Of a stretch of 64,000 bases of DNA, positions 1 through 64,000 are shown one piece after another. Location: contig NZ_JARQWR010000003.1 of the NCBI RefSeq assembly GCF_030766725.1, forward strand, positions 186,001 to 250,000, given 5' to 3'. Numbering within the stretch: the stretch's first letter is position 1; each line of letters opens with the position of its first letter. The notes beneath the pieces were generated by a model. It was not told the origin of the DNA. It ran no database searches and saw only the letters and a program-made list of their open reading frames with translations. The position numbers were made by a program, and so were the translations under genes. Source of the stretch: Flavobacterium aerium (lineage in GTDB: Bacteria > Bacteroidota > Bacteroidia > Flavobacteriales > Flavobacteriaceae).

Positions 1-147
1 ACATTGATGAGCGATTAAACTACCTGTAATCCCACCACCTACGATTAAGATATCTGTTATTGCGTCTTCTCGTTGCGAAGGGTATGAATTAATAATACCA
101 TTTTTCACTAACCAAAAGGGTTCATTCGATCTAAGTTTCATACTCAT
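1..147 (-). CDS. FAD-dependent oxidoreductase, N-terminal 49 residues (cut by window edge)
   Basis: Only the first 49 codons are present; the gene runs off the left edge. A dinucleotide-binding glycine motif VGGGITGS sits at residues 36-43, right after a short polar N-terminal segment (PFWLVKNGIINSYPS, residues 10-24). This arrangement is typical of DAO-type (glycine/D-amino acid oxidase-like) flavoproteins of Bacteroidota, which oxidise amines or amino acids in the cytoplasm. The ATG at 147 is chosen because it is the first Met and a second Met follows at codon 3. Substrate cannot be inferred from this fragment. The 184 bases between this start and the next gene hold no recognisable element. 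Confidence 0.75.
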   Translation of the reverse strand, partial: MSMKLRSNEPFWLVKNGIINSYPSQREDAITDILIVGGGITGSLIAHQC

Positions 148-331
148 AAGATTATCCTATTAAACTAACTTATTTAAATTTAGGTAATTATATTCAGTTA
201 AGAAAAAGTGGAAGTTTAAAAAAATTAGTTTCAATAGATAGGATCCAAGTAGTCTTTCCTAAATTATGCAACTTTCTACCAGAATTGTGCAATACTATAT
301 TCTGTAATAAAGTAGACTTTTGTAATCTATT

Positions 332-742
332 ATGAAAAAAGCATTTGTCCTATTTCTCACATTTATATTTTTGGCATTGTCATCTGGCTTTACCAAAAGC
401 ATTCATATTTGTAAGGGTATTAAGCAGGAAACGTATTTTTTCAACCTCAACAAAGAAGGGCAACCCTGTTCTAAATGTGCAATCAAAGGTGGAGGAATAA
501 TCAAAGGGTGTTGCAAACATGAAACTCAAGTACTAAAAATAACCGAAAAGGCACAAAAAGTGACTCCTGATAATCCTTCTATTGTCAAAACGTTAGGAGT
601 TGCTTTACCTTTTCACTTTTTCAAAATAGCTTTTGGTTATACTACTCCAAAAGTAAATAACTCAAAATTCTCTTATGTAGTACAGTCTATCTCCCTAAAG
701 AATACGCTACTCTACATTTATTACTGCGTTTATCGAATTTGA
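332..742 (+). CDS. HYC_CC_PP-type small exported Cys-rich protein
   Basis: A 136-residue protein with a signal peptide (residues 1 to about 20, hydrophobic LFLTFIFLALSSG). After it come His25-x-Cys27, Cys46-x2-Cys49, and the pair Cys60-Cys61 followed by His63. This spacing resembles the HYC_CC_PP family, small secreted proteins of Bacteroidota often found beside heavy-metal efflux genes. It lies upstream of, and in the same direction as, an RND efflux operon. Sequence evidence supports an extracytoplasmic metal-binding or sensing role; the exact metal and function are inference. A weak -7-like box (GACTTTTG, 7 of 8 matches to TAnnTTTG) lies just upstream of the ATG. Confidence 0.7.
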   Translation: MKKAFVLFLTFIFLALSSGFTKSIHICKGIKQETYFFNLNKEGQPCSKCAIKGGGIIKGCCKHETQVLKITEKAQKVTPDNPSIVKTLGVALPFHFFKIAFGYTTPKVNNSKFSYVVQSISLKNTLLYIYYCVYRI

Positions 743-820
743 TTTTATTCAATTGAATTAATACTAGTATTTCACAAGAATACTATTGGATTTCTATTGT
801 TTAATTTTAAATACAAATTT

Positions 821-2143
821 ATGAAAATGCAATTCTTTGCATTGGTATTGCTGAGTTTGACAACGGGTAAACTGTGGGCACAAACAACAACATTATCTGA
901 TGCTCTTGGACGATCTGTCCAGAATTTCGAAAAAATAAAAGCGAAAGAAGCAATGGTACAAGCTTCTCAAGAAAATATAACCTACCAAAAGAGCCATTAT
1001 TTACCTGATTTTACCTTAATGGCACAACAAAGCTATGGTACAATTAATGCTCAAAATGGACCTCTTTATAGCTATGGTGGTTTGGGCGTTGCTTCTACTT
1101 CCATGCCCTTACAGGAACAAAACTGGAATGCTGCTTTTGGTTCACTCTATCTAGCCAATATTAATTGGAATTTATTCACGTTTGGCAAAATCAAAAGTCA
1201 GGTTAATATTGCAAAAGCAGATTATACTGTCTCACAAAAAGATTTGGAACAAGTTAAATTTCAGCATCAAGTCAAAGTGGGAGCCGCCTATTTGAATTTG
1301 CTAGCAGCACAACGGGTTAAATATGTACAAGATCGAAATCTGGAACGAGCAGAAGTTGTCGCTACAACCACACAAAGCCGTTCCGAAAGTGGACTAATTC
1401 CCGAAGTGGACTATTCCTTAGCAAAAGCGGAAGTTGCTAATGCAAAATCGGCTGTAATTAAAGCTAATGATAAGGAACTAGATTATTCGAAATCCCTCGC
1501 TGTAATGCTTGGAGAAGAATATCAAGCGTATCAATTGGACTCTTTATTTACAAATAAAACACCTTTGCTTTTAGAAGAATCTACTACCGAAATCAGTAAG
1601 CATCCTGTATTAGAATGGCAAAAAAGTACTGTTGAAAAAAGTAAGCAACAAGAAAAGCTTCAATCGGCACTTGGATTACCTTCTATTTCGGCATTTGGTG
1701 TAATGCAAGGTCGTGGTTCTGGTTTTGATTGGAATTATGTACAAGACAATGCTGCTTTTACGAAATCCTACTCCGATGCTATAGGCATTGATCGTAGCAA
1801 CTATATAGTGGGCGTTAGTATTAGTTGGAATATAATGAACTTGTATCGTCAATCCTCAAAAAAGAAAGAGCAAAAGTTTATTACAGAATCCCTACAGATG
1901 GATTACAATTATATGAATCAGGAATTGGTTGCTCAACATCGATTAGCAAATGACAAATTAAAAAATGCTATTCAGAATTTTGAGGAAACTAAAATTCAGG
2001 TTAAGGCTGCAACAGATGCCTACCATCAACACACTGCCTTATATAACAATGGTCTCACAACTATTGTCGATCTCACTCAATCATTCTACATGCTCAATAG
2101 AGCAGAAATTGAATATGAAATTGCACAAAACAACATCTGGTAA
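821..2143 (+). CDS. TolC family outer-membrane efflux protein, C-terminally truncated by a nonsense codon
   Basis: A 440-residue outer-membrane factor with a signal peptide (residues 1-20, ending LWAQ) and the long helical repeats of the TolC/OEP fold. It should form the outer-membrane channel of the RND pump encoded just downstream. The ATG at 821 is preferred to an in-frame TTG at 797 because it begins a compact signal peptide. The reading frame ends at TAA 2141-2143 after NNIW, but the same frame stays open for 20 more codons (ALWIKAAAIGDLNLVLNAIH) to a second TAA at 2204-2206. Those residues look like the usual C-terminus of the family, and a CAA-to-TAA change would explain the stop. Either a real truncation or a sequence error. 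Confidence 0.9.
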   Translation: MKMQFFALVLLSLTTGKLWAQTTTLSDALGRSVQNFEKIKAKEAMVQASQENITYQKSHYLPDFTLMAQQSYGTINAQNGPLYSYGGLGVASTSMPLQEQNWNAAFGSLYLANINWNLFTFGKIKSQVNIAKADYTVSQKDLEQVKFQHQVKVGAAYLNLLAAQRVKYVQDRNLERAEVVATTTQSRSESGLIPEVDYSLAKAEVANAKSAVIKANDKELDYSKSLAVMLGEEYQAYQLDSLFTNKTPLLLEESTTEISKHPVLEWQKSTVEKSKQQEKLQSALGLPSISAFGVMQGRGSGFDWNYVQDNAAFTKSYSDAIGIDRSNYIVGVSISWNIMNLYRQSSKKKEQKFITESLQMDYNYMNQELVAQHRLANDKLKNAIQNFEETKIQVKAATDAYHQHTALYNNGLTTIVDLTQSFYMLNRAEIEYEIAQNNIW

Positions 2144-2216
2144 GCCTTATGGATTAAAGCTGCTGCAATAGGAGATTTGAACCTTGTACTAAACGCTATA
2201 CACTAAACCCGAAATT

Positions 2217-5200
2217 ATGAATTTAATACGTTTTGCCTTGCGCAAGCCTATCTCTATTATGGTGATGGTGCTAGGGCTTTTATTCTTCGGGATTAAAGCT
2301 ACAAAAGAAATAAAAGTCGACATTCTACCCGATATGAATCTTCCTGTGGTTTATATTGCTCATTCCTTCAATGGGTATACACCTCAACAAATGGAAGGTT
2401 ATTTCACAAAAATGTATGTGAATATGATGCTTTTCACGAAAGGTATAGAAAGTATCGAAACTAAAAATACCCAAGGATTGACCTTGATGAAAATGAAATT
2501 TTATGAAGGAACAGATATGGGTCAGGCTATTGCTGAAATCAATGCTTTATCCAACCGTTCTCAGGTCTTTTTACCACCGGGAGCTCCACCTCCATTCATC
2601 ATCCGATTTGATGCTTCATCTCAGCCGGTTGGACAATTAGTATTCCGAAGTAATTCTAAAACAAACAATGAATTACAGGATATTGCCAACTTTATGGCGC
2701 GTCCTTTCTTGATTAAAATTCCAGGATTAACTACTGCTCCTCCCTTTGGCGGAAGCCCAAGGACTATTGAGATTAATATTGACCCTAATAAGTTACGTAC
2801 ACATCAACTTAGCCCAGATCAAATTGTTGAAGCCATTAGTCGTAATAATATTACTTCTCCTTCTGGAAATATTTATATTGATGATATCAACTACTTTACT
2901 CCTACTAATAATACGATTAAGGATGTAGCCGACTTTGGAGATATTCCAATATTTAAGGGAACTGTAGACAACGTCTATATTCGGGATGTAGCCACAGTAA
3001 AAGATGGTGCTGATATTACTACAGGATATGCTTTGATTGATGGAGAGCGTTCGGTTTATATTAATATTGCGAAATCTGGGAATGCTTCTACGCTTGAAGT
3101 GGTGAAAAACTTAAAAAAAGCAATTCCAACAATTCAGAATAATCTCCCGAAAGATGTTTCCATTTCGTATGAATTTGATCAATCGGTATATGTAACGAAT
3201 GCTATAAAAAGTTTAGTAATAGAAGCCATATTGGGTGCTATACTAACGGGGCTAATGGTATTATTATTCCTTCGTGATCGAAGAGCGGCTTTAATTGTTG
3301 TCTTGACTATTCCTATCTCAATTATTTCTGGAGTATTATTCCTTAAATTATTTGGACAAAGTATCAATATTATGTCTTTATCTGGACTGGCTCTAGCAAT
3401 TGGTATTTTGGTTGATGAAAGTACGGTAACAATCGAAAATATTCATCAGCATCTGGCGATGGGAAAAACTAAAACCCGAGCAATTCTAGATGCTTGTAAA
3501 GAGATTGCCTTTCCCAAGTTGCTAATTTTACTTTGTATCTTGGCAGTATTTGCTCCAGCTTTTATGATGACAGGAATTCCAGGTTCCTTATTTATGCCGT
3601 TGGCTCTAGCTATTGGATTTTCCATGATCTTTTCTTTTATACTTTCGCAAACGTTTGTCCCTGTAATGGCAAACTGGCTTATGAAAGATCAGGAACATTC
3701 TGAACACAAAGAAGACAAGTTTGATGGTTTCAAGAATCGTTTTGTTCGCTTTTTAGAATCATTAATGGATCGCCGTAAACCAATCCTAATAGCGAGCTTT
3801 ATTATTGTCGCAATCAGTGTGTTTTTTATGTATAACAATACAGGAAAAGATGTACTCCCAATTGTAAATTCAAGTCAGTTTCAGGTTCGTATTAAAGCTC
3901 CAGAAGGTACTCGTATTGAAAAAACTGAGTTAAAAATAAAACAGGCCTTACTAGAACTAGAAACAATCGTTGGCAAAAATCATATTGCTATTTCATCTGT
4001 ATTCATTGGTCAGCATCCTTCAACATTTGCTGTTAGTCCTATTTATCTTTATAATGCAGGTCCTCATGAAGCACTTATGCAAGTTGCCTTAAAGGATTAT
4101 GAAGGGAATACGAATGAGCTAAAAGAGAAAATTCGCAGTCACATGAAAATGAAAATGCCCGAATTGCAATTTTCTTTTGAACCTATCGAGTTAACCGAGA
4201 AAATATTAAGTCAAGGAACGAATACACCTATTGAAATCCGTTTTTCTGGTATGATGAAGAAAATGAACATTATGTATGCCAATAAGTTATTGATGAAACT
4301 AAAGGAAATTGATTACTTAAGAGATCAACAAATTCCTCAATCTTTAAATTATCCTGCTTTCGATATTAATATCGATCGTATAAGAGCTGCTCAACTCGGA
4401 ATTGATGCACAAGATATTGCTCGTTCCTTAGTCCCTACAACTGCTTCTTCTCGCTATACCAATAAGAATATGTGGGTAGGTGGAATGATGGGAATTGCCT
4501 ATGATGTACAAGTACAGACACCACAGAACATCTTAAACAGCAAGGACGAACTATTGAATGTCCCTTTGGGTAAAAATTCAGATCGTCCCGTACTTGGAGA
4601 TGTAGCAACAATTACACCGACTAAAGTTCTGGGGGAAAGTTATAACATGGGTACTATGGCCTATACTCCTGTTACCGCAAATATTCATGATGCTGATTTA
4701 GGAAGAGCGCAAAAGGATATTGATGCTGCTATTGCTTCATTGGGCGAGTTGCCAAAAGGTCTTAATATTCAAGTTTCAGGAATGGTTCCTGTTCTTGATG
4801 AAACGATGAATAGTCTTGCCACTGGATTATTAATTGCTATTATTGTGATCTTCTTAATGTTGACAGCAAATTTTCAATCCTTCAAAGTATCCTTTGTTAT
4901 TCTTACTACTGTACCCTTTGTAATATTAGGTTCCTTGATATTAATGAAAATTACAGGATCAACCTTAAACTTACAATCTTATATGGGGATTATCATGTCT
5001 GTAGGGGTTTCCATTGCCAATGCTGTATTGCTAATCAGTAATGCCGAAACGCTTCGATTACAACACGGTAATGCACTTCAGGCCGCTATTGGGGCTGCTA
5101 CCGTTCGAATCCGACCTATCATTATGACTTCCTTGGCAATGATTGCAGGAATGTTACCGATGGCTATAGGTCATGGAGAAGGTGGAGATCAAATCGCACC

Positions 5201-5363
5201 ATTAGGTCGAGCAGTAATTGGAGGATTAATTGCTTCCTCATTCAGTGTATTATTATTGTTGCCTTTAGTATTTGTATGGGTACAAAATAAAACAACGACC
5301 AATTCCCCTTCATTAGATCCAGATGATGAGGATAGTATTCATTATATAACCTTAGAAAAATAA
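2217..5363 (+). CDS. Efflux RND transporter permease subunit
   Basis: A 1048-residue inner-membrane RND pump, the standard length. The N-terminal transmembrane helix begins at residue 10, followed by the first periplasmic loop, helices 2-6 at about 330-490, a second loop, and helices 8-12 at about 855-1020. The TM4 segment reads GILVDESTVTIENI with Asp400 and Glu401 where drug pumps of the HAE-1 type have two Asp residues for proton relay. The DFG-type motif of CzcA metal pumps is absent. It is the second gene of a TolC-RND-adaptor operon. Substrate is uncertain: the pump resembles drug exporters, but the neighbours are Cys/Met-rich and suggest copper or silver. Confidence 0.93.
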   Translation: MNLIRFALRKPISIMVMVLGLLFFGIKATKEIKVDILPDMNLPVVYIAHSFNGYTPQQMEGYFTKMYVNMMLFTKGIESIETKNTQGLTLMKMKFYEGTDMGQAIAEINALSNRSQVFLPPGAPPPFIIRFDASSQPVGQLVFRSNSKTNNELQDIANFMARPFLIKIPGLTTAPPFGGSPRTIEINIDPNKLRTHQLSPDQIVEAISRNNITSPSGNIYIDDINYFTPTNNTIKDVADFGDIPIFKGTVDNVYIRDVATVKDGADITTGYALIDGERSVYINIAKSGNASTLEVVKNLKKAIPTIQNNLPKDVSISYEFDQSVYVTNAIKSLVIEAILGAILTGLMVLLFLRDRRAALIVVLTIPISIISGVLFLKLFGQSINIMSLSGLALAIGILVDESTVTIENIHQHLAMGKTKTRAILDACKEIAFPKLLILLCILAVFAPAFMMTGIPGSLFMPLALAIGFSMIFSFILSQTFVPVMANWLMKDQEHSEHKEDKFDGFKNRFVRFLESLMDRRKPILIASFIIVAISVFFMYNNTGKDVLPIVNSSQFQVRIKAPEGTRIEKTELKIKQALLELETIVGKNHIAISSVFIGQHPSTFAVSPIYLYNAGPHEALMQVALKDYEGNTNELKEKIRSHMKMKMPELQFSFEPIELTEKILSQGTNTPIEIRFSGMMKKMNIMYANKLLMKLKEIDYLRDQQIPQSLNYPAFDINIDRIRAAQLGIDAQDIARSLVPTTASSRYTNKNMWVGGMMGIAYDVQVQTPQNILNSKDELLNVPLGKNSDRPVLGDVATITPTKVLGESYNMGTMAYTPVTANIHDADLGRAQKDIDAAIASLGELPKGLNIQVSGMVPVLDETMNSLATGLLIAIIVIFLMLTANFQSFKVSFVILTTVPFVILGSLILMKITGSTLNLQSYMGIIMSVGVSIANAVLLISNAETLRLQHGNALQAAIGAATVRIRPIIMTSLAMIAGMLPMAIGHGEGGDQIAPLGRAVIGGLIASSFSVLLLLPLVFVWVQNKTTTNSPSLDPDDEDSIHYITLEK

Positions 5364-5367
5364 AACC

Positions 5368-6465
5368 ATGAAATTATTTCAATATATCCTTATAGGAAGC
5401 GCTTTTATTTTGGCGTCTTGTAATTCTGAACCGAAAAAAACCGAAATGAAAGAGGGTATGTCAATGCCCATGATGATGCAGAATTTTGAAACGGTAAACA
5501 TCAAGAAAACAAATCCTTTGGTTCCCCTAAAATTAGCTGGGGAATTAATTCCTAATCAACAAACTTCTATTTATGCAAAAGTAAATAGTTATGTCAAAAA
5601 GTTAAATGTTGATATTGGTTCCATTGTCACTACTGGGCAAATCATTATGGTGTTGGAAGCACCCGAAATTCAAGCGCAATTGGCTTCTGCAAAATCAAAA
5701 TGGAAAGCTCAGGAAGCCATATACATTGCAACCAAACTCAATTATGATCGCATGTTTAAAGCGAATGAAACGAAAGGTGCTATTGCAAAAGATGCTTTGG
5801 ATCAAATCACAGCTAAAAAATTGGCCGATCAAGCACAATTGGAAGCTGCCAAATCTGCTTATCAGGAAATTCAAATTATGAATGATTATTTGGTTATTCG
5901 CGCACCATTCAATGGAATTATAGCAGAACGAAACATTGACTTAGGTTCGTATGTTGGTCCTATGGGTAAAGGTTCCGATAAACCTTTATTAGTTATTCAG
6001 GATAATAAAAAACTAAGGGTCTCCTTTTCTGTACCTGAAGCCAATACGCCTTATTTAGCATTAGGTGATTCTATTCATTTCAAGGTTACTTCCATTCCTC
6101 AGAAAAAGTACATGGCTCGAATTTCACGTAAGTCGGGTGTACTGGATTTCAAATTACGCTCTGAACGTATCGAAGCTGATATTCTAAAAACGAATGAAGA
6201 ACTAAAACCATTAATGGTTGTGGAAGCCATGTTGCCATTACAAGCAAAAGAAGCTACTTTTTTTATTCCAAAAACAGCATTAGTAGAAAGTAACATCGGT
6301 ATGTATGTGATTCGTATTGAAGATGGAAAAACAAAAAATATAACGGTTACAAAAGGCCGTGCTCTAGCTGATCAATTTGAAGTTTTTGGTGAACTACATG
6401 AGGGTGATCCAATTCTTTTAAAAGCTACAGAAGAAATAATTGAAGGAACAAAAATCAAAAAATAA
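5368..6465 (+). CDS. Periplasmic adaptor (membrane fusion protein) of the RND pump, lipoprotein
   Basis: A 365-residue membrane-fusion protein starting 4 bases after the pump gene ends. A lipoprotein signal peptide ends with Cys18 (ILASC). A Met-rich stretch follows at residues 27-38 (MKEGMSMPMMMQ), then the first lipoyl half-motif, a coiled hairpin at about 100-160 (QAQLASAKSKWKAQEA and onward), the second lipoyl half (IRAPFNGIIAERNIDLGSYV) and beta-barrel domains. It bridges the inner-membrane pump and the outer-membrane channel. Met-rich segments are known from Cu(I)/Ag(I) adaptors such as CusB, so a monovalent metal substrate is a reasonable inference, not proven. Confidence 0.92.
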   Translation: MKLFQYILIGSAFILASCNSEPKKTEMKEGMSMPMMMQNFETVNIKKTNPLVPLKLAGELIPNQQTSIYAKVNSYVKKLNVDIGSIVTTGQIIMVLEAPEIQAQLASAKSKWKAQEAIYIATKLNYDRMFKANETKGAIAKDALDQITAKKLADQAQLEAAKSAYQEIQIMNDYLVIRAPFNGIIAERNIDLGSYVGPMGKGSDKPLLVIQDNKKLRVSFSVPEANTPYLALGDSIHFKVTSIPQKKYMARISRKSGVLDFKLRSERIEADILKTNEELKPLMVVEAMLPLQAKEATFFIPKTALVESNIGMYVIRIEDGKTKNITVTKGRALADQFEVFGELHEGDPILLKATEEIIEGTKIKK

Positions 6466-6469
6466 GAAA

Positions 6470-6892
6470 ATGAAACTATTCAACAAATGTCTTTTCATTG
6501 CTGTAGGTTCAGTAATGTTTATCTCTTGTCAGAAACAAGAAAATACCACCTCCAATGCCCCATTGGCCTCAACAGAATTACCTGTAAAAAAAGAATCTAC
6601 TTCGCAAAAAGGTCATCATGTTCCTAATGATGAAGTATGCATGGTCAATAATGCGCATATGGGTTCTAAACAGATGGAAGTTCCCTTTAACGGGAAAATG
6701 TATTATGGCTGTTGTGCAATGTGTGTAGAGCGTATTCCTAAAGATGAAACCGTACGTACTGCTATCGATCCTTTTTCTGGAGAAAAAATAGACAAAGCTA
6801 CCGCATATATCATTGTATTGAATGATAAAGGGGCTGTTGCTTATTTTAAAAATGAAAGCAATTATTCCAAGTTCATGCAAGCCAATCAATAG
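6470..6892 (+). CDS. Small lipoprotein with TRASH/YHS-like metal-binding Cys cluster
   Basis: A 140-residue lipoprotein (signal peptide to Cys20, FISC) starting 4 bases after the adaptor stop. The ATG at 6470 is preferred over an in-frame TTG at 6440 that would overlap the adaptor. Cys57-Met58, Met64 and the cluster Cys81-Cys82-x-Met84-Cys85 inside GKMYYGCCAMC resemble the Cys arrangement of TRASH/YHS metal-sensing domains. The C-terminal half (residues 90-140) carries no recognised motif. As last gene of the operon it probably handles the metal on the periplasmic side. The family assignment is by motif only. Confidence 0.7.
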   Translation: MKLFNKCLFIAVGSVMFISCQKQENTTSNAPLASTELPVKKESTSQKGHHVPNDEVCMVNNAHMGSKQMEVPFNGKMYYGCCAMCVERIPKDETVRTAIDPFSGEKIDKATAYIIVLNDKGAVAYFKNESNYSKFMQANQ

Positions 6893-6906
6893 ATTTAATT
6901 ATTAGT

Positions 6907-6936
6907 AAAAAAGGAGCAATAATATGCTCCTTTTTT
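6907..6936 (+). terminator. Intrinsic terminator of the RND operon
   Basis: A perfect 12-bp stem (6907-6918 with 6925-6936) around a 6-base loop, GGAGCA in the stem and a run of six T at the 3' side. It lies 14 bases past the last efflux gene. The A-rich left arm also makes it usable for the convergent gene that follows. Confidence 0.9.
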
Positions 6937-6955
6937 ATTGTTCTATTTTATAATC

Positions 6956-7840
6956 TTATTGTACTGCATTCTTCATAGTATGCATGTATTTTCTAATATC
7001 TTCCTCTAAAGTTATAGGATATGGATAGTTTAATTTTTCTGCAAGATAAATTCCTAACTCATGACACAAATTGGCGGAAGCCAATAAAGCATTCCAATTT
7101 TCTTCTATAACACTTCCTGAAAAAGTAGCCTCTATTTTCGTCCATAATTCAGGAGACACATAATTCTTGAATAATCTTCCGTACTTATTTGTAGTTACCT
7201 TCCAATCATTTTCAAGTCCAATGTACCATTCAATTATGGTTTGCAAATATTCTGTTCTCATATTATTCTCCGACATAAATTTTGCATAAAAAATATCTCC
7301 TCGAGCGAGGCATTTTACGATATAGGTTATATCCCACCAAAAATCATTCAAAATCTGAATAAACTCTTCTACTGTTGGTTTTTTAATCATGATTGAAGCA
7401 TATGTAGGTGGCTTCATATTTAACGTAAGATTGTCTTTATCTATCAATACTTTATATCCCACATCCCAATCATCTTGCAAATCAACTTGATTTACTTCTT
7501 TTAGGAACTGATCTACTGAATATATTTTGAAATCTACTTTTGTATAATCATCATAAAGTACCATCCGCATGGCATGTTTATAATCAAAGGTTTCTTCACT
7601 TTCTACAATTTTTGCTATTACGGTTCCAAAAGAACTGAGCCAATCCTCCGTACTTAAAAATTCAGAAGCATTTTCTACCACTAATTCTATATCCAAATCA
7701 CTAAACTGGTCTACTGGTGCATAGGGATTCACTAATGAACTTGTGAGCAAAACAACACGAACTTCATGTTGTATTTGAGCCCACTCTACAATTTGTTGCA
7801 ATTGAATTGTTCTATTATATTCCATTTCTTCTTTCATCAA
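6956..7840 (-). CDS. AadS/ANT(6)-like aminoglycoside 6-adenylyltransferase
   Basis: A 294-residue nucleotidyltransferase close in length to AadS and ANT(6) enzymes (about 285-300), which adenylylate streptomycin. The nucleotidyltransferase signature is visible: SSLVNPYAP at 34-42, then DQFSDLDIEL with Asp48 and Asp50 as metal-binding residues, and a third candidate Asp in KVDFKIY. The C-terminal helical half (IQILNDFWWDITYIVKCLARG) matches the substrate-binding part of the family. It stands alone, convergent with the efflux operon, with no mobile element nearby, so it looks like a resident chromosomal gene. Whether it confers resistance cannot be told from the sequence. Confidence 0.82.
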   Translation of the reverse strand: MMKEEMEYNRTIQLQQIVEWAQIQHEVRVVLLTSSLVNPYAPVDQFSDLDIELVVENASEFLSTEDWLSSFGTVIAKIVESEETFDYKHAMRMVLYDDYTKVDFKIYSVDQFLKEVNQVDLQDDWDVGYKVLIDKDNLTLNMKPPTYASIMIKKPTVEEFIQILNDFWWDITYIVKCLARGDIFYAKFMSENNMRTEYLQTIIEWYIGLENDWKVTTNKYGRLFKNYVSPELWTKIEATFSGSVIEENWNALLASANLCHELGIYLAEKLNYPYPITLEEDIRKYMHTMKNAVQ

Positions 7841-7932
7841 AAAATCTTTGTTTGATTACAATAAAAAATACCTTGTTAATAATATGAATTTTGATAAAAT
7901 GCCTGAACTAAACCTAAATCGTGTTTCCTCCT

Positions 7933-9021
7933 TTATTTCGAAACTTTATATTGTTTCTTTTTTAAATCCATATAGAATTTTTCTTGCTCATTTTGGACCC
8001 AAATATAAAGATTGGATTTTTTACGTTGTTCCAATATTGTTTCTCCTTTTACAATATTTGTAGTCGCATAATCGATCGACAAAATTTTGTATGGCATAGA
8101 CACCACATTAATTTTTTTCATTTCATAAAGATCAAACAGACTGTTTTCTGTTATAGCATAACCTAAGATATTTTTTTCGATTTCATAATATGGGTAATGG
8201 TTCTTAGAAGATTTATAAATATTAAAAATATCGGAGGACAATTCCTTTTTTAATTTATATTTCCCTTTCTGGTTAATATAGCTGTATTGATCTTTTTGGT
8301 CTGCTATATCCTGAACCATAAACCAGGTATTCTCAGTATCTTTCATTCCAATAACTGGGCGGATATTTTTATGAACGAACTTAAAACCCTTAAGCGGTTT
8401 GCCCAATGAATCAATGATTCCATAATGAATGATATCAGGATCTTTTGTTTTTTTTCCAGCAATGGCATAAACCTTACCGTCTATTTTGATGGGTATTAAA
8501 AGTGGTGTTCTCGGATCATATGATTCATATAAATCAGAATAAGCTGTGATATCAATATAGACTGAGGATTTCTTATATTCAAAGCCTTCATATCCCTTTT
8601 TTGAAGATTTTTTTTCCAATTCTTGTGGGAAAGCTCGGGAGTAAGTAATCGGGGGCAAAACCTCCATCACACCAACTTCTGATGCCTCAAAGGTTACCTT
8701 TCCTTCATTATTCAAAGAGAAAAAGAATTCATCAAAAGTAATACTATCGCGTACATAGCCTAAACGATAATCTCCTTTATAGAAATTCAGATAATTCGCA
8801 AAAGCCGGTGTAACTTTTTTTAAAGATTCCTTGTGCAAGTAGCCCCATTTACCTCCTTCTGCATAAGGAACCAGAAGCATATAGTCTTCTTTCTTTATGG
8901 TATCAAAATAGGATTTGGTTTTTTCAACAAATTCAGAAAGTGATGTTTGCTCTGAATCAATTTGTGCTTTTACTGTTTGGCTTAATAATGCCATTAATAT
9001 AATAATACTGTATTTCTTCAT
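7933..9021 (-). CDS. Secreted WG-repeat-like protein of unknown function
   Basis: A 362-residue protein with a signal peptide (residues 1-19, ending VKAQ). The segment AEGGKWGYLHKESLKKVTPA at about 54-73 is a WG-type repeat (KWGYxxxxGxxxxxPxF), and weaker copies follow, for example HYGIIDSLGKPLKGFKFVHK. WG repeats form beta-rich scaffolds, usually extracytoplasmic in Bacteroidota. No catalytic motif is evident. The gene stands alone, with 92 and 116 bases to its neighbours. Confidence 0.6.
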   Translation of the reverse strand: MKKYSIIILMALLSQTVKAQIDSEQTSLSEFVEKTKSYFDTIKKEDYMLLVPYAEGGKWGYLHKESLKKVTPAFANYLNFYKGDYRLGYVRDSITFDEFFFSLNNEGKVTFEASEVGVMEVLPPITYSRAFPQELEKKSSKKGYEGFEYKKSSVYIDITAYSDLYESYDPRTPLLIPIKIDGKVYAIAGKKTKDPDIIHYGIIDSLGKPLKGFKFVHKNIRPVIGMKDTENTWFMVQDIADQKDQYSYINQKGKYKLKKELSSDIFNIYKSSKNHYPYYEIEKNILGYAITENSLFDLYEMKKINVVSMPYKILSIDYATTNIVKGETILEQRKKSNLYIWVQNEQEKFYMDLKKKQYKVSK

Positions 9022-9137
9022 TCCCGTACTTGAGATAATTTAGGTGTATACGCTAAACAACATGTAATTTTAGCTTCATAATCAAAGATACAAATTAAAG
9101 TTTGTCAAGTAAGGCAGTCCATTCTTTCTTTGGAATC

Positions 9138-9548
9138 CTATGAATCAATAAAACTCAACATCCAGTGTACTCCAAACTGATCTGTAATACTGCCCAGTAC
9201 TACACCATAGAAGTTTTTCTCGATGGGAAGGCTTTTGATTCTTTTTACAGATAATTTTTTATAATAACTTTTTAATTCCTTTTCACTTGTACAATTCAAT
9301 AGGAGTGCCATTGCATTTCCTTTCACTAAACCTTTTTCTTCTACCATATCGGAGGCCATTAATATAGCCCGATCACTTTTTAATATCGAATGAAGAATTA
9401 TTTTTTTCATTGGTTTTGGTAAAGCAGCCGAAAGTGGTGAATCATCAATCGTTTGAAAGAATAATTCACCACCAAAGCATTTTTTATAAAATGTCATTGC
9501 TTGACGGCAGTTGCCATTAAACGTTAGGTATCCGTTAATTGTAGGCAT
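9138..9548 (-). CDS. VOC superfamily protein, PhnB-like
   Basis: A 136-residue protein with the vicinal-oxygen-chelate fold pattern of PhnB-like members: it begins INGYLTFNGNCRQAMTFYKK and ends TDQFGVHWMLSFID, the usual C-terminal strand. Such proteins are single-domain glyoxalase/bleomycin-resistance relatives that often bind a metal and act on small reactive compounds. It is the last gene of a minus-strand run with an alpha/beta hydrolase, another VOC protein and an SRPBCC protein, separated from the hydrolase by 66 bases. The substrate is unknown. Confidence 0.85.
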   Translation of the reverse strand: MPTINGYLTFNGNCRQAMTFYKKCFGGELFFQTIDDSPLSAALPKPMKKIILHSILKSDRAILMASDMVEEKGLVKGNAMALLLNCTSEKELKSYYKKLSVKRIKSLPIEKNFYGVVLGSITDQFGVHWMLSFIDS

Positions 9549-9614
9549 TGATTTTGATATTTTAGATTGTATATCTCTTGTTTTGAGTACAAAAACCCAA
9601 ATCTTATCTCTTCT

Positions 9615-10508
9615 CTATTTTGTATTTAGAAAAGTATTAATCATAGGAATTAATTTATCTGTCGACATCATTAAGGAAACATGAGTCATACCGGGTATGA
9701 TAGCCAATTGTGATTTTGGAAGTCCCGCAATATCTCCTGATACTCCACCACCTAATAGTCGATACATAGATGCCGTTTGTTTTAAATCTACACCATCATT
9801 ATCACCCATAATTAACAAGGTAGGTGATTTGATATTCTTCATGTTTTCATCTCCTAAACTGTATTCTTTTTTCTCTGATTCTATCATTTTTCCAATAAAT
9901 TTATGCCAGTGTCCCGCATCGGGTGCTAATCTTTTATATTCAGCATATAAAGGCGTATTATCGAAAAAGTCAGGTTGAAAGGATTGAAACATTGCTTTCA
10001 CTTCTGGTAACCATCCATCGCTTTTATAGGTGGAGGATAGTATCACCAATTTATTCACTAACTCTGGATTTTTAATAGCCAATTGAAAGGCTACTGTTCC
10101 TCCTAAACTATATCCTATTACATCTACATTCTTCAATTTCAAATATTGCAATACTCCAGCCGCATCACTAGCTAAACCCTCATAGGATATAGGGCGTTCG
10201 ATATCTGCCGTTCTACCGTGTCCTTGCATCTCAATAGCAATAACTTTTCTTGTTTTGGAAAGTTCAGGAATGAGTTCAGACCAGTTCATATCTATACTCA
10301 TAAATGCTCCATGTAATAATAGTATTGGCTCACCTTCACCATATACTTCATAGTACAATTTCATTCCATTTACAGGGGCATAGCCAGTTATTTTCTCTGG
10401 TTGTTTACTCTTTTTCATAGGGTTTTGTGCATCTATTGATTGAACGTTTATAAATAATAACAGTAGTAAAACAAGGCATTTACTGATGATTAATTCTTTC
10501 GTTTTCAT
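9615..10508 (-). CDS. Alpha/beta hydrolase with signal peptide
   Basis: A 297-residue hydrolase with an N-terminal signal peptide (to about residue 28, SIDAQ). The oxyanion-hole motif LLLHGAFMS is at 63-71, the nucleophile elbow GYSLGG at 132-137 (Ser134), an acidic residue in MGDNDGVD at 234-241, and the catalytic His276 in PGMTHVS. It therefore should be an active serine esterase or lipase-like enzyme outside the cytoplasm. It sits 16 bases downstream of a VOC gene in a likely operon. Substrate unknown. Confidence 0.88.
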   Translation of the reverse strand: MKTKELIISKCLVLLLLLFINVQSIDAQNPMKKSKQPEKITGYAPVNGMKLYYEVYGEGEPILLLHGAFMSIDMNWSELIPELSKTRKVIAIEMQGHGRTADIERPISYEGLASDAAGVLQYLKLKNVDVIGYSLGGTVAFQLAIKNPELVNKLVILSSTYKSDGWLPEVKAMFQSFQPDFFDNTPLYAEYKRLAPDAGHWHKFIGKMIESEKKEYSLGDENMKNIKSPTLLIMGDNDGVDLKQTASMYRLLGGGVSGDIAGLPKSQLAIIPGMTHVSLMMSTDKLIPMINTFLNTK

Positions 10509-10524
10509 AGGGTTTAATTTTATA

Positions 10525-10932
10525 TTATCCTGGCAATTTGCTCATATCCATATAGAGTACTCCCCATAAATGTCCATCCAAATCTTCAAAACTACGTTTT
10601 TGCATGAATCCGTAATCTTTTGGTTCTGAAGGCTCAGTTCCACCTGCTTCAATGGCTTTTGAAACAATTTGGTTTACTCTATCATTACTTTCTACAGAGA
10701 ATGAATGAAATACTGTGGTGTTCGTTTTGGGATCTGAAATTTTCTTTGTTGTAAATTCTTTGAATTTTGGATGCGTCAGCAGCATGATAAAGAATTCGGC
10801 ATCTTTGTAAAACATGCATGCTCCCGTATTATCAGAAAATTGAGGATTATTTGCAAATCCAATTTTGGTATAAAAGTCCATCGCTTTTTGAAGGTCCGCT
10901 ACCGGTAGGTTGATAAAAAGATTTGTTGCCAT
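10525..10932 (-). CDS. VOC superfamily (glyoxalase-like) protein
   Basis: A 135-residue single VOC domain. It starts NLFINLPVADLQKAMDFYTK, the classic first beta-alpha unit, and ends RSFEDLDGHLWGVLYMD, the terminal strand with a conserved Asp-Gly-His. This group is commonly annotated as glyoxalase/bleomycin-resistance relatives; members of this kind are often lactoylglutathione-lyase-like without proven activity. It lies 31 bases after the SRPBCC gene and 16 bases before the hydrolase, so co-transcription is likely. Confidence 0.88.
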   Translation of the reverse strand: MATNLFINLPVADLQKAMDFYTKIGFANNPQFSDNTGACMFYKDAEFFIMLLTHPKFKEFTTKKISDPKTNTTVFHSFSVESNDRVNQIVSKAIEAGGTEPSEPKDYGFMQKRSFEDLDGHLWGVLYMDMSKLPG

Positions 10933-10963
10933 TTTATTGATTTTTATAGATGAATAATTCGTT

Positions 10964-11383
10964 CTAGTTATTTTCTACATGTTTTTTGAAGTTGTTCAAA
11001 ATAGATTGCCAACCTTCTCTTTGCATTTCCACAGGATTCATTTGTTCTGCATCAAAAGTTTCTACAATTTCTGTTACGCCCTCTTGTGTTTTAAACAGAA
11101 TTTTTACTTTTCTTCCGTCACTCATTGTATACTCAATAGATTTATGGGTATCAACGACATCATACACTCCTTCAAAATCAAAACCAAAACTTCCATCTTT
11201 GGCTTCCATACGTGTTAAGAATGCTCCTCCTACTTTTAAGTCATTTTCTGCTTTTGGTGTATGCCAATCATCCGAAGCCGTTGTCCATTTTACAATGTGT
11301 TTTGGATCATTCCATAATTGCCATACTTTTTCTACTGGAGCATTGATTTTTGCTTCTACAGTAACGTTTGTTTTTGTTTCCAT
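10964..11383 (-). CDS. SRPBCC / AHSA1-domain protein
   Basis: A 139-residue AHSA1-type protein. Residues 8-30 (VEAKINAPVEKVWQLWNDP region) form the first strand-helix unit and the C-terminus GWQSILNNFKKHVE the long helix that closes the hydrophobic cavity. These proteins bind hydrophobic ligands. First gene of the minus-strand run that continues into the two VOC proteins and the hydrolase, and divergent from a GlxA-type regulator, which makes regulation by that regulator likely. Confidence 0.9.
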   Translation of the reverse strand: METKTNVTVEAKINAPVEKVWQLWNDPKHIVKWTTASDDWHTPKAENDLKVGGAFLTRMEAKDGSFGFDFEGVYDVVDTHKSIEYTMSDGRKVKILFKTQEGVTEIVETFDAEQMNPVEMQREGWQSILNNFKKHVENN

Positions 11384-11420
11384 TTTTATTGTTTGTTTTG
11401 GTTAATTAATTTCTACTATA

Positions 11421-11428
11421 CAAACTTA
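11421..11428 (-). promoter_or_regulatory. Candidate -7 box of the SRPBCC operon
   Basis: On the minus strand the sequence is TAAGTTTG, a full match to the Bacteroidota -7 consensus TAnnTTTG, 38 bases before the ATG at 11383. No convincing -33 TTG was found at the expected distance. Confidence 0.55.
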
Positions 11429-11511
11429 CAATCGATTACAAAAATATTAAATGTGTATACACGACAATCAAAGGGTGTTTTGCGACAAAAAAAATATAGT
11501 ATATTTATCAC

Positions 11512-12504
11512 ATGAAAAATGTATCCATATTAGTACCCGAAACTGCTATTATTGAAGCTGTAGCAGATCCACATTATATGTTTAAGGCTGTAAATCAATT
11601 TTTACAAGCTTCTGGGAAACCTGCATTATTTAATGTTCAGCTTGTAGGTCTTACCAAGCAAGTGAAATTGAATGGTAGTTTATTTACAGTACACACCGAT
11701 CAACTTATTAAAGATGTTGAAAAAACAGATTTAATCTTTATTCCAGCCATCAGTGGGGATATTACAACAGCTCTACAGTTGAATAAGCGTCTTGTGCCTT
11801 GGATTGTTGACCAATATCAAAAAGGTGCTGAAGTGGCTTCTTTATGTATTGGCGCTTTCTTATTAGCCTCTACAGGTTTATTGAATGGGAAAAAATGTTC
11901 AACACACTGGAATGCTGCTAATGAATTTCGGACTATGTTTCCTGAAGTCGAACTAGTTGACGGCAGTATTATTACAGAAGAAAAAGGAATCTACTCTAGT
12001 GGTGGCGCAAATTCTTATTGGACACTACTACTCCATTTAGTAGAAAAATATACAGATCGTGATACTGCTATATTAGCTTCAAAATTTTTTGCAGTTGACA
12101 TTGATCGTAACAGCCAGGCTGCTTTTGCCATGTTTCAAGGGCAAAAAGATCATAAAGATGAAGCTATAAAAACCGTACAAGATTATATTGAAAATAATAT
12201 TGAGGACAAAATCACAATTGATCAATTGGCAGATATGGTTTCAATAGGCCGTAGAACATTTGAAAGACGCTTTAAACAGGCTACTAACAATTCTGTATTA
12301 GAATATATCCAAAGGGTAAAAATTGAAGCAGCCAAGCGTAATCTGGAAAACAACAGAAAAAACATCAACGATGTTATGTATGATGTTGGTTATACTGATA
12401 CAAAGGCTTTTCGAACGGTATTCAAAAAAATAACTGGATTGTCGCCTGTAGAATACCGTAATAAGTATAATAAAATGGCACAAGAATCTGTAATCGCACA
12501 ATAA
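11512..12504 (+). CDS. GlxA-type transcriptional regulator (DJ-1/PfpI domain plus AraC HTH)
   Basis: A 330-residue regulator. Residues 1 to about 195 form a DJ-1/PfpI amidotransferase-like domain with Cys112 at the nucleophile elbow (ASLCIGAFLLA). Residues about 220-325 form an AraC helix-turn-helix pair: IDQLADMVSIGRRTFERRFK and the second motif DVGYTDTKAFRTVFKKITG. Length and order match the GlxA family. It is divergent from the SRPBCC-VOC-hydrolase operon across 128 bases and probably controls it. A near-consensus -7 box (TATATTTA) precedes the ATG. Confidence 0.92.
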   Translation: MKNVSILVPETAIIEAVADPHYMFKAVNQFLQASGKPALFNVQLVGLTKQVKLNGSLFTVHTDQLIKDVEKTDLIFIPAISGDITTALQLNKRLVPWIVDQYQKGAEVASLCIGAFLLASTGLLNGKKCSTHWNAANEFRTMFPEVELVDGSIITEEKGIYSSGGANSYWTLLLHLVEKYTDRDTAILASKFFAVDIDRNSQAAFAMFQGQKDHKDEAIKTVQDYIENNIEDKITIDQLADMVSIGRRTFERRFKQATNNSVLEYIQRVKIEAAKRNLENNRKNINDVMYDVGYTDTKAFRTVFKKITGLSPVEYRNKYNKMAQESVIAQ

Positions 12505-12580
12505 GGTCTTCTACTATACATCTTTAAATCTGTCTTTATGCTCCATCATATAGGCAGATTTTTTCTTTACCATCAACTTA

Positions 12581-12613
12581 CTATACAAAAGTATAGCAGT
12601 TACTTTTGTATAG
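12581..12613. promoter_or_regulatory. 13-bp inverted-repeat operator overlapping a -7 box
   Basis: CTATACAAAAGTA (12581-12593) and its exact reverse complement TACTTTTGTATAG (12601-12613) flank a 7-base spacer. The right arm contains TACTTTTG, a full match to TAnnTTTG, so a bound regulator would cover the promoter of the DsbA-like gene whose ATG lies 38 bases downstream. Within the left part, CTATAC and GTATAG also form a nested repeat. Typical for a dimeric MarR/HxlR-type repressor, but no such gene is in the window. Confidence 0.75.
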
Positions 12614-12651
12614 CATTTATTCGTAAATTTGTATTTCAAATTAAAGATACA

Positions 12652-13371
12652 ATGGAACAAAAAATGAAAATAGAAATATGGAGCGACATCATGTGTCCAT
12701 TTTGTTATATCGGAAAACACCGCATGGAAAAAGCTCTTGAATTATTTCCTAATCGCAATGAGCTGGAAGTTGTTTGGAAAAGCTTTCAATTGCATCCACA
12801 AATACAATATGATTCTACTAAAGATGCTTATGATGTAGTAGCAGAAATGAAAGGTGTCCCAAAAGATCAAATGAAAAGCTCTTTTACACAAATTGAAAAT
12901 ATGGCCAATGATCTTGGAATCAAATTTGATTTTAATCATGTGAAAATGGCTAATACTTATGATGCACTGCGATTAGTACATCTTGCTGAAAAATATCATC
13001 TTGCTACCGAAGCTAAAGAAACTTTATTCAAAGCTTTTTTTGAAGAAGGCAAGAATTTAAGTGATTCATCAATCTTATTAGAATTAGGACTATCCATTGG
13101 TTTACCTAAACAAGAGATTGAAGATATGCTGGCTTCAGAAGTATACGCAGATGAAATGAATGAGGACCTTTATGAGGCGACACAGATTGGTGTAAGAGGT
13201 GTTCCTTTTTTCGTGTTTAATCGAAAGTATGCTGTTTCTGGTGCACAACCAGTGGAGGCTTTTGTGCAAACCATAGAGAAATCATATGCGGAATGGAAAA
13301 AAGAAAATCCAACCGTAAAATTAGAAATTATTGAAGGGCAATCTTGTACTCCAGACGGAATCTGTGAATAA
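12652..13371 (+). CDS. DsbA family (FrnE-like) oxidoreductase
   Basis: A 239-residue DsbA-fold protein with the redox motif Cys15-Pro-Phe-Cys18 (SDIMCPFCYIG) and the cis-Pro region GVRGVPFFVFN. FrnE-like members are cytoplasmic thiol-disulfide enzymes linked to redox stress. No signal peptide is present. The ATG at 12652 is chosen because the longer open frame from 12538 would start inside the operator and promoter. A C-terminal CTPDGIC carries two more Cys residues. Monocistronic, closed by a terminator. Confidence 0.88.
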   Translation: MEQKMKIEIWSDIMCPFCYIGKHRMEKALELFPNRNELEVVWKSFQLHPQIQYDSTKDAYDVVAEMKGVPKDQMKSSFTQIENMANDLGIKFDFNHVKMANTYDALRLVHLAEKYHLATEAKETLFKAFFEEGKNLSDSSILLELGLSIGLPKQEIEDMLASEVYADEMNEDLYEATQIGVRGVPFFVFNRKYAVSGAQPVEAFVQTIEKSYAEWKKENPTVKLEIIEGQSCTPDGICE

Positions 13372-13394
13372 TCCTTTCAGAACAATGAATAGAG

Positions 13395-13422
13395 AAAGAC
13401 TGGTTGATTCCAGTCTTTTTTG
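13395..13422 (+). terminator. Intrinsic terminator after the DsbA-like gene
   Basis: A 9-bp stem AAAGACTGG/CCAGTCTTT (13395-13403 with 13410-13418) with a 6-base loop and a T run, 23 bases after the stop codon. Confidence 0.88.
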
Positions 13423-13548
13423 TTTATAATAATTATCTACTTTGGTCCAATAATTCAATAAAATATTCCTTTTTTGGCGAACTATTTTACTCCTAATTTA
13501 TTTACCTTCGTTTTGAAGAAAGAATACATTTTCAATAATTATCGAAGT

Positions 13549-14820
13549 ATGGAGAATTACAGTATCGTCATATTTATTTTAGCCATTATGATTGGGTTAT
13601 CGGCAGTCGCAAATAAGATAAAATTACCGTATCCCATATTATTAATTATTGCAGGAATTGCTATTGGTTTTATACCTGATATACCCGAAATTAGTATTGA
13701 ATCGGATATTGTTTTTCTTATTTTCCTACCACCTCTACTCTATGAAGCGGCTTTCAATATTCCATCACATGAATTCAAAACTCATATCAATACCATTAGT
13801 ACTTTAGCCATATCCTTGGTTTTTATAACTGCTGTGGGAATTGCAGCTACAGCGCATTTTCTAATTCCAGAAATGACATGGCCTCTGGCTTTTGTTTTGG
13901 GGGCAATACTATCGGCTACCGATGCCGTTGCTGCCATGAGTATAACAAAAGGCTTAGGATTATCTCATAAAACCAAAACTATTTTAGAAGGAGAAAGTCT
14001 TATTAATGATGCTTCTGCCTTAGTCGCTTATAAGTTTGCTGTGGCAGCTGTAACGGGAACTGCTTTCGTATTGTGGAAAGCTTCCTTACAATTTGTTATT
14101 CTATTAGTCGGTGGATTATTAATCGGTATTGTAATGGGTAAAATACTAGCCTTTATTCTAAAACGAGTGCATGAAAATCATATGGTAACCATTAGTTTTA
14201 TGTTGCTCATGCCCTTTGTAACCTATCAGATTGCTGAGGAATTGAATGTTTCTGGTGTAATTTCGGTTGTTACTTTAGGATTAGGAATTGCCCGATTCAG
14301 TAATAAAATTTTTCCTGAACCATTAAAACAGGAATCCAAATCGATTTGGGATATTATTATCTTCATCTTAAATGGATTAATTTTCATTTTAATTGGATTA
14401 GAGCTTCCCTATGTAACCAAATCAATTCCAAATGATCAACTCATTCCTTATACCCTCTATGCTTTAATCATTTGTATTGTTGCTTTATTACTCCGCACAG
14501 CGAGAGTTTTTTTACAACAAGTAAATCTTAAAAAAGCTTTTCAGAAAAATAAATGGAAGATTACAGAACATGCCCTCTTGGATATACGCACGAGTATTAT
14601 CATTAGTTGGTCGGGTATGCGTGGTATTGTTTCCCTCGCATTAGCTTTGGGATTACCTGTAATTATGCTCAATGGAGAACATTTCCCTGAACGCAGTGCT
14701 ATTATCTTCATCTCGGTTGTAGTGGTTCTGTTTACACTTATTGGACAAGGGCTTACCTTGCCTTGGATAGTAAAAATGTTGACCAAAAAAGACCCTAATA
14801 ACAAACCCGAGACTTTATAA
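13549..14820 (+). CDS. Na+/H+ antiporter, CPA1 family
   Basis: A 423-residue protein with about 12 transmembrane helices. The core signature GESLINDASALVAYKFA carries the conserved Asn-Asp pair of CPA1 antiporters in the ion-binding helix, and SATDAVAAMS precedes it. It exchanges Na+ (or K+) for protons across the inner membrane. Start at 13549 is preferred to an open frame from 13474 because Met-Glu-Asn leads directly into the first helix. A near-consensus -7 box TACCTTCG lies at 13503-13510. No long C-terminal regulatory domain is present. Confidence 0.93.
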   Translation: MENYSIVIFILAIMIGLSAVANKIKLPYPILLIIAGIAIGFIPDIPEISIESDIVFLIFLPPLLYEAAFNIPSHEFKTHINTISTLAISLVFITAVGIAATAHFLIPEMTWPLAFVLGAILSATDAVAAMSITKGLGLSHKTKTILEGESLINDASALVAYKFAVAAVTGTAFVLWKASLQFVILLVGGLLIGIVMGKILAFILKRVHENHMVTISFMLLMPFVTYQIAEELNVSGVISVVTLGLGIARFSNKIFPEPLKQESKSIWDIIIFILNGLIFILIGLELPYVTKSIPNDQLIPYTLYALIICIVALLLRTARVFLQQVNLKKAFQKNKWKITEHALLDIRTSIIISWSGMRGIVSLALALGLPVIMLNGEHFPERSAIIFISVVVVLFTLIGQGLTLPWIVKMLTKKDPNNKPETL

Positions 14821-14861
14821 AATTTAAATTGTAACTTTCCATAGATCAAAACACCAATATT

Positions 14862-15413
14862 ATGAAGTCTATAATTCTATTGTTTCTAGTCAGTTTATCC
14901 ACCTATGGTCAGATTATAGAAGATATTCCTATTGACGATCAAAAAGGCGTTCATTTTAATACCAACTTACAAGTTGAAGGTAAAACAAAAGAGGAGCTTT
15001 ACACCATTGCTAAAGAGTTTATAACGGTGCCTTTTAAATCTTCTATTGTTTCCATTCAAACGGAGGATAAAGAACAAGGTCTTATTATTGCTAAAGCAAG
15101 TTCCTTTATAGAAATTAGTTCCGGAATCCTATATGCAGAAAGATTTCGCATGGATTACATCTTTAAAATTCAATGTAGAGATAATGTATTACAATATGAA
15201 ATTTATGACATTACCTACTTAGGACGTTCGGGTTTTCGCAATGCAGAAACTATATTCGAAAAATCGTATTACTATAGAGAAAATGGAAAACCCAAATCGA
15301 TTCCAGAAAAATTTAAATTACAAACTCAAAAAAAGGTAACTTCAATTCAGGATTTACTGATCGCATCTATTAAAAGTCCTGTAGTTCCTACTGAAAATAG
15401 CAAAAAACAATAA
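14862..15413 (+). CDS. DUF4468 domain-containing exported protein
   Basis: A 183-residue protein with a signal peptide (residues 1-16, ending TYGQ). Residues about 20-125 match the DUF4468 pattern (TBP-like fold): a first strand with GVHFNTNLQVEGKTKEELY, then IIAKASSFIEIS and YIFKIQCRDNVLQYEIYDI. Function of the family is unknown; members are envelope proteins of Bacteroidota. It follows the antiporter by 41 bases on the same strand and could be co-transcribed. Confidence 0.8.
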   Translation: MKSIILLFLVSLSTYGQIIEDIPIDDQKGVHFNTNLQVEGKTKEELYTIAKEFITVPFKSSIVSIQTEDKEQGLIIAKASSFIEISSGILYAERFRMDYIFKIQCRDNVLQYEIYDITYLGRSGFRNAETIFEKSYYYRENGKPKSIPEKFKLQTQKKVTSIQDLLIASIKSPVVPTENSKKQ

Positions 15414-15415
15414 AA

Positions 15416-15580
15416 TCAATAAAGCCCTTTAATAAATTGGTAGTCTTTCTCTAATGGGTTTATTTTATTATTAATCTCTTTTTCTTTAGTAAGGCGTAAT
15501 GCCATGATATTGATCTTGACTACATATACTACTGATAGTAATACAAAAATGACAATCATGATGGCTAATGTTTGTACCAT
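15416..15580 (-). CDS. 54-residue single-pass membrane protein next to the cytochrome pair
   Basis: A small open frame found by reading the gap: 54 codons starting at ATG 15580, only 7 bases after the stop of the second cytochrome subunit on the same strand. Residues 5-22 (LAIMIVIFVLLSVVYVVK) form one transmembrane helix, followed by a basic and acidic tail (ALRLTKEKEINNKINPLEKD) facing the cytoplasm by the positive-inside rule. Spacing and topology resemble small subunits such as CydX or CcoQ that accompany oxidases. The link to the cytochromes is inferred from position; no family match is claimed. Confidence 0.65.
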   Translation of the reverse strand: MVQTLAIMIVIFVLLSVVYVVKINIMALRLTKEKEINNKINPLEKDYQFIKGLY

Positions 15581-15587
15581 TTCTTAT

Positions 15588-16934
15588 TTATTTTAAGGTT
15601 AAAATGTATTCTGATAATTCTGATAATTTATCTTCTGATAGTTGCTGAAAACCAGGCATTTGAGGATAATCCGCCCTTTTCTTTCCAGGGTTTTTAATCC
15701 AACTTTTTAATCCTGCGCTATTATCTTTATAGATTGATGCCATTTCTGTCACAGGTGGTCCTACCAATTTTTCAGTTGGTTTATGACAACTCGCACAGTA
15801 CTGATTGAATGTTTTCTTTCCTTTATCTGCCGTAGAAATTTCCGCAGTATTTCCTTGTTTTTCAAGCTGTTTACGTTTGGCAATGGCTTCTTTTTTAATT
15901 TTCTGAAATTGTTCTGTTTTTATATGTACTAGCTCTTGGTGTTTTTCCAAGGCATTGGCACGGTATATCTGACGTCCAGAACCCATAAACAATACTGTTA
16001 TACTCATAAGTATAGCCACTTTATAAAAGTTTTTACCAATATTCTCTTTTGCTCCTAGCAAGCCTTTCCACATCATAAACATTGCAGGTAAAGCGATACT
16101 GGCTCCTGCCAAAATAACTAGAATTAGATTCCATCCAATTCCTTTTGAGGGCAAGGTCAATAATACAATCGGACCAATCATAAATTGCCCAATAGAACAC
16201 ATCAATGCTAATGAATATCCTTTCTTCTGAATATCATATCGGGTTAATTGAAAGAATAATTTCTCAAAGGGATAATTCTTTCTACTCATATACCAAAACA
16301 GAAACAATCCTGTAACTGATAATGATGCTAGCAAAAAGTGTAAATATCTTGGAAATACATTGGGTAAGGTCAAAGCGCTCATAAAGCCTTTTACAACAGC
16401 CCATTTCTCTGGAAAGAGCATCAAATTGATATTGGTTAGAAAAATTAACGGAATGAACAAAAAAATCAATACCGCCAATCCTAATATTGAAATATGCAGT
16501 GCTTTATTATGCTCTAATAACTTCCATGTATATTTATGTAAATAGGTTAATAAGAACGCAATAGACACAAGTGGAATAACAGCAATCCATACTAATCCCG
16601 TTAATGCATTTGCCGAATAAAAATAGATGGTATATAATACATTAATACTGAGTAAGGGTGCCACGCCTAGTACAACAGCAATACTCTTGTTGACCGTTGT
16701 CGTTTTTGCAATTTCATAAGCTAAAGTATCGTATTCTTTATTTCGCAAACCTTTAATTTCTGCCCATAAAGTCAGAATAGAACCGCCTAGCATCAGATTT
16801 ACAAATACAATATGCAATAGGAATGAAATTACCAGAATAATAACCAACATCCATTCGGGTAAGGGTAATTCTAAGGGAATATCTTTTGGTACAGGAGTTG
16901 CGTTGGCTTGGAGAAATATAAACAAACTATTCAT
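15588..16934 (-). CDS. Membrane cytochrome subunit with C-terminal cytochrome c domain
   Basis: A 448-residue protein with about 9 hydrophobic helices (residues 25-335) and a C-terminal monohaem cytochrome c domain with Cys380-Ala-Ser-Cys-His384, a haem-facing GPPV and an axial Met candidate in QMPGF. A coiled Lys/Glu-rich linker (340-365) joins the parts. Its start overlaps the end of the preceding gene by 8 bases, so the two are translationally coupled. With that gene it forms a two-subunit membrane cytochrome complex, likely moving electrons between quinol and periplasmic acceptors or oxygen. The exact complex type is unresolved. Confidence 0.75.
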   Translation of the reverse strand: MNSLFIFLQANATPVPKDIPLELPLPEWMLVIILVISFLLHIVFVNLMLGGSILTLWAEIKGLRNKEYDTLAYEIAKTTTVNKSIAVVLGVAPLLSINVLYTIYFYSANALTGLVWIAVIPLVSIAFLLTYLHKYTWKLLEHNKALHISILGLAVLIFLFIPLIFLTNINLMLFPEKWAVVKGFMSALTLPNVFPRYLHFLLASLSVTGLFLFWYMSRKNYPFEKLFFQLTRYDIQKKGYSLALMCSIGQFMIGPIVLLTLPSKGIGWNLILVILAGASIALPAMFMMWKGLLGAKENIGKNFYKVAILMSITVLFMGSGRQIYRANALEKHQELVHIKTEQFQKIKKEAIAKRKQLEKQGNTAEISTADKGKKTFNQYCASCHKPTEKLVGPPVTEMASIYKDNSAGLKSWIKNPGKKRADYPQMPGFQQLSEDKLSELSEYILTLK

Positions 16935-18396
16935 TTTCTGATTGATTTTTATTGTTTCGTTCTTGTTGTAATACCGCTTCTACGGTACTAGTTGGGCTTA
17001 TACTTAATCCTTCCGTTTGTACTCCTTCTAGTGATAATCCCGTATCTTGAAGGTATCTTATATAGGCGGCAAGTGCTAGGCTTTCTTTTTCATTCCCTGG
17101 AAATGGAGGCATATATGTTCTTCCATTGTGCATATTTGGAATATAGGCCGCCATAGAATTAATATCCAATGGTTTCCCGATGCCATACATTCTTTCAAAT
17201 ACATCGATGACACTATTTACTCCCTGTGTGGTATGGCATCGGCTACAGGCTATCACAAATACATTTTTGCCTGCTTCAATTTTATTTTCTTCTGTAACTT
17301 CATTAACACTGGTATATGTGGCATGCTTCAAAACCCCATCTTGTTGGTACACCACATAATCATCTTCCAACAATAAATTGGAATACATATATTGCCCAAT
17401 TACATAAGGTTTTCGAACAAATTCTCGTACGCGTTCAAAAAATCCTAGAAAAGCAAATACCATTAAGACAGGTACAACTATCATATAGCTTTTAATAATT
17501 TTGGCTTTGAGTAAACCTATAATGGCTATAATTACAGTTAATCCTACTCCACCCATGATAAAATACTTTAGTAAATCATAGTATTGAGCAAAATCCATTG
17601 TTCCTACTGCTGTACTCATATTAGCCGTCATTGCTTCAGGAATAGCATTATAGTATACAATAGCTCCAATAAGGGCAATTGGTGCCCAGAGAATGATCCA
17701 CTTGGATGCTAATTTCAAAGCCATTTGGCGTATTGTAGTTCGGAATGGTGCATAAAATGTAATGAGTAACATTCCAAAAGTTCCTCCCATCAACATGGCA
17801 GTTGGTGTTCGAAATAAAAGTTGCGGTAGATATAATGGATTTGTAAAACCATTGAGTAAACTTTGATGGGTCATCCAATTTCCGGGATCCATCATAAAAC
17901 CTAGTATTGAAACAATAATAGCCATCGTTATCCATGAGAATAAGCTTAAAAACCAACCGAATCGGATATGGCGTAGCTTTGCATTCAATGACGTATTACT
18001 ATTTTTCCATGTCAGAAAATAAATCATGATTAGGATTACTTCCGTAACAAAAACCAACCATTCGGTAAACCATGCCCAATAGAATACCCGAATCAGGCTT
18101 CCTATGGAAGAGGGACTTACCAAGGATACTGAAAACCATATTCCGACACCTGTCAAAGCTCCGATTGTTGTCGTAATGATAAAACCTACTTTCATCATTT
18201 TGTATACCATCGTATCCCATTCTAAATCAGTAATCTGATTTTTACCACTCTGTGATACTCCTTTTTGTTCTAGCCATGTAATAAAAGGAATAAAGCCTAC
18301 TGCTAGTCCGTGATTAATGATTACATGTAAGGTGGCTATACCTGCAATCAGCATTCTGTTGTTCAACCAATCCAGATGAAACATTGGAAAATCCAT
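16927..18396 (-). CDS. Cytochrome bd-like membrane subunit fused to cytochrome c
   Basis: A 489-residue protein with about 9 transmembrane helices and a C-terminal monohaem domain (Cys384-Ser-Arg-Cys-His388, with YMPPFPG as axial Met region). The N-terminal part (MDFPMFHLDW, then LHVIINHGLAVGF with two His) recalls subunit I of cytochrome bd-type ubiquinol oxidases. Start ATG 18396 is chosen over an upstream TTG. A bd-like core fused to cytochrome c in both subunits is unlike classical CydAB. Which haems are bound and whether oxygen is the acceptor are open. Confidence 0.75.
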   Translation of the reverse strand: MDFPMFHLDWLNNRMLIAGIATLHVIINHGLAVGFIPFITWLEQKGVSQSGKNQITDLEWDTMVYKMMKVGFIITTTIGALTGVGIWFSVSLVSPSSIGSLIRVFYWAWFTEWLVFVTEVILIMIYFLTWKNSNTSLNAKLRHIRFGWFLSLFSWITMAIIVSILGFMMDPGNWMTHQSLLNGFTNPLYLPQLLFRTPTAMLMGGTFGMLLITFYAPFRTTIRQMALKLASKWIILWAPIALIGAIVYYNAIPEAMTANMSTAVGTMDFAQYYDLLKYFIMGGVGLTVIIAIIGLLKAKIIKSYMIVVPVLMVFAFLGFFERVREFVRKPYVIGQYMYSNLLLEDDYVVYQQDGVLKHATYTSVNEVTEENKIEAGKNVFVIACSRCHTTQGVNSVIDVFERMYGIGKPLDINSMAAYIPNMHNGRTYMPPFPGNEKESLALAAYIRYLQDTGLSLEGVQTEGLSISPTSTVEAVLQQERNNKNQSENE

Positions 18397-18448
18397 ACGT
18401 TGTTTTTTCTGCAAAGTTCTGTTGATTCCCCGATTTGGCTTAGAAATT

Positions 18449-18485
18449 AAAAAGCAGGAAGTTTAGATAAACGTTCCTGCTTTTT
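18449..18485 (-). terminator. Terminator between the AraC gene and the cytochrome genes
   Basis: A 12-bp perfect stem (18449-18460 with 18474-18485, core GCAGGAA/TTCCTGC) around a 13-base loop, with A and T runs on the two sides so it can work in both directions. It separates the AraC regulator transcript from the cytochrome operon. Confidence 0.8.
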
Positions 18486-18582
18486 TAAGTAATACGGATT
18501 TGTATTTTGAAAAAACTATTGGCGACTATCGTTTTTCAATTCTACTATTATAGTTTTCCATACAGTACTATTTTGGTATTTC

Positions 18583-19449
18583 TTATTCATTTTGATTTTT
18601 TCGGAATAATTCTGGAGTGAGTTCCGTTTGTTTTTTAAAAAATGTTACAAAATAAGAAGTATGGTCAAAACCGAGTTCATCGGCTATTTCATTAATAGAA
18701 TCTGTTGTATACAATAGTAAACGTTGTGCTTCAATAATGATTTGCTTCCGAATTAAATCACCGGCTGTATGCCCTATTTCTTCCTTACATAGTTTATTTA
18801 AGTAATTAGGTGTAACATGAAGTAATTCAGCATAATCGGATGGCATTTTCTTTTGTTTGAAATGTTGCTCTATTAGCTTTTGAAACTGAAACATTTTCTC
18901 CTGTTTAGGATTGTAACTTTTACTTATTCCCATCGGATTATACAATCGTTCCATTTCAAATAAAAAGATATTCAAATAGGACCGTAATACGTTTTTCGTT
19001 TCTTTTTTGCGCAATCTGAATTCATCGGACAAGAATTGTAATAATTGATTCCAACGTCCTTTTTGTTCTTCATTAAGTCGTACATATACTCGTGCATTTC
19101 GATCAAAAAAAGAGAAATGATTGAGCATATTGTTATTGTATCGCAAGGAAAAGAATTCCTCTGTAAAGCAAATTAATTTCCCTACTGCATCTCTATTGAT
19201 GTTTGTACTACTGATGCAACCTGGTTTTATGATGATAATTTTTGCATTATCAAGGCGTATTTTCTGGCTATCGATTATTATTTCGCCATCTGCCTTATCG
19301 ATAATATACAATGCATAAAAATTCTGTTTGTGGGGAAGTTCTAAAAGAGGACTGTTTTCTAATAATCTTTTTATATCACCCATCCAGAAATCTTTTGTGC
19401 GTTCACCAAATACATCCATGTTGCAAACGGGTAAATTTCCTGTCTGCAT
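18583..19449 (-). CDS. AraC family transcriptional regulator
   Basis: A 288-residue protein with an N-terminal cupin-like sensing half and a C-terminal AraC DNA-binding domain (residues about 190-285: YAELLHVTPNYLNKLCKEE, then INEIADELGFDHTSYFVTFF). The ligand is unknown. It lies between the SCO gene pair and the cytochrome operon, all on the minus strand, and is a candidate activator of one of them. No promoter motif was assigned. Confidence 0.9.
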   Translation of the reverse strand: MQTGNLPVCNMDVFGERTKDFWMGDIKRLLENSPLLELPHKQNFYALYIIDKADGEIIIDSQKIRLDNAKIIIIKPGCISSTNINRDAVGKLICFTEEFFSLRYNNNMLNHFSFFDRNARVYVRLNEEQKGRWNQLLQFLSDEFRLRKKETKNVLRSYLNIFLFEMERLYNPMGISKSYNPKQEKMFQFQKLIEQHFKQKKMPSDYAELLHVTPNYLNKLCKEEIGHTAGDLIRKQIIIEAQRLLLYTTDSINEIADELGFDHTSYFVTFFKKQTELTPELFRKNQNE

Positions 19450-19488
19450 TTTGTTAGTTTAGTTTATGAATAAAAGTAAATGATTTTA

Positions 19489-19863
19489 TTACACAGGCTT
19501 AGGAGGGTGAAAAACGGAAAAAAGATGGCTTGAAACTATAAAGTCAGTTTTATATTCTGGATAAGTAGCATGTTCTTCATAGTGTACCTCAACTTTTTGT
19601 AAGTAATCGATTGTAGTAGTACAGAAAAGCTGAATTTCTTTATCTTTTACATTGGGTAGTTTCTGTTCTTTTTTTTCATTTTCTTTCAGTTCTTTAGAAA
19701 GAAAACATTTTCCATTACAGATTGGAATCGCATCAAATCGGTTAATACAAATTGTATTAGCAATGTATTCCTGATTTATAAAAAATGAAGATACAATCCA
19801 AAAACTACTGGTGCTTTGGTACAGGAAGGTAAGCAGAAAAAGATGAAATATGAATTTCTTCAT
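19489..19863 (-). CDS. Small membrane-anchored Cys-motif protein coupled to SCO
   Basis: A 124-residue protein with an N-terminal hydrophobic helix (FIFHLFLLTFLYQ) and the motif Cys39-x9-Cys49-Asn-Gly-Lys-Cys53, followed by a charged segment and a C-terminal HPPKPV. I know of similar short Bacteroidota proteins with a CNGKC motif only as hypothetical proteins. Its ATG overlaps the SCO stop codon by one base (TAATG), which implies translational coupling. A role in copper or haem handling with SCO is inference from the Cys motif and context. Confidence 0.6.
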   Translation of the reverse strand: MKKFIFHLFLLTFLYQSTSSFWIVSSFFINQEYIANTICINRFDAIPICNGKCFLSKELKENEKKEQKLPNVKDKEIQLFCTTTIDYLQKVEVHYEEHATYPEYKTDFIVSSHLFSVFHPPKPV

Positions 19864-20501
19864 TACTTAGGCGTTTCTTGTAGCAAAATTACAATTTCTT
19901 TTATTAATCGGTCTACATCAGTAGGGTTCGTTCCATCATATACTCCACGAATGTGTCTTTTGCTATCAATGAGCAAAAATCCTCCACTGTGGGCATATCC
20001 TCCTGGTGCTTTTTCATCTTCATAGGCTTGAGCAAAGTAACCTTTCTCTGCCATAGTATAGATATCTTTTTTTGCTCCGTATAAAAAATGCCATTTTCGG
20101 GAATCTACACCCAGATGTTCTGCATAACTTTTTAATGCAGGAATACTATCATTATCAGGGTCAATTGTGTGGGAAACAAATAGAACTTTATCATTTTTCT
20201 TGTACACATCATATACCCTTTTCATTTCAGTATTCATAACCGGGCATATTGTTGGACATTTTAGAAACATAAAATCGGCAACATATATTTTATTCTTAAA
20301 AGTTTCATTGTTGACCTTAATGCCTTCTTGGTTTAAAAATTCAAAATCAAGAACTTTAAAGTACCCTTCTCCTCTACCTTGAATTCCTGAAGATTCTTTT
20401 ACCTGAGCTGTATTTCCCAAATAAGGTAATTTACTCCCTTCTTTTTGACAAGAAAACAGAGCTGTAAGAAATACAAAGCTTAAACCAATCCACTTTTTCA
20501 T
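19863..20501 (-). CDS. SCO1/SenC/PrrC family lipoprotein
   Basis: A 212-residue thioredoxin-fold protein with a lipoprotein signal peptide (Cys18, ALFSC), the copper-binding Cys82-x3-Cys86 (KCPTICPVMN) and the third ligand His171 (GYAHSGG). SCO proteins deliver copper to, or reduce, the CuA centre of oxidases and act on other thiols. Start 20501 is chosen because a -7 box lies at 20523-20530 and the longer frame would begin at a non-ATG codon upstream of the likely transcription start. It is coupled to the small Cys-motif gene downstream. Confidence 0.92.
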   Translation of the reverse strand: MKKWIGLSFVFLTALFSCQKEGSKLPYLGNTAQVKESSGIQGRGEGYFKVLDFEFLNQEGIKVNNETFKNKIYVADFMFLKCPTICPVMNTEMKRVYDVYKKNDKVLFVSHTIDPDNDSIPALKSYAEHLGVDSRKWHFLYGAKKDIYTMAEKGYFAQAYEDEKAPGGYAHSGGFLLIDSKRHIRGVYDGTNPTDVDRLIKEIVILLQETPK

Positions 20502-20522
20502 AACCGAACTATTGTTGCGGTA

Positions 20523-20530
20523 CAAATATA
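20523..20530 (-). promoter_or_regulatory. Candidate -7 box of the SCO gene
   Basis: Minus-strand TATATTTG matches the TAnnTTTG consensus fully and lies 21 bases before the ATG at 20501. This placement decides the start of the SCO gene. Confidence 0.55.
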
Positions 20531-20842
20531 AACTAAGAAATGGTTGCAGACTACAAATTAATAGTAGTTTTTAGCTCAAACTTTACACTAAACAATTGCT
20601 TCTTATTACTGGACTTAACCAAGTTTTTTTAGCGAGGTAACCTCATCACATTCAATAGAAATGTCCATCTACAACATTTCTCTTAGCTCACTGGTACCCA
20701 ATGTATACTTTGCGTTTTATTTTATACCCTATCAGTTATAGTATATGAATTTAAGTGCGTTTGTAAATTAGTTTTATAAGTGATGATTTTAAAGCTGCCT
20801 ATAAGGATTTAATGCAGGAATGCTCCAGTAGACTTGATTAAG
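20531..20842. other. Intergenic stretch, 312 bases
   Basis: No gene is supported here. The minus strand between about 20560 and 20680 holds two short open frames that would join if a seven-A tract gained or lost a base, a possible decayed coding remnant, but too short to call. No terminator hairpin was found for the amidase gene that ends at 20843. Confidence 0.4.
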
Positions 20843-21850
20843 TTAATCAAAATTCAAAAAGCTTTTCTTTACCCATCCTTCTTCTGTGCTGATTTGACAC
20901 CATCCGTTTTTTTCATCAATAATAAATAGTACACTTTGCTTCTGTAAGCTATTTATTTTAGGAAACTTAACGGATGGTCCTGTTCTAACATTTAGACCGT
21001 CTACAGTAACAACACAACGTTTCGCTTCTTTAGTATAACGCCCTGAGACCCAATGTTCTGCTGAAGATGATATTTTAATCCAACCTTTCTCTTCTTTGTA
21101 AATTCGAAGAATCGAGCCTAACCGAACTGATATTCGATCTTTAGCAATTGGTTTTGATCTACTTGGCCCTGTACGAACATTCAGTACTGTTGTATTTACA
21201 ACTACATATTTTATGACATCCACTAGAGGGACATTTGGTGTTTCTGAATTTAATAAGGCATATACTTTCGGAATAAACGAGGTTTCACAGTTGGCTACTT
21301 TATTTCCCTCAAAGAAATTTGTTCCCGGACAGGATTTATTATTTTTTGTTCCATTATTTCGTTCTCCTGTAGAGAGGTTGAACCAATGGTGATACACAAT
21401 ACTATTCGTATTGGCTGCCAGATTAAACTTTCGACATAAAGCTGCTGTTGCTCGGATAATACTATCACTTTGTGCCTCAGTCATTATATCTCCATTCAAA
21501 TCAAAGTTTCCTAAGTTTTCAATACAGATTGAGTTTGCATTATTGCCATATATACAAGCTGGTGATTTTTCCATACTTCTACCCGTGACAATCATACCGT
21601 CTGGAAAGATCGTTAAATGTTGTCCTATATCTCCCCATCCATTTTGATTCACGTGATAGGATTTCATCCCCTTTTGTAGTTCAAAATGATTGTTTCCTTT
21701 AAAATCAATATACGAGGGTACATAGGTATGATGTTCTTGTATAGTAACAATAGTTCTACCAATTTTCAATTGACTAATATAGTTTTCAAATGCCTCAACT
21801 GACATTTTACTAAACTGATATTTTGTTTCTATTGTTTTCATAGTATTCAT
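20843..21850 (-). CDS. Amidase_2-type N-acetylmuramoyl-L-alanine amidase with two SH3b domains, no signal peptide
   Basis: A 335-residue protein. The amidase domain (about 30-205) shows the zinc-site pairs His40-His41 and His154-His155 and the conserved KSCPGTNFF at 172-180, as in T7 lysozyme-like amidases, which cleave the bond between muramic acid and the peptide stem. Two bacterial SH3 domains follow (about 217-275 and 280-334), each with the LNVRTGPS signature, which bind the wall. No signal peptide is present. It is the last gene of the giant-protein run, 51 bases after the 1969-residue gene. It may be an effector or a remodelling enzyme for that system. Confidence 0.85.
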   Translation of the reverse strand: MNTMKTIETKYQFSKMSVEAFENYISQLKIGRTIVTIQEHHTYVPSYIDFKGNNHFELQKGMKSYHVNQNGWGDIGQHLTIFPDGMIVTGRSMEKSPACIYGNNANSICIENLGNFDLNGDIMTEAQSDSIIRATAALCRKFNLAANTNSIVYHHWFNLSTGERNNGTKNNKSCPGTNFFEGNKVANCETSFIPKVYALLNSETPNVPLVDVIKYVVVNTTVLNVRTGPSRSKPIAKDRISVRLGSILRIYKEEKGWIKISSSAEHWVSGRYTKEAKRCVVTVDGLNVRTGPSVKFPKINSLQKQSVLFIIDEKNGWCQISTEEGWVKKSFLNFD

Positions 21851-21901
21851 ATCTTAATAGGCTGTATCATATCTTTCTTTATTATATATTTAATCGTTAA
21901 A

Positions 21902-24900
21902 TCAACGAACAATGAATGAACTTTCAATTACCATTTCACCAATACCAAAACCATCTTCAGCTAAATAAAGTGTTAATATATTTTCCTGAGTACTAAACAT
22001 TCCTGTTGAATTTTCTGCAATTACCTTAAAATGATGATAAATCTTATTTCCTTCTCCATTGAGTGTTTCCAATGTTCCTGTTTCTAAATCTGTTGAAATT
22101 AAAGGAACTTCAACAGATAATTCATTTGAAGCAATTTCTTTGATTTTTATCCAATTTCCTTGAGCATTTATCTTATAAAGATGATATTTTCCATTGTACA
22201 ACGTTTTCTCCCAGTACAACACTACTTCTTTGATTTGGCCTGCTGGGTTAATCGGTAATGAAGTATAATTTATTATTGGAGATTCTGGTAAAGCATTTTC
22301 CACCATTAACGTAGCAGTAATCTTTGATGGCTTTGATGGGGCATATTCTGCTACTATTCCCATACCTTCTTCAAAATATTCCACTTTTCTAGATACTGTT
22401 ATTCTATAGTATAAAGCTTCACCATAAGGAATTTCATTCAAATCTGAAAAATTATCACTAAAAATCCATAATGCATTATCATAAATCGCTTCATCATTGA
22501 TGTCAATAATTTTAACTTTTGACATTGTACGAATTGATTGCGAATCAAGCATATTAAAAGCTCTGTACAATGTTATTTTTCTGATATTCTGTGCTTTATG
22601 ATAATTATTAATTTCAAAAACAATAGAAGATTCTCTTTCAAGGACACTATCCCTTAAAACTGGCATAATTCTTTTTATTTCTGGAGCTTCTGGGGGATTT
22701 GTATTGACTAACTTTATTGGTCCAAGAAAAGGACTATAGGATCCCATTTGCATTTGACTGTTAAGCTCTTTAACACTATAAAAATAAATATTACTCGAAG
22801 TTCCATCCAAAGTAAAATCTGTAAATAAAACTTTATGTGGGCTTGTGCTTACAATTTTAGCCATTGGTGCCATGTCAAAATCTACATCTGTTGCTGCTAA
22901 AATATAACCGTTACGATCTTTAATCGTTTGTTTTTTGGGTAAAGGATTGTAAATCTCTGGACGTAAGTTATTTGGTTTAATGTGTTGATATACAATCGGT
23001 AGTTCTGTTAATGACACAAAAGTATTCTGAATGGTTTGTTCAACAAAATCTATTATGCGTAATTCTTTATCAGCATTTGAATTTGCTAGAATTACAACTT
23101 GTTTTAGAGCACTAATTGATATAATAGGACTAATATTTTCATTATAAGTCTGATTATGCCAAATAATAAAATTATTTATAGACTCAATTAATTGCGGGTT
23201 ATTTGGTAATGGCATAATGTATCCATTTTCTGGCGGATACATATTATAGGTTTCTTGATTTCTAAGTTGATTAAAACTAAAAAAATTGTTCCATCGATTC
23301 GTTAAAAATTGTTCATCATTACCTCCTAATATTCCCAAAGCAGTTCTTATTTGACTTACAGTACTAACATCATATAAAGCACCCAAAATGCCCTCATCAT
23401 TCGATCTATAAAAAATTGCACTATTAGGTTTGTGTCCAAAAACTGTTGTAAAGGAATAGGTCGCTTTACCAAAGAAATCTGGTCGAGTTGCATACAACGA
23501 ACCTATGGGTAACTCAGGGGTTTTGGGAGCAACTAATTCCTGAGCAAACATTAATGTAGGAATACTTATTTTTGAAAAATATTGATATACTGTTTCATGG
23601 CTTCTGAATCCAAAAATAGAATATTTTACTCCTTCATCTTGTCCAGGAAGAGTTTTCGCTTCTGTAAGGTTTTTACTTACATCTACATATAAATAAATTT
23701 TATATCCAGGATAAAAATTAATCAGTTGTGCTCCTAATTTCACAGCATCATATGTACTTTCAGGACTAAAAGAAGTATCTTGAAAATAAAGTACAACATT
23801 CGAAATCGATGAAAATTCAAGTTTTACAATTTCAAACGTTTTTCTTTCCCCATTCATAACAAAGGTAGATTCAGTTTTTAATCGTACAACACCATTATTC
23901 CATTCAACCGAAACTCCATTTGCATTAAATTGCGAATGTTGAGGCAATATAAAATCAATAAAAGTCATTTTATAAAGTCCATTATGACCATATATTAGAT
24001 TACCATTATTATCTTGTCCAACTGGTTCTTCTTTTTTCTCAACTATTGCATTTTTCCAAAAACCTCTTGATTTCTCTATAAATCTCTGACTTTGGCCATC
24101 TAAATCAGTTGTATGATATACTTCTCTTCTAATTTTCCAATCGGAAGAATTTGGTATTCCAACTTTAACTTTTAAACTATGAGGATTAGCAGTGCCCCAA
24201 CTAACCAAATTTTGCATATTTTCAACTATCATAAACAATCCATCCAAGGTAATAATTGGCGATTCAAGATTATCTACATCAGTTATTGTAGTTGCAGTTT
24301 GTCCAAAACTTAATGTATCACTAATTTCTTTTTTATAGACCTTTATTGTAGGTTGGGTTGGTGAAGGAATAATTTCGTGAATTACAAACTGCTGCTCTCC
24401 CATAATAAACATTCCTCCAATATAATTCTGATATACTTCATTGGATAAATTTGGAACCAACGTGTCTCCTGTACTAGCCATGTAATAACTATTTGTTATA
24501 AGGACTGATAACAAGGGATTTGTAGGGTCATCTTTTAGTTCTATTACTTTTCCTGAAACGCTATTAGGAACCTGATTCCTGAAAAATATTTCTATTTCTT
24601 CTGCATATAATTCTTTATCATCTGGATGAACTAGATCTAACGGTATATTTTGCTCAATTTGGGCATCTGTAAGATAATCATATTTTGGTTCAATTAATAA
24701 ACCTGTTAATTCATGATATGTATGATAATCATAAGTAAGCCGTATTAAAGTCTTATCAGTTATATTCTCATTAATTAAAGCAGTATAACGATCCTGATCT
24801 AATTGAGAGGTTAAAAGTAACGGTGTTTCTTTTCTAATTAAATGTGCATTAATTTTTGTGGGAGCTTTTAATAAATTTGCAGGTTTTAAATCTGTTATAA

Positions 24901-27811
24901 TAGAATGAACAATTTCACTACTAGTTGCTCTTGAAAAGATATTAATACCATAAGATCCATAATAATGTGTCCCTGAATCACTTTGTCTATGAATATAAAT
25001 CACATTTGTTTCTTGTGACACAATTAAAGGAATAGTTTCATTATGTGGTAAACCTGAGTGTACCGCATTTTGATAATTTGGATCATTTGATAATTCTGGT
25101 ATCATCCAAGTTACTTCATTATTCTTTTTATATTCTATACCTGCATAAACAGGAAAAGTAAATTCTTTACGATCAAACTCCAGTAATGTAACATAAAAAG
25201 GCTGATTAACCTCATCTAGTGGTTCATCTTCTGCTATTAAAGAAACATGTCGATATCTCCCATCGAATGTATATCCTTGTGAATCTGTAATTTCTGGAGA
25301 GCTTGGTTCTTCTATATCATTGCTACTAACGACCCCAGGTATAATTTCTTTAATCTGAACTGCAATTGGTAATCTTTGATTATTAATAGTTGTTGGTAAG
25401 CTTACTGATAAATGTTGTATTTCTCTTGACCCTAATCCATCTTCAAAATCTCCAAATGTTATATATTCAGTAACATAAATATATGAACCATTAAAAACAT
25501 TGCTTTCTACATCCAGCATACCTAAACCTAGCATTCTGGCCATATGAAAATCATTAGCTCCAAAATTCAACATATCTAGTAATGAAATATCCATTACTTC
25601 ATCTTGTAAAACAGGACTTCCTTCTTCAGCTCCTAATACAATTGATTCAATAGCAGAAGGATTATCAAATGCATTACTTAATTCTATAAATTTTGTAGTC
25701 ACCATTTTTACATTTCGATCATCTACACCTAATATAGGACCACTCCATCGATCTTTGTAATTTGCTGTATTTACAAATGCATTATCATTAAATCGTGGCC
25801 ATTTATTATGGATTAATCCTAATTCTGGTTCAAGTCGTGAAAAAACAGTTGAGTCATCTAAACTTACAGCATAGTTTCCTAATACATCCCATGCTAAGTT
25901 TGCATTTGATGTAGTAATAAAATCAATATAAAATTCAAAATATACTTTTGAAACTAAACAAGAAGTTGTTCTATATCGGATACTACGTATATTTTCTCCC
26001 ATTAAATGTACGTCTGCTAATTGATTCCCCGTATATTGTTTTCGTGAAAAAGTATTTTTAGGAGCAGTTTCTAAATTTTCAGTAACTGATAAAACTTCTG
26101 TTTTTATTACTGAAGCTGTATTGTAATTAGTACTACTTAATTTTGCTGCAAAGAATAAGTCTTTCTTGCTTTCCAATTCAATAATTTCATCCCCATATTC
26201 TGTTATAAAATTCAATGGGTTTATTAATGGATTGATCGAAGTTCTTAATCCAGAATATTTTAATTGATTTTTAAATCTGACATAAATTAATTTTCCTGAT
26301 AACTTATATACCCATAATGTATTAAAATCATCTACAACCTGAGGTGATGTATTAAAATCAAGAATTAATTGTGCTGCTCTTTCATAGCGAGCTCTGTAAA
26401 CCTTAACGTAATCATTTGGTTTATTAAAATTAAAATTTGTTTGTGCATAATCTCCTTTAGGTAAATGTTTCTTCCCTAATAATCCTCCAAAAATCCATCT
26501 TAAATGAATTCCTTTTGCACTACCATCTTCTCCTGTTGACCCAGCAGTCAACAACATTAAATTAGGGGATTGAAGGGATAAGTAATCTGAAATACTAATG
26601 CTTTCCCCTTTCTGTTGACAATGTGTTTTAACTTCGGAAATTAAATCAATATTGTTTGATTCTATACCTTCAATATCTAGTTTAGTTATATTTAATCGAA
26701 TATTAATCTCTCCAACACTATAACTCTTATCTATAAGATTAACAGGTTCAAGTAGATTAGTACTACAACTATTTAAATCTGAATCGGTGTGAACTATAAA
26801 TGAATTTTCTTTCTGATAGAAACAATTCAATGTTAGATTATCATTCATGTGATATAATGATTTTATACCATTCTCATGCTCTTCAGAAAGTACTATTTCT
26901 TTTGACCAAATATTATTATAGTCTGAATTAAAATAGTGGATTACTCCATTTTTTATATCATATTGTATTATATAAAAATTGTCTCCTTTCAAACATAATT
27001 TTACATCTTTTCCATTTGAATTGGGTAAAGAATAGAATTTAGTTGAGGCTGTACTTCTAAATTTAGCCAAAAAATTCATCCTTGTATCCAATGTTTTCCC
27101 AACAATAAAATACTCTTCATTTGAAGTAATCTTTATATCTTGAATATCCCATTTTTGATCTTTAATCTCAAAGGAATACTTCATTTTAAGATCTGAATCT
27201 AATTCAATAATAATCCCTAGGTTTGAATTAATATTATTCCCTGTCAATACTAGTCCTCCTATCTTACTTGTAATTACAGTAATTGAAATTTTTTGATCAG
27301 TATATGACAGCTCATAATTACCAACACTATCTCCTTTTCGATTTAATTTACTTACTATAGGCGCATAATCTATTCCTTTACAGCAACTTACAATATAAAA
27401 ACAATAATCATTACAACTGTGTTCAATATGAAGAAGTGACTCTGTATCCAATGTAAGGATTTCCTTTGTCCAGTATATTTCCCCATCAATTCCAGCAAAT
27501 GACATTAAGTAATGTCTATTTCCAATTAAACCATAGGCAATATAACTAATACTACCTGTACCTTCAGTATAATCTTTTATTTGAATTACCTTATGTATTA
27601 CAATTGGATCAGCTATATCTTCAATTGTATATTGTTTTTCCCATATTAGATTTCCATTTAAATCAATTTTTGTAATTAGGCCCTTAAACTCATACTGCCC
27701 TACTGCAAAAATAAAGCGCAGTTCTTCCTCAATAAATGGTTCTGAATAGTAATATGTCTGTTCAGTTCTATTGGATTGGTTTTGTTTTATATATTGGTTA
27801 ATAAAAATCAT
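21902..27811 (-). CDS. Giant protein: N-terminal beta-propeller-like repeats, HLRW-motif region, C-terminal Fn3-like domains
   Basis: About 1969 residues, no signal peptide. Residues about 20-370 contain six or seven short repeats of the type GLITKIDLNGNLIWEKQY, as in PQQ-type beta-propellers. Near residue 440 is GSAKGIHLRWIFGGLLGKKH, a motif I associate with other very large bacterial proteins of unknown role. The middle is beta-rich without recognised catalytic residues. Near the C-terminus PPEAPEIKRIMPVL and PESPIINYTSLPI begin fibronectin-III-like modules. The ATG at 27811 is preferred over 27838, since it avoids overlapping the upstream gene. Function unknown. Confidence 0.75.
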   Translation of the reverse strand: MIFINQYIKQNQSNRTEQTYYYSEPFIEEELRFIFAVGQYEFKGLITKIDLNGNLIWEKQYTIEDIADPIVIHKVIQIKDYTEGTGSISYIAYGLIGNRHYLMSFAGIDGEIYWTKEILTLDTESLLHIEHSCNDYCFYIVSCCKGIDYAPIVSKLNRKGDSVGNYELSYTDQKISITVITSKIGGLVLTGNNINSNLGIIIELDSDLKMKYSFEIKDQKWDIQDIKITSNEEYFIVGKTLDTRMNFLAKFRSTASTKFYSLPNSNGKDVKLCLKGDNFYIIQYDIKNGVIHYFNSDYNNIWSKEIVLSEEHENGIKSLYHMNDNLTLNCFYQKENSFIVHTDSDLNSCSTNLLEPVNLIDKSYSVGEINIRLNITKLDIEGIESNNIDLISEVKTHCQQKGESISISDYLSLQSPNLMLLTAGSTGEDGSAKGIHLRWIFGGLLGKKHLPKGDYAQTNFNFNKPNDYVKVYRARYERAAQLILDFNTSPQVVDDFNTLWVYKLSGKLIYVRFKNQLKYSGLRTSINPLINPLNFITEYGDEIIELESKKDLFFAAKLSSTNYNTASVIKTEVLSVTENLETAPKNTFSRKQYTGNQLADVHLMGENIRSIRYRTTSCLVSKVYFEFYIDFITTSNANLAWDVLGNYAVSLDDSTVFSRLEPELGLIHNKWPRFNDNAFVNTANYKDRWSGPILGVDDRNVKMVTTKFIELSNAFDNPSAIESIVLGAEEGSPVLQDEVMDISLLDMLNFGANDFHMARMLGLGMLDVESNVFNGSYIYVTEYITFGDFEDGLGSREIQHLSVSLPTTINNQRLPIAVQIKEIIPGVVSSNDIEEPSSPEITDSQGYTFDGRYRHVSLIAEDEPLDEVNQPFYVTLLEFDRKEFTFPVYAGIEYKKNNEVTWMIPELSNDPNYQNAVHSGLPHNETIPLIVSQETNVIYIHRQSDSGTHYYGSYGINIFSRATSSEIVHSIITDLKPANLLKAPTKINAHLIRKETPLLLTSQLDQDRYTALINENITDKTLIRLTYDYHTYHELTGLLIEPKYDYLTDAQIEQNIPLDLVHPDDKELYAEEIEIFFRNQVPNSVSGKVIELKDDPTNPLLSVLITNSYYMASTGDTLVPNLSNEVYQNYIGGMFIMGEQQFVIHEIIPSPTQPTIKVYKKEISDTLSFGQTATTITDVDNLESPIITLDGLFMIVENMQNLVSWGTANPHSLKVKVGIPNSSDWKIRREVYHTTDLDGQSQRFIEKSRGFWKNAIVEKKEEPVGQDNNGNLIYGHNGLYKMTFIDFILPQHSQFNANGVSVEWNNGVVRLKTESTFVMNGERKTFEIVKLEFSSISNVVLYFQDTSFSPESTYDAVKLGAQLINFYPGYKIYLYVDVSKNLTEAKTLPGQDEGVKYSIFGFRSHETVYQYFSKISIPTLMFAQELVAPKTPELPIGSLYATRPDFFGKATYSFTTVFGHKPNSAIFYRSNDEGILGALYDVSTVSQIRTALGILGGNDEQFLTNRWNNFFSFNQLRNQETYNMYPPENGYIMPLPNNPQLIESINNFIIWHNQTYNENISPIISISALKQVVILANSNADKELRIIDFVEQTIQNTFVSLTELPIVYQHIKPNNLRPEIYNPLPKKQTIKDRNGYILAATDVDFDMAPMAKIVSTSPHKVLFTDFTLDGTSSNIYFYSVKELNSQMQMGSYSPFLGPIKLVNTNPPEAPEIKRIMPVLRDSVLERESSIVFEINNYHKAQNIRKITLYRAFNMLDSQSIRTMSKVKIIDINDEAIYDNALWIFSDNFSDLNEIPYGEALYYRITVSRKVEYFEEGMGIVAEYAPSKPSKITATLMVENALPESPIINYTSLPINPAGQIKEVVLYWEKTLYNGKYHLYKINAQGNWIKIKEIASNELSVEVPLISTDLETGTLETLNGEGNKIYHHFKVIAENSTGMFSTQENILTLYLAEDGFGIGEMVIESSFIVR

Positions 27812-27821
27812 TGTTGGAATT

Positions 27822-30800
27822 TTACGCGTTAATATCAATAATCACTGTTACATTTTCTCCTACAGGAGTATAGGCTGTACCATTCCATTCTTTATACTGA
27901 AATCTAATTTTCAAGTTTGGTTCTGTTATTACATTTCCTATTTTCATAATTAAAACCTGAGCATAATCTTTTGAATAAAGCATTTTATAATTTGGATCTA
28001 TCTCATTATTGTTATTTAATACTATTATAGTATTTTGTATTTCTCCGACTGGTATTTTAGGATTATTAAAAGGCTCTGGATTACGAATCAATAAAGCTAT
28101 TAATTGATTTGTCTGTTCATTTCGAATCACGTTAAATTCTGTAGTCGTTGCAAATTCTAATGGTTTTAATAAAAATACACCTTCTAGTACCCGATCAAAT
28201 AAATGAGAATATTTAGTTATTAAATTAGGTAAAACATTAACATTAGTTCCCGAAATTATATCAAAAGCATTAGAAACAGCTTGTGATGATATCGATATTG
28301 ACAATTTAAAAATAGCAGGTTTTTGATTTCCTTCCTCATCTTTTAGTATATAACTATTGATCTGTTTTTCAAAAGTTTCATACCGTGACGTCTGAAATAC
28401 AAAACTATGTACTTCTACATTTTCATTTTCATCTAAACTACCGTTACTATTTACATCAAAGGCTGAATAAACTAAGGCTGTGTATAACTTTTGAGGTTTT
28501 AGATTCGTAAGTTTCACCGAATATGCATAACTCTCAGGAATTACAGCATCACCAATATGCAATTGACACGGAATATCACCATTCTCGATTAATGCATTTA
28601 GTAATTGAATATCTGCTGGAATCCTTGGATCATTATCATCTATCCAAATAGAATCTACAGCACCATTTCCAACAGGTATAGGAACCGTTTCTTCATTGAA
28701 TTCAATTGGTAGCGGATATGGTATCAATACATTCGAAATTGGATCTTTAATTTTAATATTAATAGATCCTTCTAATGCTGGTAAATCCATATACTTTGGC
28801 CAAGATGAAAGCATATGATAGGTTAATGGTTTTGTAAAGAATATTGTTATTTTACATTCATAATGTCCCCAGAATAAAGGTTTGGATTGTAATAAATTAC
28901 TATCTGCATTTGGATAGGAACGATTATAGTCTATATACTCTCGTAATGATGTTAATGAATAACCTTCAGGATTTAATAATTTTCCATTGGGCCTGTTAAT
29001 TATAGTCCCATTTATATCGTATTCATTTCCATAAGTAACCCCTGGTGCATCGTGAAAATATCCAACTCCACCAGCCGTTTTAAACCCATAGAAATAATTA
29101 TATGTACCATATCCAGCTCCATTATTCACTTCATCAATTAATTTAAAGCTAACATAATATTTTGTGTTTGGTCTCCAGATGGGTTGTACCATTTTTTCAA
29201 TAGCTGCTTCCATAGCTAACTGATCTGCCATCTGTGCTGCAGAATCAGGTATTAAAGAATTATATTCATATTTTTCCAATGTTAACCATTCCAATTCCTG
29301 TAATGAAGTAATACATTTTATTTCATCTTCTGGTTTACAACTGCAATGTCCCTTTTCTTGAAGTACCTGCATAATTTGACCTGCAATACTAGATAACAAA
29401 TTATAAGCTGATAAAATCTGATTAAAGGGTACACCATCATTAACCAATTTTGTTAATTGAAATAATGCATTTGAAAAATTATTATAATAGGGTTGTAGCA
29501 AAATGACTATCCCAGGATAAGTAGTCTCGTAACCTTTAATAAAATTTTGGAACTGAGCATAACAAGACATATTTAATTCGTCTACTGATGCTATCGACGT
29601 AAAGCAATACCCAGAAAGTAAAATATTATATAGATTACATAATTTTTCATCTTTATTTGAACAAGGGTTTTCTGAAGCAGAACAACCTTGAGCTAATACT
29701 GCTAATAATTGGACCATTAATAAGTCATATTTTACCTTATCACTCGGATAAATTAGTGTAATAATCCCATCCGAATTCGAATACGTTTGGGTAAATAAAG
29801 CTTCAATTTCTTCTCTTATTGATCTTACTTGATCTGAAACTGGAGTTATAGGCTCAATTACAATTTTAATAATTGGTTGGTCAGTATTAGAGTAAACAAT
29901 AGGGATATTTAATTCTTCTCCTGTTTTATAAAGTTCTTCAATTAACTGATACTGAACCCGTGAATGATTTGGCGAAATATAGCTACTATAATATTTGATT
30001 CTTACACCGAGTGAATTTGAGCTTAATTTTAATTTTGTATCGACACTATTCTCTGGAAGAATTAAAACTAAATGATTGTAATTTGTAAAACTTAATGATT
30101 GTGCATAATCATACACATTCAATTCATCCGTAACTTTAAGGCAGTCTACTGGAATAATATTATTTTGTAATGTAAAGTCTTCATTAAATACTCCAATGAT
30201 TTTACAATAAATTCCATTAATAAAATAAGCTCTTTCAGCATTATCATAAAAATAAAGTTTTCCCAATGTTTTATTCAAAACATTCATCACATCATACTTT
30301 AATGTTTTTGTTTCGCAAAACAAAGTTGAAGGTGTAATCCCATAATGTTCTGGAATAAACCAACCTGGTTGACCTCCATCCAAATATGAAAATGGATTAT
30401 TTGCTAAAAGACGAATTGTATTATATCCATTTCCATTATGTTGCCAATAACCGATTTTCAGATTACTTACTTCATTTCTCTTAGGTCCTTCTTCAACCAG
30501 TGCTTCATAAGGATGATAGTCTATCCAATTTGTACCATCCCATGCCTTTACTTCAATTTTGTCTATGGAATATTTATGTTTTACCTGTCGTAATACGTGT
30601 CCTCCTGGAACGGTTTGTACAGGCGGTATTAAATCTACATAATTTGATGGTGCAGTTGTATATCCACCTAATTTCTGACTCACATTGACTGGAATGAGTC
30701 CTTTTACACTTTTAATATCAATATAGGTGTCCAATGGAATAACTTGTGTAATAGATTCGGGATCAACTATCATTAAATCTTTTCCCAAATATTTAATTTC

Positions 30801-33800
30801 AAATATTTCATTCGTTAACATGTGTATCCCTTTCACTAATTCTTCTGTACGGTTTACACTGTTATTCTCTGGAATATTTTCAAATGGCAATGCAGCAATT
30901 GGTGAAGTATCTACTTCATTACTAATACGCCATTCTATTGCTAATCTAATACTAAATTTAATTTTAATGAATCTAAATACACGAATTCTTCCTGCAACAT
31001 GAATTTTTGCTGCTATAAGAAATGGTTTTACTGCTTCTGCAGAAAAAAATACATCCAATGAGAACCCTGCTGATATTAGTCTCCATACATTAACATCTAT
31101 CTTTCCTCCAAAGTATAAATACCCTCCCATCTGCGGTCTTTCAAAACTGACTCTCCCACCTGCCTCAATTCCTGCTCGAATAAGGACTTTTATTCCGAAT
31201 ACATTTTTCTTAATTTCAAAATATGTAGCCGCTCCAATTTGAACACCCTGAGCAGAAATCATCAAGTATGACAGGGCTCTTAAATTAATAACATCTCTAA
31301 ATAATGTAGCCGTATTTGGCTTTTCTCGAGTCCCAATATTTACATACCAAGCCGAATTGTTATTGAACATAAAACGGGCTTCTACCTGAGCATGCAAATC
31401 AAAGATTTTACCTGTACGTTTTGGTAATTTATAATCTGCTCCCATTCCCATTTCAATAGAACTATCACCCCATGCCACAAAAGCGAAGAATGGGGGTTCT
31501 TTCAAATCATCTAATCCTAAGCGGGAAGCTAATATTGAAGCTCTACCTTCAATCATAAATAAAGTAGGTAATGACAATAACATCATTGCACGAACTGAAA
31601 TTACTGTACCATCATCAAATGAAGTACCTAATATAGCTCCAACTCCTACTGAAAATGGTGTACTGTAATCCTTTGTTTTATTCGGTCCGCTAAATTTACT
31701 GACGTGTATGCCACGGGGTGGATAAACATAATAATCATACCAAGTATTCACTCCCGACACCAATCCAACAGCTTCTTTCTCCGCTACATAACGATAACCC
31801 AATAAACCCTTAAAACCATAAATTGCTATAGGACCTATAGGAATAGGTGCTGGAAGTTGATCAAGGGATACATCGATAATGAATGCTGGTTCTTTCGGCT
31901 GTAAGTGCATAGCTGCACTAGCTTTAACCTTTGCTTTTGGTAATTCTAAACTTACACTTCCTCTATATTCCCGTGTTTCTCCCGGATCTGGTATTGTTAA
32001 ACTACCGTGAATAATTGCCAGAGCATTTGTCGGATCTGCCCCCCCAGGAATAATCATATCAATTTCTATTGAAGAAATACTAATATATGAATCACCAACT
32101 CCATTATACTCATCATTATCTATCGTATAATAATATTTTATTCCTTGACCACGGGCATCTAATGCTAACGGATTCATACTGATGGCTCCATTAAAGCCCC
32201 AATAATTGTATTTTCTACCATTTCTTTCATGGGCTCCAAAATGAATACCAGTAACTACCATTTTTACAGGTCCTAAATCTATTGTAATGTTTGATGGAAT
32301 AAATCCATTTCCACCTACAATTTCAATATGTCCATTACTATATAGTCGGATATTTGGAATAATTATTTTTTGATTTCCAATCAGCTTAGTCATTATGGCA
32401 TTATCGAACCATATTTCGCAAGAAGTTCCTACATAAAAAGTATTATCGTCCTTACCCAGCTCAAATGTTAGAAAATTAAAATTGACAAAATCAAATAAAT
32501 TTGCCTGAAGTCCTCCTTCAACAGCAGCAGTTAAATTAAAATCGCCATCTTCATATAAATGTCCTGCAACATCAATATGCAAGGGTAACCCTGTTGTTTT
32601 ATTTTTAAATTTGGGGATTTTCAATGCACCTCGAATATTCGAAGCTACTACAACATTCTGTTTGAATGTAATATCAAAACGATTAAAGCCTAATGAAAAT
32701 CCATTATCTCCCCCAATTTTAAACCAAAAAAAGTCATCCGATGTAGCTGGAGTACCATTTACTGTTTCTAGAATAATCGTTCCAGATACTCCCCCAGAAC
32801 CAATTAATAGCCTCCTACCAGCAATTCGTAATGTTTGTCCATTATCCTCTTTAAACCATAATTTTGGTAAAGTTATTGCTGCATAATCTGCATAAACCCC
32901 TTTAAATGTTTTAGGGCGACCATCGGCATCGGCCTCAGGGATATTTTTATCTTTATTTAAATCAATTTTTAATCCTGAAAATTCTGCTATCAAGCCTGTA
33001 TTACCAATCATAGAACGGTTTAAATCAAAACTACTCAAATTGTTAAATTCAAATCCTCGCTTTGATGAATACTCTAAACTTCCCGCATTAAATTTTAAAT
33101 AACTAAAATAGTTATCGGGTAATGGATCATTTATTCCTAAATTAGGCACAGGTTCAATGCCAGTATATACAGGCACCAACCATTTACGTGGAAATTGTAA
33201 TCCTATACTAATCTCATGAATAACAGCATTAAAATTTAACTCTAATGCTTCTTTTAAATTTTCTTCAATATTATCGAAAAATCGAGCAAATAATTTTTTT
33301 ACACGATTTAGTCCATCTATTTCTATTACACTTTCATAAGTAACCTCGATAATATTAAAATCTAAATCATCTATTTTATTTAAAACTAAATCTAATTTTT
33401 CTTGTTGAGAATAAAAATCATCATCAGATATTGTAATATTTTGACCATAATTAGTATTAAATTCCTGAACAAAGTTTTCTAACCCTTCTCCACCAGGATA
33501 AAATACAATAAGTACTTCTCGTAAATATTGAGAATGATTGATTCCAGATAATTCTAACAGGACATTCAATACCGACTTTACCGTATTATCAAATGATTCA
33601 AAATTAAAATTATTGATATATCGTAATATTATCCACGAGTAATCAAAACTAATCGGAATTTCTGTACTACCACTCGTTGCGGGATTTAACACAAGACGCA
33701 AATCTTTCTCAATAGGAATATCTATTCCAATAGAATTATAGGATGTCAATGTCAAACTGTAAAATCCTGAAGAACCATCATAGCTTTGACTAGCAATCAA

Positions 33801-33923
33801 ATTTTTCACATAAATATCATCAAAAATACTAATCAAAGCATCTCTAATGGCTTCAATCTCATTAGGTATTTTATCTAATGGAAGTAACTGACTTAACGAA
33901 GGGTGCATTATAGTATTTGACAT
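27822..33923 (-). CDS. Giant 2033-residue beta-rich protein, no signal peptide
   Basis: A 2033-residue protein. After a helical N-terminus (1-270) comes a long array of amphipathic strands (about 275-1000), for example YLYFGGKIDVNVWRLISAGF, in which polar and non-polar residues alternate as in beta-barrels, beta-helices or lipid-transfer grooves. A Cys-rich island lies at about 1410-1535, then a region with GGVGYFHDAPGVTYGNEY and a C-terminal beta-sandwich part. No enzyme motif was found. It begins 4 bases after the last YD-repeat lipoprotein and ends 10 bases before the next giant gene, so the genes are one operon. A relation to DUF6603-like proteins is possible but unproven. Confidence 0.75.
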   Translation of the reverse strand: MSNTIMHPSLSQLLPLDKIPNEIEAIRDALISIFDDIYVKNLIASQSYDGSSGFYSLTLTSYNSIGIDIPIEKDLRLVLNPATSGSTEIPISFDYSWIILRYINNFNFESFDNTVKSVLNVLLELSGINHSQYLREVLIVFYPGGEGLENFVQEFNTNYGQNITISDDDFYSQQEKLDLVLNKIDDLDFNIIEVTYESVIEIDGLNRVKKLFARFFDNIEENLKEALELNFNAVIHEISIGLQFPRKWLVPVYTGIEPVPNLGINDPLPDNYFSYLKFNAGSLEYSSKRGFEFNNLSSFDLNRSMIGNTGLIAEFSGLKIDLNKDKNIPEADADGRPKTFKGVYADYAAITLPKLWFKEDNGQTLRIAGRRLLIGSGGVSGTIILETVNGTPATSDDFFWFKIGGDNGFSLGFNRFDITFKQNVVVASNIRGALKIPKFKNKTTGLPLHIDVAGHLYEDGDFNLTAAVEGGLQANLFDFVNFNFLTFELGKDDNTFYVGTSCEIWFDNAIMTKLIGNQKIIIPNIRLYSNGHIEIVGGNGFIPSNITIDLGPVKMVVTGIHFGAHERNGRKYNYWGFNGAISMNPLALDARGQGIKYYYTIDNDEYNGVGDSYISISSIEIDMIIPGGADPTNALAIIHGSLTIPDPGETREYRGSVSLELPKAKVKASAAMHLQPKEPAFIIDVSLDQLPAPIPIGPIAIYGFKGLLGYRYVAEKEAVGLVSGVNTWYDYYVYPPRGIHVSKFSGPNKTKDYSTPFSVGVGAILGTSFDDGTVISVRAMMLLSLPTLFMIEGRASILASRLGLDDLKEPPFFAFVAWGDSSIEMGMGADYKLPKRTGKIFDLHAQVEARFMFNNNSAWYVNIGTREKPNTATLFRDVINLRALSYLMISAQGVQIGAATYFEIKKNVFGIKVLIRAGIEAGGRVSFERPQMGGYLYFGGKIDVNVWRLISAGFSLDVFFSAEAVKPFLIAAKIHVAGRIRVFRFIKIKFSIRLAIEWRISNEVDTSPIAALPFENIPENNSVNRTEELVKGIHMLTNEIFEIKYLGKDLMIVDPESITQVIPLDTYIDIKSVKGLIPVNVSQKLGGYTTAPSNYVDLIPPVQTVPGGHVLRQVKHKYSIDKIEVKAWDGTNWIDYHPYEALVEEGPKRNEVSNLKIGYWQHNGNGYNTIRLLANNPFSYLDGGQPGWFIPEHYGITPSTLFCETKTLKYDVMNVLNKTLGKLYFYDNAERAYFINGIYCKIIGVFNEDFTLQNNIIPVDCLKVTDELNVYDYAQSLSFTNYNHLVLILPENSVDTKLKLSSNSLGVRIKYYSSYISPNHSRVQYQLIEELYKTGEELNIPIVYSNTDQPIIKIVIEPITPVSDQVRSIREEIEALFTQTYSNSDGIITLIYPSDKVKYDLLMVQLLAVLAQGCSASENPCSNKDEKLCNLYNILLSGYCFTSIASVDELNMSCYAQFQNFIKGYETTYPGIVILLQPYYNNFSNALFQLTKLVNDGVPFNQILSAYNLLSSIAGQIMQVLQEKGHCSCKPEDEIKCITSLQELEWLTLEKYEYNSLIPDSAAQMADQLAMEAAIEKMVQPIWRPNTKYYVSFKLIDEVNNGAGYGTYNYFYGFKTAGGVGYFHDAPGVTYGNEYDINGTIINRPNGKLLNPEGYSLTSLREYIDYNRSYPNADSNLLQSKPLFWGHYECKITIFFTKPLTYHMLSSWPKYMDLPALEGSINIKIKDPISNVLIPYPLPIEFNEETVPIPVGNGAVDSIWIDDNDPRIPADIQLLNALIENGDIPCQLHIGDAVIPESYAYSVKLTNLKPQKLYTALVYSAFDVNSNGSLDENENVEVHSFVFQTSRYETFEKQINSYILKDEEGNQKPAIFKLSISISSQAVSNAFDIISGTNVNVLPNLITKYSHLFDRVLEGVFLLKPLEFATTTEFNVIRNEQTNQLIALLIRNPEPFNNPKIPVGEIQNTIIVLNNNNEIDPNYKMLYSKDYAQVLIMKIGNVITEPNLKIRFQYKEWNGTAYTPVGENVTVIIDINA

Positions 33924-33927
33924 ATAT

Positions 33928-35034
33928 TTATTCTTTATAATATTCTATGATTCGTGTAGCAATTAAAGTTGGATCGTTTTTGTGGCCTTCCAGATATAAT
34001 TTACATGTAATCCAATTATGCTGAGCATCATATTCGTATTCATAATAACGATTAATCGCTGGCTTATTTCTAAGCCCTGGGGTTGTAAAAACTTGCTCTG
34101 TAATATCTCCATATCGATTGTATTTCCCAATCATTTGTTCTGCGGGAAATGCCCTATAGTTACCGCCTTCCATTATATACCTTTCTACTTGGTTTATATA
34201 ATTTTCTTTGGAATCATAAGTATATTTTTCCTCAAATTCTTTCTTACCGTTTATTAGATAAGTAATTTGAATTAATCTATTCTGACTGTCATATTTATAA
34301 TTTCGTTTTATATTGCTATTGTATGGAGTGTCTAAATAATGCTCATAATAGGTTCCTAAAATTGTATTCTTTTGATTTTCTCCTGCATTAATTTCTTGGC
34401 TTATTAAATTCCCTTTTTGATCATAAATATAATGGGTTCGGGTATGTATATAAGCTGCAGGAGGAGGTACTATTTCATAATCGTCTAATGGTTGATTTTG
34501 TATCTCTTCTATTATCCTGTTTTTATCATCAAAGGTATATGAATATACACCTTGAATTAAATCTGGTTCAATTTCTATATTTGTTCCTCTACTCCATATT
34601 TTTTCATTTAATTTTATCCCAATATTATTATAAGCAGGAAAAGGAACGGCTTGTTTAATTCTATATTTTTCTTTTTCTATTCGATCTTTTTCATTGTATA
34701 CATAATTTGTGGTTGCTTTATAGTTTATAGGCTGTGTGATGGAGTCTTTTAAACTCGAAAGATATAAAACCATCATTCCATGCCTATCAAATTGTTTATA
34801 ACTTACACTACCAACATCATTTTTTGCTTTGAGAAGTAAAATTTCATATTTACTATATCCTTCCTTTATATAAGTATAAAAGAAACGCATCGATTCCACC
34901 TTTCCATGTAAGTTGAAAGCTCTAAGACTAGTATGAATTCCACTATAATCTACATTATCCTGCGCAGTACATCCTGAAATATTTAATATCAGGACACAGA
35001 ACCAAAACATTATTTTCGTTATAATTCTATTCAT
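33928..35034 (-). CDS. YD-repeat lipoprotein, array copy 5
   Basis: 368 residues, last copy of the array. Signal peptide with lipobox Cys22 (LNISGC). YD-like repeats follow, such as YSYTFDDKNRIIEEI, HYIYDQKGNLISQE, NYKYDSQNRLIQITY and YEYEYDAQHNWITCKLY, the RHS-type signature that builds beta-sheet shells. It carries the type-A middle (EEIQNQ, HTRTHY, GTYYEH) and type-A end (LINGKKEFEE, MEGGNYRAF). Its C-terminus reads EYYKE, slightly longer than in other copies. The 2033-residue gene starts 4 bases later. Likely outer-membrane or periplasmic-leaflet anchored. Confidence 0.85.
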   Translation of the reverse strand: MNRIITKIMFWFCVLILNISGCTAQDNVDYSGIHTSLRAFNLHGKVESMRFFYTYIKEGYSKYEILLLKAKNDVGSVSYKQFDRHGMMVLYLSSLKDSITQPINYKATTNYVYNEKDRIEKEKYRIKQAVPFPAYNNIGIKLNEKIWSRGTNIEIEPDLIQGVYSYTFDDKNRIIEEIQNQPLDDYEIVPPPAAYIHTRTHYIYDQKGNLISQEINAGENQKNTILGTYYEHYLDTPYNSNIKRNYKYDSQNRLIQITYLINGKKEFEEKYTYDSKENYINQVERYIMEGGNYRAFPAEQMIGKYNRYGDITEQVFTTPGLRNKPAINRYYEYEYDAQHNWITCKLYLEGHKNDPTLIATRIIEYYKE

Positions 35035-36130
35035 AATACTTTATTATTCGTGTAGCAATTAAAGTTGGATCATTTTTGTGGCCTTCCAGATATAATTTAC
35101 ATGTAATCCAATTATGCTGAGCATCATATTCGTACTCATAATAACGATTAATCGCTGGCTTATTTCTAAGCCCTGGGGTTGTAAAAACTTGCTCTGTAAT
35201 ATCTCCATATCGATTGTATTTCCCAATCATTTGTTCTGCGGGAAAATCTCTATATGTACCACCATTAGATACATATCGTTCTACTTGGTTTATATAATTT
35301 TCTTTGGAATCATAAGTATATTTTTCTTCAAATTTCTTTTTATCATTGACCACATAAGTAATTTGAATTAACCTATTCTGACTGTCATATTTATAGTTTC
35401 GCTTTAAATCACTATTATATGGGATATCTAAATAATGCTCATAATAACTTCCTAAAATTGTATTCTTTTGATTTTCTCCAGCATTAATTTCTTGGCTTAT
35501 TAAATTCCCTTTTTGATCATAAGTATAATGGGTACGGGTACGGATGTAAACTGCAGGAGGAGGTGTTACCTCATAATCGTCTAAGGGTTGATTCCATATC
35601 TCTTCTATTATCCTATTTTTATCATCATAGGTATAGGTATATAAACTTTGAATTAAAATGGGTTCAATTTCAGACCCAGATCCTCTGCTCCACATTTTTT
35701 CATTTAATATTATCCCAATATTATTATAAGCAGGAAAAGGAACGGCTTGTTTAATTCTATATTTTTCTTTTTCTATTCGATCTTTTTCATTGTATACATA
35801 GCTTGTTGTTAGTTTATGATTTATCGGTTGTGTGATCGAATCTTTTAAATTATAAAGATTTAAAATTATCATTCCCTGTTTATCAAATTGTTTATACCCC
35901 ATACTACCAACATCATTTTTTGCTTTAAGAAGTAAAATTTCATATTTACTATATCCTTCCTTTATAGAAGTATAAAAGAAACGTACCGATTCCACCTTTC
36001 CATGCAAATTATAAACTCTAAGACTGGTATGAATTCCACTGTAATCTACATTATCCTGCGCAGTACATCCTGAAATATTTAATATCAGGACACAGGACCA
36101 AAACATTATTTTCGCTATAATTCTATTCAT
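35027..36130 (-). CDS. YD-repeat lipoprotein, array copy 4
   Basis: 367 residues with lipobox Cys22. Type-B in the middle (YDDKNRIIEEIWNQ, IRTRTHY, GSYYEH) and type-B at the end (VVNDKKKFEE, VSNGGTYRDF). Its unique part includes MGYKQFDKQGMIILNLYNL at about 75-93 and IILNEKMWSRGSGSEIEP in the middle. Overlaps copy 5 by 8 bases. The function is unknown; in Bacteroidota, multicopy YD-repeat lipoproteins next to large secreted proteins suggest a protective or surface-display role, which is inference. Confidence 0.85.
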   Translation of the reverse strand: MNRIIAKIMFWSCVLILNISGCTAQDNVDYSGIHTSLRVYNLHGKVESVRFFYTSIKEGYSKYEILLLKAKNDVGSMGYKQFDKQGMIILNLYNLKDSITQPINHKLTTSYVYNEKDRIEKEKYRIKQAVPFPAYNNIGIILNEKMWSRGSGSEIEPILIQSLYTYTYDDKNRIIEEIWNQPLDDYEVTPPPAVYIRTRTHYTYDQKGNLISQEINAGENQKNTILGSYYEHYLDIPYNSDLKRNYKYDSQNRLIQITYVVNDKKKFEEKYTYDSKENYINQVERYVSNGGTYRDFPAEQMIGKYNRYGDITEQVFTTPGLRNKPAINRYYEYEYDAQHNWITCKLYLEGHKNDPTLIATRIIKYYE

Positions 36131-37226
36131 AATACTTTATTATTCGTGTAGCAATTAAAGTTGGATCATTTTTGTGGCCTTCCAGATATAATTTACATGT
36201 AATCCAATTATGCTGAGCATCATATTCGTATTCATAATAACGATTAATCGCTGGCTTATTTCTAAGCCCTGGGGTTGTAAAAACTTGCTCTGTAATATCT
36301 CCATATCGATTGTATTTCCCAATCATTTGTTCTGCTGGAAATGCCCTATAGTTACCGCCTTCCATTATATACCTTTCTACTTGGTTTATATAATTTTCTT
36401 TGGAATCATAGGTGTATTTTTCCTCAAATTCTTTCTTACCGTTTATTAGATAAGTAATTTGAATTAATCTATTCTGACTGTCATATTTATAATTTCGCTT
36501 TATATCGCTATTGTATGGAGTGTCTAAATAATGCTCATAATAGGTTCCTAAAATTGTATTCTTTTGATTTTCTCCTGCATTAATTTCTTGGCTTATTAAA
36601 TTCCCTTTTTGATCATAAGTATAATGGGTACGGGTATGTATATAAACTGCAGGAGGAGGTGTTACCTCATAATCGTCTAAGGGTTGATTTTGTATCTCTT
36701 CTATTATCCTGTTTTTATCATCAAAAGTATATGAATATACATTTTGAACTAGGTTAGGATCAATTTCAGACCCTGTTCCTCTATCCCATATTTTTTCATT
36801 TAATTTTATTGCTATATTATTATAAGCAGGAAAAGGAACGGCTTGTTTAATTCTATATTTTTCTTTTTCTATTCGATCTTTTTCATTATATACATAACTT
36901 GTAGTCGCTTTATAGTTTATAGCTTGTGTGATGGAATCTTTTAAATCATAAAGATATACCTCCATCATTCCATATTCATCAAACCGTCTATATCCGACAC
37001 TCGCAACATCATTTTTTGCTTTGAGAAGTAAAATTTCATATTTACTATATCCTTCCTTTTTATAATTATAAAAGAAACGTACCGATTCCACCTTTCCATG
37101 TAAGTTGAAAGCTCTAAGACTAGTATGAATTCCACTATAATCTACATTATCCTGCGCAGTACATCCTGAAATATTTAATATCAGGACACAGGACCAAAAC
37201 ATTATTTTCGCTATAATTCTATTCAT
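36123..37226 (-). CDS. YD-repeat lipoprotein, array copy 3
   Basis: 367 residues with lipobox Cys22. Type-A middle (EEIQNQ, IHTRTHY, GTYYEH) and type-A end (LINGKKEFEE, MEGGNYRAF), like copy 5. Distinct residues include FFYNYKKEGYSK, VGYRRFDEYGMMEVYLYDL and KIWDRGTGSEIDPNLVQ; the last block is shared with copy 1. Same YD-like repeat order as the other copies and 8-base overlaps on both sides. Confidence 0.85.
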   Translation of the reverse strand: MNRIIAKIMFWSCVLILNISGCTAQDNVDYSGIHTSLRAFNLHGKVESVRFFYNYKKEGYSKYEILLLKAKNDVASVGYRRFDEYGMMEVYLYDLKDSITQAINYKATTSYVYNEKDRIEKEKYRIKQAVPFPAYNNIAIKLNEKIWDRGTGSEIDPNLVQNVYSYTFDDKNRIIEEIQNQPLDDYEVTPPPAVYIHTRTHYTYDQKGNLISQEINAGENQKNTILGTYYEHYLDTPYNSDIKRNYKYDSQNRLIQITYLINGKKEFEEKYTYDSKENYINQVERYIMEGGNYRAFPAEQMIGKYNRYGDITEQVFTTPGLRNKPAINRYYEYEYDAQHNWITCKLYLEGHKNDPTLIATRIIKYYE

Positions 37227-38322
37227 AATACTTTATTATTCGTGTAGCAATTAAAGTTGGATCATTTTTGTGGCCTTCCAGATATAATTTACATGTAATC
37301 CAATTATGCTGAGCATCATATTCGTATTCATAATAACGATTAATCGCTGACTTATTTCTAAGTCCTGGGGTTGTAAAAACTTGCTCTGTAATATCTCCAT
37401 ATCGATTGTATTTCCCAATCATTTGTTCTGCTGGAAATGCCCTATATGTACCACCATTAGATACATATCGTTCTACTTGGTTTATATAATTCTCTTTGGA
37501 ATCATAGGTGTATTTTTCTTCAAATTTCTTTTTATCATTGACCACATAAGTAATTTGAATTAACCTATTCTGACTGTCATATTTATAGTTTCGCTTTAAA
37601 TCACTATTATATGGGATATCTAAATAATGCTCATAATAACTTCCTAAAATTGTATTCTTTTGATTTTCTCCAGCATTAATTTCTTGGCTTATTAAATTCC
37701 CTTTTTGATCATAAGTATAATGGGTTCGGGTACGGATGTAAACTGCAGGAGGAGGTGTTACCTCATAATCGTCTAAGGGTTGATTCCATATCTCTTCTAT
37801 TATCCTATTTTTATCATCATAGGTATAGGTATATACACTTTGGAGTAACATAGGTTCAATTTCTGCTCCTGTTCCTCTGCTCCATATTTTTTCATTTAAT
37901 TTTATCCTAATGTTATTAAAAGCTGGAAAAGGAACGGCTTGTTTAATTCTATATTTTTCTTTTTCAATCCGATCTTTTTCATTATATATATAATTTGTTG
38001 TTGCTTTATAGTTTATAGCTTGTGTGATCGAATCTTTTAAACTCGAAAGATATAAAACCATCATTCCCTGTTTATCAAATTGCTTATAACCTACACTACC
38101 AACATCATTTTTTGCTCTGAAAAGTAAAATTTCATATTTACTATATCCTTCCTTTATATAAGTATAAAAGAAACGCATCGATTCCACCTTTCCATGTAAG
38201 TTGAAAGCTCTAAGACTAGTATGAATTCCACTATAATCTACATTATCCTGCGCAGTACATCCTGAAATATTTAATATCAGGACACAGGACCAAAACATTA
38301 TTTTCGCTATAATTCTATTCAT
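37219..38322 (-). CDS. YD-repeat lipoprotein, array copy 2
   Basis: 367 residues with lipobox Cys22. Type-B middle and type-B end, like copy 4. Its N-terminal variable block (RFFYTYIKEGYSK, KQFDKQGMMVLYLSSLKDS) is shared in large part with copy 5, showing that blocks reassort between copies. LRNKSAINRYY near the C-terminus differs from LRNKPAINRYY in the other four. Overlaps copy 3 by 8 bases. Confidence 0.85.
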   Translation of the reverse strand: MNRIIAKIMFWSCVLILNISGCTAQDNVDYSGIHTSLRAFNLHGKVESMRFFYTYIKEGYSKYEILLFRAKNDVGSVGYKQFDKQGMMVLYLSSLKDSITQAINYKATTNYIYNEKDRIEKEKYRIKQAVPFPAFNNIRIKLNEKIWSRGTGAEIEPMLLQSVYTYTYDDKNRIIEEIWNQPLDDYEVTPPPAVYIRTRTHYTYDQKGNLISQEINAGENQKNTILGSYYEHYLDIPYNSDLKRNYKYDSQNRLIQITYVVNDKKKFEEKYTYDSKENYINQVERYVSNGGTYRAFPAEQMIGKYNRYGDITEQVFTTPGLRNKSAINRYYEYEYDAQHNWITCKLYLEGHKNDPTLIATRIIKYYE

Positions 38323-39418
38323 AATACTTTATTATTCGTGTAGCAATTAAAGTTGGATCATTTTTGTGGCCTTCCAGATATAATTTACATGTAATCCAAT
38401 TATGCTGAGCATCATATTCGTATTCATAATAACGATTAATCGCTGGCTTATTTCTAAGCCCTGGGGTTGTAAAAACTTGCTCTGTAATATCTCCATATCG
38501 ATTGTATTTCCCAATCATTTGTTCTGCGGGAAAATTTCTATATGTACCACCATTAGATACATATCGTTCTACTTGGTTTATATAATTCTCTTTGGAATCA
38601 TAGGTGTATATTTCCTCAAATTTCTTTTTATCATTGACCACATAAGTAATTTGAATTAACCTATTCTGACTGTCATATTTATAGTTTCGCTTTAAATCAC
38701 TATTATATGGGATATCTAAATAATGCTCATAATAGGTTCCTAAAATTGTATTCTTTTGATTTTCTCCAGCATTAATTTCTTGGCTTATTAAATTCCCTTT
38801 TTGATCATAAGTATAATGGGTACGGGTATGGATATAAACTGCAGGAGGAGGTGTTACCTCATAATCGTCTAAGGGTTGATTTTGTATCTCTTCTATTATC
38901 CTGTTTTTATCATCAAAAGTATATGAATATACATTTTGAACTAGGTTAGGATCAATTTCAGACCCTGTTCCTCTATCCCATATTTTTTCATTTAATTTTA
39001 TCCCAATATTATTATAAGCAGGAAAAGGAACGGCTTGTTTAATTCTATATTTTTCTTTTTCTATTCGATCTTTTTCATTATATACATAACTTGTTGTTCT
39101 CTTATAATTAATGGGTTGTGAAAGTGAATCATATAATCTGTAAAGAAACAATATCTCCATGCCATATTGATCAAATTGCTTATACCCTACACTCGCAATA
39201 TCATTTTTTGCTCTTAATCTCAAAATTTCAGCATTACTATATCCTTCCTTTATATAAGTATAAAAGAAACGTACCGATTCTACTTTTCCATGCAAATTAT
39301 AAACTCTAAGACTGGTATGAATTCCACTATAATCTACATTATCCTGCGCAGTACATCCTGAAATATTTAATATCAGGACACAGGACCAAAACATTATTTT
39401 CGTTATAATTCTATTCAT
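38315..39418 (-). CDS. YD-repeat lipoprotein, array copy 1 (mosaic)
   Basis: 367 residues with lipobox Cys22, first copy of the array. The ATG at 39418 is chosen, since the preceding in-frame GTG would add one residue and break the common length. The middle is type A (EEIQNQ, IHTRTHY, GTYYEH) but the end is type B (VVNDKKKFEE, VSNGGTYRNF), so this copy is a recombinant of the two classes. The N-terminal block is the most diverged (GYSNAEILRLRAKNDIASV). It begins 3 bases after the stop of the 1238-residue gene. Confidence 0.85.
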   Translation of the reverse strand: MNRIITKIMFWSCVLILNISGCTAQDNVDYSGIHTSLRVYNLHGKVESVRFFYTYIKEGYSNAEILRLRAKNDIASVGYKQFDQYGMEILFLYRLYDSLSQPINYKRTTSYVYNEKDRIEKEKYRIKQAVPFPAYNNIGIKLNEKIWDRGTGSEIDPNLVQNVYSYTFDDKNRIIEEIQNQPLDDYEVTPPPAVYIHTRTHYTYDQKGNLISQEINAGENQKNTILGTYYEHYLDIPYNSDLKRNYKYDSQNRLIQITYVVNDKKKFEEIYTYDSKENYINQVERYVSNGGTYRNFPAEQMIGKYNRYGDITEQVFTTPGLRNKPAINRYYEYEYDAQHNWITCKLYLEGHKNDPTLIATRIIKYYE

Positions 39419-39421
39419 CAC

Positions 39422-42400
39422 TTAAATATTAAATGTATTTAACACTTCCTGTACCCCATATTTATGCCCTGATGAAGGGGTTAATAATGTTTTATGTATT
39501 TCTGTTTGAGCATCTTTTAGCACATCGGTTGATTGGAATGGAAACCATTTCCCATTTTTATATAACACGGAAGAATCAATTAGTCCGGCCATACCCGAAA
39601 CAGCTCCACGTATAGTATCTACTCTATGTTCACTTGATGCAGCTATGCCCAATTTGACTTCCAGAGCAGCATTGATATTTGTCATAGCCCCTAGAAAAGA
39701 TAAAGAATTCACGATATCATCTACTCCCATTCTTCTACCTTCCTCTGTTAATATTCCATTTAAATAATTATTAAATTCATCATAAGCGGTGAATATGGTC
39801 ATCATCGATTGTAAAAAATTGGGGTTGTTTAGCTCCGTAGCATATGTATCTACAATATATTTATTCAATCCTACTGGTACAGACATTAAAGTTCCATCTG
39901 GATACTTGGCCCCATTAGGATCTAGCAGACCATCTTTGAACATTTGTTCGTAAAACTTACTACCCAGATTTATTATCAATTCGGTTTCCGTTTCCTCCGT
40001 ATTTACAATATTTGGTTTATTTGCTAAATATTTAATAATCGTATTTCTGTGATTTTTAATATTGTTATTGACTATATTTATTAAATTTTGAGAACCAAGC
40101 ACCTCAATCAATAATAATTTCCTATAATAAAATGTTAAGACATTGGTTATTGGTTCTATGGATAATTCCATTGAAACATCTAAATATATTCCGGCATCAA
40201 TACCAAACGTTTTTGCCCTTTGAAGAAAATCTCTTTTACTCTTAACTTCACGATCTCCTATATTGCCAGTAGTGCTGTAATTATTAACAACCTTATCCCC
40301 TACATTCGCTTTGGCTTTTAGGTTCCTTCTTTCTAATTGATTAATTCCTGCTCCTACTTTCGTTCTAAAAGTATAGCTCTGCATGAAAGACAGCATGTCC
40401 GCTATATTTTTTTCATCAAAGTTTAGATTTTGCCATAATTTATATAAATTTAATCGAATCATAGTTTCTTGTCCAGGCATACAAAATGTATTTACATCCC
40501 CAGTATAACTTCCAATTTTCACGTTACTTTCCCATGTCCAATTACTACCAGTAACATATCTAATGGCTCCAGCTATTCCTTCTACAATAGGTATATTATT
40601 CCCTGTTAAACTAACATCGTTTAGAGTTACAACAGAAGCAGCAACTTTTCTAGTTCCTTCAAAAGCGACTCCAAGTAAAATTCCTGTATCGCTTGTCAAC
40701 AAACTAAAAAAGCGATTAATAAAGGCCACAGAAGGCTTCATGAGTAAACGCTGTAAAAAATTACCCATTGCCCCTACATTTAACTGGTTTTGTGCATTAA
40801 AAGTTAATTCTACTTTTGTACTACTGGCCACTCTACCATCAACTTCAGGTAATAATGGATTATTATTATATTCTGCTTCGTATGAAAATTCGTATCCCAA
40901 AACATGTTCTCCCGAGATTTGTATTCCAATTCCGGGGAGATTACTTAAAATATTATCTACCCCTACAAAACTCTTCTTCTCGTTTTGTTCCGAACTCGTC
41001 TCTACTGCTTTCTTTAATTTTATATTTTTATCCGGATTTGGATTACCTGCAATAAATCCAACCTGAGCAGCTGCGCTAACTTTAGTACTTTTTTCAAGTA
41101 CTATGGACATATTATTCAGATAATTTCGTGGACTAATATTTAATAGGTTTAAACAATTTAAAATCTCAGAAGCCGCTTTAACCAAAAAACCACCGTAAAC
41201 AGTTACAATCATAGCCAGTAATCCCGTTTCTTCAGGACGAATCGGAAATTCATACTCAGTAATTCCTTTAAACTTAAACCCTGATTCTATAGAAGCCAAA
41301 GCATTTATTCCAATAGGTTTTTTTGTTTTTCCACTTCCTAATGAAAATCCTAATGAGTAGGAATACCCTGTCGCAACATCCCCACCTACATATAAACTTC
41401 CTTCAGATCGGTACATTATAGTAAGTTCATTTTGAGGTGTCATTTTACGCCATATTGATCTACCTCCCATTGCATCAGTTGCAATTGGGAATAATCCCCA
41501 AGTAATTCCAATAGTAGCTTCACATATTCCTCCTAAACCTCTTGGCCAATATTTTGCTAATGATTCAATTGCAAATCGATATGCATTTTTATAAAAAGAC
41601 CATACCTCACTGTATAAAGCTATAGTTGCTTCTTTTACAGCAGAAAATAATATGTTAAATATTGATGTAGAAGTCATTTGACCGATTCTACCTTGCAATG
41701 CCAGTTCAGAAATGTAACGCATTAATTGAGCATTTTGAATAGCTGGATCGTCATAAGCTTCTAACATTTCATAATGCCTGAAGTTTAAAAAATAATATAA
41801 TGAATCTGCAAATTTCCTTGATGGTATACGAATATTTTTACCTCCATCTGCTATAAAAGAACTTGTCTCACCATTCGGCTGAAAAATAATTTTAGTATTT
41901 GGATCTAACTCTTCTTGTTTTTTTAAAAAACGATAATAATTTGGTAAACCTGTATAAGTATTATTGTCATTCGGATCAAATTTATTATCAAAAAGATTTG
42001 TTGACTCTAAATGATCTATTTTATAGCGATTTTGTAAACTATCTCTTTTCATTCCCCATTCTTTTATAACTCCAATAGTTTCTTCACTAGAATTATAATA
42101 ATATAATAGGTTTAAATAAAACTGAAATCGGGCATCCTCAGATCGTTGTTGTCCTTCAAATGGAACTCTATTCGGTAAAGTAAAAATAGGTACATCATCA
42201 TTATATGGATCTTTAATGATATAATCTCCAGTGCCATAATAATTTTCTTCTACAATTGTTGAAAAGTTTTCTCCACTTTTCACCTTATAAATTTTTGCTT
42301 CTGGATCATCAAACAATAATGGAGGAGTATTTTCTGCCTCTAAGGTTATATTATCCATCGGAATTAAAAAACTCCCCTCTACATTCTCCATTTTGATTTT

Positions 42401-43138
42401 AGTAGTATCCTTATCCAACGATAAATGATCTATAGGAGAAAATCCTTTATTTGCTCTGCTTATATTTAATTTTTCAATAGACTTATCATTACTAGTATCT
42501 AGAAATCCAAAACCACTATTAGGCAGAGCAACATAAACTTTTGATTCTTCCAGAGAAATATAACTTCCTTTTATTGGCTCATCACTGTCAAATTCTATTT
42601 TTTCTCCCCCTATGTTTAATACATATTTATATTTCCCATCAGGATCTCGTTCCTGTTCAAAACTAAAACTATTATTAGATGACTTCCCAATAATATCACC
42701 TGAATCATAATCTTGAATTACATCGTTATGAATTTTAGTGTCAAGTGCTAGTAAGGTCTGTGTATCTACTATACCTGTTGTTGGTAATCCAACCCATTCC
42801 TGAAATTTCTTAACAGCAGATTCTAAATTATCATCAAAATTAAAAGAAGTGCTATCTAAAGGATATGCAGGTCCAAAATTATGATTGTCTTTATTAAGAT
42901 AATGAACAATATTTAATGCTAATCTAATTATTCTTACTGCAGAATTATTTTTAGAACTTTTGGTGTTTTTACCTAAGGGTCCATATGCTACATCATCATT
43001 TTTTGCTAATCCGACTAAGTATAAATTTGTATTTAAGATAAGACTTCTTAATTCTCCACCACCTCTTACACTGTTAGGAATATTTGTTACAGGTAACGAA
43101 ATATTGTTTATCGCTTTTTTTGATATATATATTGACAT
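39422..43138 (-). CDS. 1238-residue protein with PG-binding and LysM modules, no signal peptide
   Basis: The N-terminal part has a PG_binding_1-like module at about 70-136 (ESAVKKFQEWVGLPTTGIVD) and a LysM-like module at about 283-325 (KIYKVKSGENFSTIVEENYY). The remaining 900 residues are unrecognised: a hydrophobic helical stretch at about 485-560 (NILFSAVKEATIALYSEVW, GGICEATIGITWGLFPI) and long amphipathic-strand segments such as GYEFSYEAEYNNN. LysM and PG-binding modules bind peptidoglycan and occur in wall enzymes, phage tails and injection systems. There is no signal peptide. It lies between the 700-residue gene (36 bases) and the lipoprotein array. Confidence 0.78.
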   Translation of the reverse strand: MSIYISKKAINNISLPVTNIPNSVRGGGELRSLILNTNLYLVGLAKNDDVAYGPLGKNTKSSKNNSAVRIIRLALNIVHYLNKDNHNFGPAYPLDSTSFNFDDNLESAVKKFQEWVGLPTTGIVDTQTLLALDTKIHNDVIQDYDSGDIIGKSSNNSFSFEQERDPDGKYKYVLNIGGEKIEFDSDEPIKGSYISLEESKVYVALPNSGFGFLDTSNDKSIEKLNISRANKGFSPIDHLSLDKDTTKIKMENVEGSFLIPMDNITLEAENTPPLLFDDPEAKIYKVKSGENFSTIVEENYYGTGDYIIKDPYNDDVPIFTLPNRVPFEGQQRSEDARFQFYLNLLYYYNSSEETIGVIKEWGMKRDSLQNRYKIDHLESTNLFDNKFDPNDNNTYTGLPNYYRFLKKQEELDPNTKIIFQPNGETSSFIADGGKNIRIPSRKFADSLYYFLNFRHYEMLEAYDDPAIQNAQLMRYISELALQGRIGQMTSTSIFNILFSAVKEATIALYSEVWSFYKNAYRFAIESLAKYWPRGLGGICEATIGITWGLFPIATDAMGGRSIWRKMTPQNELTIMYRSEGSLYVGGDVATGYSYSLGFSLGSGKTKKPIGINALASIESGFKFKGITEYEFPIRPEETGLLAMIVTVYGGFLVKAASEILNCLNLLNISPRNYLNNMSIVLEKSTKVSAAAQVGFIAGNPNPDKNIKLKKAVETSSEQNEKKSFVGVDNILSNLPGIGIQISGEHVLGYEFSYEAEYNNNPLLPEVDGRVASSTKVELTFNAQNQLNVGAMGNFLQRLLMKPSVAFINRFFSLLTSDTGILLGVAFEGTRKVAASVVTLNDVSLTGNNIPIVEGIAGAIRYVTGSNWTWESNVKIGSYTGDVNTFCMPGQETMIRLNLYKLWQNLNFDEKNIADMLSFMQSYTFRTKVGAGINQLERRNLKAKANVGDKVVNNYSTTGNIGDREVKSKRDFLQRAKTFGIDAGIYLDVSMELSIEPITNVLTFYYRKLLLIEVLGSQNLINIVNNNIKNHRNTIIKYLANKPNIVNTEETETELIINLGSKFYEQMFKDGLLDPNGAKYPDGTLMSVPVGLNKYIVDTYATELNNPNFLQSMMTIFTAYDEFNNYLNGILTEEGRRMGVDDIVNSLSFLGAMTNINAALEVKLGIAASSEHRVDTIRGAVSGMAGLIDSSVLYKNGKWFPFQSTDVLKDAQTEIHKTLLTPSSGHKYGVQEVLNTFNI

Positions 43139-43174
43139 ATGGATATTACTTTAAAAAATTATATTGAAACTTAA

Positions 43175-45277
43175 TTAATATAGAATAGCAGTTATTAAGC
43201 TAATTTTTTCATCATTAACTAAAATCTCCTCTGGATAATCTATTAAATCTATTGTAAGCATATTATTATTACCTTCAACAATTGTGGCTACACCTAATGA
43301 TAAAGTGTATTCTTTTATAACAAACTTGAAAGCAGGGATTGAGACTAAATTATTTGATTTTATATAACTAGGATGTTTTACAAAAAATTCATTATCGGTA
43401 TAAGCTGTAGTTTCTAAATCTTTTAAAGCCTTATACTCTTTATGCGTTAGAGTAATTGCTTCAAATGTTTCAAAAACATCGTCTCTAGTTTTATATTCAC
43501 CAATTCGTGTATAGAATAAGAACTTTATTAATGAATTAGAATCTTCTGTATTATTAAATGAAAATTTTGCTAATTCAAAATTTTCAATTTTATTTGATGT
43601 ATTTAGTATTTGATTTAAGTATCCAGCTGTAGAATCAGCCTGAGAATTTAATTCTAAATCTTCTACTACTCCAATAGAAGTATTTATACTTTTATTTTGA
43701 AATTTACCCGTTGCTATTATCTCTTTTGGATAATAAGCCTTGTCTTCTACCTTTTGATAAACTAAATCACTCTTATAACTAAAAAAAGTAACATTATCTT
43801 TATCAACAGCTATACCTGAAGTGGGGTAATATGCTTCTCCTCTTTCAGCATTAACTATAAGAGGTGAGTTTAAAGATGAATAAGTATAAACTCTAAAATG
43901 TCCATCTTCAATATTCTCGTTTCCAAAAATATTATTCATCTTCAAAGAGAAAAAGTTATTCCAAATCGGACTTTCATATTGTTGATTGAGGCTATCACCA
44001 ATTGCTGATTTTTTTAATAAAAAATAATTTGCGCCTAACTTATTATCATTAAATCTCCAGTTCTTTAATCCAATTGGCTCTGTCCTTTTCAATTGAATAT
44101 TAATACTATTATCTGATAATGCAATTGGAGTATGTCGCATTTCCTTATTTCCGCTTCCTGTAAATATTTTACCTACATAAGAAGAAATAAAATTTAAATT
44201 TTCTGGATTACCTGCCAATATTGGGAGCATAATAAATAAATTGTCTCTATCTGTATTATACTGTATATTCTTCAGTATTAAAATCGGCCATTTTGAATAA
44301 TAATTATGGGGTTCGAAAATAGGTTTTTTAATACTTGTATTGGTAGAATAAAAACCTAACTCAACTGTATCTTCTAACTTAAAAAAATGATTATATGAAA
44401 ATCCTTGATCATTTCTTACATCTATATATACAACATTTTTATTATAAAATTTAGATAAAAAATCATTCCCATTTACTGTTTTTTTTATGATCTTATTTTG
44501 GTTTTTTGAAGCCCCATAAAAAGCTGTAATATCAAGATAATTTAAAATCTCCTCTTTTTCCATTCTAGTGTTAAACATTTTGATTAATTTCTCTTTTGTC
44601 GGGAGATTTTCAACAAGTATGAGCTTAGGAATCTGAAAAATATGTTCCGATTTTTTCAAAATGTCTAATTGGGTTTCATAACCAATCCGATCCAAAATTA
44701 TTTGTACACTTGCTAAATGACTAGCTCCCCCATAAAACTTTCCTATTTGACAACCAGCAGGAACTATTATTGGATGGAAATTATCCGAATTATCGAAAAA
44801 TATTTTTTCTAAATATGTACTATCAATAGCCTCGGAAAAATCATATCCTAGAGAACTAGCACTAGCTAGATTACTTGTTTCATTATCTAAATTAATTTTA
44901 TCTTGAAGTTTCTTAATAATATCTAATATATTATTCGAATCCCAACTTGGGTCTGATGCTTTAATAAATTTATCATTTCCAAACAATGTTGCTTTTTTAA
45001 TGCCTCGATAAATTATAAACTTAATTGGAAAACCCAATAAATTAGCATCTAAAGGTCGTATTGCTATATTTAATAATTCCTCATCTCCATTACTTTGAAC
45101 AGCTAAAACAAGTGATTTCGTTAAAGAGTAGACTGGAGCCTCCTCTAGAACCAAAAATTTATTTTCTAATTGATAACGCTCATATCCTGATTCATCATTT
45201 TGAGGACCAAAAGCCATACTCTCGATTTGATTGTTTTGAATACTTTCTTCTTTCGTAAAAAAATATATTTCTGTCAT
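43175..45277 (-). CDS. 700-residue protein of unknown function, first gene of the giant-protein run
   Basis: No signal peptide or transmembrane helix. Segments such as LLNIAIRPLDANLLGFPIKF (about 70-89) and VPAGCQIGKFYGGASHL (about 175-191) look conserved-like but match no family I can name. The composition is rich in Asn, Lys and Ile, like the rest of the run, which looks AT-richer than the flanking metabolic genes. First gene after a 443-base gap, so its promoter likely serves the whole run; a weak -7-like box (GAGTTTTG on the minus strand) is at 45313-45320. Confidence 0.7.
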   Translation of the reverse strand: MTEIYFFTKEESIQNNQIESMAFGPQNDESGYERYQLENKFLVLEEAPVYSLTKSLVLAVQSNGDEELLNIAIRPLDANLLGFPIKFIIYRGIKKATLFGNDKFIKASDPSWDSNNILDIIKKLQDKINLDNETSNLASASSLGYDFSEAIDSTYLEKIFFDNSDNFHPIIVPAGCQIGKFYGGASHLASVQIILDRIGYETQLDILKKSEHIFQIPKLILVENLPTKEKLIKMFNTRMEKEEILNYLDITAFYGASKNQNKIIKKTVNGNDFLSKFYNKNVVYIDVRNDQGFSYNHFFKLEDTVELGFYSTNTSIKKPIFEPHNYYSKWPILILKNIQYNTDRDNLFIMLPILAGNPENLNFISSYVGKIFTGSGNKEMRHTPIALSDNSINIQLKRTEPIGLKNWRFNDNKLGANYFLLKKSAIGDSLNQQYESPIWNNFFSLKMNNIFGNENIEDGHFRVYTYSSLNSPLIVNAERGEAYYPTSGIAVDKDNVTFFSYKSDLVYQKVEDKAYYPKEIIATGKFQNKSINTSIGVVEDLELNSQADSTAGYLNQILNTSNKIENFELAKFSFNNTEDSNSLIKFLFYTRIGEYKTRDDVFETFEAITLTHKEYKALKDLETTAYTDNEFFVKHPSYIKSNNLVSIPAFKFVIKEYTLSLGVATIVEGNNNMLTIDLIDYPEEILVNDEKISLITAILY

Positions 45278-45401
45278 TTATATTAGATTTAATGAAATTA
45301 ATTGTCATGATTCAAAACTCACTTACTTTTATAAAATTGAAAAAACCTTTTCTTCTTCTTTTAAATAAATTTCACAAGTTCTTTCAAAAAAGCATGTTCA
45401 G

Positions 45402-45417
45402 TTTCTAAATTTAGAAA
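45402..45417. promoter_or_regulatory. Perfect 16-bp palindrome, possible operator
   Basis: TTTCTAAATTTAGAAA reads the same on both strands. It lies 125 bases upstream of the 700-residue gene and about 300 bases upstream of the GNAT gene. A dimeric regulator site is possible; chance in AT-rich DNA cannot be excluded. Confidence 0.4.
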
Positions 45418-45669
45418 TAAATATTTGGATTAGCTACTTCAAACTTAAGTCTTTTCCTGTTTTTAACGTAAATATCACATTCAATTATCATAAGAAAAAA
45501 CTTATAATTAAATGGTAGCTTAAGTAAACAGTAGGGGAATCTTTTTTTTATAAAGGGAAATTTTAGAAAAATAAAAATTGTAGTCTTTACTATTTGTCCT
45601 TCTCTTTTATACTTAAAGAAAAATCTTCCATATTTCTTTCTATGTAAAAATACTATATCTCAAATTCCT

Positions 45670-45677
45670 TATCTTTG
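45670..45677 (+). promoter_or_regulatory. Candidate -7 box of the GNAT gene
   Basis: TATCTTTG matches TAnnTTTG fully, 44 bases before the ATG at 45721. Confidence 0.55.
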
Positions 45678-45720
45678 AGTAGATATTATTACATTATAAT
45701 AACCCACAACTCTTCTGATT

Positions 45721-46269
45721 ATGATGGATTTTGAAATAATCGAAACAGATCGTTTAAAACTTCGAAAGGTTACACCTGATGTTTATGATTTTATTTTTCA
45801 GAATTATACCAATCATGAAATTAAAACTTTCTTAGGATTACATGATGATATTGATTTTCATCGAGAACGTGAAAAATACAATGAGGGCTTAACAACCTAT
45901 AACAGGTCTTTTCTAGTATTTCAACTATTAGATAAAAATACAGAAACTATAATAGGTTCCTGTGGCTTTCATACTTGGTATCTAGAACATGATCGTGCCG
46001 AAATTGGGTATGCTTTAACGAATGAGCAGTACAGAGGCAAAGGATTTATGACGGAAGCTATGGATACTATTATTGCATATGGATTCAACACGATGAATCT
46101 ACATCGTATTGAGGCATTCATTGGGCCTAATAATACGCCTTCCTTACAATTAATTAAGAACTTTCATTTTACACAGGAAGGACATTTAAGAGAACATTTT
46201 TTCAAGAACAATGTGATGGAAGATTCTCTCGTTTTTTCACTTTTGAAAAAGGAATATAAAAGCAAATGA
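45721..46269 (+). CDS. GNAT family N-acetyltransferase, RimJ/RimL-like
   Basis: A 182-residue acetyltransferase. Begins DFEIIETDRLKLRKVTPDVYD, typical of the RimJ/RimL/SpeG group. The acetyl-CoA loop is EQYRGKGFMTEAMDTI (Arg/Gln-x-x-Gly-x-Gly/Ala type) and the C-terminal motif is GPNNTPSLQLIKNFHFTQEG. It transfers an acetyl group to an amine of a small molecule or of a protein N-terminus. ATG at 45721 and 45724 are both possible. Monocistronic, with its own promoter and terminator. Confidence 0.9.
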   Translation: MMDFEIIETDRLKLRKVTPDVYDFIFQNYTNHEIKTFLGLHDDIDFHREREKYNEGLTTYNRSFLVFQLLDKNTETIIGSCGFHTWYLEHDRAEIGYALTNEQYRGKGFMTEAMDTIIAYGFNTMNLHRIEAFIGPNNTPSLQLIKNFHFTQEGHLREHFFKNNVMEDSLVFSLLKKEYKSK

Positions 46270-46290
46270 TACAACCTAATTCCTATAAAA

Positions 46291-46324
46291 ACAAAAGCCG
46301 ATTTCTATAGAAATCGGCTTTTGT
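46291..46324. terminator. Bidirectional terminator between GNAT and AI-2E genes
   Basis: A perfect 15-bp stem (ACAAAAGCCGATTTC and its complement) with a 4-base TATA loop, between two convergent genes. A and T runs on each side allow use in both directions. Confidence 0.92.
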
Positions 46325-46343
46325 TTACTCATAAAATATGTTA

Positions 46344-47468
46344 TTATACATCAGAATCCTGATTTAAATATACTTCATCTATTTCTTCTTCAGTTTCTTG
46401 TACAGGTGCTGCATGATAGTGTTGTTCATCTTCTCCAAGCACCATTCCCCAAGGCTTTAAACCATCCACACGGTCAAAAATAACTTTGAAAATTGCTATC
46501 ACTGGAATCGATAAGAACATACCCGTAATACCCCACATCATTTCTCCTACCACTAAACCTAATAAAGCGACAAGTGTATTAATTTTCACTTTGGATCCTA
46601 CTATTTTAGGCATAATAAAATTACTGTCAACCAAATGTATTGCTGCCATCGAAATCACTACAAACAATACATGACTACTACTTGTTGTTGCAAAAGTGAT
46701 GATTATCGTAATCAATAAAGCAATGAACATTCCGATGTATGGAATGATATTAAATATTCCTGTAATCAATCCTAGTAAAAAGGCATACTTGATACCAATA
46801 CATTCAAAAGCAATGCATGCTAATGTTGTTACAATCAACATTTGCAGAAAAAGCCCTACAATGTATTTCTTTACAATATATTGTACTTGATTAATCGCAT
46901 CATATACAATTAAACTATGATTTTCATGGAATAACGAAACAATAAATCGTAGTAATAAATGGCGGTGTAACAGAATAAAAAACGTATACAGAAAAATAAA
47001 CATCAGAAACAATACCAATGAAGACACAGACAATAAGGTTTGCCCTACTAGGGATGTTCCCTTACTCAATACATCGGTTGCAAAACTATTGATGTAGTTA
47101 ATCTGTTCTGTATTATTAACATGGAAAGTATCCGAAATCCAATTCTGTAATGTGGTGGTAGTTTCCAATACTTGTTGCCTAAAGGCAGGTAAATCCTGAG
47201 CAAAATCGGTCAATTGAATACCCAATAAAAATAGGACTCCAAAAATGGTAACAATCAAAACCAACAATACAACAAAGGCAGCCAAGCTACGAGGAAAACG
47301 CCAGCGTTTCTCCAAAAAATTAGCAAAAGGCAATAATAGCAGGGAGAATAGAAAGGCAAAAATTAGCGGTGCTAATAGTGTTTCTCCTATAATCGCTACG
47401 TATCCCACAATAACTAAAATAATCAAAACATGTGCTAATCGCGTATAAAAAGGCGTAATCCGTGTCAT
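46344..47468 (-). CDS. AI-2E family transporter
   Basis: A 374-residue membrane protein of the AI-2E/PerM family with about 8 helices. Start LAHVLIILVIVGYVAIIGET, a hydrophobic core region, and the family-typical FNIIPYIGMFIALLITIIIT and HLVDSNFIMPKIVGSKVKIN are visible. Family members export or import small molecules; autoinducer-2 transport is shown for few, and Na+/H+ antiport for others. The C-terminal acidic tail (EETEEEIDEVYLNQDSDV) is cytoplasmic. Alone on its strand between a terminator and the symporter gene. Confidence 0.92.
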   Translation of the reverse strand: MTRITPFYTRLAHVLIILVIVGYVAIIGETLLAPLIFAFLFSLLLLPFANFLEKRWRFPRSLAAFVVLLVLIVTIFGVLFLLGIQLTDFAQDLPAFRQQVLETTTTLQNWISDTFHVNNTEQINYINSFATDVLSKGTSLVGQTLLSVSSLVLFLMFIFLYTFFILLHRHLLLRFIVSLFHENHSLIVYDAINQVQYIVKKYIVGLFLQMLIVTTLACIAFECIGIKYAFLLGLITGIFNIIPYIGMFIALLITIIITFATTSSSHVLFVVISMAAIHLVDSNFIMPKIVGSKVKINTLVALLGLVVGEMMWGITGMFLSIPVIAIFKVIFDRVDGLKPWGMVLGEDEQHYHAAPVQETEEEIDEVYLNQDSDV

Positions 47469-47551
47469 TCTAATGTTTTTAATTTGTTACTGAATAAAAA
47501 TAATCCAAATTACAGTAGCGATTGCATTTATTCTGTAAAATTTGAATCAAA

Positions 47552-48724
47552 TTACTCGTTAGTCAATTTTTTCTTATCAGCATAGGCCGATAGCATCAAT
47601 GATAATGCCCCATCTCCTGTTATATTACAGGCTGTTCCAAAACTATCTTGTAATGCAAAAATGGTTAGTAGTAAAGCTGTTCCTGCTTCATCAAACCCTA
47701 ATACTGATATAATGATTCCCAACGAAGCCATTACAGTTCCACCTGGGACACCTGGAGCACCGATAGCAAACACGCCTAATAATAATATGAAAATTACTAG
47801 TGTTGATAGAGCCGGTAATGTTCCGTATAAAACCATTGATACTGTCATTACAAAAAATACTTCGGTTAGTACTGATCCACATAAATGGATATTTGCAAAC
47901 AGCGGAATAGAAAAATCGGTAATATCATCTCTTAATATTTTACTTTTCTTTGCCGATTGTAATGCTACTCCTAAAGTAGCGGCAGAAGACATCGTACCTA
48001 CAGCTGTAATATAAGCAGGTCCATAATGTTTCAATACTTTCCATGGATTTTTCCCCGAATAAAGTCCTGCCACGCCATACAAAAAGGCTAACCAGATGTA
48101 ATGACAAACAATTACTATAATTACAACCTTTAAAAACACAGGCAACTGGTGTGTAATGGATCCTTCATAACTTAGAATACAGAAATTTGCTGCTATAAAA
48201 AAAGGCAACATTGGTATCAGTACTTTATTTACCAAGGCCAAAACAATTTTCTGAAAATCTTCCAGTAATTCTTCAATCTTTTTTGATTGTGTCCATACTG
48301 TGGCTACACCCAACATTAAGGCTAATACTAAAGCGCTCATTACACTCATCACAGGTGGTATATCCAATTGGAATAATAATGCTGGAACTTCTTTCAATCC
48401 TTCCTTTGATGCTACAATATCCAAAAAGGGAATAAACTGATATCCTACAAAAGCTCCAAAAAGAGCACTTCCTACAGATGATAAATAAGCAATCAATAAT
48501 GCCAATCCTAATACTTTGGAAGCATTGCTCTTCAATCGGGTGATGGACGGAGCCACAAATCCAATGATAATTAGGGGAACCATAAAAAAGATCAATTGAC
48601 CTAATATATACTTAACGGCAATAACAGCCTGAATTTGTTGTTCAGTAATATAGTTACCCAATAGGATACCTAGAATAACACCAATCAGTAATTGGAATAC
48701 GGTACTCGAAAATACTTTTTTCAT
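47552..48724 (-). CDS. Dicarboxylate/amino acid:cation symporter (DAACS)
   Basis: A 390-residue transporter of the DAACS family. Visible are the N-terminal helices (FQLLIGVILGILLGNYI), the hairpin motif GTMSSAATLGVALQSAKK (usual form TSSSAATLP), the IPLFANIHLCGSVLTEVFF segment and the second hairpin GAPGVPGGTVMASL. It takes up acidic amino acids, dicarboxylates or, as in the TcyP branch, cystine, with Na+ or H+. It follows the EamA gene by 38 bases with no terminator, so both lie behind the same tandem attenuator. Confidence 0.9.
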   Translation of the reverse strand: MKKVFSSTVFQLLIGVILGILLGNYITEQQIQAVIAVKYILGQLIFFMVPLIIIGFVAPSITRLKSNASKVLGLALLIAYLSSVGSALFGAFVGYQFIPFLDIVASKEGLKEVPALLFQLDIPPVMSVMSALVLALMLGVATVWTQSKKIEELLEDFQKIVLALVNKVLIPMLPFFIAANFCILSYEGSITHQLPVFLKVVIIVIVCHYIWLAFLYGVAGLYSGKNPWKVLKHYGPAYITAVGTMSSAATLGVALQSAKKSKILRDDITDFSIPLFANIHLCGSVLTEVFFVMTVSMVLYGTLPALSTLVIFILLLGVFAIGAPGVPGGTVMASLGIIISVLGFDEAGTALLLTIFALQDSFGTACNITGDGALSLMLSAYADKKKLTNE

Positions 48725-48762
48725 AAAATAAATATTCTTTTAAAAATGCTAATGTGCCGGTT

Positions 48763-49767
48763 TTACGACGTTGTAATGTGTTTATAAGGACGGGAAATTT
48801 TAGTCAAAAAACGATTGATTCTGCGCAACTTAACCTTAGTTCGTTTATCCAGCTTAATCTTATATTTTGAAATATTTGTAAATAATACCCCCGCCAGTAT
48901 TATTCCTAAACCAATAAATTGTGTACTGGTAATTGATTCTCCTGCAATAATCCATCCCAGCAATACTGCTACAATTGGATTAATATATGTATGCGTACTC
49001 ACCGTAACTGTATCTTTGATAGACAAAAGCCAAATGAATGACAAATAGGCTATAATGGATCCAAAAACAATTAGAAATCCTAATCCTGCCCAAGCTTTTA
49101 TCGGTACTTCTGCAAAGTGTATGCTACTCCATTCACCTCGAATTAAAGCAATACTAAAACTCACTGTACCTGCTACGATGAGTTGTTGTGCAATATTCAT
49201 AAAAGTAGAATGTCCAGCTGGATTATTCTTAGAATATAAAGCGCCCAATACCCATGAAACTGAACTGAGTGCCAATACTACAAAAGCAATAATTCGGGTA
49301 GAACTATCGGCTTTAACCGATACTGAGCTTACACTTCCCTTTAGGAATAATAATAATCCTGAAAATCCTATTGCCAGTCCTAATACGATGTATTTATTGG
49401 AAAAATAATAATTCCAATTTTTCTTATCAATAGCAATAAACCAAAAAGGTCCCGTTGCGATTGCAATTGCTGCTTCGGTAGAGGTAACATACTGCTCACC
49501 CCAAGCTACTAATCCTGTACCTCCTGCCAAAATTAAACTGCCAGTAATCGCGTTTTTCTTCCAATTCGGCAAAGATAGTACTTTCTCGCCTTTTGCATAA
49601 CGCCAGGCAAATAATATCAATCCTGCAATTAAAAAGCGAAATCCTGATAAGATAAAGGGAGGAAATCCTTGTAAACCATAGAAAATAGCTAAGAATGTAG
49701 ACCCCCAGATAATGTATATACTGGCAAAAGCCAGGAAAACAAGTAATGAATTTTTATATAAAGCCAT
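48763..49767 (-). CDS. EamA family (DMT superfamily) exporter
   Basis: A 334-residue protein with ten transmembrane helices in two EamA repeats. The first repeat begins FLAFASIYIIWGSTFLAIFY; the second contains WVLGALYSKN and the end GLGIILAGVLFTNI. Typical substrates are amino acids and metabolites; the name-giving E. coli EamA (YdeD) exports cysteine and O-acetylserine. Two leader peptides with Cys-Cys pairs and terminators precede this gene, which supports a sulfur amino-acid related substrate. The basic C-terminal tail is unusual in length but otherwise unremarkable. Confidence 0.92.
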   Translation of the reverse strand: MALYKNSLLVFLAFASIYIIWGSTFLAIFYGLQGFPPFILSGFRFLIAGLILFAWRYAKGEKVLSLPNWKKNAITGSLILAGGTGLVAWGEQYVTSTEAAIAIATGPFWFIAIDKKNWNYYFSNKYIVLGLAIGFSGLLLFLKGSVSSVSVKADSSTRIIAFVVLALSSVSWVLGALYSKNNPAGHSTFMNIAQQLIVAGTVSFSIALIRGEWSSIHFAEVPIKAWAGLGFLIVFGSIIAYLSFIWLLSIKDTVTVSTHTYINPIVAVLLGWIIAGESITSTQFIGLGIILAGVLFTNISKYKIKLDKRTKVKLRRINRFLTKISRPYKHITTS

Positions 49768-49792
49768 AATAAATTAGAGTAATAAATGAAAT

Positions 49793-49821
49793 AAAAAAAG
49801 CCCTTCATCATTGAAGGGCTT
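49793..49821 (-). terminator. Attenuator terminator 2, directly before the EamA gene
   Basis: A 10-bp stem AAGCCCTTCA/TGAAGGGCTT with a 4-base loop and a run of T on the minus strand, 26 bases before the EamA start and 35 bases after leader peptide 2. Confidence 0.88.
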
Positions 49822-49855
49822 GTAATTGGTACTTTTTATGATCAATAACATTCCT

Positions 49856-49924
49856 TCAACAATACGATAAATTCATATTGCAGCACATTGAAATTGAAAT
49901 CATATTCACATTAATAGTTTCCAT
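49856..49924 (-). CDS. Leader peptide 2, 22 residues, Cys/Met-rich
   Basis: Short frame with ATG 49924 and TGA 49856-49858. The peptide contains the run ISMCCNMNLSYC at residues 11-22: Cys14-Cys15 and Cys22, with five Met in total. It is followed by an intrinsic terminator and then by the EamA gene. The design fits translation-coupled attenuation in which ribosome stalling at Cys (or Met) codons decides whether the terminator forms. No separate promoter was seen, so it is probably part of the transcript that starts before leader 1. Confidence 0.6.
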   Translation of the reverse strand: METINVNMISISMCCNMNLSYC

Positions 49925-49970
49925 AGAATAGGTATTTTAAGTTATCGTTTTGGTTGATTATTTGAGCATA

Positions 49971-50009
49971 AAAAAAAAGCCCTTCATACTGTTGCATGAA
50001 AGGCTTTTT
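49971..50009 (-). terminator. Attenuator terminator 1
   Basis: A 14-bp stem with one G-T pair (minus-strand arms AAAAAGCCTTTCAT and ATGAAGGGCTTTTT), an 8-base loop and eight T. It lies 25 bases after leader peptide 1. The stem is related in sequence to terminator 2. Confidence 0.88.
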
Positions 50010-50033
50010 ATCTATTGAAATATATTTTATATA

Positions 50034-50120
50034 CTAGACCATTTCATACCATAAGGGATTCGAGCAACACATATTCATGTTACTTGAATTAATTATAATA
50101 TTTTGGTTATTTCTCTTCAT
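50034..50120 (-). CDS. Leader peptide 1, 28 residues, Cys/Met motif
   Basis: ATG 50120 to TAG 50034-50036. The peptide has Ser-Asn-Met-Asn-Met-Cys-Cys at residues 13-19, so Met15, Met17 and Cys18-Cys19 form a cluster much like that of leader 2. A full -7 box lies only 7 bases upstream, giving a very short or absent 5' untranslated region. It is followed by terminator 1. Read with leader 2, it forms a repeated leader-terminator unit. Confidence 0.6.
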   Translation of the reverse strand: MKRNNQNIIINSSNMNMCCSNPLWYEMV

Positions 50121-50127
50121 TATGCGA

Positions 50128-50135
50128 CAAAAGTA
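50128..50135 (-). promoter_or_regulatory. Candidate -7 box for the leader-EamA-DAACS transcript
   Basis: Minus-strand TACTTTTG, a full match to TAnnTTTG, just before leader peptide 1. Confidence 0.6.
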
Positions 50136-50185
50136 AATAGTTTTTCAATACGAACGGTATATCGAACCAATTTTTTATCAATTAG

Positions 50186-52165
50186 TTAATATGGAATTTC
50201 AAAATTGGCTTTAAAGCCCTTTCCTGTACCAGTTTCAAAAATAACTTTTCCACCAATCGTATGAATTCGTTCTTCTATATTTTTCAAGCCACTTTTATAG
50301 ACGGCTGCATTCGATTCCATCCCAATTCCATTATCAGAATACGTAATATTCAATTTTTTAACATTACTTAAAAAACCTACAACAATTAGACTGGCTTCAC
50401 TATGTTTTTTCATATTTACCATTAATTCCTGAAGAATACGAAACACAATAATTTTTTTATTTTCCTGAATTCCCTTCCAATCGATTGCATCCAACCCACG
50501 AATGATTACATTCGATTGATTGGTGGAATATTCTGAAAGTAGTTGTTTTAAATGTTCGCCATATTTTGCTCCAGTATCAATCGAACTATTTTCTCTTGAA
50601 ATATCACGGGTTCGTATATATACCTGATCTAATGTATTCATTAATCTTTCTTTATTCTCAGGAGAAGACAAATCCTGATTTTCTGCGAAAGCCATGGCAT
50701 TATGTACATCATTTGCTAATTCATCATGTACTTTTTTAGAAATCCTGGTTTCTGTCTTATACGTTTCCTGAACCATTTGCCTTTTATGTATAGATTTAAG
50801 TATATAAATCAACAAACCACAAATTAATAATGCCGAAAGTCCTCCTAGTCCATATAAGTTTTTCTGATTACTGATACGTTCTACCTGAATTGCTCTAATT
50901 GCTTGGTCTGCCTTCAATTTTAAATTTTCTTCTTTACTTTTAGAAGAATCAAATTTTACGGAAGCAAACTCATCTTTGACTTTCATTCTTACTTTACCAA
51001 TGCTATCTCTTAAATTGTTATTATAGAGGGCGAGTTCTTTTAGTTCAGATCCTGAGCTATCTTGGATTAATAAATGTAACGCTTCAATACGATCGTCAAC
51101 ACTATTATTCTTTGTTGCAAATTCATAAGCTTTTGATGCATATTTTTTAGCTAGAATTAAATCCTTAGGATAATAATAGCGGGATAAATTCATATAACTT
51201 GAAATGAGTTCGTATGAATTATTAATTTGCTCGCGTATCATTAAACCACGCTCAAAATAGAATAGACTTAATTTTCTATCACCCAAATCAAAATAAGCAG
51301 TTCCTAGATTATTCAGTACACGTCCTTTTAATTTAAATACTTCTGTTTTTAATTTTTCATCCTTAATCTCAATAGGTATTTGAATTAATGATGATAATAT
51401 CGGAATAGCCTGCATCGGCGCTTTCTTCTTAATGTATACTACTGCTTGATTATTTTTCAAAATTATTTTTGATAAGGAATCTTCTGTAAGTTCATAGGCT
51501 TTTTGATAATAATCTAAAGCTTTATCATAACTCATAAGGTTTTTATAAGCTACTCCCAATATATTATAGGCTTCTCTATAGTATTGTTTATTTGTAGAGT
51601 TTTTTAAAAACTTTAATGCTTCTGTCGCTGTATTTTCACTCCCAAAATAATCATTAGACGTTTGTTGAATACGGGCCATTAATAACAGTTTGTATACTAC
51701 TTGAAGACTATCTTTTCTTAATTCATATTGCAATTTTGAAATGTTATAAAAATAAAAAGTACTATCTAATTTTTCTTTTTTCCAATAATAATTACCGAGT
51801 TCTTCATATGCCTTTGCTTTATATAAAGTATCATTTTTTTTAATAGCATAATTTTCGAATTTATGAATATAATACCATGTACTATCTGTAGTATTTTGAG
51901 TTCTTAAAGTCACTACATTCCACAATGTTTTCAATACCAAAGAATCTTGATTTGAAGCATAGGCCATTTTATACGCCTTAGTACTGTTATCCAATCGTTT
52001 TTGTATTGAAAGAGAATCTTCTTGACTAAGAGTCAAATATTTATTCACTTGATTAATAACATCCTGTTGCCCAATAATCGACTCTTTAGGTTGATTACAG
52101 GATATAAAAGCCCCTATAATAATTATAAAAAATAGAAGCTTGTATTTTTTCTTAATCGTTACCAT
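50186..52165 (-). CDS. TPR-containing lipoprotein sensor histidine kinase (orphan)
   Basis: A 659-residue kinase with a lipoprotein-type signal (Cys23, AFISC). TPR repeats span about 130-330 (REAYNILGVAYKNLMSYDKA, and KGRVLNNLGTAYFDLGDRK). A transmembrane helix is at about 433-455 (LYGLGGLSALLICGLLIYIL), then a dimerisation segment with His in KKVHDELANDVHNAMAF as HisKA_3-like phospho-acceptor, and a HATPase domain with YSDNGIGME and GLKNIEERIHTIGG. This is the NarX/LiaS-like architecture. No response regulator is adjacent; the usual partner would be a LuxR-type regulator. Confidence 0.88.
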   Translation of the reverse strand: MVTIKKKYKLLFFIIIIGAFISCNQPKESIIGQQDVINQVNKYLTLSQEDSLSIQKRLDNSTKAYKMAYASNQDSLVLKTLWNVVTLRTQNTTDSTWYYIHKFENYAIKKNDTLYKAKAYEELGNYYWKKEKLDSTFYFYNISKLQYELRKDSLQVVYKLLLMARIQQTSNDYFGSENTATEALKFLKNSTNKQYYREAYNILGVAYKNLMSYDKALDYYQKAYELTEDSLSKIILKNNQAVVYIKKKAPMQAIPILSSLIQIPIEIKDEKLKTEVFKLKGRVLNNLGTAYFDLGDRKLSLFYFERGLMIREQINNSYELISSYMNLSRYYYPKDLILAKKYASKAYEFATKNNSVDDRIEALHLLIQDSSGSELKELALYNNNLRDSIGKVRMKVKDEFASVKFDSSKSKEENLKLKADQAIRAIQVERISNQKNLYGLGGLSALLICGLLIYILKSIHKRQMVQETYKTETRISKKVHDELANDVHNAMAFAENQDLSSPENKERLMNTLDQVYIRTRDISRENSSIDTGAKYGEHLKQLLSEYSTNQSNVIIRGLDAIDWKGIQENKKIIVFRILQELMVNMKKHSEASLIVVGFLSNVKKLNITYSDNGIGMESNAAVYKSGLKNIEERIHTIGGKVIFETGTGKGFKANFEIPY

Positions 52166-52260
52166 AAAGCTAAAGTACTAATTATAATGTTTTTTCTATA
52201 GGCATTATACATTCTTCAATCAAAAAGCAATCATTCATTACCGATAATTTTAAATAAAAA

Positions 52261-52288
52261 ATACCCTCAAGAATAGATTCTTGAGGGT
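52261..52288 (-). terminator. Terminator after the 82-residue lipoprotein gene
   Basis: A 14-bp perfect inverted repeat (ATACCCTCAAGAAT and its complement, 2-base centre) with a T run on the minus strand, 24 bases after the stop codon. Confidence 0.88.
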
Positions 52289-52312
52289 ATGTCATACTAA
52301 ATTATTATTCTA

Positions 52313-52561
52313 TTACTTTTTTGGCGGTGTAATCGGTGTATATCCATCATCTCCACCAGTATCAATTTCATCATCATTAGGTATCACGCCTTTTGGGAAT
52401 GGAACATCACCTGGATCATTTATAGAATCTTTAGCTTGTAAAGATTCATATGGTTTTTGACTCATTGTGGTTCCTGATTCATCGTATAAACCATCTGTTG
52501 AACATGAAAATAATGTAGCGCTGATTGCTAAAATTGCCGTATATATAATTGATTTTTTCAT
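52313..52561 (-). CDS. Small acidic lipoprotein, 82 residues
   Basis: Lipoprotein signal peptide with Cys20 (ATLFSC). The mature part is short, acidic and Pro/Gly-rich (GDVPFPKGVIPNDDEIDTGG), with no domain and probably disordered. Upstream the sequence TCGAAC-N6-GTTCGA (52601-52618) forms a small inverted repeat. It has its own terminator, so it is a separate transcript from the histidine kinase. Function unknown. Confidence 0.75.
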   Translation of the reverse strand: MKKSIIYTAILAISATLFSCSTDGLYDESGTTMSQKPYESLQAKDSINDPGDVPFPKGVIPNDDEIDTGGDDGYTPITPPKK

Positions 52562-52832
52562 TGTTTTTAAATTTTAAAAATTTGACATAGGAATGGCCGT
52601 TCGAACTTTTTTGTTCGATTTTTTTAATACATTCATTCCGTTAAAAATTGGTTTTTGGGAAGTGGGAAATGCGACAACAGAATAGGATGATTTATACTTC
52701 CCAGTTCATTATTCTACCCTGTCTTGCATTTCCATAATAGAATCAACTTATACATTTGCCTCAATTGCTGACCGATGTTGTAATTAATTCTGAGACAAAG
52801 AAATAACCATTGTCAACGAGTATTGCAGTCAA

Positions 52833-52911
52833 ATTCCGATGATTCTGATAATTCCGATAACTTCCTTGTATTTCCGCCAAATTCCGATTCTATACCTTGA
52901 AAAATTCCGAT
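52833..52911. repeat. Clustered direct repeats ATTCCGAT
   Basis: Four exact copies and one variant of an octamer in 79 bases, the first three spaced by 9 bp. Related TTTCCG words lie between and after them. Could be a multi-site regulator region or a decayed simple repeat. Confidence 0.55.
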
Positions 52912-52996
52912 ATTTCCGGCTTTACAATCCATTTAAAACACAAAAAATCCAGTGTGAATGACACCAGATTTTTAAATATTGATTTAATTTTTAGGC

Positions 52997-53028
52997 AAAA
53001 AAAATGGCATCATTTACATGATACCATT
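52997..53028 (-). terminator. Terminator of the LysR gene
   Basis: Stem AATGG-x-ATCAT with ATGAT-x-CCATT (53003-53013 with 53018-53028, one mismatch, 4-base loop) followed on the minus strand by eight T. It lies 27 bases after the LysR stop. Confidence 0.8.
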
Positions 53029-53054
53029 CGTTTCTTTTCTATGTTATTTGTATA

Positions 53055-53957
53055 TTATAGTGGTTGCATTTCTTTTTCAAATATTTGCTGAATTACAGCA
53101 ATCTCTTTGGCATAAATTGTTTTCTTACGCATTGCGAAATACAATGTGTTCTCTATCGTGTGTTCCCCTTCCCATAGCACCTTAACTTTCCCTTGACTTA
53201 CTTCATTTTTACATAAGAAATCTGGAATAACAGCTATACCACTGCGTCCACTAATACAACGGGCAATTGAATTCATGTTAGGAACAATAAAATTGGGTTT
53301 AAAATCTGGACGTTTATTAAAATTCATATACCAGAATCTTCTTAAGTGTTCCATATCTGCAGTTGTTCCATACCATATCTGTTGCTTCAACCACTGCTGG
53401 GCTCCTTCAAAATCTTTCTTTTTGATTAAGCTGTTGAATACTTCGCTTTCTGTTTCGCTACCTGCTACTAAAACAATCTTTTCTTTTGAAAACGCTTTAT
53501 TCTCAATTGATTTGTTATCTCCTTTTTGTGGAGTAATTATTAAATCCAGAATACCATTGCATAAGTCATTGAGCATTTCGGGATAATCTCCAAATTTTAT
53601 AATGACATTAAAATCTAAAGTCGGTAAATAGGATTCTAAAGTAATTTGGAACGTTTCAAAACACATCCCAATACTAATTGTCGGTTTATCTTTTTCCGCA
53701 CTTCGATGAAAGTGCTGCTCGGCCGATTCTAATTTATTTAATGCATCCAATATATAATTATAAAGTACTTTTCCACGCTCTGTAGAAACCATTTTACGAG
53801 ACGTACGATCAAACAACTTATAACCTACATAAGCTTCTAATGAACTTAAATGTAAGCTCACACCAGGTTGCGAAATAAACAAGGTCTGAGCTGCGCCAGT
53901 AAGTGTACCTGTTTCATATATTGCTTTAAATGTTCTATACCATTCTAAATTGACCAT
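53055..53957 (-). CDS. LysR family transcriptional regulator
   Basis: A 300-residue regulator with the N-terminal winged helix-turn-helix (FKAIYETGTLTGAAQTLFIS, then GVSLHLSSLEAYVGYKLFDR) and a periplasmic-binding-like effector domain. It is divergent from the thiolase gene across 181 bases, the usual layout of LysR regulators and their target, so control of the thiolase is likely. The inducer is unknown. Confidence 0.93.
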   Translation of the reverse strand: MVNLEWYRTFKAIYETGTLTGAAQTLFISQPGVSLHLSSLEAYVGYKLFDRTSRKMVSTERGKVLYNYILDALNKLESAEQHFHRSAEKDKPTISIGMCFETFQITLESYLPTLDFNVIIKFGDYPEMLNDLCNGILDLIITPQKGDNKSIENKAFSKEKIVLVAGSETESEVFNSLIKKKDFEGAQQWLKQQIWYGTTADMEHLRRFWYMNFNKRPDFKPNFIVPNMNSIARCISGRSGIAVIPDFLCKNEVSQGKVKVLWEGEHTIENTLYFAMRKKTIYAKEIAVIQQIFEKEMQPL

Positions 53958-53982
53958 AGCATTTTATATTATATTTATAATG

Positions 53983-53990
53983 CAAAAGTA
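53983..53990 (-). promoter_or_regulatory. Candidate -7 box of the LysR gene
   Basis: Minus-strand TACTTTTG, full match to TAnnTTTG, 26 bases before the ATG at 53957. Confidence 0.55.
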
Positions 53991-54138
53991 CTACTTACTC
54001 TATTTTAATAATAGCAATTTAACATTCTTATTTTCCTGCTGTTTAGTCTTTTCTCTGTTTTTATATCATAAAAAATTGCCAAATCAAAAATCTGGGTTTT
54101 AATATTTTGTATCTTTAATACCATAAAATTTGAACATA

Positions 54139-55419
54139 ATGATAGAAAATAAGCCCGCTCGAAAAGTAGCAATTGTAGGATACAACCGTATTCCTTTTGC
54201 ACGTCAGAATACAGCCTATATAACCGCTAGTAATAAAGACATGATGACTGCTGTTTTAAATGGACTTATTGAGCGTTATCATTTACAGAATCAGATTTTA
54301 GGAGAAGTTGCTGGAGGTGCTGTAATTAAACACAGCTGGGAATTTAACTTAATGCGAGAATGCGTTTTAAATACTTCATTAAATCCCAGAACACCTACCT
54401 GTGATTTACAACAGGCTTGTGATACAGGAATTGAATCGGCTATCTATATCGCAAATAAAATAGCCTTAGGACAAATTGATGTTGGTATTGCAGGTGGTGT
54501 AGATTCTACCAGTAATGTTCCTTTGATTTTAAATGAAAGTTTGCGAAAAAAATTACTAGCTATTCGAAGAACAAAAGGATCGTGGAATAAATTCACTCAA
54601 CTTTTATCCATTAAATTTAAAGATTTAGCCCCTATTGCTCCCATGAATAGTGAGCCGAGCACTGGTTTATCTATGGGTGGACATACTGAGTTTACTGCAA
54701 AATATTATAATATTTCCCGTGAGGAGCAAGATGTATTAGCTTTGGAAAGTCATCAAAAAATGGTTAAGGCCTATGAACGTGGTTTTTTTGATGATATGAT
54801 TTCACCGTATTTAGGCTTAGAACGTGACAATAATCTTAGGGCAGACACTAGTCTTGAGAAGCTAGCCCGATTAAGACCTGCATTTGATAAAGAACATGGT
54901 ACACTTACTGCTGGGAATTCATCTCCACTAACCGATGGTGCATCGGGTTTATTATTAGCCAGCGAAGAATGGGCTAAGGAACACAATTTACCGATTTTGG
55001 CCTACATTACTTTTTCTGAATTGGCCGCTATTGAATATGTACAGCATAAGCACAACCTTCTTCTGGCTCCAATTTATGCCTCTACAAAAATGCTTCAAAG
55101 AGCCAAAATGAATTTGCAGGACTTTGATTTTTATGAAATCCATGAAGCTTTTGCAGCACAAGTACTCGCTACTTTAAAAATATGGGAAAGTCCAGAACTC
55201 ACCAAAGAATTTGGACTGGATCATCATCTAGGCGCTATTGATCGTGCAAAACTCAATGTGAACGGAAGTAGTACCGCAGCAGGTCACCCATTTGCAGCAA
55301 CTGGCGGGCGTATTATTGCTACTATGTCCAAATTACTGAACGAAAAAGGATCTGGAAAAGGATTTATTTCTATCTGTGCTGCGGGTGGACAGGGAGTGAC
55401 AATGATTATTGAAAAATAA
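54139..55419 (+). CDS. Thiolase (acetyl-CoA C-acyltransferase, FadI-like)
   Basis: A 426-residue thiolase. The acylated Cys94 is in CDLQQACDTGIESA, followed later by NVNGSSTAAGHPFAATGG (His) and SICAAGGQG (second Cys), the complete catalytic set. The FadI-like group cleaves 3-ketoacyl-CoA in beta-oxidation or condenses acetyl-CoA. The ATG at 54139 is chosen over an upstream in-frame TTG. It is divergent from the LysR gene. No other beta-oxidation gene is adjacent, so direction of use is unclear. Confidence 0.92.
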   Translation: MIENKPARKVAIVGYNRIPFARQNTAYITASNKDMMTAVLNGLIERYHLQNQILGEVAGGAVIKHSWEFNLMRECVLNTSLNPRTPTCDLQQACDTGIESAIYIANKIALGQIDVGIAGGVDSTSNVPLILNESLRKKLLAIRRTKGSWNKFTQLLSIKFKDLAPIAPMNSEPSTGLSMGGHTEFTAKYYNISREEQDVLALESHQKMVKAYERGFFDDMISPYLGLERDNNLRADTSLEKLARLRPAFDKEHGTLTAGNSSPLTDGASGLLLASEEWAKEHNLPILAYITFSELAAIEYVQHKHNLLLAPIYASTKMLQRAKMNLQDFDFYEIHEAFAAQVLATLKIWESPELTKEFGLDHHLGAIDRAKLNVNGSSTAAGHPFAATGGRIIATMSKLLNEKGSGKGFISICAAGGQGVTMIIEK

Positions 55420-55667
55420 ACCTCAACATTCAGGTTTATTACTAAATAAATAGGTTGCATAACATCGAAATAAGGCTAATTCTATTCTTACAAAACATAT
55501 TAAATATTTTGTTCTCTCCACACTATAAATCCTCCCTTTATAGCAGAGAAATAAGTCCAAAATACTTTTAAATCTTTACAATAAATCGTAACTTAGTTTC
55601 GCCGTCAATCAATACTGATTTAGGGCATGAAAAAGGATTTTTTGAATAAAAAAACAAAAAAAATTAT

Positions 55668-56312
55668 ATGAAAAAAGCAGTTATAATAATTGGTGCTGGA
55701 ACCGGTTTAAGTAAAGGAATAGCACATAAATTTGGAAAAGAAAATTACACCATTGGTTTAATCAGTCGTAATGCTGAAAATCTAAAAAAACTTCAAACAG
55801 AATTAGCAGAAAAAGGAATTGAAAGTTTTTATGCTACCGCAGATGCACATCATGCTAATGAATTAACCACAGCCATAGAGAAATTAAAAAAAGAATTAGG
55901 CGGAATAGATGTATTAGTCTATAATGTCGCTAATATAAAACACAAAGATATACTGGAAGAAACATCTGATACATTGGTCAATGATTTCACCTTAAATGTT
56001 GCTAATGCGTTACACTCTTTACAATGCGTTCATAATGATTTAAAGGATAGAAAAGGAGCATTTCTATTGTCTGGAGGTGGTCTTTCATTATTTCCACATT
56101 CACAATATGGATCATTAGCTATTGGTAAAGCGAGTATTCGTAATCTAGCTTTTCAATTGAATAAACGACTAAAGCCTGAAAACATATTTGTAGGAACGGT
56201 TACCATTGCAGGTAGTATTGAAGAAAATAGTAAAACACATTCTCCAGCAATACTAGCCAATAAGTTTTGGGAATTATTACAACATCGATCTGAAGCTGAA
56301 ATCCAGCATTAA
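55668..56312 (+). CDS. SDR family protein lacking the canonical catalytic Tyr
   Basis: A 214-residue Rossmann-fold protein. The NAD(P)-binding motif GAGTGLSKGIAHKFG is at 8-22 and ISRNAENLKKL follows. The expected YxxxK catalytic pair is not there: in SQYGSLAIGKASIRNLA the Lys is present but the residue four before it is Leu. A Tyr lies eight residues before the Lys. Such atypical SDRs exist in Bacteroidota. They may have a shifted active site or be binding proteins. Single gene, closed by a terminator. Confidence 0.82.
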   Translation: MKKAVIIIGAGTGLSKGIAHKFGKENYTIGLISRNAENLKKLQTELAEKGIESFYATADAHHANELTTAIEKLKKELGGIDVLVYNVANIKHKDILEETSDTLVNDFTLNVANALHSLQCVHNDLKDRKGAFLLSGGGLSLFPHSQYGSLAIGKASIRNLAFQLNKRLKPENIFVGTVTIAGSIEENSKTHSPAILANKFWELLQHRSEAEIQH

Positions 56313-56315
56313 TAT

Positions 56316-56350
56316 AAAAAGAGAACGTTATATGATAACGTTCCCTTTTT
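56316..56350 (+). terminator. Terminator after the SDR gene
   Basis: 9-bp stem GAACGTTAT/ATAACGTTC (56323-56331 with 56335-56343), 3-base loop, extended by A and T runs. It also serves the convergent LytTR regulator gene. Confidence 0.88.
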
Positions 56351-56362
56351 TAATATGATTCT

Positions 56363-57124
56363 CTATTTCAAAACAGAATAGCGTTCTACAAATTGATCTT
56401 TGTATCGTCTACTTATCGTAATCTTTTTTCCCGAGATTAGTTCCATTTGATTATCGGCTAAATGAAGTTTTTTCACTTTATTTAAATTCACCACATGGTT
56501 ACGATGAATTTGAATGAATTGTTTTTCTGGTAATTTCTGAAACAATAACTTTAATGATATCTCAATTAAAAAAGAATCATCTTCCGTGAATATAGTTGCA
56601 TACTTCCCTTCTACTTCTATGAATTCAATATGATCAAAGGGAACTTTAACCAAAGTATCTCGTTTCTTAATGAGAAAAAAGGCTTCCATAATTAATGTTG
56701 CTCCTATTTGTCCAGAGGAAAATAAACCTACCGTATTCGTGAATTTTTCCAAGGCTAATTCTAAAGCATATTCAAGCTCTAAGGTATTGAAGGGTTTGAT
56801 TAAATAACTATAGGGTTTTGTGAGTCGAGCGGCTTCAAATGTACCCCGATCTACTGCACTGGTTAGAAATACAAAAGGTTTTAATGTAGCTGGATTTTCA
56901 TTAATCCGTTCAGCAAAAACAATCCCATCTGGTTTCCCATCCAAGTATACATCGATAATTACAATATCTGGTTTTTGAGCATAGAAAAAACCAAGCCCAT
57001 CTTTTAAATTTGTTGCTACAGCTGTAACTTCATACCCTTTTTCTTCTAGAGTTTCACGCAATATCTGTCCTTGCTCCGGTTCATCTTCAATAATGAGTAT
57101 ACGTATCTTAATCATGGTTTTCAT
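56363..57124 (-). CDS. LytTR response regulator
   Basis: A 253-residue regulator. The receiver domain (1-125) has Glu13-Asp14 and the phospho-acceptor Asp58 (PDIVIIDVY), with Lys in PYSYLIKPF. A LytTR DNA-binding domain (about 155-250) follows: FIEVEGKYATIF, FIQIHRNHVVNL and KITISRRYKDQF. LytTR proteins bind pairs of 9-bp direct repeats about one or two turns apart. Its start overlaps the end of the histidine-kinase gene by 17 bases (or 8 if it starts at 57115), so the pair is translationally coupled. Confidence 0.93.
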   Translation of the reverse strand: MKTMIKIRILIIEDEPEQGQILRETLEEKGYEVTAVATNLKDGLGFFYAQKPDIVIIDVYLDGKPDGIVFAERINENPATLKPFVFLTSAVDRGTFEAARLTKPYSYLIKPFNTLELEYALELALEKFTNTVGLFSSGQIGATLIMEAFFLIKKRDTLVKVPFDHIEFIEVEGKYATIFTEDDSFLIEISLKLLFQKLPEKQFIQIHRNHVVNLNKVKKLHLADNQMELISGKKITISRRYKDQFVERYSVLK

Positions 57125-58877
57125 TTTTTGCTAACTCTAAAGTAATAAAAACTCGGGTACCAATCCCTTCTTCACTTTCCAAATCTAATGTTCCTCCATT
57201 TTTCTCAGTCATGGTTTTACATAATTCTAAGCCTAATCCTGTACTCATCTTACCATGAGTATCTCTTTGTCTTTTTTCCAAATGGACATTAAAAATAGAA
57301 GCTAAAACAGTTTTTGAAATTCCTATTCCATTATCTTCAACAACTAACTGGATTAACTGTTCTTTTGTTCGGGTATAAAGCTTTATCTCACCTCCATTTT
57401 TCGTGAACTTTAAGGCATTATCAATCAAATTTCGAATGACGATTTTGAAAGCATTCAAATCAGCATAAATCCATACATGAGTAGGAATATCTTGAATAAA
57501 TTGGATTTGTTTCAGTTTCATCGATTCGATATAGTTAACACATACTTGTTCCACAATAACATGCAACGGTAATTTTTCTATCGTAAAAAAAAGATTCTTA
57601 TTTTGTTCCAAAGCCCAGTAGAGCAAATTGTCTAGCATGGAATAGGTGCTTTCTGTAATTCTGATATTTGATTCCAATAGTTTTTGAAAATCAATGTAAT
57701 TTTGATTAACCAGTGCTTTCTGTAACTTGACATTACTTTCTTTCAACATATAAACTGGTGATCGGAGATCATGGGCTACAATTGAAAACAGACGATCTTT
57801 TGTTCGGTTTAATTCATCAAGTTGAATATTCTGACGGGCAATTATCTTGTTCTTTTTTAAACGTTGTCTGTAGGCAACAATCCCAATTAAAAGACAAATT
57901 AATAAGGTGATTGTGACAATAATAAAAGTATTCCGTTCTGCTCTTTTTGCTTGTAAAAGTACCTTTTGAAGCTTAGCTTCTTTTTCCAATAATTTAATCT
58001 CACTTTCTTTCTTATTGACAATAAACTTCTTCTCTTGTTCTGCCAATTCCCATACCTTATCTCTATTCCATATCTTCTCCTGTATCTCAATATAAGCTTT
58101 ATAATATACTAATGCTTTTTCGTTATTGCCTTTTGATTCCATTGCCAATGCAAGATTAAAATAAATATCATCTTGGATATCTAGGGCTTTTATCTTCTGA
58201 GCCAATACTAACGCTTTTTTAAAATATCGAATCGCCTCATCATCACGATACTGCTCAAAATACAAATCTCCTAAATTAAGATATCCTGTGGCAATCCTTA
58301 AACTGTCTTTTAACTCCTCATGAATTGCAATACTTTGTTTATAATATACCTCAGACTTTTTAAAATCGTGGTTTTCAATATTGGCATAACAACGGGCTAT
58401 ATTATTGTATATTCCTCCCTCTAGATATTTATTATCAGGAAAACCACCTGCTTCAGATTCTAATTTGAGGTAATATTCTAATGCTTTTTCATAATTTTCT
58501 TGTTCAAAATATGAAATTGCAATGTCTATATTCAAGTTAAACCAACCCAATGGTTCTTTAAATTGCATGCCTATTTTCTGAGCTTTTAATAACGTAACCA
58601 AAGCTTCTTTATACAACTCATTTTTACAATAAAAACTTCCTTTTAAGTAGTAACTTAAATATAATAAAGTATCCTTTTTTACTCCATTTTCGTAATAATT
58701 AATTGAAGTCAATATGGCTGGTAAAAGACTATCGTATTTTTTCTCCTCCAGTAACATATGCATCTTATGAAAAGGGACAAAACTTAACGTTGAAACGCTA
58801 TTTTTTGTCCCTTTTTCTACGTTTATATTTTTTTTACAAATCAAACATTGCTGTTTTGTAATCGTTGAAAGTTTCAT
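57108..58877 (-). CDS. TPR sensor histidine kinase, signal peptide out of frame at a poly-T tract
   Basis: 589 residues as read. TPR repeats cover about 30-290 (GGIYNNIARCYANIENHD, ATGYLNLGDLYFEQYRD), a transmembrane helix is at about 316-335 (IIVTITLLICLLIGIVAY), the HisKA phospho-acceptor is in LFSIVAHDLRSPVYML and the HATPase boxes in DNGIGIS and GLGLELCK. Upstream, an ATG at 58945 opens MKTIVLIFF, which would continue into LGLFPSFGQQ and join the kinase frame if the T tract had ten rather than nine T. The full protein would then have a signal peptide and a periplasmic TPR sensor. Cognate regulator downstream. Confidence 0.88.
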   Translation of the reverse strand: MKLSTITKQQCLICKKNINVEKGTKNSVSTLSFVPFHKMHMLLEEKKYDSLLPAILTSINYYENGVKKDTLLYLSYYLKGSFYCKNELYKEALVTLLKAQKIGMQFKEPLGWFNLNIDIAISYFEQENYEKALEYYLKLESEAGGFPDNKYLEGGIYNNIARCYANIENHDFKKSEVYYKQSIAIHEELKDSLRIATGYLNLGDLYFEQYRDDEAIRYFKKALVLAQKIKALDIQDDIYFNLALAMESKGNNEKALVYYKAYIEIQEKIWNRDKVWELAEQEKKFIVNKKESEIKLLEKEAKLQKVLLQAKRAERNTFIIVTITLLICLLIGIVAYRQRLKKNKIIARQNIQLDELNRTKDRLFSIVAHDLRSPVYMLKESNVKLQKALVNQNYIDFQKLLESNIRITESTYSMLDNLLYWALEQNKNLFFTIEKLPLHVIVEQVCVNYIESMKLKQIQFIQDIPTHVWIYADLNAFKIVIRNLIDNALKFTKNGGEIKLYTRTKEQLIQLVVEDNGIGISKTVLASIFNVHLEKRQRDTHGKMSTGLGLELCKTMTEKNGGTLDLESEEGIGTRVFITLELAKNENHD

Positions 58878-58917
58878 TGATGTTCCTGTTTGTTGTCCAA
58901 ACGACGGAAATAATCCT

Positions 58918-58926
58918 AAAAAAAAA
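58918..58926 (-). repeat. Nine-T homopolymer at the signal peptide of the histidine kinase
   Basis: Nine A on the plus strand, nine T in the coding direction. One more T restores a continuous frame from ATG 58945 into the kinase. Candidate phase-variation tract, or a homopolymer sequencing error. Confidence 0.6.
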
Positions 58927-58955
58927 TAAGTACTATTGTTTTCATTCTATATAAA

Positions 58956-59381
58956 TTAAATATTAGTCAATGAATTTGACATTCCAACTGTTTTTCCGCC
59001 TCTTATTTTACCTGTACCCATATCATTATCAACCTGAATTTCAATGATGCTATAAAATTCATCTAAGTCAAAAGGGACCGATTTGATATACCATAAATTA
59101 ATAGCTTCCATTCTGGAGCTTCTAAAATTGATATTAATTTTTTTCACAGGTAATAGCTCTTTATAAAGCTCCATAAATTCTTCCGGAACTAAGGAAATTT
59201 CAGATTTTGAGCTATCAGAAATAGGCAGATAACACATAATTTCGATAGTCCATGATCTTTTCCCTGCAACCTTAGATTTATCATAGGTAGCATTAACAAA
59301 GGGTGTCATACAAACAGGTTCCATTTTGGCAGGATCTGTAGGGATTTGAAATGATTTTTGAATAAGAATTGGTTCAGACAT
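58956..59381 (-). CDS. 141-residue protein of unknown function
   Basis: No signal peptide or transmembrane helix. Begins SEPILIQKSFQIPTDP and contains the strand-rich stretch VKKININFRSSRMEAINLWY. I recognise no family. Its stop lies only 10 bases before the ATG at 58945 of the histidine kinase, with no terminator between, so it is probably the first gene of the kinase-regulator operon. It is divergent from the YkuD-like/DUF2589 cluster. Confidence 0.65.
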   Translation of the reverse strand: MSEPILIQKSFQIPTDPAKMEPVCMTPFVNATYDKSKVAGKRSWTIEIMCYLPISDSSKSEISLVPEEFMELYKELLPVKKININFRSSRMEAINLWYIKSVPFDLDEFYSIIEIQVDNDMGTGKIRGGKTVGMSNSLTNI

Positions 59382-59445
59382 ATTTATATTATTTTATAAG
59401 TTACATGCTAGTAAAAATAGTTAAATAATGCTTATACCTACTATT

Positions 59446-59475
59446 TTACCACTCATACTATTCGTATTACCACTC
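59446..59475. promoter_or_regulatory. Two 9-bp direct repeats with 12-bp spacer, candidate LytTR site
   Basis: TTACCACTC occurs at 59446-59454 and 59467-59475, a period of 21 bp. Paired 9-bp direct repeats 12 bp apart are the known geometry for LytTR regulators such as AgrA and ComE. It lies in the divergent promoter region of the unknown-protein/kinase operon and the YkuD-like cluster. Confidence 0.5.
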
Positions 59476-59569
59476 CTGCCATTTCTCCAAAACTACATGA
59501 TTCCTCGCTGTAATATTGTCCTATAAATACGTCACAAATCAATCTTTTTATCAACAAAAAAATAGGACA

Positions 59570-60160
59570 ATGAAACCATCAGTTAATGAAATTCAAACCG
59601 TTCTAACGAAAAAAGGGTATCTCTTTTTTGACCAGAACCTACCTTATAATATCAATATTATTGGGATCCGCAATAAAAATGAAATCGCCAATTCTTTTGA
59701 CGATACATTATGTCTAATCTATCGTGATGATAGTCTTACTCTTCAACTATTCTCATTCCCTGTTACAACCGATCCAGGATTGTATTGGTTAAAAAATCCT
59801 TTAAATGTAAACGGAACAGCAATTCTAGTTCCGGGGCAATACAAAGGATCGCATCAAGTAGGAATGCACAAAGGACAGTATGAAGCTTTAGTACAAAAAG
59901 CCCCCCTAAAAGTATGGAGAGATGCTAACAAAGATGGAGTTTTAAACTTCTCAGGTATTCAACATGAAGGAATCTTCGGAATTAACATTCACCGCAGTAA
60001 TCCACAAACAGAATCTCAATCTGTTGAAAAATGGTCTGCTGGATGTACTGTTTTCAAAAAGGTTGCTGATTTTGATTTCTTCATGAGTATTTGCCGTAAG
60101 TCAAAGAATCTATACGGAAACTCTTTCACCTACACTTTACTAGAGGAGGCTGATTTCTAA
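59570..60160 (+). CDS. YkuD-like (L,D-transpeptidase-type motif) protein, no signal peptide
   Basis: 196 residues. The segment from His141 to Cys159 (HRSNP ... WSAGC) resembles the YkuD motif in which a His is followed some 15-18 residues later by a Ser/Thr-x-Gly-Cys with the catalytic Cys. Residues 70-90 (GLYWLKNPLNVNGTAILVPG) and RDANKDGVLNFSG precede it. If active it would act on peptidoglycan peptides, but it lacks a signal peptide. ATG 59570 is chosen over an in-frame start at 59516 lying near the candidate regulator site. First gene of the plus-strand cluster. Confidence 0.65.
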   Translation: MKPSVNEIQTVLTKKGYLFFDQNLPYNINIIGIRNKNEIANSFDDTLCLIYRDDSLTLQLFSFPVTTDPGLYWLKNPLNVNGTAILVPGQYKGSHQVGMHKGQYEALVQKAPLKVWRDANKDGVLNFSGIQHEGIFGINIHRSNPQTESQSVEKWSAGCTVFKKVADFDFFMSICRKSKNLYGNSFTYTLLEEADF

Positions 60161-60189
60161 CGAATTAATAACCCTTAAATATTTACATT

Positions 60190-60888
60190 ATGAACATTGC
60201 AAATCAATTCAAAGGTCTTCCAATGGAGGATCTTATCGGTGGTCCTTTATCGGCAGCCGTCAAATCCAACGTGGATTTAGCCAAATCAACGGCTGCCTTT
60301 ATTAATGACATCGGTTTTGAACAAATCAAAGGAGAAGATGGAATCTTAGTTCCGGGTCCAGCCCGAATGGTCGATTTTATGTTCGAACGTCCAGGAATCG
60401 ATAAAGATGGAAATGCTACTGTAGAGGAAGTAAAAATGAAAGTTCCAATGCTAGCCATTGTACCGATTCCAAATCTACAAGTAGATTTAGTAGACATCAC
60501 ATTTGACATGGAGGTTAAAAGCTCTGTTAAATCTGTGGATAAATCTGCTTCTGAAGGAAAATTCAGTGCTAGTTTAAGTGCAAAAATTGGATTCTTTACG
60601 ATCAACGCTACTGTTTCAGGTGCTGTTTCTGCGAGTAAAGAAAACACGCGTTCTTCTGATAAATCTGCAAAATACCATGTTGAAGTAAAAGCAACAAACC
60701 ATGGTATGCCAGAGGGATTATCTAGAGTATTGGACATCATGAATGATGCTGCAAAACCACGTCAGGTTATTGCCTACAAACCAAACGAAAATGGTGAAAT
60801 CGCTAGAGGAGAAGATGGTAAACCAACAGACAAAGGAACCTTAGTAAACGCTGATGGAACTCCTGCAAATGAAACTCCAAAAGAATAA
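60190..60888 (+). CDS. DUF2589 domain-containing protein
   Basis: 232 residues, no signal peptide. Residues 1-175 match the DUF2589 pattern: FKGLPMEDLIGGPLSAAVKS at 7-26, then KMKVPMLAIVPIPNLQVDLV and DITFDMEVKSS, and a Ser-rich strand region (SASLSAKIGFFTINATVSG). The tail (185-232) is Lys/Glu/Gly-rich and looks disordered. Function of the family is unknown. LIGG at residues 15-18 could be read as a double-glycine leader, see findings. Spaced 29 bases after the YkuD-like gene. Confidence 0.8.
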   Translation: MNIANQFKGLPMEDLIGGPLSAAVKSNVDLAKSTAAFINDIGFEQIKGEDGILVPGPARMVDFMFERPGIDKDGNATVEEVKMKVPMLAIVPIPNLQVDLVDITFDMEVKSSVKSVDKSASEGKFSASLSAKIGFFTINATVSGAVSASKENTRSSDKSAKYHVEVKATNHGMPEGLSRVLDIMNDAAKPRQVIAYKPNENGEIARGEDGKPTDKGTLVNADGTPANETPKE

Positions 60889-60920
60889 ATCCATTAATCA
60901 TTAACTAAACGCCAACTGTT

Positions 60921-61202
60921 ATGCTACCCGATACCTCAAAAAAGACCGCTATTGCAGAGATACGATACGTCAAAAAAGTAACCATAGGAACTGTCAATCC
61001 AAGCGCTCCTTTTTCTGAGGACAAACGTGAAGAGCAGTTGGCGTTTCTTAATAAATGCCTATCACAACATCCTAAAGGAACCATCATCGGTAAAGATATA
61101 TCGATTGGGACTTTCATGATGGGTGAACACGAACTGAATATGCAAAGCACTACCTATCATATTGGCTTCACTAGAAAGCCTTATTGGATGGGTGAAAAAT
61201 AA
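60921..61202 (+). CDS. 93-residue protein of unknown function
   Basis: No signal peptide; contains NKCLSQHPKGTIIGKDISIG and FMMGEHELNMQST. It sits between two DUF2589-type genes with short gaps (32 and 21 bases), so it belongs to the same operon. No family recognised; probably an accessory protein of the DUF2589 pair. Confidence 0.65.
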   Translation: MLPDTSKKTAIAEIRYVKKVTIGTVNPSAPFSEDKREEQLAFLNKCLSQHPKGTIIGKDISIGTFMMGEHELNMQSTTYHIGFTRKPYWMGEK

Positions 61203-61223
61203 AAAACTTTAAAAACTAATATC

Positions 61224-61682
61224 ATGTCACAACAACGATTTGACCATTTATTACAAGCTATTCACAATGCTGTACTTCGTGCCCAAGAACTTACGGAAGA
61301 ACAACACATTCAGCAAATAGCAAAATATTTTGATGAAGATGGGAAACCAATTATTCAGGAACTACAGGTCCCAACACTAGATCCTGATGATGATCCGGAA
61401 AATATGACAATTCTTAGAGTTCCACTTTTGAGTTTGCTTCCGCCTTCTGCTATAAAAATCAAAGAATTGAAGTTGAACTTTAAAGTAGCACTTGGTAAAA
61501 TTAAACTAGAACAGTCGAATAGCAAGAATAATGGCCCAAGTCTAGACATTGATATGGGTGGTGGTGGTGGAATTTTCGGAAAAAAACAAGCTACTGCAAA
61601 AATTGAAATCATTTTTGAATCTGGTGATCCTTCCGAATCTTTCCTAAGAATCAATGATTATTTAGTAAAAAGTGTAGTGTAA
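61224..61682 (+). CDS. Second DUF2589-type protein, 152 residues
   Basis: Shares the layout of the first: a helical start (DHLLQAIHNAVLRAQELTEE), the segment ILRVPLLSLLPPSAIKIKEL corresponding to MLAIVPIPNLQV, then FKVALGKIKLEQ and a Gly-run (GGGGGIFGKKQATAKIEIIF). No signal peptide. Two members in one operon suggest a heteromer. Function unknown. Confidence 0.7.
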   Translation: MSQQRFDHLLQAIHNAVLRAQELTEEQHIQQIAKYFDEDGKPIIQELQVPTLDPDDDPENMTILRVPLLSLLPPSAIKIKELKLNFKVALGKIKLEQSNSKNNGPSLDIDMGGGGGIFGKKQATAKIEIIFESGDPSESFLRINDYLVKSVV

Positions 61683-61720
61683 TCCACTACATCAGTATTA
61701 ACCTTTTAAATAAATACACA

Positions 61721-62110
61721 ATGGCACTAACTTTTAAAAAAGGCTGGAACACAGCCAAGCCAGGTTATGAAAAAAAGTATGGTCAGTACCAAGCTTTTTT
61801 GGACACCTTGACAGAAACATCAATTATCAATGCTTTTAAGAACGCCCGAAATCACTTTTCAGATCATTGGGTATTAGAATTCATTGATATTGCTACAAGC
61901 AGTAGCAGAACAGAACGTGTTACCATAGAACAGGGAACACACCAACCAGAAGATACCCGTGGCGGTGGATTCTGCTTACATTTCACTGGACGTGACAATT
62001 ATAACTATGCTTTCCATTTCTACATCATTCAAAATTTAGATGGAACACCAAAGATTATGGAAATAAGCTACCGTGAAAACAATCAGACTGTGAGTGATTA
62101 TAGATCATAA
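61721..62110 (+). CDS. 129-residue protein of unknown function
   Basis: No signal peptide. Segments such as FIDIATSSSRTERVTIEQGT and GGGFCLHFTGRDNYNYAFHF look like a small beta fold. In operon order between DUF2589 protein 2 (38 bases) and a 68-residue protein (111 bases). No family recognised. Confidence 0.65.
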   Translation: MALTFKKGWNTAKPGYEKKYGQYQAFLDTLTETSIINAFKNARNHFSDHWVLEFIDIATSSSRTERVTIEQGTHQPEDTRGGGFCLHFTGRDNYNYAFHFYIIQNLDGTPKIMEISYRENNQTVSDYRS

Positions 62111-62221
62111 TTGCTAGAGATTAACCCTTTTTAACCCTTAAAAACTCTTTGTGAGTTCCTCAAAAATCATCCGGATGTGTAGAGGTTATCATTCTAATGT
62201 TTCATATAAAATTATTATATC

Positions 62222-62428
62222 ATGGGAAGTTTAATCACTGTAAAAGGAAGACAACAACAGGCTTTTTATGTAACCAAAATCAATAAACTAGCCTTGGATG
62301 ATGAATTATGCATCTGTGCATTAGCCGATTTTTCACTCAAGAAAGGGATTCCTTATCCTGTTTGTGAAATTCAGCATAAAGTTGACATTACTCGAATCAA
62401 TGCTATTAATCTTGATGAATTAGCATAG
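62222..62428 (+). CDS. 68-residue protein of unknown function
   Basis: Short protein with LALDDELCICALADFSLKKG in its middle and VCEIQHKVDITRINAINLDE at its end. No signal peptide. The 111-base gap before it is the longest inside the cluster, and the TolC gene follows by 35 bases. Confidence 0.55.
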   Translation: MGSLITVKGRQQQAFYVTKINKLALDDELCICALADFSLKKGIPYPVCEIQHKVDITRINAINLDELA

Positions 62429-62463
62429 TATAACTACCACTCCAATCTATTAAAATCTCGATC

Positions 62464-63714
62464 ATGAAAACACGTGTTGTATTAATCAGTATAGGCTTCT
62501 TATGCTCTATTCCGAACGTAATAAGTCAGAACATTTGGTCCTTAAAAGAATGTATTACCTATGGTAGAGCACATAGTTTTGATGCGGAAGAAATTGCTGT
62601 ACTAAATACCACATATAAAGAAGACAAAAAAGCAATTCACGCCTCATACATGCCGCAATACAAGGCTACATTAAATCCATCGTATACAGCCGATTACAAT
62701 TACAAGTCGTTACTACAAACAAGTTTAGGTCTTGAAATTAATACGATTATTTCTGCCGGTTCCAAAAAGAAATATGAATTACAAAAAGCCGATTTAATCA
62801 TTACGCAAAGTGAATATGCAATTGCTACTGCACAAAATAATGTAGAAGAACAAATATTATATGCCTATACCAATGTGCTTCTTGCAAAAGAACAGTATGC
62901 TATTTTATTGGATTTTTACAATCGACTACTCCTACTCTTGGATACACCTACTCTTAATGAAAATGATAATGTATCACTCCGAGATGATGTATTCTTCAAT
63001 GCCTTATTGGAGCAAGATGGACAAGAATTGTTATCCTTAAAACAGCAATATGAAATTGCTTTAGTACGATTACAACAAACCATGAATCTACCTTTTGATC
63101 CATTATTTGAAGTGGACGAAATTCCAGAATTTATGGTGTCCTACCCTACTTTGGAGGATGCTTTTCCTAAAGCAACAATAGCCGATCCATCCATCAGTAG
63201 TCGATTATTTGATCAGATGATTGCTCAAAAAGATATTGCTATTGCAAAAAGTAATCTTTATCCCGCTATTGATTTTCAGTATACACCCTATCATACCTGG
63301 AATAGTTTACCAAATCAACCCGATATACAGCATTACTTCGGAATCCGAATTGCCATTCCTATTCTGAATCTTAAAAGCCAGAAAGCAAACATCCAACGGG
63401 CTACTATTAATCTGCATTTACAAGAAACTATACTCGATAATCAGAAGGAGAAATTATACAATACAGTCAATCTAATTCTCCAGAATTTAAAGAATAGGCA
63501 AGCTCTTTTTATTCAATCGGCACAATCCTATAACAAAACAGAAGAATTATTTAGTGATACCGAAGAACGATTTTTATTACAGGCTGTTTCCTATGAAGAC
63601 TATATGGCTACGCGCAGTTGGGATAAAGAAAATGCTTTGAAATTAATCGCCTTAAAATACGAAGTCATCACACTGGCAAAACTGCTGGATTTCTATACAG
63701 GTGTAACCCTTTAA
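62464..63714 (+). CDS. TolC family outer-membrane protein, second in window
   Basis: 416 residues with a signal peptide (to about residue 21, NVISQ). Typical start NIWSLKECITYGRAHSFDAE and end LKYEVITLAKLLDFYTGVTL. Unlike the first TolC it is not beside an RND pump here. It follows the DUF2589 operon and precedes a truncated gene, so a type I-like exporter is possible if HlyD and ABC genes lie beyond the edge. It could also serve a different pump. Confidence 0.88.
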   Translation: MKTRVVLISIGFLCSIPNVISQNIWSLKECITYGRAHSFDAEEIAVLNTTYKEDKKAIHASYMPQYKATLNPSYTADYNYKSLLQTSLGLEINTIISAGSKKKYELQKADLIITQSEYAIATAQNNVEEQILYAYTNVLLAKEQYAILLDFYNRLLLLLDTPTLNENDNVSLRDDVFFNALLEQDGQELLSLKQQYEIALVRLQQTMNLPFDPLFEVDEIPEFMVSYPTLEDAFPKATIADPSISSRLFDQMIAQKDIAIAKSNLYPAIDFQYTPYHTWNSLPNQPDIQHYFGIRIAIPILNLKSQKANIQRATINLHLQETILDNQKEKLYNTVNLILQNLKNRQALFIQSAQSYNKTEELFSDTEERFLLQAVSYEDYMATRSWDKENALKLIALKYEVITLAKLLDFYTGVTL

Positions 63715-63748
63715 TTTTTGCTTTTTCACTCACTTAATACAAAATATC

Positions 63749-64000
63749 ATGAATGCAATTTATGAAAAGATTAAAAATCGATCAGCTTATGCGATTGAGA
63801 CATCCGAAGAAGTCTATGAAGAACAAGATGCTGTACCCAAAATAATGGTCGCACATTCCTCTTCTAAGCCAACTGATTATGACGCTGAGTTTCAGGAAAA
63901 TTTAAACATTGATATCGAACAGATGTTACACTATTGCCTGCAAAAAGGAAAAAAAATAACCGCAGAAATTGGAGCATTACTCAATAGTAGTACACTTTCT
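63749..64000 (+). CDS. Unknown protein, N-terminal 84 residues (cut by window edge)
   Basis: ATG 63749, open to the right edge. Begins MNAIYEKIKNRSAYAIETSE, polar, with LNIDIEQMLHYCLQKGKKIT at about 55-74. No signal peptide or transmembrane segment in the visible part. It follows the second TolC by 34 bases and is probably in the same operon. Too short to identify. Confidence 0.6.
   Translation, partial: MNAIYEKIKNRSAYAIETSEEVYEEQDAVPKIMVAHSSSKPTDYDAEFQENLNIDIEQMLHYCLQKGKKITAEIGALLNSSTLS

What the first reader, a model, noticed from the sequence alone, without database searches (positions are those of the whole stretch)
49793..50135. Tandem Cys/Met leader-peptide attenuators before EamA and DAACS genes
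Two short frames with NMNMCC and MCCNMN clusters are each followed by an intrinsic terminator of related sequence, all behind one promoter and ahead of an EamA exporter and a DAACS symporter. EamA of E. coli exports cysteine and some DAACS carry cystine, so the stalled amino acid and the cargo agree. The doubled unit looks like duplication of a whole attenuator.
Basis: partly seen in the sequence, partly recalled or inferred. Interest (0 to 1): 0.8.

Follow-up and report, generated by a model that had tools for sequence, protein, structure and literature searches.

The report
Tandem cysteine/methionine attenuators controlling sulfur genes
Ahead of two transporter genes sit two short reading frames packed with cysteine and methionine codons, each with its own stop signal for transcription; the same doubled switch precedes other sulfur genes in this genome and in relatives, and probably turns them on when the cell runs short of these amino acids.

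Summary
On the minus strand lie promoter box, leader 1, terminator 1, leader 2, terminator 2, EamA gene and SDF/DAACS gene. It is not chance: 77 of 80 EamA-ortholog loci (mostly Chryseobacterium; also Flavobacterium, Taibaiella) carry a Cys/Met-rich leader upstream; two lack it, one is truncated. The tandem arrangement also precedes two further sulfur operons of the window's own genome: metY and cysH-cysD-cysN-cysK-cobA. The 3' end of each leader pairs with the 5' arm of its own terminator better than with foreign arms (permutation p about 1e-4, 25 clusters) or than shuffled leader ends do (0 of 200). Best explanation: trp/his-type attenuation in which ribosomes starved of Cys-tRNA (and probably Met-tRNA) let RNA polymerase past two terminators in series. 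In relatives EamA is followed by the methionine importer MetNIQ (67 of 80, one more cut off) or an APC permease (8 of 80). New variant of a known kind; expression is untested.

The parts
50128..50135 (-). predicted promoter -7 box TACTTTTG (Bacteroidetes TAnnTTTG type); start of transcription predicted near 50123
   Evidence: box 15 nt before the leader-1 ATG; of 18 tandem loci that I chose, 11 have a box in the 60 nt before leader 1 and 0 before leader 2; background 4.1% per 60 nt; box-to-start spacing from passages of PMC6847099
50034..50120 (-). leader peptide 1, 28 aa, MKRNNQNIIINSSNMNMCCSNPLWYEMV
   Evidence: similar leaders before eamA and metNIQ in relatives
50037..50048 (-). antiterminator strand 1 (last four sense codons of leader 1), complementary to the 5' arm of terminator 1
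   Evidence: coordinates worked out by hand
49974..50009 (-). intrinsic terminator 1 (16-bp stem, T run)
   Evidence: -20.5 kcal/mol alone
49856..49924 (-). leader peptide 2, 22 aa, METINVNMISISMCCNMNLSYC
49853..49864 (-). antiterminator strand 2 (last two codons, stop and 3 nt), complementary to the 5' arm of terminator 2
   Evidence: coordinates worked out by hand
49798..49821 (-). intrinsic terminator 2 (10-bp stem, T run)
   Evidence: -14.7 kcal/mol alone
48763..49767 (-). EamA/DMT-family transporter (nearest NCBIfam model YedA, below its cut-off), first controlled gene
47552..48724 (-). SDF/DAACS-family symporter, 38 nt after EamA, probably in the same operon
46344..47468 (-). AI-2E-family membrane protein, same strand, 83 nt further on; possibly a third gene of the operon

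Best explanation
Two ribosome-mediated transcription attenuators in series control a transporter operon that belongs to a sulfur-amino-acid regulon. Transcription starts just before leader 1. If Cys-tRNA (and probably Met-tRNA) is plentiful, the ribosome runs to the stop codon and covers the last codons of the leader; these codons are the antiterminator strand, so the terminator folds and transcription ends. If charged tRNA is scarce, the ribosome stalls on the Met/Cys cluster some 9-18 codons before the stop, the antiterminator pairs with the 5' arm of the terminator, and RNA polymerase passes. It then meets a second leader and terminator that repeat the test, so the genes are on only when both read 'starved'. 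Shown by sequence: leaders, terminators, complementarity, recurrence, position before sulfur genes. Inferred: translation of the leaders, stalling, the inducing signal, series (AND-like) logic, import of a sulfur compound by the transporters.
For: Anatomy. 77 of 80 EamA loci (the best 80 of 106 found) have a Cys/Met-rich frame in the 560 nt upstream (at least 1 Cys and 4 Cys+Met, terminator not required). The two untruncated loci without one, L106 and L107 (two similar MAG loci), also lack MetNIQ/APC neighbours in the 3.5-4 kb held. Scan of the 80 loci: 72 leader+terminator hits before EamA, 7 elsewhere, 5 of them before metY. Own genome: of 148 MCC codon places 100 were listed; 94 stretches covering 98 of them gave 54 short frames with MCC, 2 with a terminator-like site; one looks accidental, the other is a Cys/Met leader before cysH-cysD-cysN-cysK-cobA, again in tandem. 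The own metY is tandem too. Antiterminator: own pairs -12.26 against -8.73 kcal/mol with foreign arms, 0 of 10000 permutations as low (25 clusters, some still related); against shuffled leader ends 0 of 200, 24 of 25 clusters below their shuffled mean. In the stalled state the terminator 5' arm is 74% paired, with the ribosome at stop 18%, in this order in 25 of 25 clusters (partly built in, since a stalled ribosome leaves more RNA free). Cys peaks 10-12 and Met 9-15 codons before the stop (leaders were selected for Cys/Met content, not position). The terminator covaries in 48 Chryseobacterium sequences. Downstream genes by similarity: MetNIQ 67 of 80 plus one cut off, APC permease 8, neither 4.
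Against: No expression, translation or stalling data. Within Chryseobacterium alone the antiterminator helix is 87.5% paired but shows no covariation. The same alignment has a more constant alternative pairing between TGTATGCC, which encodes Cys-Met-Pro, and the terminator arm (98.8% paired, no covariation), so part of the Cys-Met conservation there could be RNA constraint. pN/pS of leaders is only moderately below 1 (0.54, 0.65, 0.73). SDF/DAACS genes 62-65% identical to the window's in other genomes of the genus have no such leader (5 of 5 loci inspected). 3 of 25 own arms rank 16th, 17th and 19th, and one cluster of 25 is not below its shuffled mean. Twenty of 130 leader candidates had no terminator by my criteria. 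Substrates of EamA and DAACS are unknown. Identity between individual leaders is low (window leader 1 to the other rows: 21-41%).
Confidence: 0.85

Rival explanations
1. The Cys/Met-rich nascent peptide is a direct sensor of a metal (such as Cu(I) or Zn) or of thiol stress; binding or oxidation in the ribosome exit region arrests translation and opens an exporter operon in metal excess.
For: Cys, Met and sometimes His cluster in the peptides; EamA-family proteins are often exporters (recalled), so the sign would fit an exporter.
Against: The genes behind such leaders are for sulfur acquisition: cysHDN-cysK-cobA, metY, metNIQ. The cluster sits upstream of the antiterminator, where stall codons are expected. 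Taibaiella helva leader 1 has CC..CC with one Met beyond the start.
Confidence: 0.06
2. A narrower form of the best explanation: only methionine, or only cysteine, is sensed; the other residue is incidental or set by RNA pairing.
For: Many metY leaders are very Met-rich; Taibaiella helva leaders are Cys-rich and Met-poor; TGTATGCC in Chryseobacterium may also serve RNA pairing.
Against: In all 25 clusters every member has at least one Cys and one Met in codons 5-16 before the stop (the filter asked for at least 2 Cys and 4 Cys+Met, so this is partly guaranteed).
Confidence: 0.3
3. The short frames are not translated regulators; the two terminators end transcription of the upstream histidine kinase gene or are constitutive insulators.
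For: Both terminators lie downstream of the kinase gene on the same strand, and translation is untested.
Against: A promoter box lies between the kinase gene and leader 1; leaders show lower change at codon positions 1 and 2 than 3 and recur before other sulfur genes with other upstream neighbours.
Confidence: 0.05

Closest known systems
Ribosome-mediated leader-peptide attenuators (trp, his, thr type; recalled)
   Same: Short ORF with clustered regulatory codons, antiterminator overlapping the end of the ORF, intrinsic terminator, genes of the matching pathway.
   Different: Two different sulfur amino acids in one cluster; the whole unit is doubled; the host belongs to the Bacteroidota, whose members lack Shine-Dalgarno sequences (abstract start of PMC6847099).
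Tandem attenuators of Salmonella mgtCBR (PMC3641672; abstract and one discussion section read)
   Same: Two short ORFs in one leader RNA, each part of an attenuator.
   Different: There the two sense different signals (ATP, proline), act additively and the stem-loops do not resemble intrinsic terminators; here both units are Cys/Met-rich and each has an intrinsic terminator.
uORFC-8-2 motif before cysS in Rhodobacterales (PMC8632094; passages read)
   Same: Leader ORF with two tandem Cys codons and a terminator.
   Different: Single unit, Cys codons only, different phylum and gene.
Cys-rich leader peptides before cys operons in Mycobacterium and relatives (PMC1262725; passages read)
   Same: Cys-run leader before sulfur genes.
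   Different: Cys codons near the stop and no conserved terminator; single unit.
Leader-peptide attenuators reported for amino-acid operons of Flavobacterium psychrophilum (PMC9723704; passages read)
   Same: Same family of bacteria; [quoted passage not shown]
   Different: The passages seen name neither Cys/Met leaders, tandem units nor transporters; the supplement was not available here.
Short ORFs in long 5' UTRs of Bacteroides thetaiotaomicron (PMC7366714; passages read)
   Different: The example given has no stated link to sulfur genes.

Membership tests
ribosome-mediated transcription attenuator | short ORF with clustered codons of the regulatory amino acid | tested here: met
ribosome-mediated transcription attenuator | intrinsic terminator after the ORF and before the gene | tested here: met
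   both units of the window; for relatives, where some second leaders have no terminator by my criteria
ribosome-mediated transcription attenuator | antiterminator that excludes the terminator and is covered by a ribosome at the leader's stop | tested here: met
   (computed only); no covariation of it within Chryseobacterium
ribosome-mediated transcription attenuator | controls genes for synthesis or uptake of that amino acid | tested here: inconclusive
   Yes by position for metY, cysHDNK-cobA and metNIQ; for the window's own EamA and DAACS the substrate is unknown
ribosome-mediated transcription attenuator | leader is translated and expression responds to the amino acid | not testable with these tools
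   needs reporters or ribosome profiling
tandem attenuators (mgtCBR type) | two leader ORFs, each with its own attenuating structure, in one transcript | tested here: met
   one transcript is inferred from the lack of a promoter box in the 60 nt before leader 2 in 18 of 18 tandem loci examined
tandem attenuators (mgtCBR type) | the two units respond to different signals | not tested
   composition suggests the same kind of signal
O-acetylserine/cysteine exporter EamA (NF008523) | score above the curated cut-off | tested here: not met
   24.1 bits against 472
cystine-carrying DAACS | match to a curated model of such a transporter | tested here: not met
   no NCBIfam model at E 0.001; Pfam SDF only; nearest solved chains are EAAT/ASCT-type and SDF-family glutamate symporters
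known riboswitch or other Rfam element | match at the gathering score | tested here: not met
   0 matches in the window

The most novel reading that the evidence does not exclude
A mobile, usually doubled Cys+Met attenuator module is a main controller of sulfur acquisition in several Bacteroidota lineages (sulfate assimilation, homocysteine synthesis, Met and other amino-acid import). Two serial ribosome checkpoints multiply into a low-leak, AND-like switch for Cys and Met charging, and in the tandem eamA operons the first leader is read from a nearly leaderless mRNA (predicted 3-6 nt), so that translation begins as soon as the RNA emerges.
Probability: 0.35. Interest if true: 0.75.

Novelty: new variant of a known kind. 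Interest (0 to 1): 0.62.

Why it matters
It gives a concrete, testable RNA-level sulfur regulon for bacteria in which I found leader-peptide attenuation described only in general terms. It suggests sulfur-amino-acid roles for EamA and neighbouring transporters of unknown substrate by shared regulation, and it offers a natural series of two attenuators of the same type in which the purpose of doubling (lower leak, steeper response, or separate Cys and Met sensing) can be measured. A published ribosome-profiling study of Flavobacterium johnsoniae (PMC6847099) could be reanalysed.

Tried and rejected
a pattern search in the own genome with an ill-chosen 18-base pattern of mine; no match, no use. 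DNA comparison of the leader region with 40 genomes; only short matches, so DNA similarity is not the way to find relatives; looked for the leader before SDF/DAACS homologs in the genus; none, so the idea that the DAACS carries the regulation was dropped. MetX model in 41 genomes at E 1e-60; no match, no conclusion drawn; no covariation of the antiterminator within Chryseobacterium; alignment A2 was made with hand-estimated coordinates for five metNIQ loci, some of which cut the leader; used for no count; solved relatives of DAACS gave no substrate; EamA had none at E 0.001.

Counts with misses. metNIQ without eamA in the genus: 8 of 10 loci show a leader-like frame of this type (one of the 8 has a single Cys) and 5 of 10 a terminator after it by my criteria. 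cysH homologs at 52-58% identity (23 loci, L289-L311): none has such a unit in the 900 nt upstream; of the 7 closest (62% or more, own included) 6 have, 5 of them two. metY: one search misplaced the upstream region of L142 and L154 (short flanks); redone: 23 of 30 loci have at least one leader+terminator unit and 10 have two by the filter; the own genome's first leader has a single Cys, fails the filter and was found by eye. L154 was therefore not in the pairing tests. Of 130 leader candidates, 20 without a recognised terminator were left out of the pairing tests. The first leader of L100 has 2 Cys and 1 Met and fails the filter; it is seen.

Literature: searches listed no paper that describes tandem Cys/Met leaders in Bacteroidota as far as titles, abstract starts and the passages read show. 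PMC2965389 was also looked at in passages: no mention of Bacteroidetes. Only open-licence PMC texts are held and supplements (such as that of PMC9723704) could not be read, so 'not in print' is not claimed.

Full report
What is there. The finding lies on the minus strand. Reading in that direction: a Bacteroidetes-type -7 box TACTTTTG (50135-50128), leader 1 (50120-50034), terminator 1 (50009-49974), leader 2 (49924-49856), terminator 2 (49821-49798), an EamA-family gene (49767-48763) and, 38 nt on, an SDF/DAACS-family gene (48724-47552). Five terminator-like sites were found in 49000-53000 where shuffles give 1.4 on average. No Rfam family is matched in the window.

Recurrence. The EamA gene is rare in its own genus (4 of 150 genomes at E 1e-60, own included), but a scan of named genomes gave 106 relatives, of which the best 80 were kept. 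Of these, 77 have a Cys/Met-rich short frame in the 560 nt upstream (at least 1 Cys and at least 4 Cys+Met beyond the start; terminator not required); L106 and L107 have none and L108 is truncated. Chryseobacterium loci have as a rule one leader (such as ...KNMMKDICMPVHQEYCG). The Flavobacterium-type loci L035, L036, L037, L040 and L048, L100 and the unnamed L032 have two. L098, L105 and L110 have two and L101 three. Not every second leader is followed by a terminator that meets my criteria. A scan of all 80 loci, both strands, with a stricter filter found 72 leader+terminator hits before EamA (8 more without terminator) against 7 elsewhere (132 more without terminator); of the 7, five stand before a divergent metY gene and one is a further leader of L101.

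What the genes are. By similarity to L047, L037 and the window, in 67 of 80 loci EamA is followed within 4.5 kb by MetN, MetI and MetQ, plus one locus cut off after MetI; in 8 by an APC amino-acid permease; in 4 by neither (L100, L105 with 1.1 kb held, and the leaderless L106 and L107). Models: MetI and MetQ of L047 exceed their cut-offs, MetN scores 447.5 against 499.7; the APC permease is nearest BcaP but below its cut-off; the divergent gene of L037 is MetY, 634.9 bits against 495.1. The window has SDF/DAACS in the importer's place. The own genome has no MetQ match at E 1e-40.

A regulon in the same genome. metY is present in 37 of 61 genomes of the genus, own included. Of 30 metY loci read, 23 have at least one leader+terminator unit by the filter and 10 have two (which corrects two misplaced loci); the own genome's metY has two as well, the first with a single Cys. 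Searching the own genome for the codons Met-Cys-Cys gave 148 places, 100 listed; 94 stretches covering 98 of these (the window's two left out) were read. They hold 54 short frames with MCC, two followed by a terminator-like site: one looks accidental (no Met beyond the start), the other is a Cys/Met leader. That one is the second of two tandem leaders (MTNQVLCMTMCMCFSENEEVSAMV and MNTMKNNFNTISFNNMMMCCMCRYTGGVLLYYSYK, each with a terminator) before cysH-cysD-cysN-cysK-cobA, named by NCBIfam models. Among 30 cysH loci read, 6 of the 7 closest have leader units, 5 of them two; the other 23 have none. In L285 and L286 the first leader before cysH is of the type found before metY, which suggests that the modules move between operons. 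MetQ occurs in 10 of 61 genomes of the genus; before metN there, 8 of 10 have a frame resembling window leader 1, such as MKNDNQNTNYYNSNMMCCATMRWYELAYI, and 5 of 10 a recognised terminator, with the AGCCTTTCAT arm also seen in terminator 1. The genus also uses the SAM-I riboswitch: 18 of 21 genomes, with one in the own genome about 2.7 kb downstream of metY.

Mechanism. For 110 leader+terminator units the end of the leader was paired with the 5' arm of its terminator. With one representative of each of 25 sequence clusters, own pairs average -12.26 kcal/mol and foreign pairs -8.73 (0 of 10000 permutations as low; 22 of 25 own arms rank 9th or better of 25, three rank 16th to 19th; some clusters are still related). 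Shuffled leader ends give -8.63 and none of 200 reaches the observed mean. For the window, TATGAAATGGTC at the end of leader 1 faces AAGCCTTTCATG of terminator 1, and TATTGTTGAAGG at the end of leader 2 faces CCCTTCAATGA of terminator 2. When RNA polymerase has reached the terminator loop, the freed RNA folds to -10.5 and -12.9 kcal/mol if a ribosome stands on the second Cys codon, and to 0 if it stands at the stop (the 13-nt ribosome reach is assumed from general knowledge). Cys peaks 10-12 codons and Met 9-15 codons before the stop. This is the geometry of trp/his-type attenuation. In Chryseobacterium the terminator shows compensatory change (22 of 48 sequences at one pair, 4 at another), the antiterminator does not, and a second, unvarying pairing with the Cys-Met-Pro codons is possible.

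Direction. Stalling on Cys/Met codons means readthrough in starvation. That suits cysHDNK-cobA, metY and MetNIQ. I infer that EamA and DAACS here serve uptake or redistribution of a sulfur compound; this is not shown.

Doubling and promoter. In 18 tandem loci that I chose, a TAnnTTTG box stands within 60 nt before leader 1 in 11 and before leader 2 in none, background 4.1%; five of the seven without a box are metY loci. In 7 of the 8 tandem eamA loci among them (not L098) the box begins 15-18 nt before the leader-1 ATG; with the spacing reported for F. [quoted passage not shown] In Chryseobacterium-type loci 55 of 56 leaders have a box 28-35 nt before the ATG. Series doubling should multiply two termination probabilities; whether the two units differ in signal is open.

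Known or new. Leader-peptide attenuation is classical. Two leader ORFs in one transcript are known from Salmonella mgtCBR, with different signals and without structures resembling intrinsic terminators (PMC3641672, abstract and one discussion section). Cys leaders are known from Rhodobacterales cysS and from Actinobacteria (passages). Attenuation in amino-acid operons of a Flavobacterium, and leader-like sORFs in a Bacteroides, have been reported in general terms (passages). Nine paper searches listed no description of Cys+Met tandem units or of this regulon that I could see; they do not cover subscription journals or supplements. I therefore call it a new variant of a known kind.

Noticed in passing
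window 33928-39421 (-): Five tandem, closely similar ORFs of about 367 aa that look like lipoproteins (by eye), beside giant ORFs of 1978, 2033 and 1238 aa; unexplained local gene amplification.
   Followed up: no
L052: Record titled Glaciecola amylolytica carries a Chryseobacterium-like eamA-metNIQ operon with a Cys/Met leader; the label or assembly may be wrong.
   Followed up: no
G000:C4:42627-42732 (-), L314: SAM-I riboswitch about 2.7 kb downstream of the attenuated metY gene: two kinds of sulfur-sensing RNA close together.
   Followed up: partly
L101, 200-540 nt upstream of eamA: Taibaiella chishuiensis seems to have three Cys-rich leaders in a row, only the first with a terminator by my criteria.
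   Followed up: no
L285, L286 upstream of cysH: The first leader before cysH is of the type otherwise found before metY, suggesting that attenuator modules move between operons.
   Followed up: partly
window 50186-52165 (-): TPR-containing histidine-kinase-like gene ending just upstream of the leader region, with no terminator listed between it and leader 1.
   Followed up: no
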